A stretch of 64,000 nt of DNA, from NCBI RefSeq assembly GCF_000001735.4, contig NC_003071.7:10347151-10411150 (forward strand), written 5' to 3'. Shown in pieces: positions 1-64,000 of this stretch. This DNA is from Arabidopsis thaliana. Its lineage: Eukaryota; Streptophyta; Magnoliopsida; Brassicales; Brassicaceae. The notes beneath the pieces are model-generated. The model searched no databases. It saw only the letters and a list, made by a program, of their open reading frames with translations, and had not been told where the DNA came from. A program made the position numbers and the translations under genes. Every line of letters begins with the position of its first letter. Position 1 is the first letter of the stretch.

Positions 1-189
1 ATTTCAACTGTGAATAAATTTGATGCTATATGATTTTCACCATGAAATGTGATATCTCTTCATTCCACAATCAAAATTGCAAGCAGCTACAGATTTTAGC
101 ATATCAACCTCATTTTAACACAACCATCTCTCTCTCTTTTGGCACAAACACTTGAAACCCTTCTTTTACCTCACATGAACTTTCTCGGG

Positions 190-2416
190 TCAGTTTGGTG
201 TCTCATTCTCAGCTGTTTCCGGGACTTCTTCCACGATTTCTGGAGTGTGTAACAAAGGGATTGGACTGTTACCGCGTTCACTAGTCGAGCTACTGCTATT
301 GATCACTTCACTTTCCATTGGCTTTAGAGAAACTTTAGGGAGTGTATCTGCAGGAGCAATAAGTGAATGCTCTTCTGAATGTTTCGGCTTGTTCAGAGCT
401 CGACAGTGAGGACAGTAGTAAGTAATGTATGGGAAATCCTCTTTCCGGGCGAGTCCTGCATGTTGAGAGAGGAAGAGAGACATTGTACAATTAAGTTATC
501 AATGGTATTGCATCTAGTGTGTATTAGAAGACAAAAGACAGAGATAATGTCTCACTCACCGTTATGCATACGGCAGTTTCCACAGATGAGTGCATATGAC
601 TGACTTGGATCTTCGCCTACAAGGAGAGCCGCAATGCGTGAGATCCAGCTACCATCATGAGCAGCATATTCCTGAGGATTATAATGCTCAAACACCATCT
701 GTTGGTTTTGTTCTGTGCCGGTGATTCTTTCGCTTGTTCCAGAATGGTTAGACTCATTATCCGAATGATGAATTGGAGTGGTCTCAGCGCTGTTGCCTCT
801 TGTATTTGTCTGTTTTCGGTTCCTGAGCCCTCCCGAGTGTTTGGCATTGTTCTTTCCTGCGGTGGGCTCAAGTTGGGATTCATCTCCTACAAATACTTTC
901 AAGCCTGACTCAGCACCCAACTTGGATGCCAGAACAGTTGCAGCAGCCGCCTTTGCAGCTGGGTCAGGGTCATACCTCTGATACAAAATAGCTCATGTTA
1001 TAACAAGTTCCAGTCTCAATAGTGATAAAACCCACAATAACAAGTATCCGTTAAGATATAACAGCAATTCAATTCTTTTTAAAGTTTCTGAACAAATTGC
1101 AAATCTAGGCTACCAGTAGAAGAAGTAATTCCAGAACTCAAAAGTGCAGGTCTTCCTGTCCTTTAGTAGTATCATTTCCAATTAAGTCAAGTTGGGAGGC
1201 ATCACACTAAGAATTTCAACTGTAACACTTAAGTTCTAGATTCATAACCACCCTTTATCCAAACTTACAATATAGCTTTGCCTAACACATTGAGCCACTA
1301 GTTTCACAGTTACAAAGCTAGCGCCTAGCGGAACTTGAAAAGCGAAAAAGAGAGACTCTCAATAAGGATAATCCTTGTATAATGGCTGTACTGTCCTAAA
1401 GGAATTCCAATACAAATTTTTGAATACCTAGCTCTTTGCTAAGGTTAAATTTAAGGTCATCTTCTAATTCAACAAAGACGGATAACTTGCAACATAAAAC
1501 AGAAATGAAAAATGATCTAATCCTACGACAAAGCTAGAATCTTTTAAGTGATCTGTATCTCTATCAGAACTAGGTAAAGTAGTGCAAGCAAAGAATAACA
1601 GCAGCACACATCAAAACATGACAATTAAAATAATCAGGAATACCAGAAACACCAATAGAATTCGAATGAACTAGCCTCACTCACACAGAACAAGTTGTAT
1701 CTTACCTGAATAAGTTGCTGTGTAATGTAATAATTGGTCCTTTCCTTTAACTCATTAATCTTTCCCAACATTTCTGCTTGAAGTTTTTCCAAGGTATGCT
1801 GATCTCTGCGGTCACCTAAACCAAACCATTTCACACACAACGACACGGCTTAGACACACCAAGCCTAAGACAAATTCATGAGCATATAACAGAAGTAAAT
1901 CACAAGACTCACACATCCTCCAGAAGCCAACAAGTGAAGAATAGAGAAGAAAGGCAACAGCAGGTAAAAGAAACATTGGCAAGATCCTGAAACTCCTCAG
2001 TTTCCAATCCAAATCCTCATCTCTGGTGGTCATGATTGCATAACTCACTGCAATTACCTGTTGTCACCAAAACATCAATAACTTTCCTACTAACAATAGG
2101 CAACAAAGGCATAGACTTGGAGACTAACCTCAAAGAAGACAGAGAAAGCGATGAGATTTCTAATGAAGTTCCTCCTTGTAATCGATCTACGCTTCATTCT
2201 ATTCCGAACAGTCGCTTCTTCCTTTGAGATATTTTTAAGTCTCTTCTCGAAATCATCACCTCTAACCCTAAATATCGCATTCCAAAGACGCGAGAACAAA
2301 CCTTTACGCTTCGTCGTCTTCTTCTCGCCGGAAGCAGAGAGTACAACGGCGGAATCATTCTTCTCGCCGCCGCTTTCAACCACAGTTCCTTCGTGCTCCT
2401 TCTCTCCCACCGCCAT
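190..2416 (-). CDS. LNP1: Lunapark-like ER three-way-junction protein, 5 exons, 408 aa
   Basis: Exons on the minus strand are 2129-2416, 1913-2057, 1706-1815, 560-977 and 190-455; they sum to 409 codons including the stop. The protein has a basic N-terminal region, two hydrophobic segments (about residues 84-106 and 121-142), a short coiled coil after them, a polar middle, and a zinc ribbon made of CxxC at 313-316 and CxxC at 335-338. Two membrane hairpin segments plus a C-terminal zinc finger is the Lunapark plan. Lunapark proteins sit in the endoplasmic reticulum and stabilise three-way junctions and cisternae. The ATG at 2416 is the first in the open frame. The first transmembrane segment is split by intron 1. 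The name comes from recall of the two Arabidopsis Lunapark genes; the family call is firm, the symbol less so. Confidence 0.93.
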
Positions 2417-4422
2417 TTCTGATTCCTTTACACTACTACTTTGAAAATCAAACTAGAGTATCTATCGTTGATGATGAAGTTAGAATTCTTCGTAAGGATT
2501 CGCCTACTTGCCGCCTGATCTGGGATTCGTTGGAGAAGGAGGAGGAGACTTCTTCGAATATCGTGAAGGAGAGGCCAAAATATGTGTGATGCTTCGCTCT
2601 CTGCCAAAGTTTTCTTCCTCTTCGAGAAGCCAAAGAGGAAACGCAGAATTTACTCAAAACTTTTTGGGATTATTTGATTAGGGGTTTATTGGAGACTGTA
2701 TATATGTTTGATTTTTTAGAATAATTTGAAGGTTTAGTGAATAAATTATGTAATATTAAATTTAAATTGAGTGTGAAAATTGAAAAATATAGAAAGAATA
2801 TTAACTTAAAATTTAGTGTTATTTAATTAACGATTTAAGAGATACAAGTTTGAAATTTGAATGAATTTTCAAAATAATTTTTAGTAAAAATCTATAACTT
2901 AGGAACAAAATCTTGAGAGTTGCTTATACTTTAAGACAATAATTTTTCTTTTTTGGTCGGATTTGAGAGTACGTAATTTACTTTCTACTGAATTCATCAT
3001 ATTTTTTCTGTCCTTTAATTTACCCATAACAAGGTGAAAACACAAAAAGGTTAAAAAATGTGAAAAATCAAAAGGTTATTTTAATTTCCAACTATCAATC
3101 AATACGTGTTTAGGTGTATCCATCCACTTCCATTCTAAATCGAAATGATGGTACTATGTTTATGTTCAATACGTGTTTAGTTGTATCCAACAACTTCCTT
3201 CCATAACTAATAAATGGTTTTATGTTTCATTCATTATTTCACGCGCATTCTCTTGCCACAATTCCGGACGAAAAAAATCATATTCTTTTCCAATAAACCT
3301 CACACAACAACACGTTTTCATCAGTCAAGATTTTGTATTATGTACCCATGAAAGCTATACATCGTATCAACAAAAAAAGTTCTCTACACGCTTTGATTTG
3401 CTTCTACTTACAAATCTTTGTCTTCTTTTTGGCTTATCACCATTTTTCTCTGTACACTTATGTTATATGAACAAGAAGTACTTCTCTATCTACTCTCCTA
3501 ATCTTCTTCTCTTCTCTGTGTTCTATAAGAATCCTAAAGGCCCATCCAGCATGAACTTCCGTTAGTGTTGTGAATTGGTGAGAGTGTAGGCAAAGACACA
3601 GCCATTCGTACTAAACCTGCCCACGAAAATGTATACAACACACATAAGTATGAGTCGATGTTGTTAAGGACTCATTCTTTCTTTGGACTAATCTACCTTT
3701 GTGGAATCGCTACATCTCCAGAAATGTGCTTCTATGGGAGACTTAGGGTGAACTTCAACAGGATTCATTAATGGGAAAAAGAGTGGAAACAGACATTGAA
3801 AGATTCTTTTAGCTAACTGTTTTTTATTAACACGTTCGTGTTTTCATACAGAAAGAATTAACTAACTTTCATATGTATAATTCAACAAAAATAAGTATGA
3901 TACCAAAATAATAATCATTATGGTGCTCTGTTCAATAGAAGGAAAATATTGACCACTATGGTGACTAGTTATGAACTTGATTGGTGACTAGGAAAAGATG
4001 ATAAGAACTAGACAATTTACCATATCTTAAGTTTTGTGAGATTTAAGTTAGAGGAACAAGCAACTTGTAAGATATTTTGGAAGCTAGCTTATTACTAATA
4101 TAAGATTGTGACAATAACTAAAGTAAGCTATCAAAGTTCATCACCTTGATAATAATATTCATATCTTATAATCTTAAAGTAGGGGTTTGTGCAAAAAAAG
4201 CTTTCAACTTATCAATTTTTGCAATTTAATCATCTACATTAAAAAAATGCAAACTAATAATATGAAGTTAATAATAATACGCAATGTAACATTTTTCCGC
4301 TACCGTTAAGTTTGTAATTGTTTGAAAAATAATATGTCAAACGAAGCCCTCGCGACGAAGAGTTCAACTCCACCTTTAGAGTTTTTAAAATATAATGTAT
4401 GTGAACGTGCAGACGTTTACAA
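2417..4422. other. Promoter and AT-rich spacer upstream of Lunapark gene
   Basis: 2417 to about 2650 is likely 5' UTR of the minus-strand Lunapark gene. The rest is AT-rich, with one short direct duplication of about 70 bp around 3099-3230 (the phrase aatacgtgtttag occurs twice). An open frame at 3173-3565 has biased, non-protein-like composition and no homology I recognise. I see no gene. Confidence 0.5.
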
Positions 4423-5310
4423 TCTTATTATATAAAGTATGGTTTTCAAAGTTGCTAACTCAAAGGATTGTGCCACGTGTCAAGTCAAACGATCAGATGT
4501 TTACATGTGTCATTCAAAATTTATTTTTTTATTCTCTAAAAAATAGAAAATCTTAAAAAGTAAACAAATTTACATATACTAATTTATATGTCTATATATT
4601 TATAAACAATTAACATTTATTCAACAAAAGGAAAAATAACAAATTTGTCTTTAACTCATGTAATCATAAGTGAAAATAGAACATTTTGAGAAAAATAGCT
4701 TAGTTTATAGGATTTAACTTTTCAATTATTTTCATTTATTAATTTTAACTCATTTAATATTAATTTGCATGATGTAAAATTAACTTACGAGATTACGGCA
4801 TATATAGAAAATATATTTTCAACAATGTTTGGTTTCTAAATATTTTTGTGGATTTCTTTTTTTTATTAATTATTAGCCCTAGGCGTTTGGGTATCCGGAT
4901 CGGGTATTTTGGGTTCGGGTTTTCGGGTTTAGAAGTTTAGGACCCGTTCGGGTAATTTAAGATTTCGGGTCGGGTTCGGTTTGGGTTCGGGTTCGAGTTT
5001 ATTTATATATTGAAATATCAAATTTTGTGTGCAAATCTATTAAATTACTTAAAATTTCAAAAATTTCCAAAACAACACGAGTAGTTTTGCTTGAATATAT
5101 CTAAAAATACACAAAAATAACTAAAATATCCAAAAAATCCTAATATTTTCTATATATAAGTATAAATATAACTAATATATACTTATATTTGAAATATGTT
5201 TGGATACCTATTCGGGTTCGGGTTCGAGTTTTTCAGATTTTGAAGTTTAGACCCGTTCGAATATTTGAAAATTTCGGGTACACCCGCCTAAATAGACGGG
5301 CCTTATCTAG
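4423..5310 (+). mobile_element. Non-autonomous Helitron, 888 bp
   Basis: The left end begins TCTTATTATATAAAG after an A. The right end is a short GC-rich hairpin (cacccgcctaaatagacggg) followed by cttatCTAG and then a T. TC at the 5' end, CTRR at the 3' end, a hairpin about 10 bases before it and insertion between A and T are the Helitron signature. There is no coding capacity. The interior carries two direct GGGTTCGGG-rich blocks (about 4880-4990 and 5205-5285), a composition common near the 3' end of some Arabidopsis Helitron families. It looks whole at both ends. Confidence 0.75.
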
Positions 5311-5639
5311 TATACATATAATGTTTATTCCGTATTTTCGGAAGTACGAGCTAAAGTTGCAAAAATTGATGAAGTGGAGGTTTTTTTTTTTTTTTTTTTT
5401 TTTTCTTTTGCAGAAAACCCTTTAAGGTAGTAAAGAAATAGTTTCTAAATTTTCATAATTTTAAAGCTCTAAGGATAAAAAAAATACATATAAAAAATAA
5501 TTAAAAAAAATTTAAGCTCTTTGGTTTATAAATGTAGAATTATTACAAAATGTATTTACATTTTATAAGTAATACAATCAGCTATATTTAATATAATATA
5601 ATATACATAAATTTTCTTGATTAATGGTAAAGTACTCAT

Positions 5640-7990
5640 TTCTTACCTATTAATGATTACAATATAATATGATCACTTTCAAATTTTTTACCAAATATCA
5701 AAACCCAACCAAAGAAATGTAACCAAATAACTTTTACTTTCTCTTACACAGTTCGATGATTCACACATCCTACTGTTCTTCGATGCCATCATGACTCTAA
5801 TGGTTTACAACAACAACATTATCCTCTCTAAGAAAAACAACCACACTTCATTTTCTAAATCTCTCGGATTCCAAAACTTCAGACGCTTTTTATGGTGATT
5901 TAGTCACAATTTTCTCGAAAATTGACAGTTCTTCCAAATTTTACCTTATTTTATTTATTTTCATAAAAGGGCACATTATCCATTTACACAACTCATACAG
6001 ATGATTACAATAACTTAATTCCACAATTTTACCAGTCCAAGCCCATTTATTAAAACCCATCTCACATACCCAGTAATCAAAACCTAACAAAGGAAACCTA
6101 GCTAAAGATATTTATACCCTCGTTTCACACATCTCAGACTTTTTATCGCCGCGGCCGTAAACATACATCAACAATGATCTATTCTCTCAAAAAAATCACC
6201 ACACTCTATGTTCAAGAAATCCTAGATTCCAAAAATCCAGACGTTTATCATGATGGTTAAGTCATATCTTCCACATTTACACTTTTCAAAGATTGACTAT
6301 GCTTTTACTACATTACTGACAGGTAATTCTCCAATTGACTCCACAATCATATTTATAGGGGTATTAATGAGAATTGGATTTAGATAGAGTTGATTGATTT
6401 TAAAATTTGATAGATTTGTTAAATTTTTCAAGAGCCTTGTTAAATTTGCAGGAAGTATCACCACACTCTGTCTTCAAGAACTCCTAGATTCCAAAAATCC
6501 AAACGCTTGTCATGGTGGTTTAGTCATATCTTCCATCTTTATCCTTTTAAAAGGTTGGCAATGCTTCTATCACATTAATGACATGTATATTCTACAGGGA
6601 GTATCACATTAATGACAAGTATATTCTATCACATTAATGATAGTTAATTTTGCAGGGAGTATCACCACATCCGTCTTCAAGAACTCCTAGATCCAAAAAT
6701 CCAGACGCTTGTCATGATGGTTTAATCATATCTTCCACCCTTACACTTTTCGAAGGTTGGTAATGCTTGTACCATATTCATGACAGGTAATTTTACAATG
6801 GTATCCACAATCATATTTAGAAAGGGTGTTAATGAGAATTAGATTTAGATTGAGTTGATTGATTTAAAAAGTTGATAGATTTGTGAAAATTTCAAAAGTC
6901 TTGTTAAATTTGCAGGGAGTATCACCACATTCTGTCTTCAAGAACTCTTAGATCCAAAAATCCAGACGCTTGTTATGATGGTTTAATCATATCTTCCACC
7001 TTTACACTTTTCAAAGATTGGTAATGCTTCTACCACATTTATGACAGGTAATTCTACAATTGTATCCACATTCATATTTAAAAGGGATGTTAATGGGAAT
7101 TGGATTTAGATAAAGTTGATTGATTTAAGAAGTCGATAGATTTGCTAAATTTTGCAAAAGTCTTGTTAAGTTTTCAGGGAGTTTTGGGAATTGAGAATCT
7201 CTAAAAGAATTATGTTGTAAAGATTTTAAGAGTTCTATCTATATCCATAATATATTACAATTTGTGTGTTTATAAGTTAAATTGTTAGGAATTCATTTAC
7301 TAGTAACACTAGATTGAAATTAAATTATATAGTATCAATGAAAACCAAAAATTTTAATAATGTACAATACATTTTGAATAGAATTTAAAAATAATCATAC
7401 CCATAACCATAACAATGGATTTATAGAGAATATGAGAATCCATAAACCAATATATAAGAATAGAATCTAATCTTTAAATTTCCATCTCTCAATAACCCAC
7501 CCACCCCTTCCCTGACGAGCTATCCTTTCATATAAATTTTACGTATAATTATAATCATACGTATTCAGTTCCACACTTTCACCCATCTACGCCTAATTAT
7601 TAAAACTAATCTCACTTGTCCAATCATTAAAATCCAACCAAAGAACCATAACCAAATAAGTTTTTTACCTTCACTTATACACATTTCTGACTACTTTTCA
7701 CTGCCATCGTGACTATGACGTCAACAACGTCCTCCCCTCGCAAAATTACTACACTCGATTTTCAAAATCTTTTGGATTCCAAAATTCCAGATGCTTCTTA
7801 TGATGGTTTAATCAGCTTCACAGAGATTGGCAACACTTTTACATCATTCCTTGAATATCTAAAATGAAGAAACATCATCATCACCAATTTAATGAGTTAT
7901 CCTTACCCAGTTATTAAAACTCATCTCACATGCCCAATGATCAAATCAAACAAAAAAAACTAGCTAACGAAAAATTTATCTTCTCTATCA
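5640..7990 (+). repeat. Decayed tandem array of a short-ORF unit
   Basis: A block reading about tcaccacactctgtcttcaa followed by a gattccaaaaatccagacgc phrase recurs near 5850, 6200, 6460, 6665, 6925 and 7745. The core units join at a gcaggga/agtatcac boundary at about 6448, 6652 and 6914 (spacing about 204 and 262 bp), and the last ends near 7177. Three units also contain a ttgattgatttt-type stretch (about 6355-6450, 6830-6915, 7080-7180) resembling Harbinger-type MITE debris. A promoter-like leader (about catctcacatgcccaatgat) recurs near 5700, 6060, 7610 and 7920. The best preserved unit holds the 50-residue ORF at 7715-7867. I do not recognise the family. Confidence 0.7.
7715..7867 (+). 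CDS. Unknown 50-residue ORF, best copy in the tandem array
   Basis: An ATG at 7715 opens 50 codons and a TGA. The peptide begins MTSTTSSPRKITTLDFQNLL and continues DSKIPDASYDG then a mixed tail ending FLEYLK. Sister copies in the array keep the same core in other units: one starting near 6174 reads MIYSLKKITTL then LDSKNPDV before an early stop, and one inside 6394-6612 reads ITTLCLQELLDSKNPN. The repeated reading frame suggests an old coding exon. It has no signal peptide or known motif. It may be a terminal fragment of a lost gene rather than a working peptide gene. Confidence 0.3.
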   Translation: MTSTTSSPRKITTLDFQNLLDSKIPDASYDGLISFTEIGNTFTSFLEYLK

Positions 7991-8494
7991 CCCATCTCTG
8001 GCTATTTTTTTAAGAAGAAAAGGTGGCTAGTAAAAACTTCATCCAAAAGTGTTATTTTGTCTGTACCTAGCAATAGATTTACATCCAAGCTAGGATTAAG
8101 TTTCCGACATAACAGAGAGAAAAATAAACGTATTTCACGATGATGTTTTGACAAAGATCATGCAATTACCAACATAGCAACCACGTTTAATGGAAATTTC
8201 TTACATTTATTATAGATTGCATAGCAAAGAAATTGCTAATAAGTACCATCAGGAAGATACAACTGGTTGTTCCAGCAATTCAACTTGAATCTTCATTTTC
8301 TTGTTCTCGTTCATCATCAACATCATTCTTTTTTTCTTTGCAACAACTATATAAACTTAAAAAATTCCTTATAGGAACCGCTTAGACATGACAAGTAGAT
8401 GTTTTTTTTGTTTTTTTGTATAACAAAGATGTTTCGAGCCTAGGTCCGTATATCCCTTCAAGCCAGGGATTATCGCATTTTATATGGATCCCTC

Positions 8495-9540
8495 TCAAGT
8501 ATTACTGGAACCGACAAATAGATACTTCTTACTTGCTAATGTGATATGTCTCACCTCCAAAAGTACGATCATTCCATATAGTGAAGTATTAACCATCACA
8601 TGAATCCTTACACTGCCTTCCAAATCAACAATGTAGAGCGACTTTCCCTGCTTTGAACGTGTATCTAAGTCTCGGTTTTCCAAGATTCTGAAAGAGAATA
8701 CATATGAATATATTTCATAAAACCATATATCACATAGTAATAATCAAATTAAAGAAGAAAAAACATTGGTAATTGTAGTCATGTATTGCTTACCTTTTGA
8801 CTTCGTTAGGATCAGTATAATACTCGCCTTCCCCCACAAAGTTGCTAGAGAAAACTTGATCCAGAAGATTCCAATGTGTTATCCAATGAATGAAACTGCT
8901 ATCCATTGTAGCACACTTATAGTGTCTGCATAAAGGTTCAATGTCTTCGTCTACTTTTGTTTTTACACCTGAAGTAGTCGCTCCAATCTTAAGCCCACTC
9001 TCATTTGCATTGCTTGCACCTCCCAAATTGGTGAAAGTTATCATCAAATTATTAAGATTCTCATCATTGTTAAAAGCATTTTTGTTATCCAAATTCATAA
9101 ACTCATAGTAGAACCCCTTCATGGCTTCATCATCATATATCAACTCTCCTAGGTCTGCCTAGCCACAACTTGAGTCCCTAACCAACAGATCTAATAGCTG
9201 AAAGTAGCTTGATCCCGAAGAATTTTGAGAGGTCATCGAATGGATCCCAATAATATCAGTGTTGGTCCGTTTATGAGACTTTTTCGGCGGTAGAGTGTTA
9301 ATGATGGTTTTAGACTTAGTGCCCAGAACCCAAGGAGGCATTGGAGAACAGTTTTGGTTAAACCTAAAGGAAGAGTCTTCATTCTCCACATAAGTTGATG
9401 GAGAAGTGTACATCTACAAGATAGAATTAGGACAGACTAACACCAGATATGAGCTCACCAACAGAATAGAAGAGAAGACATGCGACGGTCGAGTCATCGA
9501 TTGTGGTCTGTGTGGTTAGATTGCAGAAATGAATCTTGAT
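8495..9540 (-). pseudogene. Decayed group-I-like bZIP gene, copy 1 (locus A, left arm)
   Basis: Pieces on the minus strand are an N-terminal block at 9159-9413 (ends DSSCG), a middle block at 8790-9143 (LGELIYDD-type start, TTSGV in the middle, ends EYYTDPNEVKR) and a last exon at 8495-8683 (NRDLDTRSKQGKSLYIVDLE). A 'DPNEVKR' end spliced to 'NRD..RSKQ.KS.YIVDLE' is the basic region and start of a leucine zipper as in plant group I bZIPs (DPK..RRILANR.SAARSKERK). The zipper degenerates at once into VRHITLAS. An in-frame stop follows DSSCG, just before LGEL, so this copy is broken. It matches my memory of a locus annotated as a sequence-specific DNA-binding factor (AT2G24340) and of small bZIPs such as bZIP31/33. 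Confidence 0.72.
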
Positions 9541-10002
9541 GGTTGAGTAGAGCTCACCGGCACCAATGGATTATGGAACAAAGATGATGAAGGAATTATT
9601 TGGGAAAGTTGGAGAAGATATGCTACGACTAAGTAGTCCACTGTGGTCTAAGGCTGAAATGCGGTGACCAGACTAGAAAACATGTCAATGGTGGTCCTTG
9701 TGAAAGGGTTGACAAAGAAGTCTAGGGAGACGGTGACACGTCGGATCTCTGGCCTATGTGAGTGCTAAAACAATTATGGTATTGGTTGCTTAAAGGTGTC
9801 ATATTGCCACTACGACTTTGAGAATGGTGAATGGTTGTGGCAATATGACTTTAAGCAGCCAATAATATAATCTTTTTAGCACTGATGGTGGCTAGAGAAC
9901 CGGCATGCCACTGTCTCCGTAGATTTTTTTTGTCAACCCTTTTGCAAGTCCCACCATTGATCAATTTTCCGAGCGGGTCACCGTATTTTAGCCTCAGACC
10001 AC

Positions 10003-11130
10003 GGTGGACTACTCAGTCTTTGCCTACCATCTCCAACTTTTTCGAATAAGCCTTTCATCGTCTTCATTCCATAATTTGAAGGTGCCAGTGAGTTTCAATT
10101 GTTGTCGTTCATTTTTTGCAATCCAACCAAGGATCAAAGTCGATGACTCAGTTGTCGCATGTCTTCTCCTCTATTCCGCTGTGAGCTCATCTCCGATGTT
10201 AATATGTCCTAATTTTTTCCTGTCGATACTTCTCCATCAACATATGTGGAGACCGAAGACTCTTCTTTTAGGTTTAACCAAAACTGTTCACCATTGCCTT
10301 TTTGGGTTCATGTCACTAGGTCTAAATCCATAAGCAACACTCTACCGACGAGAAAGTTTCATAAATAGACTGACACTAATATCATTGGGATCCATTCGAT
10401 AACCCGTCAGAATTCTCCGGGATCAAGCTACCTTCAGCTATTAGGTCTTGTTGTTGGGGACTCAAGTCGTGGCTCAGAAGGCCTTGGAGAGTTGATATAT
10501 GATGATGAAACCATGAAGGGGTTCGATTATGAGTTTGGATAACAATAATGATTCTAACGATGATGAAATCCTTAATAGTTTGTTGATAACTTTTACCAAT
10601 TTGGACGGTGCAAGCAATTTGAATGAGAGCAGATTTAAGACTAGATCAACTACTTCAGGTGTAATAAGGAAAGCAGGTAAAGACATTCTATGCAGCCTTT
10701 ATAGGAGTGCTTCAGTGGATACAGTTTCATTGACTAGATAAAGCATTGGAATCTTCTGGGTCAAGTGTTTTTTAGCAATTTCGTTGGGAAAGGCGAGTAT
10801 TATACCGATACTAATGGAGTCAAAAGGTACGCAATACGTGACTACATTTACCAATGTTTTTTTTCTTTAATTTTTATTATTACCATGTGATATGGTTTTA
10901 TGACATTTATTCATATGTATGCTCATTCGGAATCTTGGCAAATCGAGACTCAGCTGCACGTTCGAAGCACATAATGTCGTGGTACGTTGTTGATTTGGAA
11001 CGTAGAGTCGAGATTCTTGAGATGACAAATACCACTATATGGAATGACCGCATTTTTTGAGGTGAAACATATCAGATTAGCAAGTAACAACCATCTATTT
11101 GTCGGTACTTGTGAGGGAACAATAGAAAAT
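10003..11130 (+). pseudogene. Decayed group-I-like bZIP gene, copy 2 (locus A, right arm)
   Basis: This is the plus-strand mirror of copy 1. The N-terminal block lies at about 10230-10490, the middle block at 10490-10740 (LGELIYDDE, then NSLLITFTNLDGASN and TTSGV) and the bZIP exon at about 10935-11065 (NRDSAARSK, WYVVDLERRVEIL). This copy keeps the basic region better than copy 1 (NRDSAARSK is close to canonical NRxSAARSK). Frameshifts separate the blocks and the zipper ends early after WNDRIF. It is a host-type gene fossil, not an intact factor. Confidence 0.7.
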
Positions 11131-11639
11131 ATGTTAGTCCTTGGCCTGAACTGATAAATGTTGAGAATTAATATTAATATATTAATTTGTTGTTTATGTG
11201 ATTTTTCTTTCTTTTCATTTTTATGCAGGAAGAAAAATTTGCAATTCAACGATTTCGAGCGATGTAAACTATCTAAAATTGTTTGAAGCGAATTTTAATT
11301 AAAATTTTTTATGATTGGTTTTAAATGCTTACAACCGCAACATCGCTTTTTAAAAGATAACGTTTGAGGGTAGTAGCGGGAGAACCGATAAGCGTATCGT
11401 ATATGGACATTGTTGGTGAGAGGTAGAGGTTCTTGAGATATGGGGTTTTAAAGATTGTCTATTGGTTGATAAAGATCAACAATCATTTTGATTATTTGTC
11501 GTGATAATTTGGATTTATATATGAAAGAAAAAGAGTAATATGTAAACATATAGCATGTGTGTGAGTAGAGTTTTTCTTAAGAATATTGTTTTAGTAATAT
11601 TTGATTAATCGGTGAGTTTGTATATCACTATATTGAACC

Positions 11640-11860
11640 GAGCATGTTAATATAGTTAGAATGTAGTTTTGAAAATATATAAAGTTTAGAAAACATATAC
11701 CTAGTGAATCTTACGAAATATAAATTAGTTTAGAAACCTATCATTTGGAAACCATAAACCTACCGCCGTAATTTCGTGGCTGCTTTTGGAGGATTGTAGT
11801 TTAAGTTACTATGTTGTCGTGGCACAGCCTAAAACCCCAATACCTTCTCTAACAAGGAAA
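11640..11860 (+). repeat. Outer flank shared with locus B (inverted)
   Basis: About 220 bp here, including gtggctgcttttggaggatt and ending ataccttctctaacaaggaa, is the reverse complement, diverged, of 58640-58860. It therefore belongs to the same repeated unit as the bZIP arms and marks how far that unit extends. The shared edge at 11860/58640 may be the true end of an element, but no clear terminal repeat or target duplication is visible. Confidence 0.65.
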
Positions 11861-14088
11861 AAATGCACTTATCACAATGTTTTAGTATAAAAAGTTAATA
11901 AATACACAAAAATGTTAAAATACTAAATAACTAACCAAAAAAAAAATTTGGTTCTTGCGTAAAATGTGTGCTTGGTTTTATTTGCTGGATTAGATAAATT
12001 TAAAGTAACTCATTTATTGCAAACCATTCGAAAATCAAGAAAATGTTTTCACTCTTCGTTAATATGTTTTAATCTCTCTTCTTTCTCATCCGTTAATCTT
12101 CCTACCAAACCTAATTAAGAACCAGAGATTTTGCAAACTTGTCTGAGATTCAAAATTGAATTTGAAACACGAGTGAAAAATATGCGTTCAATGGTTACAA
12201 AAAAACTGAAATGTGTAAACGAAATAAATATTTTTATATTTTGTTTAAAGACTGAGTAAGTTCACAGTCACACTTGTGTTTTCTTCCGCATTGTTCAATT
12301 TTTTAATCATCTTTTTTGGGTGTGAAAACTAATAATTAGTTAGGGTAACTGAAAACTCACTTGGAGAAACTCCTTTGCAGGATAACTAATAGTCATGCCT
12401 ACCTAAGCGTGGATACTATCGGGGTGATCAGCCTATACAGTTTTTACACTCCCTACATATCAAGAACGTCAATTCACCGAATAAGATTCAATGATTTGTG
12501 TTGGCTTACAAAATATGAAGCCACGTTGAGGTTTTGAATCTTTATAAAGCCACGTTGAGGTTTTAAATCTTATATGTATATGATCCATCAATCTTGTGGA
12601 ATCCTATCTTTTTGGAAGACGAAGCTTCAATCATGTTTCACTTCCTTACTCTTTCGTTGATAGGCTCATGATTAAAAACAGGACTCATGACATATTTTGA
12701 ACAACAAAAATATATATAACTACTACACGTTTGCTTCAGGTGTATTTCATATCCACTACAAGAAATATCGATATTGTTATTGTGTTTTTTTCCAAAAGTA
12801 TTAGCACTTCACTAAATATTTTTGGGCTAAGTATTGGTGGAATAAGTGATTTTCGCTTCCCGCTTAGTGATATTTTATCTTAGCGTTGTTTTAATGCTAT
12901 TATACAATAACTAAAATAAAATTTTATTTTTCCGATAATTTAATTTGAATGGTGTTTTGGTGGGAAAAAAAAAATCATTTTTCATAGCAGTTATAGAAAA
13001 TGAGCTATCTTGGTGTTCTATCAATGTATATAATTGTTATAGTGATATTAAAAAAGAGTTAAAACCTAAAGATTGAAGACTCATTTCAGTCAACACTTGG
13101 ATCTCTCTCACCTTGCATATAGGCGAGAGTGTCGTATCTTTTACTTCCTTGGTACATCTCAAGGGCCTATTACTTTAAAATCACCAGCACGTTAGGAAGA
13201 TCTTGTCATGGTTCCAACGTTAAAACAAAGTGATACCATTTTAGAGAAGATATTTGCAATACTCCTAAGACCAAAGCAACTAGTAAAGAACTTTTAATAA
13301 ATAGAGATCGGAGTGGTGAACAAAAACTTATGTATTATGTGTAGATGATTCAAGGCAAAAATTTACCCGGGATTTTCCACTGAGACTTCGCTTGATGATC
13401 CACATAATCTGATCCTTCTCTTTAGCCCTCCCATATGGTCACTTCTGGTATATCTAGTATTTTATCATTGTATTGAGCATGCTGAAAAAAAAAACACGAA
13501 AGAAGAGTAAAATAAATTAAGAAGATCATACAGTTGAATTAGGAGAGAAAACATATAACTAATCACCCCAAAAAAAAAGAAGGAAAGGAGAAGCACCTAT
13601 GTATCTCTGATCTCTCTATGGATTTATACTTTAGTTAACCCTCATTATAAAAATTGATTGATTACTAAATTTTATTTTATTTTTCAGTGGTAAGATAAAT
13701 ATGTTGACAACAAATGAAATAAGATATTGCAGGTTAAATTAACCAAAATGAAGTAAGATATTGCAGGTTAATTTAAAAGTTTGGTTAATTACCAAAAAAA
13801 AACTCCTTTTGATAGTAAAATACTCGCTATTATCTTTTGTTCGTCAAGATGTTTAATTAAAGCTTTTTAATCAAAATCTTTTAAAACCTGATTAAAAACG
13901 CTACTCCAAAATAATTAATGTGCGAGGGAAAGAAATGGGCCTTTAATAACAGAAATAGCACTGTGTTCATTTTTTGTCGTTTTCTCAAAAGCTGCTTAGT
14001 TCCGACGAATCCTCCGCACAAATTCACCGGCGACGAGCGAAATTTCGAGAATCGCGGCGACTAGAAGTACAAGGATAGTGATACGAAG
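11861..14088. other. AT-rich spacer with CACTA-like debris
   Basis: No gene is visible. It contains a 28-29 bp direct duplication at about 12517-12575 (aagccacgttgaggtttt twice), a CACTA-like end at 12754, and from about 13700 to 13800 a short repeated phrase (aagatattgcaggtta twice). 13980-14088 is GC-richer and is likely the 5' UTR of the RRM gene. Confidence 0.45.
12754..13044. mobile_element. CACTA (En/Spm)-like non-autonomous element, decayed
   Basis: The left end CACTACAAGAAAT is the classic plant CACTA terminus. The right end is weaker: ttgttatagtg at 13034-13044 reads CACTATAACAA on the other strand. The 291 bp between them has no coding sequence. I cannot confirm a 3 bp target duplication, so the right limit is tentative. 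Confidence 0.45.
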
Positions 14089-17073
14089 ATGACTAAAGCA
14101 GTAGATGGACTCACATTTCCGATGTCGAGAGTATCGGAGTCAGCTTCTCGACTTAAAACCATCATTTCCGATATGCTTCCTCGCTTTACTGACGATTACT
14201 CCGACGACCTCTCTGTTCGTCATCTTCTTCTTTTTATTTTCATCTTCCTCTTTGTTCTAGAGACGATTCTTAGGTGTTTAGTTCGATTTCCTTGGTTTTT
14301 ACTTGTGAGCTCTTGTACGCACTCTTCTCTGCTCGCAGAAGTAACATTATCTTCGTCGTCTCTCTAATTTATGTGAATTTTACCCGATGGATTTGATATT
14401 GGCGCTTCTCACCTACTTTTTCCCTTATCGTTTTGATTGTTCGATGCAAATTATCATCGATTATCGTTTAGCAGCTCTTGTAGAGGTTATGTTGCATAAT
14501 GATTTTGGAAAATCTGAGTTACAGGATCCGTAATAGGGCTATGTGTATGTAATCACTTTGTGTGGACTGGTTTCATCTTGTTGAATTGTAAAATTGATCC
14601 GTGGGAGCAGAAATTGCAGGTTGATGAGTGTTTTTGTGTGAAGATCAGGTAAGTTTGTGTTTACTGATGAATCAGCTTGTTTCAGGAGTATGTTACGGTG
14701 CTTGTTTGTAATGGAAAGAGTCAGAGACAGGCAAGCGAAGATTTGGAGGCATTTCTTAAGGAGCAATCTTGGAAATTTGTTGTCTGGTTTGATATTTGCA
14801 TCCCCTCTTTGTTGGCTTGATACAGGTATTGGTGACTTATATGACGATTTTGATAGGTGTTTTTATTTTCAGCTTGTGGGAGCTTCTAGTGAAGTACTTC
14901 TCTCAAAGTAATTCTGCTTCTGGACCTAAGACTGATGTTGACTTTGGCTCTAATGATACTCTAATCAAACAAGGTTTAAGCTCCAGAAAGTATGATGATT
15001 ATGATTGCAAAGCTGCCGATGGTACTAATTCGATGAATGTAAGACTACGACATCTGCTTCTTTCATATGTGTGTATGATGCACCAGTTTTTTTGGTCATG
15101 GTCTTAATGTGAATGGCTTTGCAGGAACAGCTGATATCAGTTACTGCTCCCATAGATGACATTGAGGCTCCTGTATCACCAAAAGTTGAAAAAATGAAGA
15201 TGTCACGACAAGAGCTCATTGATAGCCCTTGTACAAGGGCACGGCGAAGAAAGAAAGAAAATTGGAACTCGTCTGGTTACTCTAGAAAAGTACTGCGCTC
15301 TGTCATTGTTTCAGCCACTCAGCAACCATGTGATAGGAATCCTGCTAAATATGAAAAGGTTGGAAGGTTAATAATTTCTGGTTCTGAATTGGTTTATCAA
15401 TTGTTTATGCAATTTCCATCTCTTAATTGATCCTTGCACATATGTGAAGCAGTCTATGAATGAAAGGAGTAGAACCCTAAAGAAGCGCCCATACTCACCA
15501 GAAAGAGAATTGGATTCTCGGTTTGCTCCTTCAGGTACTATTTTGCTTCTTGACAAGTTATGATCTTCTGAATATATGACGAGTGACATTTTGCACTAAT
15601 AAAAACGTCTCAGGAAGAGCTGTGTCTGCAAGATACCATGATGCATCTCTACACCAAGAAACGGAGCCTCATGTTAGTGTTTGGGATCGTTTGGGCCGAG
15701 CAAGCTCCGAATGTGTTCTTGACACAGAAAGCCGTACATTGTCTAAGTTTGGTATCCAGACACGTGAAACAAAAGTGCATCAGCAGCATGGACCAGTATT
15801 TCCTGCAGCGTATAGTGAACAACATAGCGAGATATTTCAAAGAGAAGTTCTTGCAGTTGGTTACAGGCACAGAGTTCCCCAATTCGATAAAGATAGGAAA
15901 CCCAAGAGTGAAACTATCACATCCACTGAACCGCATATTGCATATAACCTCAGCAGAAAGAGACGTTATGGCATGGTCAGCCCCAATTCAGGAGAGTTTA
16001 GCTATGTTCCCCAATATAAGCAAGCTGAACAAGATTTTGAAAAGCCAAGCCTGCTCTCCCATCAGTCAACAAAGCAAGATATTTTTTCAGTACGTTATAT
16101 GATAGTTATGCTTTGTTGCTGTCATTCATGTGAATATAGATTCCTCACATTTCAAATGATGCTGTTTCTTCTTTCTTTCATCAGGAAATAAAGAACGTGA
16201 AAGAAAAGATGCAAGAACTAGAACTCCGAATTATTCAATCAAAGCAGTTGAAGAAACAGAAAGTTGAAGAACGCAAACCCTCACCACAATCTGGTATGGA
16301 AACTTGGTACAGCTAACATTTACCCTCCATTTAGAAGAAGTCATTTCCGCTTAACTACTTCCCTGACTGTCGCGCTGCCTCGTTGCAACTTCTTTGCAGG
16401 CGAATCACAGTATCAGGAAGATGTCTCAGAATCAAGAGTCATACATGTTACTAACGTAATCCTACAGGGTTCCCTCTTATCTTTTGTTTTTGCATTATCT
16501 ATTTTCCTTAATACACATGAATCTAAGATTGAGAAATTATCCAATTCTCTCGAATGCATTCTAATTTTGAAAACTCACTAACACTTGAAAACATCTGGAA
16601 CTTATCAGGTATACTATGCAGCAAAGAAAGAAGCTATATCAATGTTCTTCAGCAGCAAGTGTGGAGCTGTCCAAAATGTTATAGTTGTAACTGATCCAGT
16701 AACTCGCCATCCAAAGGGGTAAAATCCTCTCTTCCTTCTAACATCTTGTTCGTTGCAATAGACTATGCACAAATTCACTTTTAAGCAAGAAATCGTCCTT
16801 ATCACAAAAAAATCTTCTCTTCTCCAGTACTGCTTTTGTGACTTTTGCTACAAAGGAGTCAGTTGGCAAAGCAGTAGCTCTGAGCGGCACAATGTTCTAT
16901 TCAAGACCCATCAAGGTTAAATTCAATTCTTCTCTATCTCCAAAACCATATTACTTGTTTCTGACACAACCTAAGTAATCCAACTTCTCTGTTTTCCAAC
17001 ATTCCAGGTTCGCATGCACGTGATAGCTTCTGGAGTAGTGTCAGCAGCACCACAGATAGTTACTGGAAGTTAA
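14089..17073 (+). CDS. RRM RNA-binding protein with N-terminal PWI-like region, 11 exons, 538 aa
   Basis: Exons are 14089-14214, 14686-14786, 14873-15038, 15125-15358, 15450-15534, 15614-16089, 16185-16293, 16400-16455, 16609-16718, 16828-16915 and 17008-17073; together 539 codons with the stop. Residues 1-95 resemble the helical Nab2/ZC3H14-type N-terminal fold of mRNA-export and poly(A)-binding proteins. The middle is polar and contains VWDRLGR, a motif of this plant family. A short coiled coil lies at about 397-430 and a C-terminal RRM at about 444-521, with RNP2-like VIHVTN and RNP1-like GTAFVTFA. It probably acts on mRNA in the nucleus. Exon 2's donor (CTG|GTTTGA) is weak and exon 5 could start 3 bases later. 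It matches AT2G24350 in memory. Confidence 0.88.
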
Positions 17074-17591
17074 ACCCAAATGAATGGTAATACACAAAGA
17101 GCCTACAAACATCACCTTAACAACGCCGTTGTACAGTCCCTACGTGTAGGAAACAAGTGAAAGTCACAATCAGTTCCACTTTGATCAAATTTTAGCTCAC
17201 TGTGAACATATTTCAGCCCTTTTGCGTTTCATGAGACAGAAACATAGTGGTGGATGATGAATTGACTGAGAAAGCTTATAAGAAAGAGAAGCGAAGGAAT
17301 GCTAATAAACAAACACTTGTTGGGACACAGAGTTCCCACTTTCGATTTCTTCTTAATCAACACAAACGAAAAAAAGAAAAATAAAACTAGAAATCAGTAA
17401 GTCTAAAATGGTGGTGGTGGGGTTACTTACTTCTCCTATCTTGAGAAAACAAAATACATTTCATATTTTTATAGATACACAAACACACACAGAGACACAT
17501 AACTGACACACAAACTTATATCTAAAGCCCTTTTTCTTATATCTTCTTCTTCTTCTTTCTTTCTTTGTTATTTTCTTGAGGGGGGGATTAT
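17074..17591. other. Convergent 3' UTR region
   Basis: This is the space between the stops of the RRM gene (+) and the kinase gene (-). It holds both 3' UTRs, a CT-rich and GA-rich stretch near 17530-17570 and a G run at 17581. No gene is seen. Confidence 0.5.
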
Positions 17592-18925
17592 TTAGTCAAT
17601 CGTCATCGGCTGGCTCAAGCAACATCTGAAACGGGCTTTTCTCGCTGTCGTCATTATCTCTGTTTCTGCAGCTTCAAGCAGCTTCACAACCTCCACAAAA
17701 CATGGACGGACTTCTGGATTAGCATCCCAACATCGAGTCATAATGTCACTCAGCACCGGGAGACAATCGTTTGGGACTGTTGGACGCACTCCTCTGTTTA
17801 CAACCGCAAACGCTGCCTGTACAGCTGTCATGTTCTGGAACGGTAAGAGTCCTGTGATTAACTCCCACAGCACAATCCCGAAACTATACACATCCACTTT
17901 TTGATTGTAGGCTCTATGCTGTATCATCTCTCTGCATCAAAAGAAACATATTTTTCTATTAATGTAACTTGCAGAAGGCAAGAATGATAAAGTGCGTTAA
18001 AAAGATCATGTGTCCCTTTGGAAACTTACGGAGCCATCCATCTGTAAGTTCCAGTTTCTGGTGTCATTCCTTCGGTTTGAACTTCAATTCTTGCAACACC
18101 AAAATCTGCAATCTTGATGGACTTATCTGCTGAGATGAGAAGGTTATCTGACTTGAGATCTCTGTGTATGAAGTTGCGTCCATGGACATAAGCCATACCC
18201 CTAGCAACATCCAAAGCCTGTTTAACAGCTAACTTCAAAGGGACGGCTCGGTTCTGTCTCCTAGTCAAAAACTGCCTCACTGAACCTCCTTTGGCGTATT
18301 CAGTCACTATACACCACACCATTGGCTTGCGACATGCACCAATGAACCTCACAATGTTTGGGTGCTTCAAATTAGCAAGCATAGACACCTCTTGCTGAAA
18401 CTGTTGTTCCATGAACTGTGCCTTTTCTGGGCTGTTCTCTGGCCGCTCAAGTATTTTGATAGCTACATCTTCACCGTTGTATGTCCCTTTGTATAATTTA
18501 CCAAAAGCCCCTTGAGCAAAGGCAGGACCCATGTTGAGTTTCCTCAGATCAATCGTCCACTCATCATAGTTCGTCAGCCCTTCAGTTGGATACCTGGTAT
18601 CCATCAGTGCTTGAGCCAAAGCATCATCATTCAACGCATGGGTAACTCTTCCCGGGCGAAACACGCTTTGACCAACCGAGAGTGAGTAATGGCGTACAGG
18701 CTTCAAACCCGGGTGGCCAATAAGAGCATCGCTGGAACCAACGCTACTGTTATCCACAGACATTGAGACAGATCCTCCAGCGTTACTCGTCTGCATACTC
18801 TCCATGGACATGTTTGAACCTTCATTAAGTTTTTGATAAAACTCTTGCGTAAAAGCATAGTAATTGTTGTCGTTGTTGTGATGATTCCCAACAGCAAGCA
18901 CGTTGAACTTTGCTCCTTCTAGCAT
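17592..18925 (-). CDS. RAF22: Raf-like (group C MAPKKK/STY-type) protein kinase, 2 coding exons, 411 aa
   Basis: Coding exons are 18030-18925 and 17592-17931. Kinase landmarks are a glycine loop around FAQGAFG (137-142), the ATP-binding lysine in VAIKIL (157), HRDLKSDN (254-261), DFG (274-276) and GTYRWMAPE (292-300). The GTYRWMAPE activation segment and HRDLKSDN loop are typical of plant Raf-like cytosolic Ser/Thr/Tyr kinases. The first 120 residues are Ser/Asn-rich with no regulatory ACT domain, fitting the short group C members. All catalytic residues are present. A 5' UTR intron probably runs from about 18970 to 19440 (donor CTAG|GTAAAC on minus). The symbol is from recall of AT2G24360; the family call is certain. 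Confidence 0.93.
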
Positions 18926-19749
18926 CTTCCCAATCTAAGATTCACTTGTTACGAATTCTTTGACCAAACTGCAAGTACACACAAATAAAATCTTTAGACT
19001 CAAAGATAAACACAAACAAGAAGCATTAGCTCAAAAACTGGAAACAAAGTCTCATTAACAGCACTAGCCATCAGTAAAATGATCTTACTATCATCAAAAT
19101 TAACATATCAAATATGAAAGACTTGCTTCAAAAATGAAAACAAGAACCTTGAAACAAAAAAAACAGCTTTCGCTCTCAAAGACCATGCACATACCCAAAT
19201 TAAGACAAACGAGCTAGTCAAAACGAAGAAACCAACTAGGTTAACTATTTACCATAAGATTCGAAAACTTTCATTAGTAGAATCAATACCCATTACAGAA
19301 AAATCAAAGTTTATAACTTTAAGGTCCTAACAGAGATAAAGCTACAGATCATGACTCTGAGCCAAAACCCAGAAGAAAAAACATAAGAAAAACGCAGATC
19401 CGATGAATCAAGTACTGAAGAAGAAGAAATTAAGGTTTACCTAGAGCTACTAAGCCCAATAAAACAGTCGATTACACGGAAGAACACATGAAAGACGCTT
19501 CCTTCTCACCCGATGAGTAAACGATCGAAGAGAAGAAGAAGATAGTGAAATTACAAACCCTAGTTCATCGAATCGCAAACCCCACTAAACATTTTTTTAT
19601 ATACCTCCGAATCAAAAATCAAATCCAGAGGTTGTGATGAAATCAGAAACCTAAGAAATGAAACGATGAAATAAGTAGAAGAAGAAGGAGAAGGAGAAGA
19701 AGAGTCTCAGTCGTCGTTTCCCATTTACTTTCTCAGCTTTTGATTTTTT

Positions 19750-20734
19750 GTTTTTCCTTCCTTTTTTGTTTATTTATAATTTTGATCCTTCCTTTATTGG
19801 CAAATTCTTTTCTCACTCCCAATCTCACTTACGGAGAGTGTATCACACGTTCTTTAGGATAAGACACGTGGCTTGTTTCAATTCGGTTTTACGAGGTTGT
19901 CGTGTGAGGCGGCGCGTTGCCGCTTTAAAGCTACGGTTACAGTGGTCTTTTCTGATTCACGCTTGTCCTCCCTTCTTTACACAAATTATTATTAATTTGC
20001 CTAAACCAGCAACTTTTTTTTTGCCGTTATAATTTCTTTTCTCCTCTTTTTCCTCGAAAACGTCCATTTGTTTTTCTCATATAAAAAATAGAATCTCGTA
20101 TTTTTTAAGACCTATACAAAATAAAAAATTATAAAAGCATAAATTGTTTATCTCTTTACATAATTAGAATTCGGTAAAAGAAACTTTTGAAACTAGGGAA
20201 CAAAATTCTTATGTTGTGATAAATTAAGTAAATGTTTATAAATGAATAACTCAATAACGTGAATTTTTTTTTTGGAAAATTCTCTAAAATACTATATTTT
20301 TTAGTTTTTGTTCTTAAATACAATCACTATTTTTTTTCTAATAGTACAACAAATTTAATATTAAAATGACTCAAAAATTCTTTTAAATGATGGAAATATA
20401 AACCTTAAATTAGAAAGAGCTAGGCAACTCAAATATACATATTTTAATTTTATTTGTATTTCATTTTGGTTGAATAAATATTTTTATACAAAACCTTGTG
20501 ATATTATTGAGAAGATAAACTAGTATTGGCATTTTTGGAATAAAAACATAACAGTGTGGTATATTACAGTATTTCTCTAACAAAAACTAATGTTGAATTA
20601 ATGTTTATGTCCATATTTACAAATTAATAAAATAATACAATTTCAACATCATATTTATTGTAATGATTGAGATTTTTAAAACAAAAATTAAGAGACTAAC
20701 GAACTTTTTTTATAGAGCCGACATTTAAAAAGAT
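19750..20734. other. AT-rich spacer upstream of the Raf-like kinase
   Basis: 19560-19740 is probably 5' UTR or core promoter of the minus-strand kinase gene (GA-rich on plus). Beyond it the sequence is AT-rich without an ORF or repeat I can name. Confidence 0.4.
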
Positions 20735-22240
20735 CGGAGTTCGATCCAAATTTGTCATACATGTCAGAGGTTGATATGTTTCTGTAAAGTTAGTTGTTTG
20801 AAAATAAGAAATAACACGTGTGAGAAATTTCATTCGACGGTTTCACTTACATTAAATTCGTTTCATCTTCTTTTGTCTCTTTTCCCAAAAGTTATGATGT
20901 AAATGCTCCAAATTTGTCATACATGTCTAAGAATGATATGTTCCCTTACAGTTAACTGATTGTTCCTAGGAATTAACACAAAAATTTTGTACTTTAAGGT
21001 TTCCCTAGCATTAAGTATCATCTTAATCTCGTTTTTGGTTTCTTCTCTCCCAATAGTTAAGACGCAAATACTCAACAATCTATTGTACATGTCAAAGAAT
21101 GATCAGTACCTTGAAAGTCAGTTAATTGTTCACAAGAAAAACATGTGTCAAGAATTTCATTCTACGGTTTCCTTGTAACACAAATGCTACAAATCCGGTA
21201 TACATGTTAGAGATTGATATGTTCCCTTAAAGCCAATTCTTTCTTTGTAGGAAACAAGTTGTGTAAATAACTTTGCTCGATGTTTTCCTTGAATCAAGTA
21301 TTCTCTTGATATCCATTTGTATGTTCTTTTCTAGAACTGAAAACGTAATTACTCAAAATATCGTACATGTCAGAGATCGATCTGTTTCATTTATATCAGT
21401 TATTTTACTAGGAATGAAATAACACGTTTAGAGAATTTCCCTATACGGTTTTCCTTGCATTAAGTTCGATTGATCTTCTTTTGTCTCTTTTCTCCTAAAA
21501 GCAAACAACGCAAATACTCCAAATTTGTCGTATATATATCAAAGATTGATATGTACATGTCCGAGATTGATATGTTCCCTTAAAGTTAATTGATTGTTCA
21601 CAAAAAATTACATGTGTGACAAACTTCACTTTAAAGTTTCTCTTGCATTAAATATTCTATTAATCTCCATTTGTCGGGTTTCTTGGGTTTCTTCAAATAG
21701 TTTAGGCGCAAATGCTCCAACTCTACCGTACACAGTTGATTGTTCACAAGAAAAACAAGTGTCAAGAATTTCACTCGACGGTTTCCTTGTGTTATACTCC
21801 CTCTGTTCCTAAAAGTTTGATGTTTTGAGTTTTTTTCTTGTTTCACAAAGATTGATGTTCTACATCAACATCATTATTATTCTTATTCTTTGACCAATAA
21901 AAAGAGGAGAGAAATATAGTTAATATTATTAAACTAACAAAATAATAATATTAAAATGTAAAAGTTGGTTTTCTTAATTTGGATGAAAATCCCACAACAT
22001 CAAATTTGGTGGAACAGAGGGAGTATATATTTTTCTTCGATTGTCTCTATCTTCCAGATTATAAACCCAAATGCTTCAAATCTGGCATACATGTTAGCGA
22101 TTGATATGTTCCCTTAAAGCCAATTGTTTGTTTGTGGGAAACAAGCTGTGTGAATAACTTCGTTTGACGATGTTCCTTGAATCAAGTATTCTCTTGATAT
22201 CCATTTGTATATTCTTAATTGATCAAAATATTGTACATAA
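20735..22240 (+). repeat. Satellite-like array of about 165 bp units
   Basis: A phrase of the form aaatttgtcatacatgt..gattgatatgttccc recurs near 20749, 20910, 21079, 21191, 21357, 21521, 21721, 22078 and 22227. Spacing is mostly 161-169 bp, with one short step of 112 and one interval lengthened by an inserted MITE. Other conserved parts of the unit are ttcacaagaaaaacaagtgt, ttcattcgacggtttccttg and a cattaagtatt..ttaatctc phrase. Units are diverged, so the array is old. It is not the 178 bp centromere satellite. No family name is recognised. Confidence 0.8.
21797..22023. mobile_element. Stowaway (Tc1/mariner) MITE, 227 bp, with TA duplication
   Basis: The terminal inverted repeats are about 26 bp: CTCCCTCTGTTCC at the left and its complement GGAACAGAGGGAG at the right, extending inward to a matched TTTGATG/CATCAAA. 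TA lies directly outside both ends (21795-21796 and 22024-22025). CTCCCTCYGTTYC with TA is the Stowaway signature. It is inserted inside the 165 bp array and looks whole. Confidence 0.9.
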
Positions 22241-22828
22241 CATCATAAAAATGGGATATACAAATGTACTAATTGTATATACGCATCATCTATGCTTTAT
22301 ACCTGTAATGCTACCAAGTGGTAATTATAATATACAACATTCCTTCATCCATAAGGGATATAGTAGTACATACTGCAACACTAGTGATCTTTTTTGTTTG
22401 AGTTTGCCTTGAGGGCAAACATTAATGATCTTATACAAACTCATTAATTGAATTAATTCTTTGTTGAAGACTATGCTAATACTTGGTTTAAACTGCAACA
22501 TTTGGTTTTAGTGAAATGGGGATACCTAAGTTTACGGTCTTTGTCAAGTTTGTTGGTACACCTCGATCTAAGGACTGCATTATCTTTGACATGTGTTGTT
22601 AACCTTAGCAGCATATAATAAAGGATCAGTTCCTCCATACTGAACTAGATATTAAGTTACATTATAAGCAAGATTTGTACAATTTTAACACTTTCTCCAC
22701 AAGGGAAAGACACTCTATTGCATCTCCTTATACTACGAGCATGCAAATTGAGGATTCAAGATTGTTGTCTCTGTAAGTAATATCTGAATCATGTAATTGC
22801 CTCTTCTTGTGTGTAGATTAGTTTTTCT
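22241..22828. other. Spacer, nothing recognised
   Basis: AT-rich sequence between the repeat array and the 3' end of the USP-kinase gene. Its right end is likely the 3' UTR of that gene. No ORF or repeat is recognised. Confidence 0.4.
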
Positions 22829-25800
22829 TTACTGAGGCACTGAGATAGAAGCACCACTCATATGTTCCTGCAAATGGTTAGTAAAGAAGAAATCAGTAGG
22901 TGAGTATAGTAATATATTCGAGTTTCGATTTTCGCTTTTAGTGGTTCTCACCAGTTTCAAAGAACTTTGGCTACCAGTTGGAGATGGTAGAGGGCTATTG
23001 CCGACTACTACAGAATGTGATGATTCATCAGCAAGTGTTCTTAATCTATTTAGCTCAGGCAAAATAACTTTAGCAAGATCAGGTCTATCTTTTCTCCTTA
23101 GCTCTGCACATTTAAGAGCTAATTTAGCAAACTCTTCAGTGTCTTCCATTGGCCAATCAGAAACAACTGGATCGAGTAAATCAACCAAAGTTCCTTTCTC
23201 TAGTGCTCTCTCGACATAATGAGTTAGACCCATTGGTGGTTTTGCTGTTATCAACTGTAGAAACATAATTCCAAGTGAGTAAATGTCTGATTTCACACCC
23301 AACATTCCTGTTTGTTGATACTCTGGGTCGATATAACAGAATGTGCCAGCGGTTGAAGTCATGCGGTATTGTGTCACTGTGTCTGCAACTGTTGGAGGGA
23401 CCAATCTAGCTAAACCAACATCAGATATCTTGCTGACGAAGTTACGGTCTAGCAAGATGTTTCCTGGTTTGAGATCACGGTGAACAAGAGGCTCAGGTTT
23501 AGCTTGGTGCAAGAACAACAATCCAGTGCCTATCTCTGCAGCGATTCTAAATCTCATCTGCCACGAGAGAGGTGGACTGTTTCCTAGTCTGAAAAGACGA
23601 TCTTCTAAGCTCCCATTAGCCATGAACTCGTAGACTAAACATCCGCATTCCGGACAAGCCCCAAGAAGTAGAACCATGTTCGGATGCCTAATGCAGCTCA
23701 ATACCTCGACCTGTGTTTTCAAAACTCTAAAATGAGAAAGAAACAAATGAATAAGGAGAAACTGATGTGACTTTATTACAAGATGTCATTACCTCTTGTT
23801 GAAATTGCGATCTTCCTTGAGCTGCATCGGGACGAAGAACTTTAACAGCCACTGGTGTATGATCAAGATAACATTTGTAGACAGGTCCATAACCACCTTC
23901 TCCAATCTTATATTTCTCAGCGAAAAACTCTGTTGCAAGCTCAATATCTTCAATGGAGTACTTCCTATACCTGACATCTGAGTTTGCTAAAGCGGTAAGA
24001 GCCTTTGTTTTCTCCTCTGACTCTTTTAAAGCTTTCATTTCCGCGTTGACTCTCTTCTTAGCCTCTAATTCAGCAATCCTTTGAGCTGCTTCAGCTGCCT
24101 CCATAGCTGCTTTTGACTTTGCTTTCTCTTTCTCTGCAATGGCTAATGCTGCTTCCTCTGCATTTCTCGCTTCTTCTAGTTTTCTCTCTTCTTCTAACTT
24201 CCAACGTTGAAGCTCAGTCGCCTACAATTACCAAAACATGTTTTAGATTTTTGAAAACCATAAACACTTGTTTTTACAGAAACTCTTACCTTTTGTTTTG
24301 CTGTGAGTGCTTCTTTGCAAGCTGTACTATACATTTCCATAGTCTGCTTCAACTCCAGTTTAAGCCTCCTCATCTCAGCCTCTACATCATCCTGCTTTTG
24401 GTAATTTTCAGAATGTCAATAACACTAGTTATATACCAAACGATTAAGATTTTATCAGTCTTACTATTGATTGAGAGGCGGATGAAAATCTTTCGCTCTC
24501 GAAATCAGTGGGTGAGTTCATATCCACTGATCTCCTTCCATAGTTGGAAGACTGATCAAGGCTAGAACTATAGTCCATGTCTGAGAAATTTGAAAGCCTA
24601 GGAGGAGTTCGGCTTGGATCATTGTTGTCATATAGAGAAGGGAAGATACGGTCAATGCTTGGTCTTCCGGAACTGATAAAGGATATGTCTGATTCTGGAA
24701 CAGTTAAATCTCCGTATGATCTACCATTGCCTCTTCTTGTAAAAGGAGATCTGTGTTTCATACATGGAGATTTCAGTTTTATGATCATGTCTAAATGAAA
24801 ACACACACAAGAGTGGTTTTTACCTGAAGGACTCTGATTGATCGTCTATTGACCTGCGTTGTTGATCCTCCATAGACCTGCGTTGTTGATCTTCTACAGA
24901 CCTTCGTTGGTTAGACTCAAAAGACCGTCTATCGGCTGCAAAAAAAGAAGATTAAAAACCAAGTTTTAAGGTGAAACAACAAGTGAAAGAAGTTTTGTGT
25001 GTTTTAACAACCTCGCAGACTGTTAGCGGAAGTAGAAGGCATAGGTTGAGGAGGCTTTAAGCTAGGTGGTTGAACTGAACTGCGTAGAGGAGCAGTCATG
25101 GGTGCAGAACGAGAAGCTGATCTCATTGTTTGAATCTTTCCTTTGGAAATGATATAAACCGTGCAGAAATCAGGAGCGTTTTTTGTTATGCTGCCTGGAA
25201 TATCTGTAGGTTTGTTGAACCTGCAAAATTTTCGTAATCCAACATTACTTGAGAATCAAGATTCAGCCAGAGAGACAAAGAAGGCAAGGAAGTGGTTATT
25301 TTTTATACCTGAGAAAACCACCTTTGCTGGAGGAACCAACTACTAAAACCTCAATGGCCGCTTGGTTTACGTATTCGACCAATGCTTTGGCAACATCGGA
25401 CTCCTCAAGCAACACATCTTGGCATTGAATCTGGACAGTTTTCATTGCACATTAACGAGATAAAGGATATATACAAAAGAGGAAAACAAAAACATAATGT
25501 AAACCAAGAAACTCACGTCTTTGCGTGTGCAGAAGCAACGGAAAGGAAGAAATATTTCTTTGGAAATGCCTTCTGGATCTCTGCATACCAATGAAGAATC
25601 TTGGCTCAGCTCTGAAACAAAATCACAAAGCATCAGAAACAAAGAAATCGAATGAAAACAGAGAAAAGAACGAAAACGAAGAAGATAGGGTTTGTTTACT
25701 TGCAGAGGAAGCATGAAGAGAAGCGCTATTATTCAATGGAGAAGGTCGAAGCTTGACGTGGACAAGAATGACGGATTGGCCTCGCTGCAACAAATTATCA

Positions 25801-25913
25801 ACAGCCCATTTAAGAGCGTGTTGGCTGCTTTTGTCTTTGTCTATTGCAACAGCTACAACTCCGCTAGACCCTCCTTCCTTGACTCCCACGTTATTGTTTT
25901 TCGGCATCCACAT
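22829..25913 (-). CDS. USP-domain plus protein kinase (RLCK IXb-type), 10 exons, 788 aa
   Basis: Exons on minus are 25700-25913, 25517-25611, 25309-25430, 25012-25220, 24824-24935, 24465-24750, 24290-24391, 23793-24221, 22952-23710 and 22829-22867; 789 codons with stop. Residues 1 to about 160 form a universal stress protein (adenine nucleotide alpha hydrolase) domain (VAVAIDKDKSSQHALKWAVD). A Ser/Arg-rich linker follows, with repeats of EDQQRRS, then a long Ala/Glu/Lys-rich coiled coil (about 350-455). The kinase domain (about 479-745) has GEGGYG (487-492), Lys507, HRDLKPGN (600-607) and DVG instead of DFG (620-622). DVG and GTFCYIDPEYQQTG are normal in this class. No U-box follows, unlike the related PUB proteins. 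It matches AT2G24370 in memory. Confidence 0.93.
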
Positions 25914-26425
25914 CTTCGTCTCTCTATCGCTTTCTCTCCTTCAGGATTCAAGATTCAGAGCAATAAAGAAACTTGAGAAGATGAAATCGAAAGAGAGAGA
26001 GAGACGTGTTTTGAGGTAGGTTCAAAGATGGTTTCTCTATTTTTCATTTTTTGTTAAGAGAGCGAAACAAGAGGATACAGAGAAAAGAGAGTTTCTATAA
26101 AAATAAATTTTCTCTTGTTTCGTCTCTATCTCTCTATGAACGCTTCTCCTTCTTCTCCGCCTCTCCTTCCTCTTGATTTCTCTTTCCTATTAACTGAAAC
26201 TTTCTTCGACGATTTACAATACCAATTTGTGTATAGATTAATTTCCACGCAAGTAACATATAAGGTATGTCCAAACTTCCAAAAAAGAAAAGAAAAAACT
26301 TCCAAAAAAAGTAAATGAAAAAGAACACAGAAGGAGAAACCAGAAATTCCAAAGCACGTGACTGGTTTCTTATGGAACAATAAAAACATGGTTATATACT
26401 GTTAATACATACCACTTGCAAGAAA
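25914..26425. other. Promoter of USP-kinase gene and spacer to tRNA
   Basis: 25914 to about 26120 is GA-rich on plus and is the likely 5' UTR of the minus-strand kinase gene. The remainder is CT-rich then AT-rich. Several ORFs here come from low-complexity sequence and are not supported as genes. Confidence 0.4.
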
Positions 26426-26498
26426 GACTCTGTGGCCCAATGGATAAGGCGCTGGTCTACGAAACCAGAGATTCTGGGTTCGATCCCCAGCAGAGTCG
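26426..26498 (+). tRNA. tRNA-Arg (anticodon ACG)
   Basis: This is a 73-base intronless tRNA. The acceptor stem is GACTCTG with CAGAGTC, the A box is TGGCCCAATGG and the B box GGTTCGATCCC. The anticodon arm CTGGT-CTACGAA-ACCAG gives anticodon ACG (read as ICG after editing). A T-rich stop signal for RNA polymerase III (tttctttttg) follows at 26501. It lies 147 bp before the start of the AIG2-like gene. Confidence 0.97.
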
Positions 26499-26645
26499 AT
26501 TTCTTTTTGCTAATTTTTTATTGCGAATTATTTGAAGGCTCGAAGCTTAAAAAGGCCCAAAGAATCTCATGAAGATTCTGTTTTTGGTCTCTCTCACTCA
26601 CAAGTCTCACATAATCGAAAGCTCGCAGAAGTCAAGAGGAAGAAG

Positions 26646-27504
26646 ATGAGTGGTACAGTGACAATGCACAGTGTCTTCGTCTACGGCAGTCTCATGGCGG
26701 ACGACGTCGTTCGTCTCCTCCTCAACCGTATCCCTCAAACCGCTTCCGCAACCCTCCCTGATTTGTACGATTCCATCTCTGCAAAATCGATTTTCTTTGT
26801 TGAAATTGAAAAAAATTGATTGGTGATTTTGAGATTTTTGCAGCCATAGATTCAGCATCAAAGGTCGTGTTTATCCGGCGATTATACCAGCTAAGTCTGA
26901 TAAAGTCTCTGGAAAGGTCAGGATCCGAATCAGATTCTTACTCATGCCTTAAGGATTGGGAAATTTTGATATTGTTGTTGTGCAGGTGTTATTTGGAATC
27001 ACAGATGATGAACTTAATGTTTTAGATGAGTTTGAGGATGTTGAGTATGAAAGAGAGAATGTTCAAGTTTTGTTAACAGTGAGTCATTCTCAGATTCATT
27101 CTCCATCCATTTCTATAGAGAGAAAAAAATGTGTTGTTGTTTTTGCAAAGATTCAAAGATGCAAGAACAAGAACAATTCATTTGTTCTCTATATTTGATT
27201 TGAATGCAGAGATATTGATATATATGTTTACAGGATAGTTCAGACGAGAAACTGCAAACAAAAACCTACGTTTGGGCCAAGAAAGATGATCCTGACCTAT
27301 ACGGGACATGGGATTTCGAGGTTAGCTATCTTAATTTGTTCATAGATTAGGCTCTCTGGATCATTACTTGTTTGAATTGTGTATGTATATATATGCTTTC
27401 CATTGTACTTTCCACAGGAATGGAAGCAACTTCACATGGAAGGTTTCTTGAAGATGACTAAAGAATTTGCTGAAGAGTTGAATTTACCGAAATCCGAGAT
27501 ATGA
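26646..27504 (+). CDS. AIG2-like (gamma-glutamylcyclotransferase-fold) protein, 5 exons, 152 aa
   Basis: Exons are 26646-26764, 26844-26916, 26986-27078, 27234-27320 and 27418-27504; 153 codons with stop. The N-terminus carries FVYGSL (YGSL at 13-16), the nucleotide/substrate loop of the BtrG/GGCT fold. A conserved acidic site follows (LDEFEDVEYER, with Glu81 at the position of the catalytic acid). The C-terminal WDFEEWKQLHMEGF is typical of plant AIG2-like proteins. Members were first found as avirulence-induced genes; some act as cyclotransferases on gamma-glutamyl compounds. The start at 26646 is the first ATG in frame, with an in-frame Met at codon 7. Confidence 0.93.
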
Positions 27505-28346
27505 CTCGCCGCTACATTCGGATCAGTAAATGAAATCTGGTATAGTTTCCTCAATGAATTAGTCAATATATTCTTGGTGTTCTCTCTAGGAAGGGTTAGA
27601 TTCTTCTTCATGAATACACATACATGAGGGGGATTTGGGGTTTTGTGGTATTACTTAATTCAACTGATAAGGAATAAGAAAACAGCTACAGATTCTTGTG
27701 CGGTATGTTATTATACAATACACATATAGACATGTGTTTAGCTTCGATTGTTTGTTCGCATTTATCTTTTACGAGAGCTCAATTGCTACTATGTTTGAGA
27801 CGAATTGTGTGAATTTTCCACAATACTAGTAAGTAATACCAAATCAAGATGTTATTGGAAATTATAAAGCAAAAAGTGGACAACAAATGTGTTGTAGATA
27901 GCATCAAGTTTTATTAGCTAGGGAAGGTCATATGTTGTAGACAATGTGCTTCTATCTTAGTACAGAAGATAGATTATTAACTGAAGCATAGTGAAAGCGA
28001 GTGGCAACCAAAGCTTCAAAACAAAGACCCTGCAAAGTATACCAAATAGACTTAATAGAATTTAAACTTTGGGCTGGACCTCCCAAACCTTGAGAAACTA
28101 TGGACCAAGTCCCGGATTTTTAATTCCACAGATTTGTCATTTGTGTATCCGCCACTTAGTTGCTGTTGAGCTGTCCATAGCCTGTGTGGGTACTGTACTG
28201 GTCCCTACTAATACCAGCAATAATCGAAATTAATGGGCCTTCCTACGATCCATTATCAGCCCACTAGTTACTGTAGCGGACGGACTTTGTGTGAATTAAC
28301 CGCCACGGAAGTTGGATTGAGGAATTCAGGAAAGAGCAAAAAAAAA
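27505..28346. other. 3' UTR of AIG2-like gene and promoter of next gene
   Basis: No ORF of interest. The right part (about 28160-28346) is GC-richer, with two telomere/site-II-like elements (gggcct near 28226 and cccac near 28258), as in promoters of housekeeping plant genes. This is a composition-based guess. Confidence 0.35.
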
Positions 28347-28931
28347 ATGGCGACTTGGATAACGTTACAGCCTCCAATTTCATGTTATTTACGGCTGATG
28401 CCATCATCAGCGCCGTCGCCGGCTTCATCCACGTCGCGTCGAAAACAACGTCGTCTCTTTAAGCCATTTCGATGCGTTCCACTTCAAGAACAAGAGCCTC
28501 AGCTCGATCAGTCGCAGCAGGTACCAAACAAAAATTTGGACATTAAAAATCGATGAAGTTGAAATCGGATCTGACAATTGATTGAGGATTTTTCGTGAAG
28601 GGAGACGACAATGCTGTGATTTTGTGTGAGGATTGTAACGGGAAAGGATGGTTGCTCTGCGATTTCTGTAAAGGACAGAAAACAAATGTGAAATCTGAGA
28701 ATAATCGAATCTATCGACGATGTCCAACTTGTAAAGCTGTGAGTTTTCGTAAATTTCGATTAGGTTAAACTGTTGCTAAGTAATGTATCTGTGAAACTTT
28801 GGATTGGTTATCTAAATCTGGGAACTTGAATGATGTGATTATAGGTGGGATTTGTGTTGTGTAGAAAATGTAAAGTGTTCAAGTGTGTCACATTTCCTAA
28901 CTCAGAAGACGGCGATGAACTTTTGTTCTAA
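28347..28931 (+). CDS. Small DnaJ-type zinc-finger protein, 3 exons, 132 aa
   Basis: Exons are 28347-28520, 28601-28738 and 28845-28931. The first 58 residues are rich in Ser, Pro and Arg and poor in acid, like a plastid transit peptide. The rest holds four CxxC motifs at 67-70, 78-81, 99-102 and 110-113 (CEDCNGKGW, CDFC, CPTC, CRKC) and no J domain. This DnaJ central-domain zinc finger without J domain is the pattern of BSD2-like chloroplast chaperones. It probably assists protein folding in plastids; targeting is inferred. It matches AT2G24395 in memory. Confidence 0.88.
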
Positions 28932-30842
28932 GAGCTCCTTGTTCTAGCAACACTCTTCTTCTCCAACTAAGGACACCATTTGAGTTTTCAGGTTCCTTTC
29001 TTTTTCCAATTGTTATATATATATATTGTCTTTACTCATATGTAGCCATATGTATATGCACATTGTAACATTAATCAGACTAGTGAATAGTGATTGCATT
29101 GGCTTCTTTACTGATCTCTATGTTCATGTGTGAAGCTTTCCTGATTGTATATTGTTATATGTATTGTCTTTATTCATATGTGTAATAAGCACATTGTAAC
29201 ATTAATCAGACTAGTCATTGCATTGGCTTCTTTCTAACCTTTCCTGGTTGATTTTTGTCTGTAATGTGTCTCATTCTCATGTAGATATTTAAATCTATTT
29301 CATTGATTATTCTTAAAAAATGGGATTTCCTTGTCGTTTAACGTATAACCTCGACACCCATCTTTAGAGCAGAAAACTATTGAGTCAATGTCGTACACTC
29401 CCAACTGTTTTTATGATTCCAAGGCATATGGTTTGTTCTTGTTAATCTTCTGCTGGATCATGCTGTCTTTAAGTTTATAGAAACCTGCAATTCATTATTC
29501 TCGATATAAGGTTCAGGAGATAAGTGCACATGTATTAGGCGATTCGTTCTAGATGGTGTTAAATCTCAAGGTACAGATGTCATGTGGTGTTTTCCGTTTT
29601 ATCAGATCTCTATGTTTTCTGTTTTGACTTTTGACTCTCATTAATCATTTTGGCAGAGAACTAACATGTAATGTGATTTTATGAACATCTTACTCTTCCT
29701 TTCTTGAATCCTGTTTGGTTTAGGGGATTGTAAAGTCAGTCCTTTTGATATTGCCGTACTCTTTTGAGATGAACGTATATGCATGTGATCACAATAATGT
29801 AGCTAGTTAGTTTATGTAAGAATTTTTCTGTGACTCTGCTATTAGCTTATTATATTACTAAGCATCCGTATTTTAGCTTTAGTTTTTGTAAGAGAAGCTT
29901 AGGATACCGTACTTTTGCCTTTGAATAGTTTAAAAACAACATTCCACTTGGTGATTAAAAGTACCATTCCGTAATTATTGTTATCCTTACATTATCATAT
30001 TATTTTAAACCTCTGATTACTTTAACATAACTCTGCAACTTCCATTCACATGGTTGTTCCGGAAAGAACGCAAACTGCCCAAATAGAAACATGAACCATT
30101 CTTTCTATTCTTTTTTTGTTCTCTCTCTCTCTCTTCTTATTTCTTAATAGGCGTAGCATTTTGGCTTATTATGAGCTTGATTTCTGCTTAGAGTTAAACG
30201 ACAAAGTGCAAATGTTTAATTCGTATGACTCATTATACCTCTAGTTGCATAAGGGTCTATCTGCTGAGGTTATAGATCAACTTCTATAGTATTCCAAACT
30301 AATAAAATCTTCGGTTACCATAAATTATCTTGCCTACGTGATATGTTTCTACTGACTTGTGCTGCAAATGCAGACGACTGGATTACAAAGGATCTATGAA
30401 AATTTGTGTAAAAGTTCAGATAGTGTTTTTGCTTGATTCACTTATTCAGTATTTGATTTTTTATTGTACCACGAGTCTACTGCATTTGTCATCAGGAATA
30501 GATGGTTAGATCAATGGGCTGGTGGGTTCTTGTGAGAAATTCCACCAGAGCAGAGAAATATCAAAGAGCCGTTTTAAGTTTTCATCAGTCAGAGGTAGTG
30601 CAACAAAAATTGAAATCAGTGCAGAGAAAGAATAAAGAGTCTCCAGGAACAGAGGTCCACATCACGGTTTCAATGATCTGTTTGTACATTCCACTATTTA
30701 GAAATCTCTCCCCTTACTCAGAATTAAGAAATTTTAAAGCACACAAATCCATATTCCTAGAGAAAAAGTGGGAATAAGCAGAATGGCTCAAATTAGCACA
30801 AGAGGAGGAAAAAGAAGATGCAGAAGCAAGCAATGAACAAAA
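28932..30842. other. Spacer with a duplicated segment
   Basis: A direct duplication spans about 29010-29240: cacattgtaacattaatcag occurs at 29059 and 29190 (offset about 131 bp), with tattgtcttta..catatg and gcattggcttcttt shared. The remainder is AT-rich. An ORF at 30502-30777 has no recognisable domain and lies in the likely 3' flank of the SAUR gene; I do not call it. Confidence 0.5.
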
Positions 30843-31379
30843 CTATCTGCACATTGGGCTGTTGTGAGGTTGGTGTGAAGGAGTCTTAGGACAGTCTGAT
30901 GGATGCTGGTAACTCGTCTTATCATCTGCTGCTGCATTGAACTTACATTCCTGCTTAGCTGTTATTGGCGTCACCAGGTACCCTTCGTTCTTCTCCTCCA
31001 TTATCTTCAATATGCTCTCAAAAACAGAAACTTCACAAGGAATCCTCAAGACACCGGCTTGTTGAAACCCGAACTCTTCTTCTGCCTCACGCAGAAGAAC
31101 ATAGAAAGCTTGATGGCTGAGGTACTCGGTTGGTATTGTGTACCTCTTCTTCTCTAACCCGACCGAAACAGCTAGATACCCTTTAGGCACAGCTGTTACA
31201 TCTGTAAATGACAGTGTCCTCTTCAGAAACTTGATGCTCTTGCTTCCCCCGCCACTGCTATTGTTGTCTTCGTTGTTGTTGTTGGCTGCTTTTGATGCAA
31301 TTGCTTGTTTTCGCCATTTCTTGAGAAGCTGTTGAAGCTTAACGATCTCTCTGATCTTGTTTGACTTCTTGGCTTCCAT
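30843..31379 (-). CDS. SAUR38: SAUR-family auxin-responsive protein, intronless, 178 aa
   Basis: Single exon. The SAUR core runs at about 60-130: VPKGYLAVSVG, then RYTIPTEYLSHQAFYVLLREAEEEFGF and LRIPCEVSVFE, all family hallmarks. The N-terminus is basic (KIREIVKLQQLLKKWRK), as in many long SAURs, and the C-terminal tail is His/Pro/Ser-rich. I use the Met at 31379 because known long SAURs begin MEAKK-like; an upstream in-frame Met at 31397 would add six residues (184 aa). A TATA-like ctctatatatcc lies on minus at about 31485-31496, some 110 bases upstream. SAURs usually promote growth by inhibiting PP2C.D phosphatases; the role of this long type is less certain. Confidence 0.93.
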   Translation of the reverse strand: MEAKKSNKIREIVKLQQLLKKWRKQAIASKAANNNNEDNNSSGGGSKSIKFLKRTLSFTDVTAVPKGYLAVSVGLEKKRYTIPTEYLSHQAFYVLLREAEEEFGFQQAGVLRIPCEVSVFESILKIMEEKNEGYLVTPITAKQECKFNAAADDKTSYQHPSDCPKTPSHQPHNSPMCR

Positions 31380-31484
31380 GGTGGAGATAGAAGACAAAAG
31401 ACAAGAAGTTTGGTACTATGTTTTGTCTAGCGTCTGTCTCTTTCTATGTGTGTAGTGATTAGGACGTGGTGAATATTGAGAATC

Positions 31485-31496
31485 GGGGATATATAG
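31485..31496 (-). promoter_or_regulatory. TATA box of the SAUR gene
   Basis: On the minus strand the sequence reads cctctatatatccc, about 107 bases upstream of the chosen ATG. Position and composition fit a TATA box. Confidence 0.6.
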
Positions 31497-31777
31497 AGGT
31501 GGTGACCACGGAATTCTGATTTAATTAGTTTTGTTTCTGCTTAAAATATTGTGCTAATCATATGCTTTGGTTTTTTTTAATGATTTAAACCAACTTGAAT
31601 TTGTTGACAAGCAAAATTAAGCAGCTTGAACTTAGAAAATGATATTTAACATAACCTCAAATTTTGTCACCAAAATCAGACAGGCAAAGCTGGCTCAAGC
31701 ATCGCTTAAATCCCTGTAAAACGCAACTATGTAATTAATATTGAGATATACTTGTTGCTTTCTGACTCTGATTTCAT

Positions 31778-32260
31778 TCACTCGGCAGCATTCTCGTGCT
31801 CTCGGCTGCTGTTGCCAAATCTTATGGTATCTTTCTCAAAAAGCTCATAGTACCGTTGTGTCTCCATCAGACTTTCATTGATGTAAGTCTTATAGGTACT
31901 ACTAAGATCCATAATATGTAAGGCCTCACTTGCTTCTTTCCCATCATACCATATGGCTCTTTCTCTTTTTCCACCTCCCGGTACTGAATAACAGCATGTT
32001 GCTTGCTACAAAATGTGTGATTAGTAGGAATGTCGGATCTTTCTCTCACGTCCAAAGAGGTAGCAAATTTGGTAATGAATGCAAAGTGTCTCTTTCAGTG
32101 GTTCACCATCCTTAAAATGATAAAGTCTCCATCTTTCTTTGGGTTTTCTATTATCTACGGGATTATTGAAGAGGAGTGTGATACCTTTGTATATGTTGGT
32201 TTCTTCAGCAAGTTTCCTCGATAGCTCAAAACATCGCACACCATGTTTTTCAATCATCAA
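31778..32260 (-). pseudogene. FHA-domain pseudogene related to DAWDLE (DDL)
   Basis: Read on minus, consecutive pieces give FELSRKLAEETN, YKGITLLF, ERWRLYHFKDGEPL, CYLFGRER, DIPTNHTFCSKQHAVIQYRE, then MMGK.QVRPYI, KTYINES, QRYYELFEKDTIRFGNSSRE and a stop after NAAE. That order is the C-terminal FHA domain of DAWDLE/SNIP1-type proteins, which bind DCL1 and RNA in small-RNA biogenesis. The reading frame changes at least twice, so it is not functional. No introns are visible, which favours a retrocopy, but no poly(A) tail or target duplication is clear. Sequence upstream of FELS (about 32270-32480) does not match DDL as I recall it. Confidence 0.75.
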
Positions 32261-32996
32261 ACATGAATGAAGTAGCAGCTATCGAGATTCTCTCTCTCGT
32301 CCGGTACTTAGCCAACACCCTTCCTCCGAATCTCTGAATGTCAGATTGATGTCTCCTGGCACTTGGAGGATAATCTAAGCAGACATGGATGGGTCCTAAT
32401 CGATCAAGATAGTATCTTCCATATAGGTCTCAAGAGTTTGAGAAGATGTCTTTCACCGTTTCATGCGGAAGTTGACTCCTTACTTTAAGCAATTGAATGC
32501 ATGATCGTAATTAGTGATATATTTGGAGTTTTCGCTTCCGGTTACTCTGATATGATATCTTTCCTCGACAACTATAACGAATGACCAATATTTGTAATAG
32601 AGATAGTCTATTTTCGATCTCTCATTTGTTTCTTTCTTTTTTTAACATTACATTTTTTCATAGAATTCTAATACTCACAGATTGTTTAATGATTTTTTCT
32701 TACAAAAAGTATCATTCAGATAATTTAATAAAAATGGTATCGCAGTGCCTTTATTTACCTTTAGGAGTAAGTTTTCTTTCTTCCGATATCCTAAATTGTT
32801 CGACACGTGTCAATCACGAAACCACAACCAAAAAACCTTGTCGTCTTCTCCAATCATAAAAAAAAAAAAAAAACAGTGTCCCAATTTGATCAAACAAAAC
32901 AAATTCATAAATTCGGAGAAGAGAACGAAAAATCTTCTTGTTGGCAAATCTCCGGCGAGATCATCTTTCTTATTTTGTTCCACGGAAGTTTCAGAC

Positions 32997-35474
32997 ATGG
33001 CGGCCGCGAAACTCGTGGCGTTGTTACTTCTTCTCGCCTTGGTTTTCAATTTCACCACTTGTATCTTTGCCGACGCTGGAATCGACGGCGGCGATGAACC
33101 GAAACTTAGATCCGACGGCGGTGATATCGAATTGGATCAGCTTAATGCTAAAATCCGTGCCCTAGGTTACACTCAGAACTTTACAGTTACTTCAATTTTA
33201 CTTCTATGTCAATCGTGAAAATTTGCTATGGCTTGTGTGAATTTCTCAAATTAATTTTTGTTTTCTTCTTTTTTGGTTGGTGAAGAATCTCAGATTGATG
33301 ATAAAACCAAGGAACTTAAAGGCAGAGAAGAGTTAGTAACAGAGAAGGAGAAACTTCTTCAAGAGAGACAAGACAAAGTTGCTTCTTTGGAGACTGAGGT
33401 TTCTTCACTAAGGGTATGCATGCATCTTTTAGTGTCTCACTGAAATTGCTTCCATGTTCAGATATAGATTGCCTTTATATATCAATCTTTGTTTCCAGAA
33501 AAAAGGTTCATCAGATTCTGTGGAACTGTTGAGTAAAGCTCAAGCACGAGCTACTGAATTAGAGAAGCAGGTGAGTTCATTATTTGAGAACCCATCTTTT
33601 ATATGCACGTAAGTTTCTAAATTCTACATTATACTTGTGAATTCAGGTTGAGGTACTTAAGAAATTTCTGGAGCAGAAAAACAAGGAGAAAGAATTGATA
33701 GAAGCTCAGACTAGTGAAACCGAGAAGAAGCTAAACGAATTGAACTCGAGAGTGGAGAAAGTATGTTCATTATACATCTCTTGGTTCATTTTCTCTTGAC
33801 ACACATTATTATTCATTTCAAATCATTTAAATAGAAAGTAGAAAGTATGTTCATTATGCAAATTTTCACAATCTATTCCTGCAGCTTCACAAGACAAATG
33901 AAGAGCAGAAGAACAAAATACGAAAACTTGAGCGTGCTCTTAAAATTTCTGAGGTATGACGACGCTCTTGGATTAAGTTTAGTTCCCCCTTAACTTTCGG
34001 TTTCTGCAATCACTCTCGACTCTTATCAAAATAAAATTATAGGAAGAAATGTTGCGGACAAAGCATGAAGCCACCACAAAGGCTAAGGAACTGATGGAGG
34101 TTCATGGGGCGTGGCTTCCCCCTTGGTTTGCTGTACACTGGAGTAGTTTTCAGGTGAGATTAATAGATTTTATCTTTTACGACTTTCTTGCATCATAGAT
34201 TTTCTCAATTAACTTGGACACTTCCTGGACTCAGACTGTTGCTGGGACACACTGGGACGCCCACGGCAAACCAGTTATGGAGAAAGTTACTCAAAAGGTA
34301 TTGTTAAATCCAAATTGTATGTTGATTACATGACTCTGAGAGCAAACTTATGCCTAACTAAGTTTGATCATCTTTTAGGTGACGTTAGCAAAAAATCAAG
34401 CTGAAAAATGGGCTAAACCGCACATGGCTAATGTTAAAACTGTAAGTAACTTACAGGCAATGTGTGTTATTACTCAGGAGGCTCTTATGGTTATGCTTAC
34501 GAAATTCTATTTCCAGAAATATATTCCAGCCATAAAAGAGACTGTTAAAACGCATGTTGAGCCACACGTTCAAACACTATCTACCAAAGCGAAAGAGGCT
34601 TACCATGCTTCCAAGAGTGCGGTTACACCACATATTGTCAAGTTTCAAGAACATGTAGATCCCTATTACCAGGTGAAGTATATTTTTTTCTATCTAGATA
34701 TTAATCTTTCAGCTCCATCGATGATGACAATATGCGCTTAATTTGTTTTGTTTATGCTCTCCAGGAGGCTAAAAAGTTTAGCAAGCCGTACGTTGATCAA
34801 GTGGCCACAGCCACAAAACCACATGTTGATAAGGTGAGAGCTACCATGAAGCCTTACACAACGAAGACTGTCCACTATTACAAAGAGTTCCTGGAATCTG
34901 CCTCAACTTATCACCACCAGGTTAGAATCGGAGGCACTGTGTATAATTTATAGGCATTATAGTTATGAGTAGTGTCATTTCTAGAGGAATGTGTTGTCTT
35001 TTAATCTGATAACTCTGTATATATGTGAAGCTTCAAGCCAATGTCGAAAGTAAACTGAAGAGCCATGAGCTGTTGGAACCTTTTGCCACCAAAGAGTTCA
35101 TTTGGTTTGCAGTATGTTCTCTCGTCTTGCACTCTAAGACAACATGCTTTTTTGTTGCTTCCTTTATCAGCTTAAAATTGATAAACTGTTCACTGTAGGC
35201 CTCTGCTTTGTTGGCCTTACCCATCTTCATAGTGTACAAATTCCTCTGTTCGCTCTTCTGGCAAGTTTCTTATAACGAATCATTATTTATAAGATTTAAA
35301 TTAGTTTTCAGTATATTGCTCTGTAGTTCTTAAAGATGCTCCATCCTTGATTCCACCAAATGACCTTTCGTTTGTTTGTTGTATGTTTATTGCAGCACAA
35401 AGACGAAGAAGCCTATCCGACAGTCTCATCAACATACTCGCCGTAAGGCCAGAAGGGGTCATTCTGACAAATGA
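32997..35474 (+). CDS. ER-anchored coiled-coil protein (DNA repair ATPase-related), 13 exons, 440 aa
   Basis: Exons are 32997-33165, 33286-33413, 33499-33570, 33647-33760, 33885-33953, 34043-34153, 34235-34297, 34379-34441, 34517-34672, 34765-34920, 35031-35111, 35199-35260 and 35396-35474; 441 codons with stop. A signal peptide (1-26), a long coiled coil (about 43-190), a conserved [13 protein letters not shown] block and amphipathic Lys/His/Pro repeats (KPHVDKV type, about 250-370) are followed by a transmembrane segment near 390-412 and a basic tail ending HSDK. The 'DNA repair ATPase' label reflects only the coiled coil; there is no ATPase domain. The last intron uses a GC donor (TCTG|GCAAGT). 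It matches AT2G24420 in memory. Confidence 0.9.
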
Positions 35475-36366
35475 AGTCACATGCTTTGTGTTGTTATCAC
35501 TTCCTCGTGCTATAAATATTAGAGGTACATCTCACTTTCTGCTTAAATACACGTTGCAGAACGGGTCACGAACAAAGAATTTGAGGTTACTGGATAGATA
35601 GATAGGCCAAGCCAGAACTTACTTTCCATAGAAATGAGTCTGTCTGATGTTGATATGTGATTAATATGCCAGTTTCCGAATCCTCAATGCATTGTCTTTT
35701 TGTCGGATGCAAAACGCTTTCATATTGTGTAGAAGCTATTAGCGACTAGTGACTGAGGTTAAAACTTTGGACTGATATGTGTCTAATGTTTCTTGATCTT
35801 TATCTACATTCTTGCAGGTAAAGACGGGTTTTGATGCGTTCTCTGTGAGCCTCACCTACAGTCTATATGTTTCCTTCGTTGCGTATGAAAGAAACAGCTT
35901 ATGTTAGAGGTATCTTATGGGTTTTTTTTTAATCTCGCTGTGCAAAAGTGTTCTTCACTCTCTCTGTTTTTGAGATGCCTTTTGAATATAAAGTTTTCAG
36001 TCTTTTATACAGAGAAGATTGACATCTAGAGGAAATCTACTAAGGGCTTGGTTTGTGTATTTTGTGATTCATGTGGATAAATTTGGTACTTGTGCCATTA
36101 CTCTTTAAAAGCAATCACTCTTTGTCTTTTATCTTTTTGAAAACTTTTTCTCAAAAATCGAAACCAAATTGGGAATTGTTACAGCTTTTATTTTATTTGT
36201 AACTAAAAATCATAGAGCCAGACCATAATTGGTTTGACTAGTCTTTGATTCTTAATATTTTCCTAGAACAGGTAAACAAATGCAATAGAAAGAACAACCA
36301 AAAACGTTTTACCAACAAGTAAATGGAAACAATATAAAAACCATAACTTAAACTGACAATTACCAA
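35475..36366. other. Convergent 3' region
   Basis: Holds the 3' UTR of the coiled-coil protein gene; a GTAAAG near 35819 after cag and AT-rich sequence suggest possible 3' UTR splicing, unproven. The right part is the 3' UTR of the NAC gene on minus. No gene seen. Confidence 0.4.
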
Positions 36367-39236
36367 TCAATAAGATGGCCAGTATCCATCCAAGTCCATG
36401 CACTGGCTCATCTCCACATTTCCAAACCCGTTTTCGCCATTGTACGAAGCACTAACCGCGGCAACATCCTCAAGAGACACAACAGGAGGCGGCTGGACCA
36501 GTGCACCGCCAAGGTTGAGGTTGAGCCCTGAGACAGGCATGTGGGTGTAGTTCATTAGCTGCTGATGAGAAGAGTCCATGGTGGTGCTTGTAGAGGCACG
36601 GAAGACTCTTGAGAGCTCAGCTAGGTGAACGGCGTTTGCCATGAGGGATTGGTTAATATTGAGGCTCGGGTGTGGTTGTAGATGCGGTGGGAGTTGAAGG
36701 AGGTCTGATGAGTAATTAGGATTATTGTTGTTGGTTGATAGTATTGAGGCTCTTGTGTGGTTGTTGTGGTGATGACTTGTGCTGCTGCTACTGGTGCTTA
36801 TGTATTTCTTGGTTGCTTCTGTTTTCTTGAACACTCTACACACTACCCACTCGTCTTGCTGCATTTACATGTTACATCATGAAAAATGAAATGAGAATTG
36901 TTGAGTTTATGTATATTCTTCTTGTGAAACACTAATCCCACAAAAAAAAAAAAACATTCAAGACTCGTATTTAAATCATGACCATGACATAATGTATATT
37001 TGGTAGAAGAATAACAAAGGAAAATAGTGTACCTTGGAGGTTCTATATGAGGACTTGGAGTGAAGTCGATACTCATGCATGACCCAACAAGTCTTCTCCC
37101 CACGAGGAGCTCGTCCTCTGTAAAAGACCAAAGTCTTCTTCATCCCGACCAACTCCGAGGTTGTGCTATTGAATATCTCTTTGTCTTTTCCTGTGGTTTT
37201 CCAATATCCTGTATTCGTCGCCCTATTCGTCCTCACTCCCGTCGGGTACTTCCGGTCCCGGAGGCTAAAAAAGTACCATTCTTTTCCTCCCATTTTCGCC
37301 TTCTCTATCAACATTATAAATCAGAAACTTTGTGAATAACTTGGCGATTTAGCTGACTTTTTTTTTATCAAATATTTCCAAAATTTTAGCACGTAACTAA
37401 CAATTATGTTTCTTCTTTTTTGCTTCTGTGAATGATGATAATAAATTGTTTTAGTGATGATTAATAGAGTAACTCCTTTATAAAGATAGTATTGTTGGTA
37501 TATTAGATGAATAGTAGAAAAATAAAATAGCGAAAACGTTTTGAGTTGAATAATTATGAATGTTAAAAAACTATGTTTATCTAGATTAATGATTTGTTAT
37601 GTTTTTTTTTTAATTATAATTTTAACATATGCATCATATATAGCAGAATCAATTTCTAAAACGTGAAGATTTGAAGAATGGTAAGAAAATAACGATATTG
37701 CATTTCTTTAAAGTGAAATTGCATTTTGTGTGGAGGGGAACGAAATGGACGGAGACACGAGGAGAAACCGACCCCAACACCTATACGGCTACACTCATGA
37801 ACTAGATAGTTAAGCAAGTCCAGAATCAACTATGAGCAATTCGAAATACGGGTGACAAAAGATACGAATCAGGCCTTCAAGCTTGGTTTGCCTCTAGGAT
37901 TTAAATGTAAATCACTTGTCTATTAATTGCTTTCAAAAAATCTTCAGCATTTTTGCATTTCGATGTAAAAGGTTTTTTTTTTTTCTTAATTTAAGATTTT
38001 ATTCAGAAAAATAAAAATAAAAAGTAAAGTGAAAATGTAAATGTAAATAAGTGGCCTGTTGCGGATTATTGAATTTTTTGTTATCTTAAAAATGGTTTAG
38101 TTTGGTTTAAATATAAGAAACAAAGATATTGTTAGTTTATCGGATTATGGATAGAACTAATTAAAGACAAAATAAGTAGATAAGAAATTAACGTACGTAC
38201 GGTAGTGAATGCATGACTTCCGTTCATGCAACTAATGTTTGTTAGGAAACTTCATTGTGTGACTTTCTATTTTAAAGATATATGCTTACTATTTTTTTAA
38301 ATCACCGAGTTTTTTTTTTCTCACAGAAACTTAAACTATTACATAGACTTTTTTTTTCTTGGATTGATATATATATATATATATATATATATTCCAAAGA
38401 TTAACATTTAGTATACATCTAGCCTCCGTTCGATAAGCTCATGTCTATAAGCTTATATTTAGTACAAGAAAAGAGTTTTGTAGATTGTGGATGTGATATC
38501 TAACCGGTGTACATTTTTTTTACACTAACTGACTTACGATTAGTACGTCGCCAAGAATGTACTCATGATATTATGGCATTTTCATTAGGCAAAAAATATA
38601 GATAGTGGGTGTTATGAACTTTTAAATGCTTCCCAAAATAGAAAGATCATTTAACATGAACACTATGTTTTCCGTTTAAATACACACACATTTATGTGTT
38701 ATGTGTGTACAAGTAGTATATCCATATACACATCCATGCGCACACACACAAACACATATATATGGTTCATTTAAGTCATGTTACTCATGTGTGTATTAGT
38801 TGTATATGTGTAAAGATATCCAAAGCAATAAGCAATATGCATATATAAAGACACATATTCCTTTGGATATCTTTAAATCCAAATAATATAGGTCTTACCA
38901 AATTTTAAAGAAATCAAAGATATATATCAATATATATATATATTATATATACATGTATCGACATAGGAAAAAAAATATGTTTATTCATACATGTGATCTT
39001 TTAATTTGTGTGTGTCTACGAATAAGAGACTTAAGATAAATTAACGTACCAGGAAGCTCCCATGGCTCGGACTTGTTAAGATCAACGTCAGCGATTGCTT
39101 TCCCGGTGAAGTTTTGATCGGCAATCTTATTAACCAAGTAATATGAGATTAGCTCCTCATCCGTCGGATGAAATCTGAAACCCGGTGGCAAAGCTTCTTC
39201 TTCTTTCTTATGCTGCTGATGATCTCCTTGTTCCAT
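36367..39236 (-). CDS. NAC038: NAC transcription factor, CUC-like, 3 exons, 316 aa
   Basis: Exons on minus are 39050-39236, 37033-37304 and 36367-36858. The NAC domain (about 16-165) shows [19 protein letters not shown], the EPWELPG motif, [59 protein letters not shown] and [11 protein letters not shown] (subdomains A to E). The tail is Ser, Asn, His and Pro-rich, typical of a transactivation region, ending DLDGYWPSY. It binds DNA in the nucleus. Intron 1 is unusually long (37305-39049, 1745 bp) and contains a (TA)n run at about 38370-38395. No miR164 target site is visible in exon 3. The symbol comes from recall of AT2G24430. Confidence 0.95.
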
Positions 39237-42200
39237 TTTATATGATCTTTAGTTTACTCCAAATCCAAGAACCTTTTTATACCTGCTTAAAACACATAGT
39301 AACAAGTCTAAGTTTCACATAGATCCTAGCGTTCTACAACTGTTTATCCATAAGACAAAGGTATTAAAGGAGGAATTCGAAAGAAGAGAGAATAGTAAAA
39401 GATCGATATATATGTATGATATGTATAGGGTGAGAAATTGGGCTTACTTGTATAGATGAGGAAAAACCAGACAACTAAAACTTTTATGAGATTAGGGTTT
39501 TGATGGTATTTATATATCATGAGACAAGGATGACTTGCGACTATTCTTAGGAGGAAAAAGATGAAGGAAGACGACAAAGAGTAGGGTTTTTTTCTTCTTA
39601 CTTTATCGTGAATGGGATTAAAAAACAATTACGCTAACACGGTTTTGATTAATTTATAAATACATACACATATTTATCAATTCTAAGTTTTGTTAGCATA
39701 TTTAGAAAACCCAATTACCATCTAAGTTTGAAAGACATAGAATTTTCAATAAGACGCTGTAAGAATATAATTTACATTTCAGTGTTTATGTGATTGTTTA
39801 TAAATAATTAAATAACATTACTATTGTATGGGGTAGAAATTATTATGTAGAAAAGGGAGGAAAATGTGGAAGAGAGTGTGTGCATGAAGCTCTCACCTAA
39901 TAAGGGTCTTCAAGTACAAGGTACATGCAGCTAAACCTCACACGTCCAAATTTTATCCTTTGTTTATTTTGTGTAGTTGGTCAAGAAATTCTCCTTTTAG
40001 GACCCTTATTAATTCATCTTAGCTTATACATATATACAGATATACTTATACACACACCCACATGTGTATATTCCCTATATATATGAATGAACTATGTTGG
40101 TGTTAAGAACGGAAAAAAAAAAACCTTATGTTGGTGTTGGTGTCGGATCACGCACGAGCCGGTCCGTTTTGTTGCTAATTACGACTCCCAAAAAAAATCA
40201 TATGTTTGGTTTAGGGGTCAATGGTCGATGGTCAAAGAATCAAATGGTTTATATGATTTAATTCAAATATAAAATGGTCATGAATAACACATCAAATAAA
40301 GAAAGAAGGAAGACTACCCATATATATGGACTATGGATGGATCCAAGTTTTCTCACTGTCTTTTCCACGTGAACAATTTTGTTCCAAATATTAGCTATTC
40401 TTCTATATAATTAAACACAATAAAATATTTACTGTTTTCCCAAAAATAAATTACCAAAAAAGGACACATAATAATTAATGACAATTTTATTTTTTGACTT
40501 TTTTTTATTTTGTCCATTTATGTTTTTATTTTATTCGAGTTGGTATATATTCACAAAAAAATTGATTATTCACAACTTGATCACGTATCTGTTGAGAATC
40601 AAATTAAAGACCTCCAAAGAAAAGAGATTTAATGGGAAAAAAAAACTCCCGATGTGACTGTAAACTCTTCTCCTCAACAAAACTTGTGACATTTTTGTTA
40701 CCTCGACAAGAAAAAAGAAGAAGAAGAAGAGAAGTTATGCTCGCTGAGTGCAAGCGTTGAGTTTTCTTTTCAAGTAGATATATCAGTTTGTTGAAAGTAA
40801 GTGTTGAGTTTACGTTTAATTGGAAAGTGAATTTTAGCTTGCTAAAATTAAATGTTGCGTTATCTCTTCGCATATAAATAGATTGCAGTTCTGTGGATGT
40901 AATTTTGAGTTCTATCTTCACACAAAAATAATTTAGCTCGTTGAGGCTGTTTTGAGTTCAATCTTCTTAGAAAAGTACTAAGTATTGAGTCATCTCTTCC
41001 GCTCAAGACCGCAAAATGACCAATGTTAGTTCCATATATAATATATCTAAGATCAGATATGGATGAGTTTGCGTGTGTGTAATTTGAGTCTCCTTCAATT
41101 ATCTTAAGGATTTCATGTGATCATTCAACAACCCGCTGATTAATTCGCTCCAACACAAATACATATTTGGAAATCAACCTAGCATTTTAGGTACCCTCAC
41201 TTCAAGATCATTTTGTATAAACGTAATATATAATCATTCTTTACGGTCCAAATATTGCGGACACATTGTTGGTTTTCTTCCAAACTTTTTCCGACGTCTT
41301 GTCCTAATATATTGATTTTGCCCGACAAAAAAAAGGTGTATAGAGTAATTAATCAATGGAAACCTAACATTTAACTTTGAAGTTTTGAAATTCCGGTTTG
41401 ACTGACTAGTGGTAGGATAGAAATAACTTGAAACAAAACAACAACATAACTTAGAAAGATTTAGATTCATATTCTCATAATTAGAAGAAAAAAACTAGCT
41501 TAGACTCCGACTATACATCGTCAAAAGTACATGGAATAATTGAACAATAGGGCTTACTAGATATTTAATATTAATAAAATAAAGAATTTGAATCAACAGT
41601 TATCGCAATTATCACTATAAGAAGTACCATTGTATAAACTATATTGTTGCTCAAATTTTCTTTGAAATACGATAACATTTTATTTTATTACCAAATGAAA
41701 CATGCCAATTTTGAAAAAAAGTCATGCCAATTATACCATGAGAAGATATATTATAGTATATCTTCCCACATATTCTTATATTTCGTAGTCTTCCAGAAAA
41801 TGTAGTAGGTTTAACTTATCAAACACTTCAAGTAAGAAAATGAAATGCGTCTTTAATCAACGACGAATGTCCCGATCATTAGAACCTACCGTTCTTTGTT
41901 CATTTTACCTCTAATGTTTCCTACGAAGCTACCATTATTACGTAGATAACCATTTTTTATTAACAAAATATGTAAAAGATTGTTATAATCTGTTTACAGT
42001 TCAACTTTTTCAAATGTTAGGATATGCTCACCCGTACAAGAAATTACGACACATTTATCTCATCATATTATCTTTCGCGTATATGATTGGGCAAACATTC
42101 TCACTAATCTAAAGCAAATTTGAATGATCTAGTTTTAGAAAAATCCGAACCATGCATGTTAATAGAAAATATTCACTCGAGAGCCTTTAAAATTTTGAAA

Positions 42201-42908
42201 ATCTCATTTTATATGAAAACGACCTTCTTTTTTTTTACTATGATTGTTGATTAATTGGGTTTATTTTTGCATCATATAGCAGCTTCAATTTTTTCTTCTT
42301 TTATTTCCAATATACTTTTTTATTTTATCTAAGTGATACATAACCTTTTTAGTGTTAATACATCTTAATTTAGTCATTATGAAGATTGCATGACAGATCT
42401 ACAAAACTTCTTACAGTGACGTAGACGTAGTTTGATTAATTTTAATACATATTTGTTTTGGTAACACCTACAAACTTCTTACAACATGATCCACCGATGA
42501 CCGATGTGTGAATGTGAACATTAACCGATTTGTGTGAATATGAACATTAACCGATTTGTGTGAATGTTCACTATATGCATGGACATTCATCAATATCCCA
42601 AAGTTACTTTATCGTGTACGTATACTTTATATCGATATATATCTACTTATTATGCACTTTTATTTAATTTCATAAAATTTTGTGCACTTTAATTTCTTTC
42701 TCCATCATTTTGATTTTCAGAAAAAAGAGCATGAATCAGTTATTTAGTCCAAAAAGATTGTAATTTTACAACACAAAAATGCTCCCAATATAAGTTTAAG
42801 AAAGTATCATCCCACTATATTTTACTTCAATTGTAGTTTTGAATTTTTCGTTTGTATGGAGTTGTAGCATATTTTTATAATCTTAAAACAATCTCATATA
42901 ACTTTGTG

Positions 42909-43014
42909 GTGGTGAGTGGGTCATTTGACCCCAAATTTTTTTTTATTTTATGTTATTTAAGGTTATAAATAAATTAAAAAAAAATAGCATGGAGTCAATT
43001 AACCCACTCACCAC
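42909..43014. repeat. Small foldback element (MITE-like), about 106 bp
   Basis: The left arm gtggtgagtgggtcatttga and right arm tcaattaacccactcaccac are inverted copies with a few mismatches; the left end has an extra gtg. The AT-rich centre is not conserved between arms. The size and arrangement fit a MITE; flanking duplication is not clear. Confidence 0.55.
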
Positions 43015-43046
43015 AATTTAGCTCTACATGTGATTATATACTACCC

Positions 43047-43112
43047 GAGTTACCAATATTTCATATACATGTCGACATTTACATCAACATGTATATGAAA
43101 TATCGGTAACTC
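43047..43112. repeat. Near-perfect hairpin, 26 bp arms, 14 base loop
   Basis: The arm at 43047-43072 (gagttaccaatatttcatat...) and the arm at 43087-43112 are reverse complements with a single mismatch (a/g at the centre of ccaat/ccgat). The loop is cgacatttacatca. It could be a young inverted duplication, a recent MITE relic or a small-RNA hairpin. Confidence 0.8.
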
Positions 43113-43973
43113 ATAAATCACTAGTAAATTACAAGTTGATATAAACATATCTACTTAATCGAGAAAATGACACATTCATGGAAGAAAGTATTGATTTGAT
43201 GCGGAATTCATGCTTGGTATGCTACTTGTAACACACTTCAAATATAATTCTGGTATTTTTACCGTACGATAATCAATAAAAGTCTTTGATTTTGATTTGT
43301 AATTTGTCTTTATCTAAATTTAATAAATCTTTGCACAAATTTGCAAGCAACAATCTTTCGAGATGGACACGTACCTAGTAGTCCAATCCCAACAGTATAG
43401 TATATATCGACTTAGGTGGTTAACTAATGACAGATTCCATTTCTTAGCTAAATTTTGTTTTTAACCTATTTGGCTATTTTATGTTTTGACTCTTCGAATA
43501 CTCCCTATGTTCCAATTTCCAAGTAGTCTTGGACTACTCTTGGCTTGTTTAAGGTCTTTTCATAATCATTAACTATCTTCTTTTAAGTATGTTTTACTAA
43601 TCCTGAAACGTTTTCTTTCCACTGATTAATCAGCAACTTCTGCAACGTTTTCTTTCCATTGATTGACCCAAACAGCATGTTGTGCTAATCTTTAGAAATA
43701 AAACGTCACGATGTGTTATACTGATGATCACTTAAACACACGCCTTTTATTATCACAGCGACCATAATCGAACAGTGTCAGTGTCTTTATTATTCATCAG
43801 TTAATCTTGACTGTCCATTAAAAATTTGATGACGTGTCCTTCCAAGGTAACTTTTAACCTTCTAACGTCTTTTTAACTAAAGTAAAAGTAAAAATATAAA
43901 AAAAGTGAAATATCTAGAGAGAGACAGAGAGCCCATTTGGTGCGGAGGTTGACAGAGCTTTAGTTCCGTACAA

Positions 43974-45342
43974 ATGGCGAGTAAGAAGGTTGACGGAGAA
44001 GGAAAAGGGAAAGCTATAGCGAATACGAGGATGCTTCGAAGCATGGATCGAAAGACTCGAAGCGATACTAAGCGAGATGGTTCTTCTTCTAAGCTCATGA
44101 AGATCGAATCTCCGGAGAAGAAGAAACGGAAGACGACGAAAGCGAAGAATGTTGGAGCTGCGAAGAAGAAGGTAAAGAAAGAAGAGGTAGCTGTGAAAAT
44201 CGAGAAAGAGGAGGAGGAAGATGATGATGCTGCAGAGAAAGAAGAAGATGACGACTCCGATAAGAAGAAGATTGTGATCGAGCATTGGTAAACGAAATGT
44301 CTCTCTCGGCTTTGGTTTTTTTCTTTTAGAGTTTCTGGAGAAAATTGGGGGAAAATGTAGTAGCGAGTATTTAGGGATTTTGTTCTCCGATATTGAAGCT
44401 AATCTTTGGTTTTGTACACAATGTGTCATTCGCCTATATAATTGATTCAATTTCGTTGCTTAGGTTGAAATGTGATCTATTATCGTATTTGGTTATGTTT
44501 CTTAGTGTGGTTTTGATTGATGTTAGGTTTCGTTATGTTGCTGATGTTTGTTTGTTGTTGTTTTCCTGAAGCAAACAATGCAAATCATTCAAGGAGAGGG
44601 CTAATGAGGTGAAGGAAGGTCTAGAGGAAGCTGTTCCTGGCATCATTGTCACTGTGAATCCTGATAAGGTAGTGAATCTTTTGCTGCAGATGTATATATT
44701 TGTCATTGATGCTTGTTGTTTATGATTGTTTGTACCAATGTGTGCATTAATAAGCTAATTCTTTCCTTTTTGATCTGCTTTAACAGCCAAGGCGTGGTTG
44801 CTTTGAGATTCGAGAGGAAGGCGGCGAGACATTCATCAGTCTTTTGGTAAGTTTTTCACTCTCATACTTGAATGTAGTATGCCAGTTAGTCGCACTTATG
44901 TGAGTGACTTGTTCCAGTTGGATTGATGTTTCTCGTCGTGTCTGTATCTATTCGCATAACATAGTTTCTTTGATGGTATACTTTAAAAAGTGAAAATCAA
45001 CTTTATTTTCTTAAGCTCACACGAAATTGAGGCTATTTTTGCTGAGTCAACTGATCACCAATGAGGTTTTGTTAGAGCATTCATAAAATGGCCTTTGGTT
45101 GTTTGCTTTTTAACTGAATCAAGTTGAGTGCTAAGTTGTTTGAAATAAGAACAAACTAGCAGATCTGATTGTTAGTGACTAGGTGTACAATAAGAAAATG
45201 TTTGCTTTCATGTTCTTTATTCTCAGATGTATATAGAAGATGATGTGATTTTCTTATGTAGGCTATGAAGCGCCCATTTACACCGATGAAGGAACTTAAC
45301 ATGGAAGAGGTCATTGCGGACATCGTAGAGAAGATTAAGTAA
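43974..45342 (+). CDS. SelH-like CxxC thioredoxin-fold protein, 4 exons, 183 aa
   Basis: Exons are 43974-44287, 44572-44668, 44787-44846 and 45262-45342. The first 100 residues are Lys/Glu-rich with a basic nuclear-type segment (EKKKRKTTKAK) and an acidic run. CKQC lies at 105-108 next to a beta-strand IVIEHC, followed by FKERANEVKEGLEEAVPG and GCFEIREEGGETFISLL, which is the Rdx/SelH-type fold. The redox site is all cysteine, as expected in plants, which lack selenocysteine. Intron 1 splits the first Cys codon. Probably a nuclear redox protein; it is often labelled 'selenium binding', for which the sequence gives no direct support. Confidence 0.88.
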
Positions 45343-45868
45343 CACAGCTAGTAGGTTCTACCAATGCCGAGTCTTTCGTTTCCTCCTTGGCCCTCGGCTA
45401 ATAGGCTTCAATATCTGACTATCTAGAGCAACTGCAGGATTTTTTAGGCTTAATTTTGATATATTGGTGAAAACCATTTGAGCACGGTTTCGTCGTTTGG
45501 TAGTGCTTGATCGGCTTTGTGCAGTTTCTTTATGCTAAAACTTCCTGATATATATGGGATTAAGTCTGTCTTCGTAATGCTAGTTTGAAGCAATTCGTTT
45601 CGTTTCATTTATTGTTGGATTGTGTTTGGCGTTCAATTACGTTACGGATTGGATGAATGAAGATAAAACATTTAGTTACAATGTGGTAATACAAGCTTCA
45701 CAGGACAGAACATCACACTTTCATTGTCTAATGATAAATGATTGAGGTACAATAATGTGAGTAGAAATTGTTAGTGTCTTTGATCCACTTCGTATCACCA
45801 TTGCCTCTGTCTATGTTCGAGTCTCATTATCAGTTTAATTTATCCTCGACTCGCTGTCTTAAATCATC
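45343..45868. other. Convergent 3' region
   Basis: Contains the 3' UTRs of the SelH-like gene (+) and FLA3 (-). No gene seen. Confidence 0.45.
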
Positions 45869-46711
45869 TTAGAACCCAACAAAGCTAGCCACAAACCCGA
45901 GAACAAGGACAGCACCGAAGCTCAAACCGGTGTTAGAAGCAGAAGAAGGTGGTTCAGCCTCATCAGCTGCTGCCATCTTCTTCTTGCCAGACTTATCTGG
46001 AGCTGGAGCTGGAGAATCACTTTCTGATGGTGCAGATGCAGGTGCGGTTTCTGGAGCTAAACCAGGAGGAGCATCTGCATAATCCCCTTCATCAGCAGGA
46101 GCTGGAGCTGGAGTGGCTGCACCCTTCTTGGGAGATGGGGCCGGTGGTGAAGACATGGGTGGTGGTGGAGGAACCTTAACCGGAGACCCGAGTCCAGGTG
46201 CCACAATGGGCATGCTGATCTGGACCACAGAGAGATTGTACGGGTTACGGAAAACGGTTGTGATGTATTCAGCGGTTTGAGGAGCGCCTTTCACACCAGA
46301 ACCAAAGTAAATCTTTCCGTTAGATTTGGTGCAGTTGAGGAAACCGTTTTGCTGTTGGCCCAAACCGGTGGACTGGTAAAGGGTAGTGAGCAATGTGCTC
46401 TTTTCCTTGAGAGCCTTGAGCTTAAGCTCATCAAAGTAGTCAAGAACCACATGGTTCATAAGAATGTTCTTGACCTCTTCCTCGGGTCTACCAGAGATGG
46501 AACCGATAGCATCGTTGTTAAGGGCCAGCACGGTGATGGTCTGACGTTTGTTGATAATTGGTGTGAGCTCGGTCTTGGCAAGAAGCTCGGTCATGGTGCT
46601 GAATTCAGGGTATTTCTCGAGCACTCGGGTTATGTTAACCGCTGATACAATGGATGAAACAGCGAGTAAGATGGTGAGACAGAGGAGAGAAGAGGAGACC
46701 TTGAGACCCAT
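45869..46711 (-). CDS. FLA3: Fasciclin-like arabinogalactan protein, intronless, 280 aa
   Basis: An N-terminal signal peptide (1-24, ending VSA) is followed by one fasciclin domain (about 25-165) with H1-like TITVLALNNDAI and H2-like NHVVLDYFD. N-glycosylation sites are NIT, NCT and NLS. A Pro-rich arabinogalactan region follows (PPPPPMSSPPAPSPKK, APAPA and SPAPAP repeats, about 178-245), then a C-terminal hydrophobic tail after SSASNTG that fits a GPI anchor signal. It is expected on the outer plasma membrane or wall. FLA3 is known as a pollen-tube and pollen-wall gene. A TATA box (tatatatac) sits about 90 bases upstream. The symbol is recalled for AT2G24450. Confidence 0.94.
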   Translation of the reverse strand: MGLKVSSSLLCLTILLAVSSIVSAVNITRVLEKYPEFSTMTELLAKTELTPIINKRQTITVLALNNDAIGSISGRPEEEVKNILMNHVVLDYFDELKLKALKEKSTLLTTLYQSTGLGQQQNGFLNCTKSNGKIYFGSGVKGAPQTAEYITTVFRNPYNLSVVQISMPIVAPGLGSPVKVPPPPPMSSPPAPSPKKGAATPAPAPADEGDYADAPPGLAPETAPASAPSESDSPAPAPDKSGKKKMAAADEAEPPSSASNTGLSFGAVLVLGFVASFVGF

Positions 46712-46797
46712 CTTTGGGTGTCTTTGTTTATTACCCTTATTATTCTATAGTAAAAGCTCAAACCTCAAAGCCTGAGTTTGCAATAAGAGGATCAGGT

Positions 46798-46810
46798 TGG
46801 GTATATATAC
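46798..46810 (-). promoter_or_regulatory. TATA box of FLA3
   Basis: The minus strand reads gtatatatacccaa about 90 bases before the ATG, a good TATA position for a strongly expressed tissue-specific gene. Confidence 0.6.
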
Positions 46811-47233
46811 AGACCTTAAGAGGAGCTCAAGATTAATGGTGGAGAGACATTTACTTATATTTGTTTTGGCTAAATTTGAACATGACTTTATTGTTACCTC
46901 TATATTTGGCTTTAGACTGTTTTATTTTTACCTTTGGTTCTGAGGTTTGCGTTATTGATACAGAGCCAACGTAGACAAGTCCATCCTAATCTTTATTAAG
47001 TCAATTCTTCAACAACTTGAGGTCCGAAGCTAGAATCAGGAAGTTGTGACAGGGTCATAGGATGTTTTATTTTATTTATTTTATTTTTGAAGATATGTTT
47101 TACCAACAAGAAAAAAGGAAATACAACAATAAAAATGCTTTTAAGAAGATAATAAGAAAGAAAGGACAATATGGAAGAAAAAAAAGGAAATTACATTAAC
47201 GCGTTAGAACAAATTATCCTCAAGAGTTTTCTT

Positions 47234-47240
47234 GTTTATA
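47234..47240 (+). promoter_or_regulatory. TATA box of the RING-less paralogue
   Basis: ttatataaacataacattac lies about 120 bases before the ATG at 47361. The same phrase precedes the RING paralogue at about 50312, so the promoter was duplicated with the gene. Confidence 0.55.
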
Positions 47241-47360
47241 TAAACATAACATTACACCTTCACTTCTCCACAATTTCAGATTTCACAACAATCTCCTCTC
47301 CCATACGACTAATCTTTTCTCTCTATCTCTGAGTTTTGTCTAATTTCACTACGATCGACG

Positions 47361-47813
47361 ATGGAAACTGAATCAATCAAACTCGATGTTCAAGTAACGA
47401 CTACGTCTCAAGATCCGTCGTTAGGGTTGTTAAGCACGGTAATAATCACTCTTGACAGAGATCTGGAGGAATATGACGAGAATGTTGATAGCATCAAGAG
47501 CCTCGGATCTTACCCTGATTCTTCTACTCCCGACGAGTCACTAATCATTCTGAAACTCCCAACCTCCGAACCAGACTACATCTATCTAACTCTCCGTAGC
47601 AAACTCAAAGATCATCTCCACGATCATGTCTTGTCCGAAGAAATAGCTGATCAGATTTTCGAAGCCCAACTAGGAACTCAAAGTATTGATCAGTTTCCGT
47701 TTCAACAACCTTTATTCATGCTAGTCTCCGTCAAATTGACACAGAAGTTATACACCTACGCGCCTTGTAACGCTTCTCCGTTGGCAACAGATTTGACTAA
47801 GAGAGCAAAGTAG
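47361..47813 (+). CDS. RING-less truncated paralogue of the 50438 gene, 150 aa
   Basis: The N-terminal region matches the gene at 50438 throughout: TESxKLDV, SLGxLSTVxIxL, SLGSYPDSS, LKLP, DHVxSE, QQPLFMxVSVKLTQKxY. It stops at ATDLTKRAK, just where the paralogue enters its RING domain. Downstream sequence still resembles the RING coding region (tttcatgaagattgtgtc against catgaaggatgtgtcacc) and rejoins at the shared 3' flank (agagtctaattagggtttta), so the domain was lost by decay rather than by clean truncation. Promoter and 5' UTR are intact. It may encode a stable RING-less protein or be an early pseudogene. I recognise no catalytic residues. Confidence 0.6.
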   Translation: METESIKLDVQVTTTSQDPSLGLLSTVIITLDRDLEEYDENVDSIKSLGSYPDSSTPDESLIILKLPTSEPDYIYLTLRSKLKDHLHDHVLSEEIADQIFEAQLGTQSIDQFPFQQPLFMLVSVKLTQKLYTYAPCNASPLATDLTKRAK

Positions 47814-48419
47814 AAGAATCGAACTCGCATCTGTTTCATGAAGATTGTGTCGTTACTCATGTTCTCTGTGGGGAACCTGTTTACGAACAACAAGAGTCTA
47901 ATTAGGGTTTTATTCGTGTGTCGCAAGTCTAAGTTTAGTTTTAATCTCTGTCGTAGACGTTTAAGATGCTAATTAGGGTTTTCTCATTGTCTATGTATTG
48001 ATCTCAATACCTTTTTGTTGACAACATTCAATGCAGTTTACTTTAATAAAACTCAGAGTCTCAATTTGAAATTCACTTAAAAATTGTCATTACAAGTTTG
48101 ATACTTGTATGATACACAACATTGATGTTAAAATCGAATTTTTATTCAGATAAAAGACAAGTGAACTTGAAGAACTAAAATTCAGATTCTCGAATTGTAA
48201 TGCTTACATTACAAGTTTGTTTCTTGTTTTTAACAAAAATCTTGATTGGCAAGCAACATAAATTTTTATCTGAACCAAGAACAGTATTCGTTTAGAAAGA
48301 TGAAATAAACAAGGAAACAATCTAATACCAGACTTAAGCAGGCGTTCATTGTTACGGGAAGCGAGATGTTCAGCAGAAATATCGGCCTCTGCGAAGTGTG
48401 TATTGTGAATTTGTGATTT
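47814..48419. other. Spacer with decayed RING remnant
   Basis: The first 100 bases keep the eroded RING coding remnant of the gene before. The rest is AT-rich 3' flank up to the FPP pseudogene. Confidence 0.45.
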
Positions 48420-49495
48420 TGAGACATGTTCCTATGTGCCTGAGGGTCTGTGAATTCATGCCCTAAGCTTTCAACTTCTATCTTCATCTGAGACATAGCA
48501 GCAGGACCATGAAGCTTCTTTTGTAGAAGCCTTCTTAGCCTTTGACACTCTTTTTCAAGTCTTGCAATCTTTTTCACACCTTCCAGATGCTGCTTATTTG
48601 CGATTTCCGCTGACTTCAAACTCATGTTTTTCTCTTCATTGTTGCGGATCTCAATTTCTCTCTCAGCAAACTGAAGATTAGTCTTTCAGCTTTTCCACAT
48701 CAGCTTCAGCTTTAGACCTCTCCTCACTAATCTTTACTATCATCTCAGATCGTTCTTGCAACGATCTAGTGAGTGCTGCATTGTCAGAAGCTACTCGGTG
48801 AAGTCCTTGGCTCAATTCATCGATCTTTTCTTCAAGCATAGCTTTGATCTTTCCCCAGTGAGTGGTCTTAGCAAGAGTCACATCTTGCAGCTTCTGGTCA
48901 CTCTTATCTGCAGCTTTAAGAGTGTTACAGATTCAAGTTGACGTTTAAGTGCTAAAGAACAAAAGACAAATCAGTAACAAAAACATCTTTAAACAGTCTG
49001 TATTTTCTAAATTTCTAATACTAACACACAAGAATTGCTCACATAACATCTCAAGAACTATGAAAGGTTTTGTGCTCTAACCTGAAACAGCTGCTTCAGC
49101 GACTTTTCCATGTTAAAGAATCATTCTTTAGTCGTAAACTCAGAGTAAGCATGATTGAGTCTTTCTTTAAGATTTAACTTCAACTTCAAATAATTTGGCC
49201 TGATCCTCTATTTTACTCATACGTGTGTATGACTCGATAGTTATCTGAACATAGTCTGTGTTCTTACACTTCTCCTGACAATCAAAACACAAAAGACTTA
49301 CAAATGAAATTTATAAATTATCAAAACTGACACATTAGGACTACTAATCTCATATAAAAGCAGAGATCCTGATTCTCCAGAGAAGCTATAGGACATAGAA
49401 CAAACAAGAGTTGACTCATTTCCAACAACCGGTTTCACAGTCGTGGCTTTGTCCCAAGACTTGCTCTTCCATGGCCAATCTTTTTGGTAGTTTTA
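48420..49495 (-). pseudogene. Filament-like plant protein (FPP) pseudogene, N-terminal part
   Basis: On minus, in order: WPWKSKSWDKATT-like start (about 49440-49490), SYTRM..IEDQAKLFEVEV (about 49190-49245), EKSLKQL (about 49105), LKRQLESV..LK (48950), KTTHWGKIKAMLEEKIDELS and NAALTRSLQERSEMI (48678-48881), and SAEIANKQHLEGVKKIARLEKE with RLRRLLQKKLHGPAAMSQMK (48430-48625). This is the start and central coiled coil of FPP proteins, which are long microtubule-associated coiled-coil proteins. Stops and frame changes interrupt it and most of the C-terminal half is absent. It lies between the two RING paralogues. Confidence 0.75.
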
Positions 49496-49945
49496 GCTTC
49501 ATTTTTTTGGTATATATATATATATAGATTAGTTTCGGTTTCGAATTTTACAGTTGGATTTAGGTGAACTATATTGGTTGGAAACTCCTCTTAAATTGAT
49601 ATATAGGATTAAATGTTTTACATAAGACCCTAAAACTTTCGATGATTGCAGCACATAAACCACTCTTTTCAAGTATGTTGAACACATTAGCGTTTTGGAT
49701 AATCCAATTTTCTACACGAAAAGCAACTTTTCACTTGAAATATGTTTTTGCCAGCTTAAGTCAGAGAAAACATGAATACTATAGAGGTCTTTAAAAAGCA
49801 TTTGATAAAATATTAGGTTGCTCCCAAGTAACATATAACACAATTAGCACATCAACATGATGATAACCAGAAAAAAAAAAAAAAAATCAAAGAGATTGTG
49901 AAATATCACAATTTATCTAACAATCTCTTTATTATTGTAACAAAA

Positions 49946-50108
49946 TATATTTTGGTTATTAGTTAAAGTATTTGAAGAACTACTCTTGCCGTCTTCGGGA
50001 CGCACGCAGTGGGCTAGTCTGGGCCCATTGGGCTTGGGATACCTGGGTTATCCAAAAAAAAATATATATATATATATATATATTTTGGTTATTAGTTAAA
50101 GTATTTGA
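49946..50108 (+). mobile_element. Truncated SINE-like retroposon with 30 bp target duplication
   Basis: The 30-base sequence at 49946-49975 is repeated at 50079-50108. Between them lie 103 bp: agaactactcttgccgtctt, a GC-rich body with gggcccattgggcttggga and cctgggttatcc, and an A-rich tail running into (TA)n. A GC-rich body ending in poly(A) and flanked by a long direct duplication is the mark of LINE-driven retroposition, and the body resembles the 3' part of Brassicaceae SINEs. It lacks the tRNA-like A and B boxes, so it is 5' truncated. Confidence 0.75.
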
Positions 50109-50437
50109 GGAAAATCAAACAACACAATATAAACCGGCAAATTACAATAGGAAAAATGGTTTGGTTTAAGCACTCTGGTATAACGAGATGTTTTACCAAC
50201 AAGAAAAAAAGGAAACAAGGTAATATGGAGAAAAGGAAATTACATTAACGGTTAGAATAAAGAAAGGAAATTACAATTAACGCGTTCGAACAATTATAAT
50301 CAGAGTTTTGCTTATATAAACATAACATTACACATTCACTTCTCCACAATTTCAGATTTCACTACAATCTCCTCTCTCATCTAATCTTTTACGAATCATC
50401 TTTCTCTCTGATTTTTTGTCTAATTTTCACTACGAGA

Positions 50438-51034
50438 ATGGATACTGAATCATTCAAACTCGATGTTCATGTTCAGGCTTGGTCTCAAGGTCGGTCATTA
50501 GGGTTCTTAAGCACCGTAGTAATCAGTCTACATAGAGAAGTCGAGGAATTTCTCATTAAAGAGAAAGATGATAGTGTCACGAGTCTCGGTTCTTACCCTG
50601 ATTCTTCTTGCCACGACCCACTAATCTCTCTGAAACTACCATGTTTTAAACCAAACGACGTCTTTCACCGTCTCCAAAGCCAACTCCACGATCATGTCAT
50701 GTCCGAACAGATATCTTCTAAGATTGTCGAAGCCCAACGACAAAGAAGTCAAAGTTTTTACTCACAACAACAACCTTTATTCATGATTGTCTCTGTCAAA
50801 TTGACTCAAAAGGTATACAGTGTTGTCCCTTGTATTTCTTCTCCGTCAGCAACAGATGTGGACCAAGAAGAAGAATCGGAGACTTGTGCAATCTGTTTGG
50901 AGAATATGTCGAGATCTGAGAATTATTGCCAGATGCCTTATTGTAAGCATTGTTATCATGAAGGATGTGTCACCAAGTGGGTGATTGGTCATAATAACTC
51001 TTGCCCTCTCTGTCGCAAACCTGTTGACAAATAG
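50438..51034 (+). CDS. RING-H2 ubiquitin ligase-like protein, intronless, 198 aa
   Basis: The N-terminal 140 residues are plant-specific with no known domain. The RING-H2 finger is complete: C150, C153, C169, H171, H174, C177, C189, C192 (CAICLENM, then PYCKHCYHEGCVTKW, then CPLC). This spacing is the E2-binding C3H2C3 form, so E3 ligase activity is likely. There is no signal peptide or membrane segment. The 5' flank from about 50180 duplicates that of the 47361 gene, including the TATA phrase near 50312. Intronless, tandem and variable copies are typical of fast-evolving Brassicaceae RING families. The substrate is unknown. Confidence 0.88.
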   Translation: MDTESFKLDVHVQAWSQGRSLGFLSTVVISLHREVEEFLIKEKDDSVTSLGSYPDSSCHDPLISLKLPCFKPNDVFHRLQSQLHDHVMSEQISSKIVEAQRQRSQSFYSQQQPLFMIVSVKLTQKVYSVVPCISSPSATDVDQEEESETCAICLENMSRSENYCQMPYCKHCYHEGCVTKWVIGHNNSCPLCRKPVDK

Positions 51035-51500
51035 CAGAGTCTAATTAGGGTTTTATTTTGTGGTCTTTAGTGACTTTGTAAACTTAGCTTGTTTCGGAAG
51101 TGTGTTTAGGGTTTTCACTTTTATGTTTCATTGTTTTGTCTAGAGGCAAATTAGGGTTTTCAGAGTTTATGTATCTGTTTTTGTTGGTAACATGTAATTG
51201 CAGTTTCATTTACAAGTTTGATTCTAGTATGCGACATTGCAACACAAAACGCTGTCTTAAACCAAATATAGTTTCAGATTAAACAAAAAATCAACTTTGA
51301 ACTTTTGAAGTTGGCTTACCAAATTGAAAGAAACAAGGAAACAATCCAACACCAGAATTAAGCATGACACTACCAAAGTTTCAGAAGTGAACTAGACGTG
51401 ATCCTAATAGTTCTGGATATTGAAACATCTTTTAAATCACCAGACAATACTAATGACTCTATCTACGGATTAACCAAACTCTAGATGACTATTAGATAGA
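51035..51500. other. Convergent 3' region
   Basis: Holds the 3' UTR of the RING gene (shared agtctaattagggtttta phrase) and that of RPA2 on minus. No gene seen. Confidence 0.45.
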
Positions 51501-53266
51501 TCAAAGCTCCACGTGCTTGAAGTGATACTCATCGATTGTCGAGTATATTAGACCATCTCCTTCCAGTGATTGAACAACGCCCCTATAAACACATCAGTAA
51601 AAAAAACAAAGCAAACTCATGAGCTCAACAACTCTGAATGTAATAAAGAGAGATAGATGTTATAAGGAGAAAGAAAGAAAAAAAGCATACTCTAGCTTGT
51701 TTTTTGGGATCTTCAACTGCTGAGCAATTTCATCGATATGTATCCCCTGTTGTCTTGCACTGCAGTGAACAGAACTATTATTAGACCAGTTTTTTAAGTG
51801 GAGCAATGGGGGCAGCAATGAGAAAATTCAAACTCACGTGCAAGCAGGTTGCTTTAGATAGTCTAGAATCATATCATCCAAGTTCTTGCGCCCATTGCCA
51901 TCATTGTTTTGAGAAGAAACCACCTAAAAACGAGCAACAATAATGAGATTCTATTTCTAAGTACAGAAACAAATGTCATGAAGAAAACCAAAAAAAAAAA
52001 AACTTGGTGAATTCATCATACAGGGTTCAATAGTGTTGCCTGGTTTGTGTTTGATCCACCTTGAAATGTGGTGTTAACTGACTGAGTGACATCACCGACT
52101 TGTTGTCTCTATTGAGAAAGCACAAGTCAGAGAGGGAGGTTCGATTGCAAATTGTGAACAACACAATTTATCTTTTGCTATATTGCATTTTCTTTACCTG
52201 TGATTCAGAGTTCTGGGAGTAGAAGTGTATACACTCAATGTAGTGAAAAGTAACCTCATTGAAGTCCATAATAGGCCTGCAACACAAAACAGACGATTTC
52301 ATATAAATATCTAACAAAGCTTATACAGAACATACCAACGTCTATTGCCAATGGTAACGGAATCAAAAGCATTTCACAACCAAAAATACAAAACATACCT
52401 CACAGAGAAAACAAGAAGCTGAGTTTTGCCCTGAAAAGTCTTCAAATGACCACTGAGGCGCACATAAGTTCCATCTCTGTTTCACAGCTAACAATTAGAA
52501 AACACATCCAAAACCAAAAATGTGATCTCACCACATAAATCAAACAAAAACCAAAGATACTAACCGCACAGACTCCATTTCTCTAGCGTCGAAAGTTTCA
52601 CTCACCCTATAAGAAAGGCACAACAACACCAATTACAAACTTCATAAACTAACCACTGCACCGAAAAACAACTCTTGCATCTATCAAAAGGTAAAGTTTC
52701 CGAGTATTTACCATCTTTTACAGTCAATTCGTCCTGTTCCATCATCAAGAGTGAATCTAACTTCTGTGACTTTAGATTCATCTTTGTCACACACTAATCC
52801 AACAAGTGAAACCTGAATTATACCAAAAACATCACACAATTGAGTAAAAGTTTGACCATATTGACGAATAACGGTAATAAACAAAGAGATCTAGAAATGG
52901 TATTTACGTTTGTTAGTGAGATTCCATTGATGACGAGACCAGATTTTTCACCACTGGATTGGAAACATTCGGTGATTTGCTTCACCGTCACTGGAACAAG
53001 ACCTTGAAAATCACGATTCTGCATATTCCCACAAAACATATACAGAGCAGATTTAGCAATTCCAAAATCGATTGTTACAGAGAAACGTTTAGCGATTCGG
53101 AAACTTTCGATCTGTAGCCTAATCGGTGGAATTGAACGAAATGGAAGATGGATTATATTACCTTAGCGGTGGAGGAGGAGGATTCGTAGGCTTGAGAAGG
53201 TTGAGAAGACATGAATCCGCCGCCGGAGAAGCCGGAATTAGGCTCGAATTGGCTGCTGGAGAACAT
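51501..53266 (-). CDS. RPA2: Replication protein A 32 kDa subunit, 10 exons, 279 aa
   Basis: Exons on minus are 53162-53266, 52908-53018, 52712-52812, 52565-52606, 52399-52476, 52198-52276, 52022-52108, 51838-51923, 51691-51759 and 51501-51582; 280 codons with stop. The N-terminus is Ser/Gly/Gln-rich (the phosphorylated region of RPA32: MFSSSQFEPNSGFSGGG). The OB fold spans about 37-165 (LVPVTVKQI, SGLVINGISLTNVSLVGLV, FTLDDGTGRIDCKRW, YVRLSGHLKTFQGKTQLL). The C-terminal winged helix (about 205-279) ends YHFKHVEL. RPA2 binds single-stranded DNA with RPA1 and RPA3 in replication and repair. In Arabidopsis RPA2/ROR1 also affects silencing and flowering. Exon phases all agree. Confidence 0.96.
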
Positions 53267-54108
53267 TTTCGAAGCTACGAAATCGGAAAATCGAAAGTAA
53301 CTGTGAAGAGATTTAGGAAGTTGAAAAGTGATCAAAGTAAAGGGAAGAGAAGATTTTGGGGGAATTTTAATAGCGACGAAAGAATTTTTGGGGGATTTTC
53401 CCTCCAATTTTGATTAGAGCTTCCCGCCAATTAGGGCGAGGTAAATCTATAATATAATTACTTTTTAATAAATTCAGTTCTCCGGTTTACTCTCAGTTCA
53501 GTTTATTCGACTCAAAAGCTTTCCGGTTTAGAAGACTTATGATTTCGATGGGCTCCTGTGAAGTTGGGCTGTTGGACTTTGGAAAGAGTTAGGCTTTAAA
53601 CTTGTTCCTCTCTCTTTTGAAACAGTAGTGCCTGTAAGAGAGAGCAATAGAGTGATAAATAATAAAGAGATATAGTGGATGATGCAAGATATTCGTGTCG
53701 AGATTTACTCGCGGTTTGTGAGGAACTCGTAAATCGACCTGTGCATTTACCTTTATACAATTTATCAAGATAGCTAGAGAAAGTGAAGTCGAGAGCATTC
53801 GTTATCTAAAACAAATGTATAGATAAGTGAAAAGTGTACTAGATTTATGATTTAGCAGATAAAGATTGATTAGCTCTTGATCTTCTACCAAATGAAATAT
53901 AGATTAATGTAGAGTGTACAAAGCACTGGGCAAGAGATACAAACTCAGCCAAAACGTAACATTTTCAAAAGACTAAATCAGACAAAACAGAGACCCAAAT
54001 GGGCCTAAGATACTTGAGTACTAGTGAAAAACTTAGATAGATTTACTCACCAAAACTCTGGTCACAAAATCAAACAAAGAGGAGAGACCTGAAAATCGAG
54101 GAGCAAGA
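53267..54108. other. RPA2 promoter and FZF 3' flank
   Basis: 53267-53420 is the RPA2 5' UTR region; ttcccgccaattaggg at 53432 contains TTCCCGCC, a consensus E2F site in antisense-to-gene orientation about 160 bases upstream of the ATG. The rest is AT-rich without a gene. Confidence 0.5.
53431..53438 (-). promoter_or_regulatory. E2F-type site upstream of RPA2
   Basis: ttcccgcc on plus (ggcgggaa on minus) matches the TTTCCCGC-type E2F/DP site found in plant S-phase genes. It lies about 165 bases upstream of the RPA2 start, so cell-cycle control at G1/S is plausible. Confidence 0.55.
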
Positions 54109-55655
54109 CTAATAGGTGACATTGTTGGGCAGATTCCTGATGACGTTGCTCTTCATTCCGAGCCTGACACTGCTTTTCGCTCCTCTTTTGTTCATCTCTC
54201 TCATCACCTTCATCCTCACTATGGCCTCCTTTGACTGCACTGTTGCTAGACCCATCATCTTGTACCTGTGTTTTAAGACCCATTCACGTCAGATTCAAAT
54301 TCTACACAGAGACAGTGATAAATGATCTCTGATCGGTTAAAGACAAACCTGGAGGTTAGAGAGTTGACAATATGCTTCTGAGAAGACGGTGCTGGCTTCT
54401 GTTTGTAGTAGCGCATGAATTCTCGAGACCCAAGAGTCCTAGACGTTACTTTGTTATCGGTTCTCTTGGTGATCACAAGCTCAGACCCACCAAAAAGCTC
54501 TACAGTGTTCACTGACTCACCGGACACAACCATCTGATTTTCGTCTCCATTGACATAGCTGTACAAACACACATCAAAAGAAGACACAATTAGTTCAAGC
54601 ACATTTAGACACCAACAACAGAGGAGAAAGCAGAAGAAATGGAACCTGCTGCTGTAGTCATAGAACTCTTCAAGTTCTGCATCTTCTTCATCACCACCAT
54701 CACCATAATGCACTTTGCAATGACCTTTGGCGTCCATATGCTTACGAACAGCTTCCAAACTACTAAATGGATGGCACAATTCATTGCAGTACAGACACAC
54801 GAAGTCTCTCTTGACCTGAAACAACAACCATGTAAGTACTAAGTAGCAAAGAAAAACAAAGATCTAAGACAGACTAAGCACAAAGCACAAACCTTTAGAC
54901 CGAGGTAGGTCAGAAACCCTTTAGGATCCTTCAAGTACTCAATATCAGGAATGAAGAACCCATGAAACTTATGCATATGAACCATACATTTCTCTATAGT
55001 CTTATGCTTCTTATCACACATCAAACAACAAGCCGGATCCAACTCAAATTCAATACCATCTTCATCCATATCTTCTTCTTCACCATCCTCATTCATTTCC
55101 GCATCCAAATCCTCATCCGAATCAACCTCAATCCATTCATCTTCACTCTCTTCCTCCTCAATCGAACCCTTCAATTGAGCAGTGTTATTCTTCTCAACAC
55201 GACGAGGCGGAAGCTGCTTGATGATCGCTTTATCCTCCTCTCCAGTACTCGTCGAAGCCTTCAAAACATGACTCTTCGACTTAAGATGCTGCTCATGAGC
55301 CTTGGAACTCCTGTAACCTTTGTTACAGATTCCACAACTATAAAGCATCGGTGCTTCAACAGCTTTAACCTTCTCTTGAGCTATAGCAGCTTGTCTAGCT
55401 TCAAATAGTGCCTCTGTTACTCCAGGAACACCAGCTATCTATAAACATTTCAAAACCAAACTAATCATGAACTAGAAGAACCAAAATCAAATCCATAAAC
55501 CATAGACGAACTTAATCGCGAAACGAAAACACAAGAGATTGAATTCTAACCTTGCGCTTGAGATTGTAACGGTGCCATTCGGATTTGTAGTGAAACTTCT
55601 GCTCAGCGTCGTCTTCGAAGTCTTTGTTACACGAATTACAAGCTAAACCTGACAT
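54109..55655 (-). CDS. FZF: C2H2 zinc-finger protein of the REI1 (60S maturation) family, 5 exons, 395 aa
   Basis: Exons on minus are 55551-55655, 54893-55438, 54646-54815, 54349-54558 and 54109-54265; 396 codons with stop. Four C2H2-type fingers are visible: C6/C9/H22/H28, C70/C73/H86/H92, CLMCDKKHKTIEKCMVHMHKFH in the middle (quoted in part), and FVCLYCNELCHPFSSLEAVRKHM. An acidic stretch (EEEESEDEWIEVDSDEDLD) precedes the third finger. The C-terminus RYYKQKPAP and NKRGAKSSVRLGMKSN matches Rei1/Reh1/ZNF622. The yeast orthologue releases Arx1 from cytoplasmic pre-60S subunits, so a role in late ribosome maturation is expected. The symbol is recalled for AT2G24500. Confidence 0.93.
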
Positions 55656-55984
55656 CTTTCTCTATCTCAGAATAAAAACTCAGAGAGGAAGAATTCGAGG
55701 ATTAGGGATGGCTTTGGTTTATATTGGAGGCGACGGCTCATACGTAGGTCGGCGAAATTTGTTTAACGACAAATCTCCAAATCTTGTTGTGTTTGCGTAA
55801 GCAGTGATGTTAATATGGGTCGGGTTAAGATGGCTTTGGCCCAAACGAAATTTTAAATCGGGTTAAAATACATTTTGTGAAGCTAATGGGCTTTCTAATG
55901 GGCTTTTAGATAAATCGATTAGGCTTATTGTAACGAAAACCCTAATTTTTATACACATATACGCAACGCTTTCTTCCTCGAGGG

Positions 55985-56320
55985 ATGAGATGAGAAAGAC
56001 AATGATGATCTCCGATCTTCCGGACGATTTAGAATCGGAACTCTAGGGTTTAAAATCTTCTGGCCATAGCTTTAATATCTTCTGATGTAACAGCGACAGT
56101 TTGTCTTTTCCAACAACTGATAGAACCACGTTTTCCTCTTTCGTTTAAGAGTTTTAATCGTGAAGATATTGCAGCTCTATCAGTTGTTGGGAAAGAAAAA
56201 CTCTTAGTTTTACATCAGGATTTTCATGATTTTTCTTTATCTTCTGGTTTTATTGATGTTCCTTTGTTCGAGCTTAGTCATAAGTAGTTGTTTCTATTTA
56301 TTGATATAATGATTTTTTTA
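55985..56320 (+). pseudogene. Internally deleted F-box gene copy
   Basis: It begins atgatgatctccgatcttcc (MMISDLPDDLESE), identical to the start of the gene at 57220, then jumps to pieces matching about 57660 (tcttctggccatagctt) and about 57914 (cgtttaagagttttaatcg). The upstream aacgaaaaccctaattt promoter phrase is also shared (55930 and 57137). A local inverted repeat of caacaactgatagaa/tctatcagttgttg lies at about 56114 and 56177. Only fragments of the reading frame remain. Confidence 0.75.
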
Positions 56321-56339
56321 ATACTATACATAATGAATT

Positions 56340-56565
56340 CCATGGTAAAGCCATTTAGACATTATGATTGCCAAAGTACTTGAAAGATCCTAAAGGGTTT
56401 CTAAAGTACCTCGGTCTACAGGTTTGTGCATTCTGCTTAGTCTGTCTCATCACTTTCATTTACATGGTTGTTGTTTCAGGTCAAGGGAGACTTCGTGTGT
56501 CTGAACTGCAATGAATTGCGTCATCCATTCAGCAGTTTGGAAGCTGTCCGTAGACTACAATATTA
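56340..56565 (+). pseudogene. Inverted partial copy of FZF (exon 2 end, intron, exon 3 start)
   Basis: The segment gatcctaaagggtttctaaa then gtacctcggtcta, an intron with gtttgtgcattctgcttagt and cattta..catggttgttgtttcag, and exon 3 start gtcaagggagacttcgtgtg match FZF 54760-54920 on the opposite strand. Because the intron is kept, this is a DNA-level duplication, not a retrocopy. It ends around 56565. Confidence 0.85.
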
Positions 56566-57219
56566 AACGGTTTTGGTGATAATAATGTACTAGCTTTTTA
56601 ACCAAAAAAATAAAAATAAAAATATTGTATGTATTACTAATAAATACGGCTAAATCACAACACTTCTACCTTTAAAATCCCGAGGGTAAGTTCTGCGAAA
56701 ATCCGAATCTAGCAAATACAAATTGAGTTTTGCAATGCCATCATTTTTATGAAGAAGCCAAAAAGGGTTTGGTACTAGGTGAACAAGACCTAAGGAAAGA
56801 GGATGAAAAAATTATAAAGGAAATGACGTACTAAACTATTCAATACCTTTGAAGAAAACTTTCTATTTGTAAAAGATGAAGAAATGTTTGATGAACACTC
56901 TAAAAGAAAATAGCTAAGAATCATTTGCATCTAACTTGTTGAGGAGTGATGATGATAGGAAAAATTGTAACAACTCAAATCCAAAAGAAAAAGAGGGTAC
57001 AACCGTACAACCCAAGAGCTTGAGACCCAAGTTTCTAGTATATATGCTAAAAACATAAAAGAAGATCAGTGGAGGTAATGGGCTTTTTAACAACACATAA
57101 TAAGGTTTTCAATAAATGGTATGGGCTTATTGTAACGAAAACCCTAATTTCTATATACACTTAAATATACTGTACGCTTTCTTCCACAAGTGATCAGATC
57201 AGCAACAACGAGAAAGACA
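56566..57219. other. Spacer between decayed copies and F-box gene
   Basis: AT-rich, with the F-box promoter copy at its right end (aacgaaaaccctaatttcta at 57137). No gene recognised. Confidence 0.4.
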
Positions 57220-58307
57220 ATGATGATCTCCGATCTTCCGGACGATTTGGAATCTGAAATACTCTCTAGGGTTCCAACCAAGTCTCTAGCAAAATTGCAA
57301 ACGATGGTATGCTTTATTCAGAGATCCAAACTTCATCAAGAAGAACTTTGGTAACGCACCAAGTAAGTTGATGTTACTGAGTAATTTTGGAGTTTATTCA
57401 GTTAGTGTCGATCACCATGGAATTCACAAAAACGTTGATCCATCTATCGAGTTTTCTGGTAAACTTTGCCGTCTAAAGGATTCAGAGGATTTGAAAATAT
57501 CTAAGATCTTCCCACTGTGAGGGTTTAATATTATGCTCTACTAAGGGAAACACTAGACTTGTGGTTTGGGACTCCAGTACCGGTGAAACCCGGTGGATCA
57601 AACCGAGAACTCGTTTTCGGAATGATGATTACTATGGTTTAGGATACGTAAACAGCAAGTCTTCTGGCCATAGCTTCAAAATCTTGAGGTCTTGCTATTA
57701 TAGAAACGACCAGAAACAATGGGTTGCTGAGTTTGAGATCTATGAGTTTGGCTCTGATACTTGGAGGGTTCTTGATTACTTCACTCATGACTATGGTGTA
57801 TTTTCAAGTGGCGGGCCCTTGAAAAGAAACACTTACTGGGTTGCTGGAGATAAAGAAATGGGCATGTTCATGTTGTATTTTGATTTCACAAGGGAGAGAT
57901 TTGGGCATTTTCCTCTTCCGTTTAAGAGTTTTAATCGTGAAGATACTGCTTCTCTATCAGTTGTTAGGGAAGAAAAACTCTCAGTGTTACATCAAAAGAT
58001 TCTTGAATTTTCAAATGAGATGAAGATATGGTTGACCAATAAGATTGATGAAACCATAGAATTGTCGTGGAGCAACTTCGTCTTAACAGTGGATTATGAT
58101 AAGTTTAATTTACCGAGCGTGGTGAATGTGGCAAGTTTCTTGTTGGATGAGGAGAATAAAGTGGCAGTGTGTTCTGATATTGACGTGGATGATGAAAATA
58201 GGACCAGAGTCTACGTTGTTGGAGAGGATATATATAAACAAGTCTATAAAGACACTACAAAGGCATCTTATTTCAATTGTTCAACAAGTTGTTCTATTTA
58301 TTGGTGA
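57220..58307 (+). pseudogene. F-box/associated-interaction-domain gene with two frame disruptions
   Basis: The ATG at 57220 gives MMISDLPDDLESEILSRVP and KSLAKLQT, a normal F-box start (F-box proteins act in SCF ubiquitin ligases). Near 57303 the frame shifts: the expected RWYALFRDPNF follows in another frame, consistent with a small deletion. Near 57510 a C is doubled (ttcccactgtgaggg where ttccactgtgaggg keeps frame). From 57561 a 248-codon frame runs to 58307 with VVWDSSTGETRWIKPR, HSFKIL, FEIYEFGSDTWRVLDYF and GNTYWVA-like features of the FBA_1 domain. The C-terminal part alone could be expressed but lacks the F-box. It matches AT2G24510 in memory, annotated as an F-box protein. Confidence 0.75.
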
Positions 58308-59351
58308 TATACTGATTTTTACTCAAAAACATTTTTCTGATTATAGCCACTTTCACATCTCAGATTCTTGGATTTTGTAGGAAGATTAATGGATTAGAAA
58401 AAACAAAGAGTTAAAACATTTTGTTGATCTTTGAGCAGTCGCTCACGTCACCAATTCTTATGAAAATTTAAATAGTTTGCAATAAGTAAGATACTTTAAA
58501 TTTATTTACTCTTGCAAATAAAACCAAGCACACATTTACACAAGGTTCAAGATTTTGTTGTTGTTGGTTATCTAGTATTTTAACATTTTGGTGTATTTAT
58601 TAACCTTTATATACTACAAATTTGTAACAATGTATTTTTTCCCCTTCTAAGAGAAGGTATTGCGGGTTTAGGTTGTGCCATGACAGCATAGCAACTAATC
58701 TAGACAATCCTCCAAAAGCTGCCACGAAATCATGGCGGTAGGTTTATGGTTTCCAAATGATAGGTTTCTAAACTAATTTATATTTCTTAAGATTCACTAG
58801 GTATATGTTTTCTAAACTTTATATATTTTCAAAACTACACGATAACTATATCAGTCCAATATAGTAATATACAACTCACCTTTTAATCAAATACTAAAAC
58901 ACAATTCCTAAGAAAAACTCAACCCATACACATGCCAATGTTTACATATTACTCTTTTTTCTTTCATAAATCCATATTATCACGACCAATATTCAGATGC
59001 CTGTTGATTCTTAATATAATATCAACAAATATACAGTTAACATTCTTAAAACGTCCCAAACGGCTCCTCCTCTAGTATACACGAATCTGGCTGATTCTTT
59101 ATGGCTGTTTTGTCTTCGTTGACGTAAAAGGAGCTTGTGAAAATAGACAATCTCGACATACTATTCTCCTATTCCCTTCCATTACTAATACATCCATAAA
59201 TACACAATATTACTAATAAATCCACAAATATCCACAATATTTGAAATCGTCGAATTTTAAAATCTCCATTCACCATAAAAAGAAAGAGAAAAATCATTTA
59301 AACAACAAATAAATAAATATACTATTACCAAATCACACACACACCCACACA

Positions 59352-59943
59352 TCCCCTTATTATTAAAAAGGAAGTACAAATTGAAATTTTGTCTAATTTG
59401 GTCTCAATTTTGATTTCAATTTTGGATTTTCTTCTTTGCTGTTCAAAATCATTAAGGGTAATTTGGTCTTAACAATCTTCTAAACTTTATATGATCTGAT
59501 TGAATCTAAACCGTTCAATAAAATTAATTCCCTTCAATCTAAACCGTTCAACAAAAATAAGTGAAATAATTTTATTTTTTTATCTTCACTTTAAAAACAT
59601 ATAATTATAAATAACATATGGTCTTTATTTTGCCAAAAAAGTGTATAACCTGTCAAATAGTTAAAAAAACACTTATAATCATAAAAAAATATTATACCAA
59701 TTTTGTGAATCTTACATTTTTGTAAATATTTTACTTTCACTAAAATTACATACACATTTTTAAACACATTTTAACACATTTCTCTTATCACTAAATAACA
59801 ACCAAAAAAATCCCAATTATTATTTAGTTATGTTTGATTAAAAAGTTTATATTTATAAATTTAAGATATCAAATTCATTTAAATATTTAGTATAAGAACC
59901 AAATAAACCGATTGCCCGCGGTAAACCGCGGGTTAAATCCTAG
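59352..59943 (+). mobile_element. Non-autonomous Helitron, 592 bp
   Basis: The left end is TCCCCTTATTATTAAAAAGG after an A. The right end has the hairpin cccgcggtaaaccgcggg, then ttaaatcCTAG and a T. This is a textbook Helitron terminus. There is no coding capacity. It sits inside the left arm of locus B and so is younger than that arm. Confidence 0.85.
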
Positions 59944-60390
59944 TATGTATATATATATATATATATACATATTTATTTATCTACATTAAATGTAAATTAA
60001 TGTTAATTCTCAAATTATTTACCCCTCCATACTAGGGACTAGCATATTTTATATGGTTTTTTCTCAAATGCCACTCTAAGTGACAAGTAGATGGTTGTTA
60101 CTTCTATTGTGATATGTCTCACCTTCAAAAGCGCAGTCGTTTCAAATTGAATAATGAAGTATAAGACATCTCAAGAATCTCTACTTTGCGTTCCAAATCA
60201 ACAATATACCGTAAATTACTCTATTTTGAATGTGTAGTTGAGTCTCAGTATGCCAAAATTTTGAATGAGCATCCATATGAATAAATATATAAAACCATAC
60301 ATTACATAATAATAATAAAAGTTAAGGAAGAAAAAACATTGGTAATTTTAGTCACATATTGCTTACCTTTGGACTCTATTAGGATCAGTA

Positions 60391-61345
60391 TGATGCAAGA
60401 CTCGATGGTAGGCCTTGTATTAAATAGAGATGGTGGCTTCACAAATTGGCATTCGCTCTATTTTGTGAATGATTGATGGTCGATGATGTAGAACTGACAC
60501 GATGGCGGCCGCTGCTCTTGTGTGGGATCAAATGGAAGGGATGTGTTGGTGGAGTGAAGTGCACTACAAATATGTGATTGATCTCTGATACAGTACTCAA
60601 CCTTGGTGAATAACACACACAAGACAAAGAACAAGCTTACTCTCTCAATAACACTTAAAGAGAATAAGTAAGAAAATGCGGCTTCTTTGTTAAGGGTGAA
60701 AATTCGTACAATTGTTGAAGAGGGACTTTATAAGAGTCCTTCAGCTAGCCCTAAGGCCAAAAAATAAATGCATAAACACAATAAGGAAACAAATAAAAGC
60801 AAAACACAAAAACGATTATTTTTAGAAAGAAAAGAAACTAAATAAGGAAACTACTTAAACTTTCTTGAGGAGCACGTTTGATAACGATTCTAGCCGTTTG
60901 TGGGATGTTTGGACCTGCAAAGTAAAATTGAATAAACCTTACATGGATGTGATTTAGGCCTAGTAGATGTCTTTTGAGTCACTTCTTGTAGATTTCGTTG
61001 AGATACTTCTGAAATCACGTCTTGTGCTCGTTTGCTGGTCGGTTCCTTGAAGTAAAGGTATTTCTAGAGTCCCTCTTGAGTAGCTTGATCAATGTCTTCG
61101 AGCTCTTCCACGTCCTTGATGTCTTGGTCTTGATCTTGAATCTCATTATCACTCTTGGATGTGGAGCTTATATTGCACGTCTCTTGCAGCTCCAAAGTCT
61201 TCTCTTTTTTTTTTTTTCATTCATAATTTTCCATTAGAAATCCAAAGTCTTCTCTTGGCTTCTAGAGGCTTCTAAACCTGTCAAATGAGATTTCATACTT
61301 AGGGGAGTAGTTCGTTCAAGACTTATTTGGGAGAATGCTTCAGCA
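60391..61345 (-). mobile_element. LTR-retrotransposon fragment (Copia-like), fossil
   Basis: This insertion is about 950 bp inside bZIP copy 3. Read on minus it looks like most of one LTR followed, near 60590, by a primer-binding-like tgtatcagag and then a leader region. There is no gag or pol coding. It is a broken remnant; the family assignment is tentative and the age is younger than the bZIP duplication. Confidence 0.4.
61191..61256. mobile_element. Very short retroposed insertion with 16 bp target duplication
   Basis: tccaaagtcttctctt at 61191-61206 is repeated at 61241-61256. Between them are 34 bases: an 11-base T run and cattcataattttccattag plus aaa. On minus this is a 23-base body with a poly(A) tail flanked by a perfect duplication, as left by LINE machinery acting on a heavily truncated RNA. 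Confidence 0.75.
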
Positions 61346-62109
61346 AGCTCTTCCTCGGCTATAGGAAACGTGACTCGGTAGATTCCAAAGCTTTATCCAG
61401 TCAATGAAACTAGTATCCACTGAAGCACTCTTATAAAGTCTGCATAAAGGTCTAATGTCTTTACCTGCTTTTCTTTTTAAACCTGAAGTAGTCGATCTAG
61501 TCATAAGCCCGCTCTCATTCACATTGCATGCACCTTCTGAATTGGTAAAGTTTACCATAATATTACTAACATTCCACCATCGTGAGAAGCATTATTGTAA
61601 TAAAGATTCATTAACTAAGAGTAGAACCCCTTCATGACTTCGACATCATATGTCAACTCTCTAAGGCCGTCCTAGATACGCTTGATTCCCCTACCATCAC
61701 ACTTAATAGCTTAGGTTAGTTTGATCCAAGAAAACTATGATGGGTCATCAAATTAATCCCAAGGCTATTAGCGTCATTCCGTTTATGAGACTATCTCGAC
61801 GGCGGAGTGTTGCAGATAGAGTTAGACCAAAATCAGATGATGCAATGGAGAACATTTTTGATTAAACCCAAAGAATGTGTATGTGTCCTCTACATGTGTT
61901 GATGGAATAGTGTACGTCGGCAGGATAGAATTGCGACAGACTGACACCGAAGATGAGCTCCTCGATGGAATAAAAGAGAAGATATGCAGTAGTTGAGTAA
62001 TTGAATGTGGTCTGTAGTTGGAGTGCGGGAATGAATCATGATGGATGAGTAAAGCTTACCGGCGCCAATGAATTATGGAACGAAGACGATGAATTAGTAG
62101 AGCTTACCT

Positions 62110-63290
62110 TCATCATCGTCGTTCCATAACTCAATGGCTCTGTTGATCTTTACTCATCTTTCGTGATTCATTTCTGCACTCCAAATACAAACCATGATCA
62201 ATGACTCAACCATCCATGTCTATTACTCTATTTTTCCGGTGAGCTCATCTCCATCGTTAGTCCGTCATAATTCTATCCCATTGAAGTACACTTCTCCATC
62301 AGCACATGTGGAGAACATAGACTCTTCCTATGGGTTTTAACAAAATCCGCTCTCCATTGCCTCATTGGGTTCTGGTCACTAGGTCTAACTCCATCTATAA
62401 CACTATACTGCCGAGAAAGTCTAATAAACGGACCAACACTGATATCATCAGGATCAATGCGATGTCCCCTCAGAGTTCTCCGAATCAAGTTACCCTGAGT
62501 CATTAGGCATGTTGGTTGGGGACTCCAGTTGTGGCTATGAATGCCTTGGAGAGTTGATATATGATGATAAAGCCATGAAGGGATTCTACTCTAAGTTCAT
62601 GAATCTCCATAATATTAATACTTCGAATGATGAGGAGAATGTTAATAATTTGTTAATAACATTTACCAATTCGAGACGTGCAAGCAATGCGAATGAGAGC
62701 GAGTTTAAAATTGGATCGACTACTTCAGGTGTAAAACAAAAGGCAGAAAATGACATTAAACCTTTATGCAAGCTTTATAAGAGTGCTTTAGTGGATACTA
62801 CTTTCATTGACTGGATAAAGCGCTGAAATCTTTTGGGTTAAGTTTTTTCTAGCAATTTTGTTGGGAAAAGAAAGTATTATACTGATCTTAAGAGGGTTAA
62901 ATGTAAGCAATACATGACTACACTTACCAATGTTTAATTATTATACAATTATGTAATGTATAGTTTTGCGACATTTATTCATATGGATGCTCATTCAGAA
63001 TCTTGGCAAACCAAGACTCAGCTGCACGTTAAAGCAAAGAAAGCCGCAATACGTTGTTGAATTGGAGAGCATAGTAGATATTTTTGCGATGGCTAATACA
63101 TTAGCAAGTAGTAAGTTTGGAACATATCACAATGTAGCAAGTTTGGAACCGAAAAGTAGATGGTTAGTGTTTAGAATGACTGTGCTGTTTGAGGTTAAAC
63201 ATATCATATTAGCAAGTAGTAACCATCTACTTTTCGATTCGAATGACACTTTGGAGGGAACCATATAAAATGTGATGGTCTTTGGCTTGA
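62110..63290 (+). pseudogene. Decayed bZIP gene, copy 4 (locus B, right arm)
   Basis: The coding core at 62509-62826 reads VGDSSCGYECLGELIYDDKA, then MKGFYSKFMNL, LLITFTNSRRASNANES, TTSGVKQKAENDIKPLC and TFIDWIKR. The bZIP exon lies at about 62990-63270 (NLGKPRLS then YVVELESIVDIFAMANT, VKHIILASSNHLLFDSND). The basic region is worn and the frame breaks between exons. A duplicated stretch of about 60 bases inside the last exon (agcaagta..atggtta twice, 63103-63230) is peculiar to this copy. Confidence 0.68.
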
Positions 63291-63470
63291 AAAATTAAGC
63301 GTGGTCGTTATGTTGGTATGTGATTTTTTTATGCAGTAAGAAGATTTTGAAATTCAGTGATTTGGAGCGATGTAAAATGGTCTAAAATGGTTTGAACGAT
63401 TTTATGATTGATTTTAACGTTTGAGGATAGTAGCGGTAGAATCAATCAAGCGTGTTGTATATGGAAATGG

Positions 63471-64000
63471 TTGGTGATATTCTTAGTAACTAATGTTTTT
63501 GATTTGTGGATTATAACAATCTCTATAGATCTATTGACATCGCTCTCCATCTTTTTATAAATATTTTGTACTATTAAAATCAAGCAATTCTATCTAGCTA
63601 AATCCAACTCTCATTTTCATAAAGAAACAAAAAAAATGATATGAATATAGAATTCTTAAATTTTAAGAATAAATTCTTGCATATATTTATGAATTTCTAA
63701 AACTCCCTCATATTAAAGGAAACTCTTCAAAGTTTTAACAAATCTCTTCACTCTTAAGAGATAGAGTTTTAAAGATTGTTAGATTTCTTAGTATCTAATG
63801 TTATTGATTTATTGTTTCTCACAATCTTCATAAATCTACTGTAGTCTCTCTCCATTCTTTATAAATCTCTATACTCAAAAAATCAAGCAACTCTAACTAA
63901 ACCTAACTCCTACTTAACACCCCCTTCCCTAAATTTGATTGTAATTGTAGAAAAGTGAAAGTTTACATGTAATTAAAATACTAGGAATGTTTCCAATCTC
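63471..64000. repeat. Two tandem copies of a Harbinger/PIF-like MITE fragment
   Basis: About 150 bases starting ttagtaactaatgtttttga at 63475 recur, diverged, from about 63791 (ttagtatctaatgttattga); both run to aaatcaagcaa.tct. The second ends aacaccccc near 63915-63923, complementary to the GGGGGTGTT start of Arabidopsis Harbinger-type MITEs. The same material is seen within the tandem array near 6355, 6830 and 7080. Limits are uncertain because the window ends. Confidence 0.4.

Follow-up and report, generated by a model that had tools for sequence, protein, structure and literature searches.

A decayed, probably old inverted duplication of a bZIP gene in Arabidopsis thaliana with the potential to form a long hairpin

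Introduction

Allen et al. in 2004 reportedly proposed that gene-derived inverted duplications are founders of MIRNA genes. The same role is given to such duplications in passages of three papers (PMC1790633, PMC5388894 and PMC3237417) and, according to passages of two of these, MIR163 captured part of its founder promoter (PMC5388894, PMC1790633). Two endogenous long inverted repeats of Arabidopsis, IR71 and IR2039, show enrichment of the 21-nt class and heavy methylation in every context according to a passage of PMC5910406.

Here we describe an inverted repeat (locus 1), spanning C2:10,355,601-10,358,306, in a window of 64,000 nucleotides of Arabidopsis thaliana DNA that extends over C2:10,347,151-10,411,150. 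Like the founders described in these passages it consists of inverted protein-coding gene sequence, is capable of forming a hairpin and corresponds to a large, early stage; it differs from them in that its arms are longer than 1.3 kb and decayed and, in contrast to MIR163, do not carry the promoter end of the gene. It also resembles IR71 and IR2039, as portrayed in that passage, in being a genomic inverted repeat able to fold into a hairpin. Locus 1 adds a further case to the gene-derived inverted duplications, one that lacks the founder promoter, and we do not class it as a MIRNA gene or as an siRNA locus. Its significance is modest: it is a well-bounded and datable promoterless example with a second inverted duplication about 49 kb away, and it therefore lends itself to comparison with what the inverted-duplication model assumes for the origin of MIRNA genes. 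Locus 1 is probably AtbZIP71 (AT2G24340), as judged from gene order; if this placement is right, the gene should be excluded from the working transcription factors in family surveys.

Results and Discussion

Structure of the palindrome at locus 1

When the window was compared with itself using BLASTN, locus 1 was recovered as a single inverted match at 8451-11156 (78.5% identity over 2756 columns, 2230 bits), whereas 20 dinucleotide shuffles of the window gave inverted matches to themselves of at most 43.7 bits. The two arms are thus long, contiguous and in opposite orientation beyond what is expected by chance, and they are homologous to a gene that was copied as DNA with its intron kept (Table 1). 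The arm-to-arm alignment that the preliminary description had proposed as a check was continuous and near end to end (MAFFT, 1079 of 1341 aligned bases identical, 80.5%). Identity per 100-column bin was 70.5%-87.5% in bins 1-13 and 76.6% over 77 aligned bases in bin 14 at the outer end, and the arms are therefore not scattered short blocks. The claim in that description that a decayed bZIP gene is present here as an inverted duplicate was accordingly borne out, and its short loop near 9822 corresponds to 20 nt (9814-9833) enclosed at the tip by 16-nt arms (9798-9813 and 9834-9849); the size and extent given for the arms (about 1.4 kb, 8440-11270) had to be corrected to about 1.33-1.36 kb with ends at 8451 and about 11156.

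Table 1. Features of the two palindromes and their surroundings (positions in the window).
Feature	Position	Strand	Remark
Locus 1 arm A, bZIP pseudogene, without promoter end	8451..9813	-	Gene sense on minus strand
Locus 1 loop, 20 nt between arms	9814..9833	.	
Locus 1 arm B, bZIP pseudogene, splice acceptor AG lost	9834..11156	+	Gene sense on plus strand
Arm B continuation past palindrome	11181..11419	+	Matched by locus 2 arm B in pieces 11042-11295 and 11358-11419
Flank X of locus 1	11456..12028	+	Also found next to locus 2, there inverted
Flank X beside locus 2	58471..59035	-	
Locus 2 arm A, outer piece	59993..60394	-	
Repeat of about 963 bp inserted into locus 2 arm A	60395..61357	.	LTR-like on inspection by eye; 13 further matches, 8 of them nearly full-length
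Locus 2 arm A, inner piece	61358..62100	-	
Locus 2 arm B	62101..63477	+	

That a long hairpin could form if the locus were transcribed, as had been suggested, is supported by RNA folding of the inner 831 nt (9400-10230), which gave -467.9 kcal/mol against a mean of -227.0 for 20 shuffles (z = -29). At locus 1, perfect pairing runs of 24 and 23 nt were present, and at locus 2 one of 25 nt; the inner part of locus 2 still folds well (z = -21).

Relatives and decay of the arms

An intact bZIP gene on the minus strand at C2:9.097 Mb (L026), which we take to be AtbZIP74 (AT2G21235), matches most of the arms by summed extent. Its four matching pieces with locus 1 arm B include positions 6-217 (67%) and 1000-1281 (72%), and a gapped five-sequence alignment of this gene and the four arms of the two loci runs from exon 1 across the intron into exon 2. 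The likeness of the arms to the bZIP74-like gene thus extends through both exons and the retained intron; they are unlike it in their stops and frame breaks, in having no 5' end and in an extra stretch of about 176-198 bp, which is common to the four arms and parts of which match genes of a bZIP cluster at C2 5.29-5.50 Mb. On their inner side, both arms of locus 1 begin at about codon 9-12 of the L026 frame, and neither arm therefore has the start or the promoter.

The genes of the 5.29-5.50 Mb cluster, presumably UNE4, bZIP31 and bZIP33, resemble the arms chiefly near exon 2, besides a small number of short matching blocks. Across the exon-2 region (about 290 columns) identity of the arms was 66-72% with the bZIP74-like gene and 61-71% with the six cluster genes, and in an exon-2 tree the four arms group together with support 98. 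Given that this tree has no outside root and that the best single matching piece for locus 1 arm A is with the cluster gene L024 (123 bits, compared with 109 bits for L026), a position of the arms as sister of bZIP74 is not proven. Several deletions are common to all four arms, and one proto-gene behind all of them would be the simplest reading. Inverted repeats also occur near bZIP genes at C2 5.3-5.4 Mb (L021:603-1052, 77%; L024:487-1034, 69%), outside the stretches matching the arms. In passages of two family studies, AtbZIP71 and AtbZIP74 are placed apart from that study's two subgroups (PMC4122391) and no B. napus homologue of either gene is listed (PMC5664138).

Stops interrupt each of the four arms in every reading frame (12 of 12 readings, 14 to 45 stops in each), frame-breaking indels are present in all four arms and the splice acceptor AG of locus 1 arm B is gone. 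An open frame through the basic region and zipper, as in a functional group I bZIP gene, was absent, and Pfam detected no family in the two given ORFs, neither of which covers the basic region. The differences between the locus 1 arms had no coding bias (0.206/0.214/0.178 for codon positions one to three), while those between the B arms of the two loci (0.216/0.252/0.315) and between the locus 2 arms (0.253/0.263/0.312) were highest at the third position; these figures are rough, since the frame was projected through a gapped alignment. Given the third-position excess in some arm pairs, coding constraint may have existed at some time.

We consider it most probable (roughly 0.75) that locus 1 is an old inverted duplication of a group I-type bZIP gene that is decayed and silent or weakly read through. 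Two copies of the intron-containing gene would have been joined head to head inside the first codons, probably by fold-back or template-switch repair, a joint that would have removed the start and promoter, and both arms would then have decayed into pseudogenes. Since the centre, which lies within coding sequence, has no promoter of its own, the locus is expected to be silent or to give low-level read-through. Since the arms lack start and promoter, a hairpin RNA would need transcription from outside, which could yield a long, imperfectly paired hairpin open to cutting by Dicer-like enzymes. That a hairpin is used or kept is not shown by anything in the sequence, and the locus has the appearance of an old duplication in decay, not of a functioning silencing gene.

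The second palindrome

The second such locus claimed for the window in the preliminary description is real: a palindrome of the same gene is located at 59993-63477, about 49 kb away and corresponding to C2:10,407,143-10,410,627, although a repeat of about 963 bp interrupts its arm A. Its centre sits 227 bp deeper in the gene than that of locus 1, and both of its arms end at the same point. Arm divergence was 0.222 at locus 1 and 0.319 at locus 2, while arm identity across the loci was 76-78%. At a substitution rate of 7×10−9 per site and year these divergences correspond to about 16 and 23 My, respectively, and at 1.5×10−8 to 7 and 11 My.

It is possible, though doubtful, that one ancestral palindrome was copied whole to both loci by local spread, that locus 2 subsequently lost 227 bp to the left and to the right of its centre and that later arm-to-arm conversion made the arms alike within each locus. 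The common stopping point of the two locus 2 arms would fit such a history, as would the presence of flank X beside both loci in opposite orientation. The centres of the two loci differ, however, and the quartet site patterns of the four arms favoured pairing within loci (28 sites) over the two cross pairings (13 and 17). In the AU test the cross pairing of the two A arms gave p = 0.037, against copying, and that of locus 1 arm A with locus 2 arm B gave p = 0.059, which together with the near-star form of the tree is compatible with it. Within-locus pairing was ahead in four of six stretches of the four-arm alignment and not in the other two. The four-arm tests were limited to the 1066 of 1582 alignment columns in which every arm has a base, so that the inner 227 bp of locus 1 is left out of them. 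When the bZIP74-like gene was added (five-sequence tree, 878 columns), the locus 1 arms grouped with support 99 and the locus 2 arms formed no clade (53), which argues against a copied palindrome and indicates that the arms of locus 2 may predate locus 1. Overall, this comparison mildly favours separate inversions at the two loci, or early conversion.

It had also been suggested that the inverted form itself spreads. A genome search with arm A covered 119,662,809 bases in 7 contigs, with counts that are lower bounds, and among the matches listed palindromic partners occurred at these two loci only. No inverted gene copy was found in the seven other bZIP stretches examined, and the best tree mildly pairs the arms within each locus; spread of the inverted form was thus not supported.

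Flank X is identical between the loci at 471 of 554 aligned bases (85%), above the cross-locus arm identity, and elsewhere in the genome search only a 105-bp fragment on C5 was found. This likeness may stem from later duplication, conversion or constraint. By eye, the ends of the stretch between flank X and locus 2 (59354-59945) resemble those of a small Helitron, and the loop of locus 2 (62094-62106) resembles a short stretch of arm A a few dozen bases off, in a template-switch-like manner.

Pairing, targeting and methylation

An active long hairpin locus or proto-MIRNA would have an outside promoter, a transcript through the centre, cutting by Dicer-like enzymes and small RNAs acting on the locus itself and on bZIP74. 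We regard this as unlikely, although the strong fold and the long perfect runs at both loci are what such a locus would have. The arms lack the gene's promoter end, about 20% of positions mismatch between the locus 1 arms, and arm A of locus 2 is broken by its insertion. In a test of the pairing itself, G.U exceeded A.C at locus 1 (93 versus 67), which is marginally in favour (p = 0.048), but there was no signal at locus 2 (92 versus 88, p = 0.82), and these two tests together give no consistent support for selection to keep pairing. The hairpin or siRNA role put forward in the preliminary description was therefore not supported, given arms without the gene's promoter end and a pairing test that was marginal or null.

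Antisense 21-mers were scored against the mRNA of the bZIP74-like gene, a sequence pieced together in this analysis. An Allen score of ≤4 was reached by 22/1363 and 28/1448 21-mers from arms A and B of locus 1 and by 4/1125 and 57/1283 from arms A and B of locus 2, compared with 0 in all four shuffled arms. Against L024, a bZIP31/33-type gene, the corresponding numbers were 15/1363, 3/1448, 1/1125 and 3/1283. Five 21-mers had at most one mismatch to the bZIP74-like gene (three at an exon-intron edge, one in the intron and one in exon 1). A residual capacity against bZIP74, as predicted from these scores, exists and would favour an active hairpin, whereas there appears to be little capacity against L024, the single cluster gene tested. 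The expectation of small RNAs against the bZIP31/33-like family thus found no support in this gene; in naming that family the description is not in error, in view of the exon-2 identity to the cluster genes given above.

C-to-T decay was raised at CG (22/119) and CHG (17/140) relative to CHH (63/912). The CG/CHH ratio was 1.85 at locus 1 and 1.87 at locus 2, and the CHG/CHH ratio 1.46 and 1.62; 15 other bZIP pairs, several of which (those with L025) align at only 61-63%, ranged over 1.14-3.60 and 0.88-1.91, respectively. One duplicate pair in the window had lower ratios (1.34 and 1.15) and four pairs of the repeat inserted in locus 2 had higher CHG/CHH ratios (1.97-2.24). Given that the arm ratios lie within the range of the 15 bZIP pairs, they were not taken as a methylation scar that would prove siRNA action. 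The CpG observed/expected ratio was uninformative. Rfam at gathering score detected only a tRNA in the whole window.

The RT-PCR reports on AtbZIP71 conflict, and they bear on locus 1 if AT2G24340 is, as is probable, this locus. According to passages of PMC6161759, AT2G24340 has a predicted 24-nt intron and gave an RT-PCR product equal to genomic DNA, which speaks against an active hairpin; the authors were "unable to judge" the case and took most of the 48 genes for which introns this small are predicted to be pseudogenes. A passage of PMC4122391 reports a partial AtbZIP71 cDNA fragment amplified from seedling RNA, which is in favour of an active hairpin and indicates that some transcription may exist (the conflict is thus between PMC4122391 and PMC6161759). 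The main-text passages on AT2G24340/AtbZIP71 that we searched make no mention of small RNAs.

It would be more improbable still that both palindromes, though old, are active promoterless hairpins read from neighbouring transcription, giving small RNAs against each other and the bZIP74-like gene, and that a proto-MIRNA stage has lasted many My.

Other explanations and neighbouring sequences

A foldback or Mutator-like transposon with a captured bZIP gene would account for long inverted arms at two loci, but several dispersed copies with defined ends were not seen: only two loci are present among the matches listed in the genome search, and homology between them runs past the palindrome edge, so that this origin is scarcely credible. 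Least probable of all is a working head-to-head bZIP pair with a shared promoter, which the divergent arrangement and the annotation of AtbZIP71, if rightly placed here, might suggest; it is contradicted by the centre within coding sequence and the Pfam result, and is refuted for the present sequence by the stops in all frames.

Locus 1, in our preferred reading an old and decayed inverted duplication, has a tandem array directly to its left (6195-7182), with 2.1 copies of a 261-bp unit at 6643-7182 and diverged copies spread between 5691 and 8007. Elsewhere, the window contains kinase, fasciclin, RING, C2H2 and F-box-associated matches, and diverged direct repeats of several hundred bases each are located at 20745-22216.
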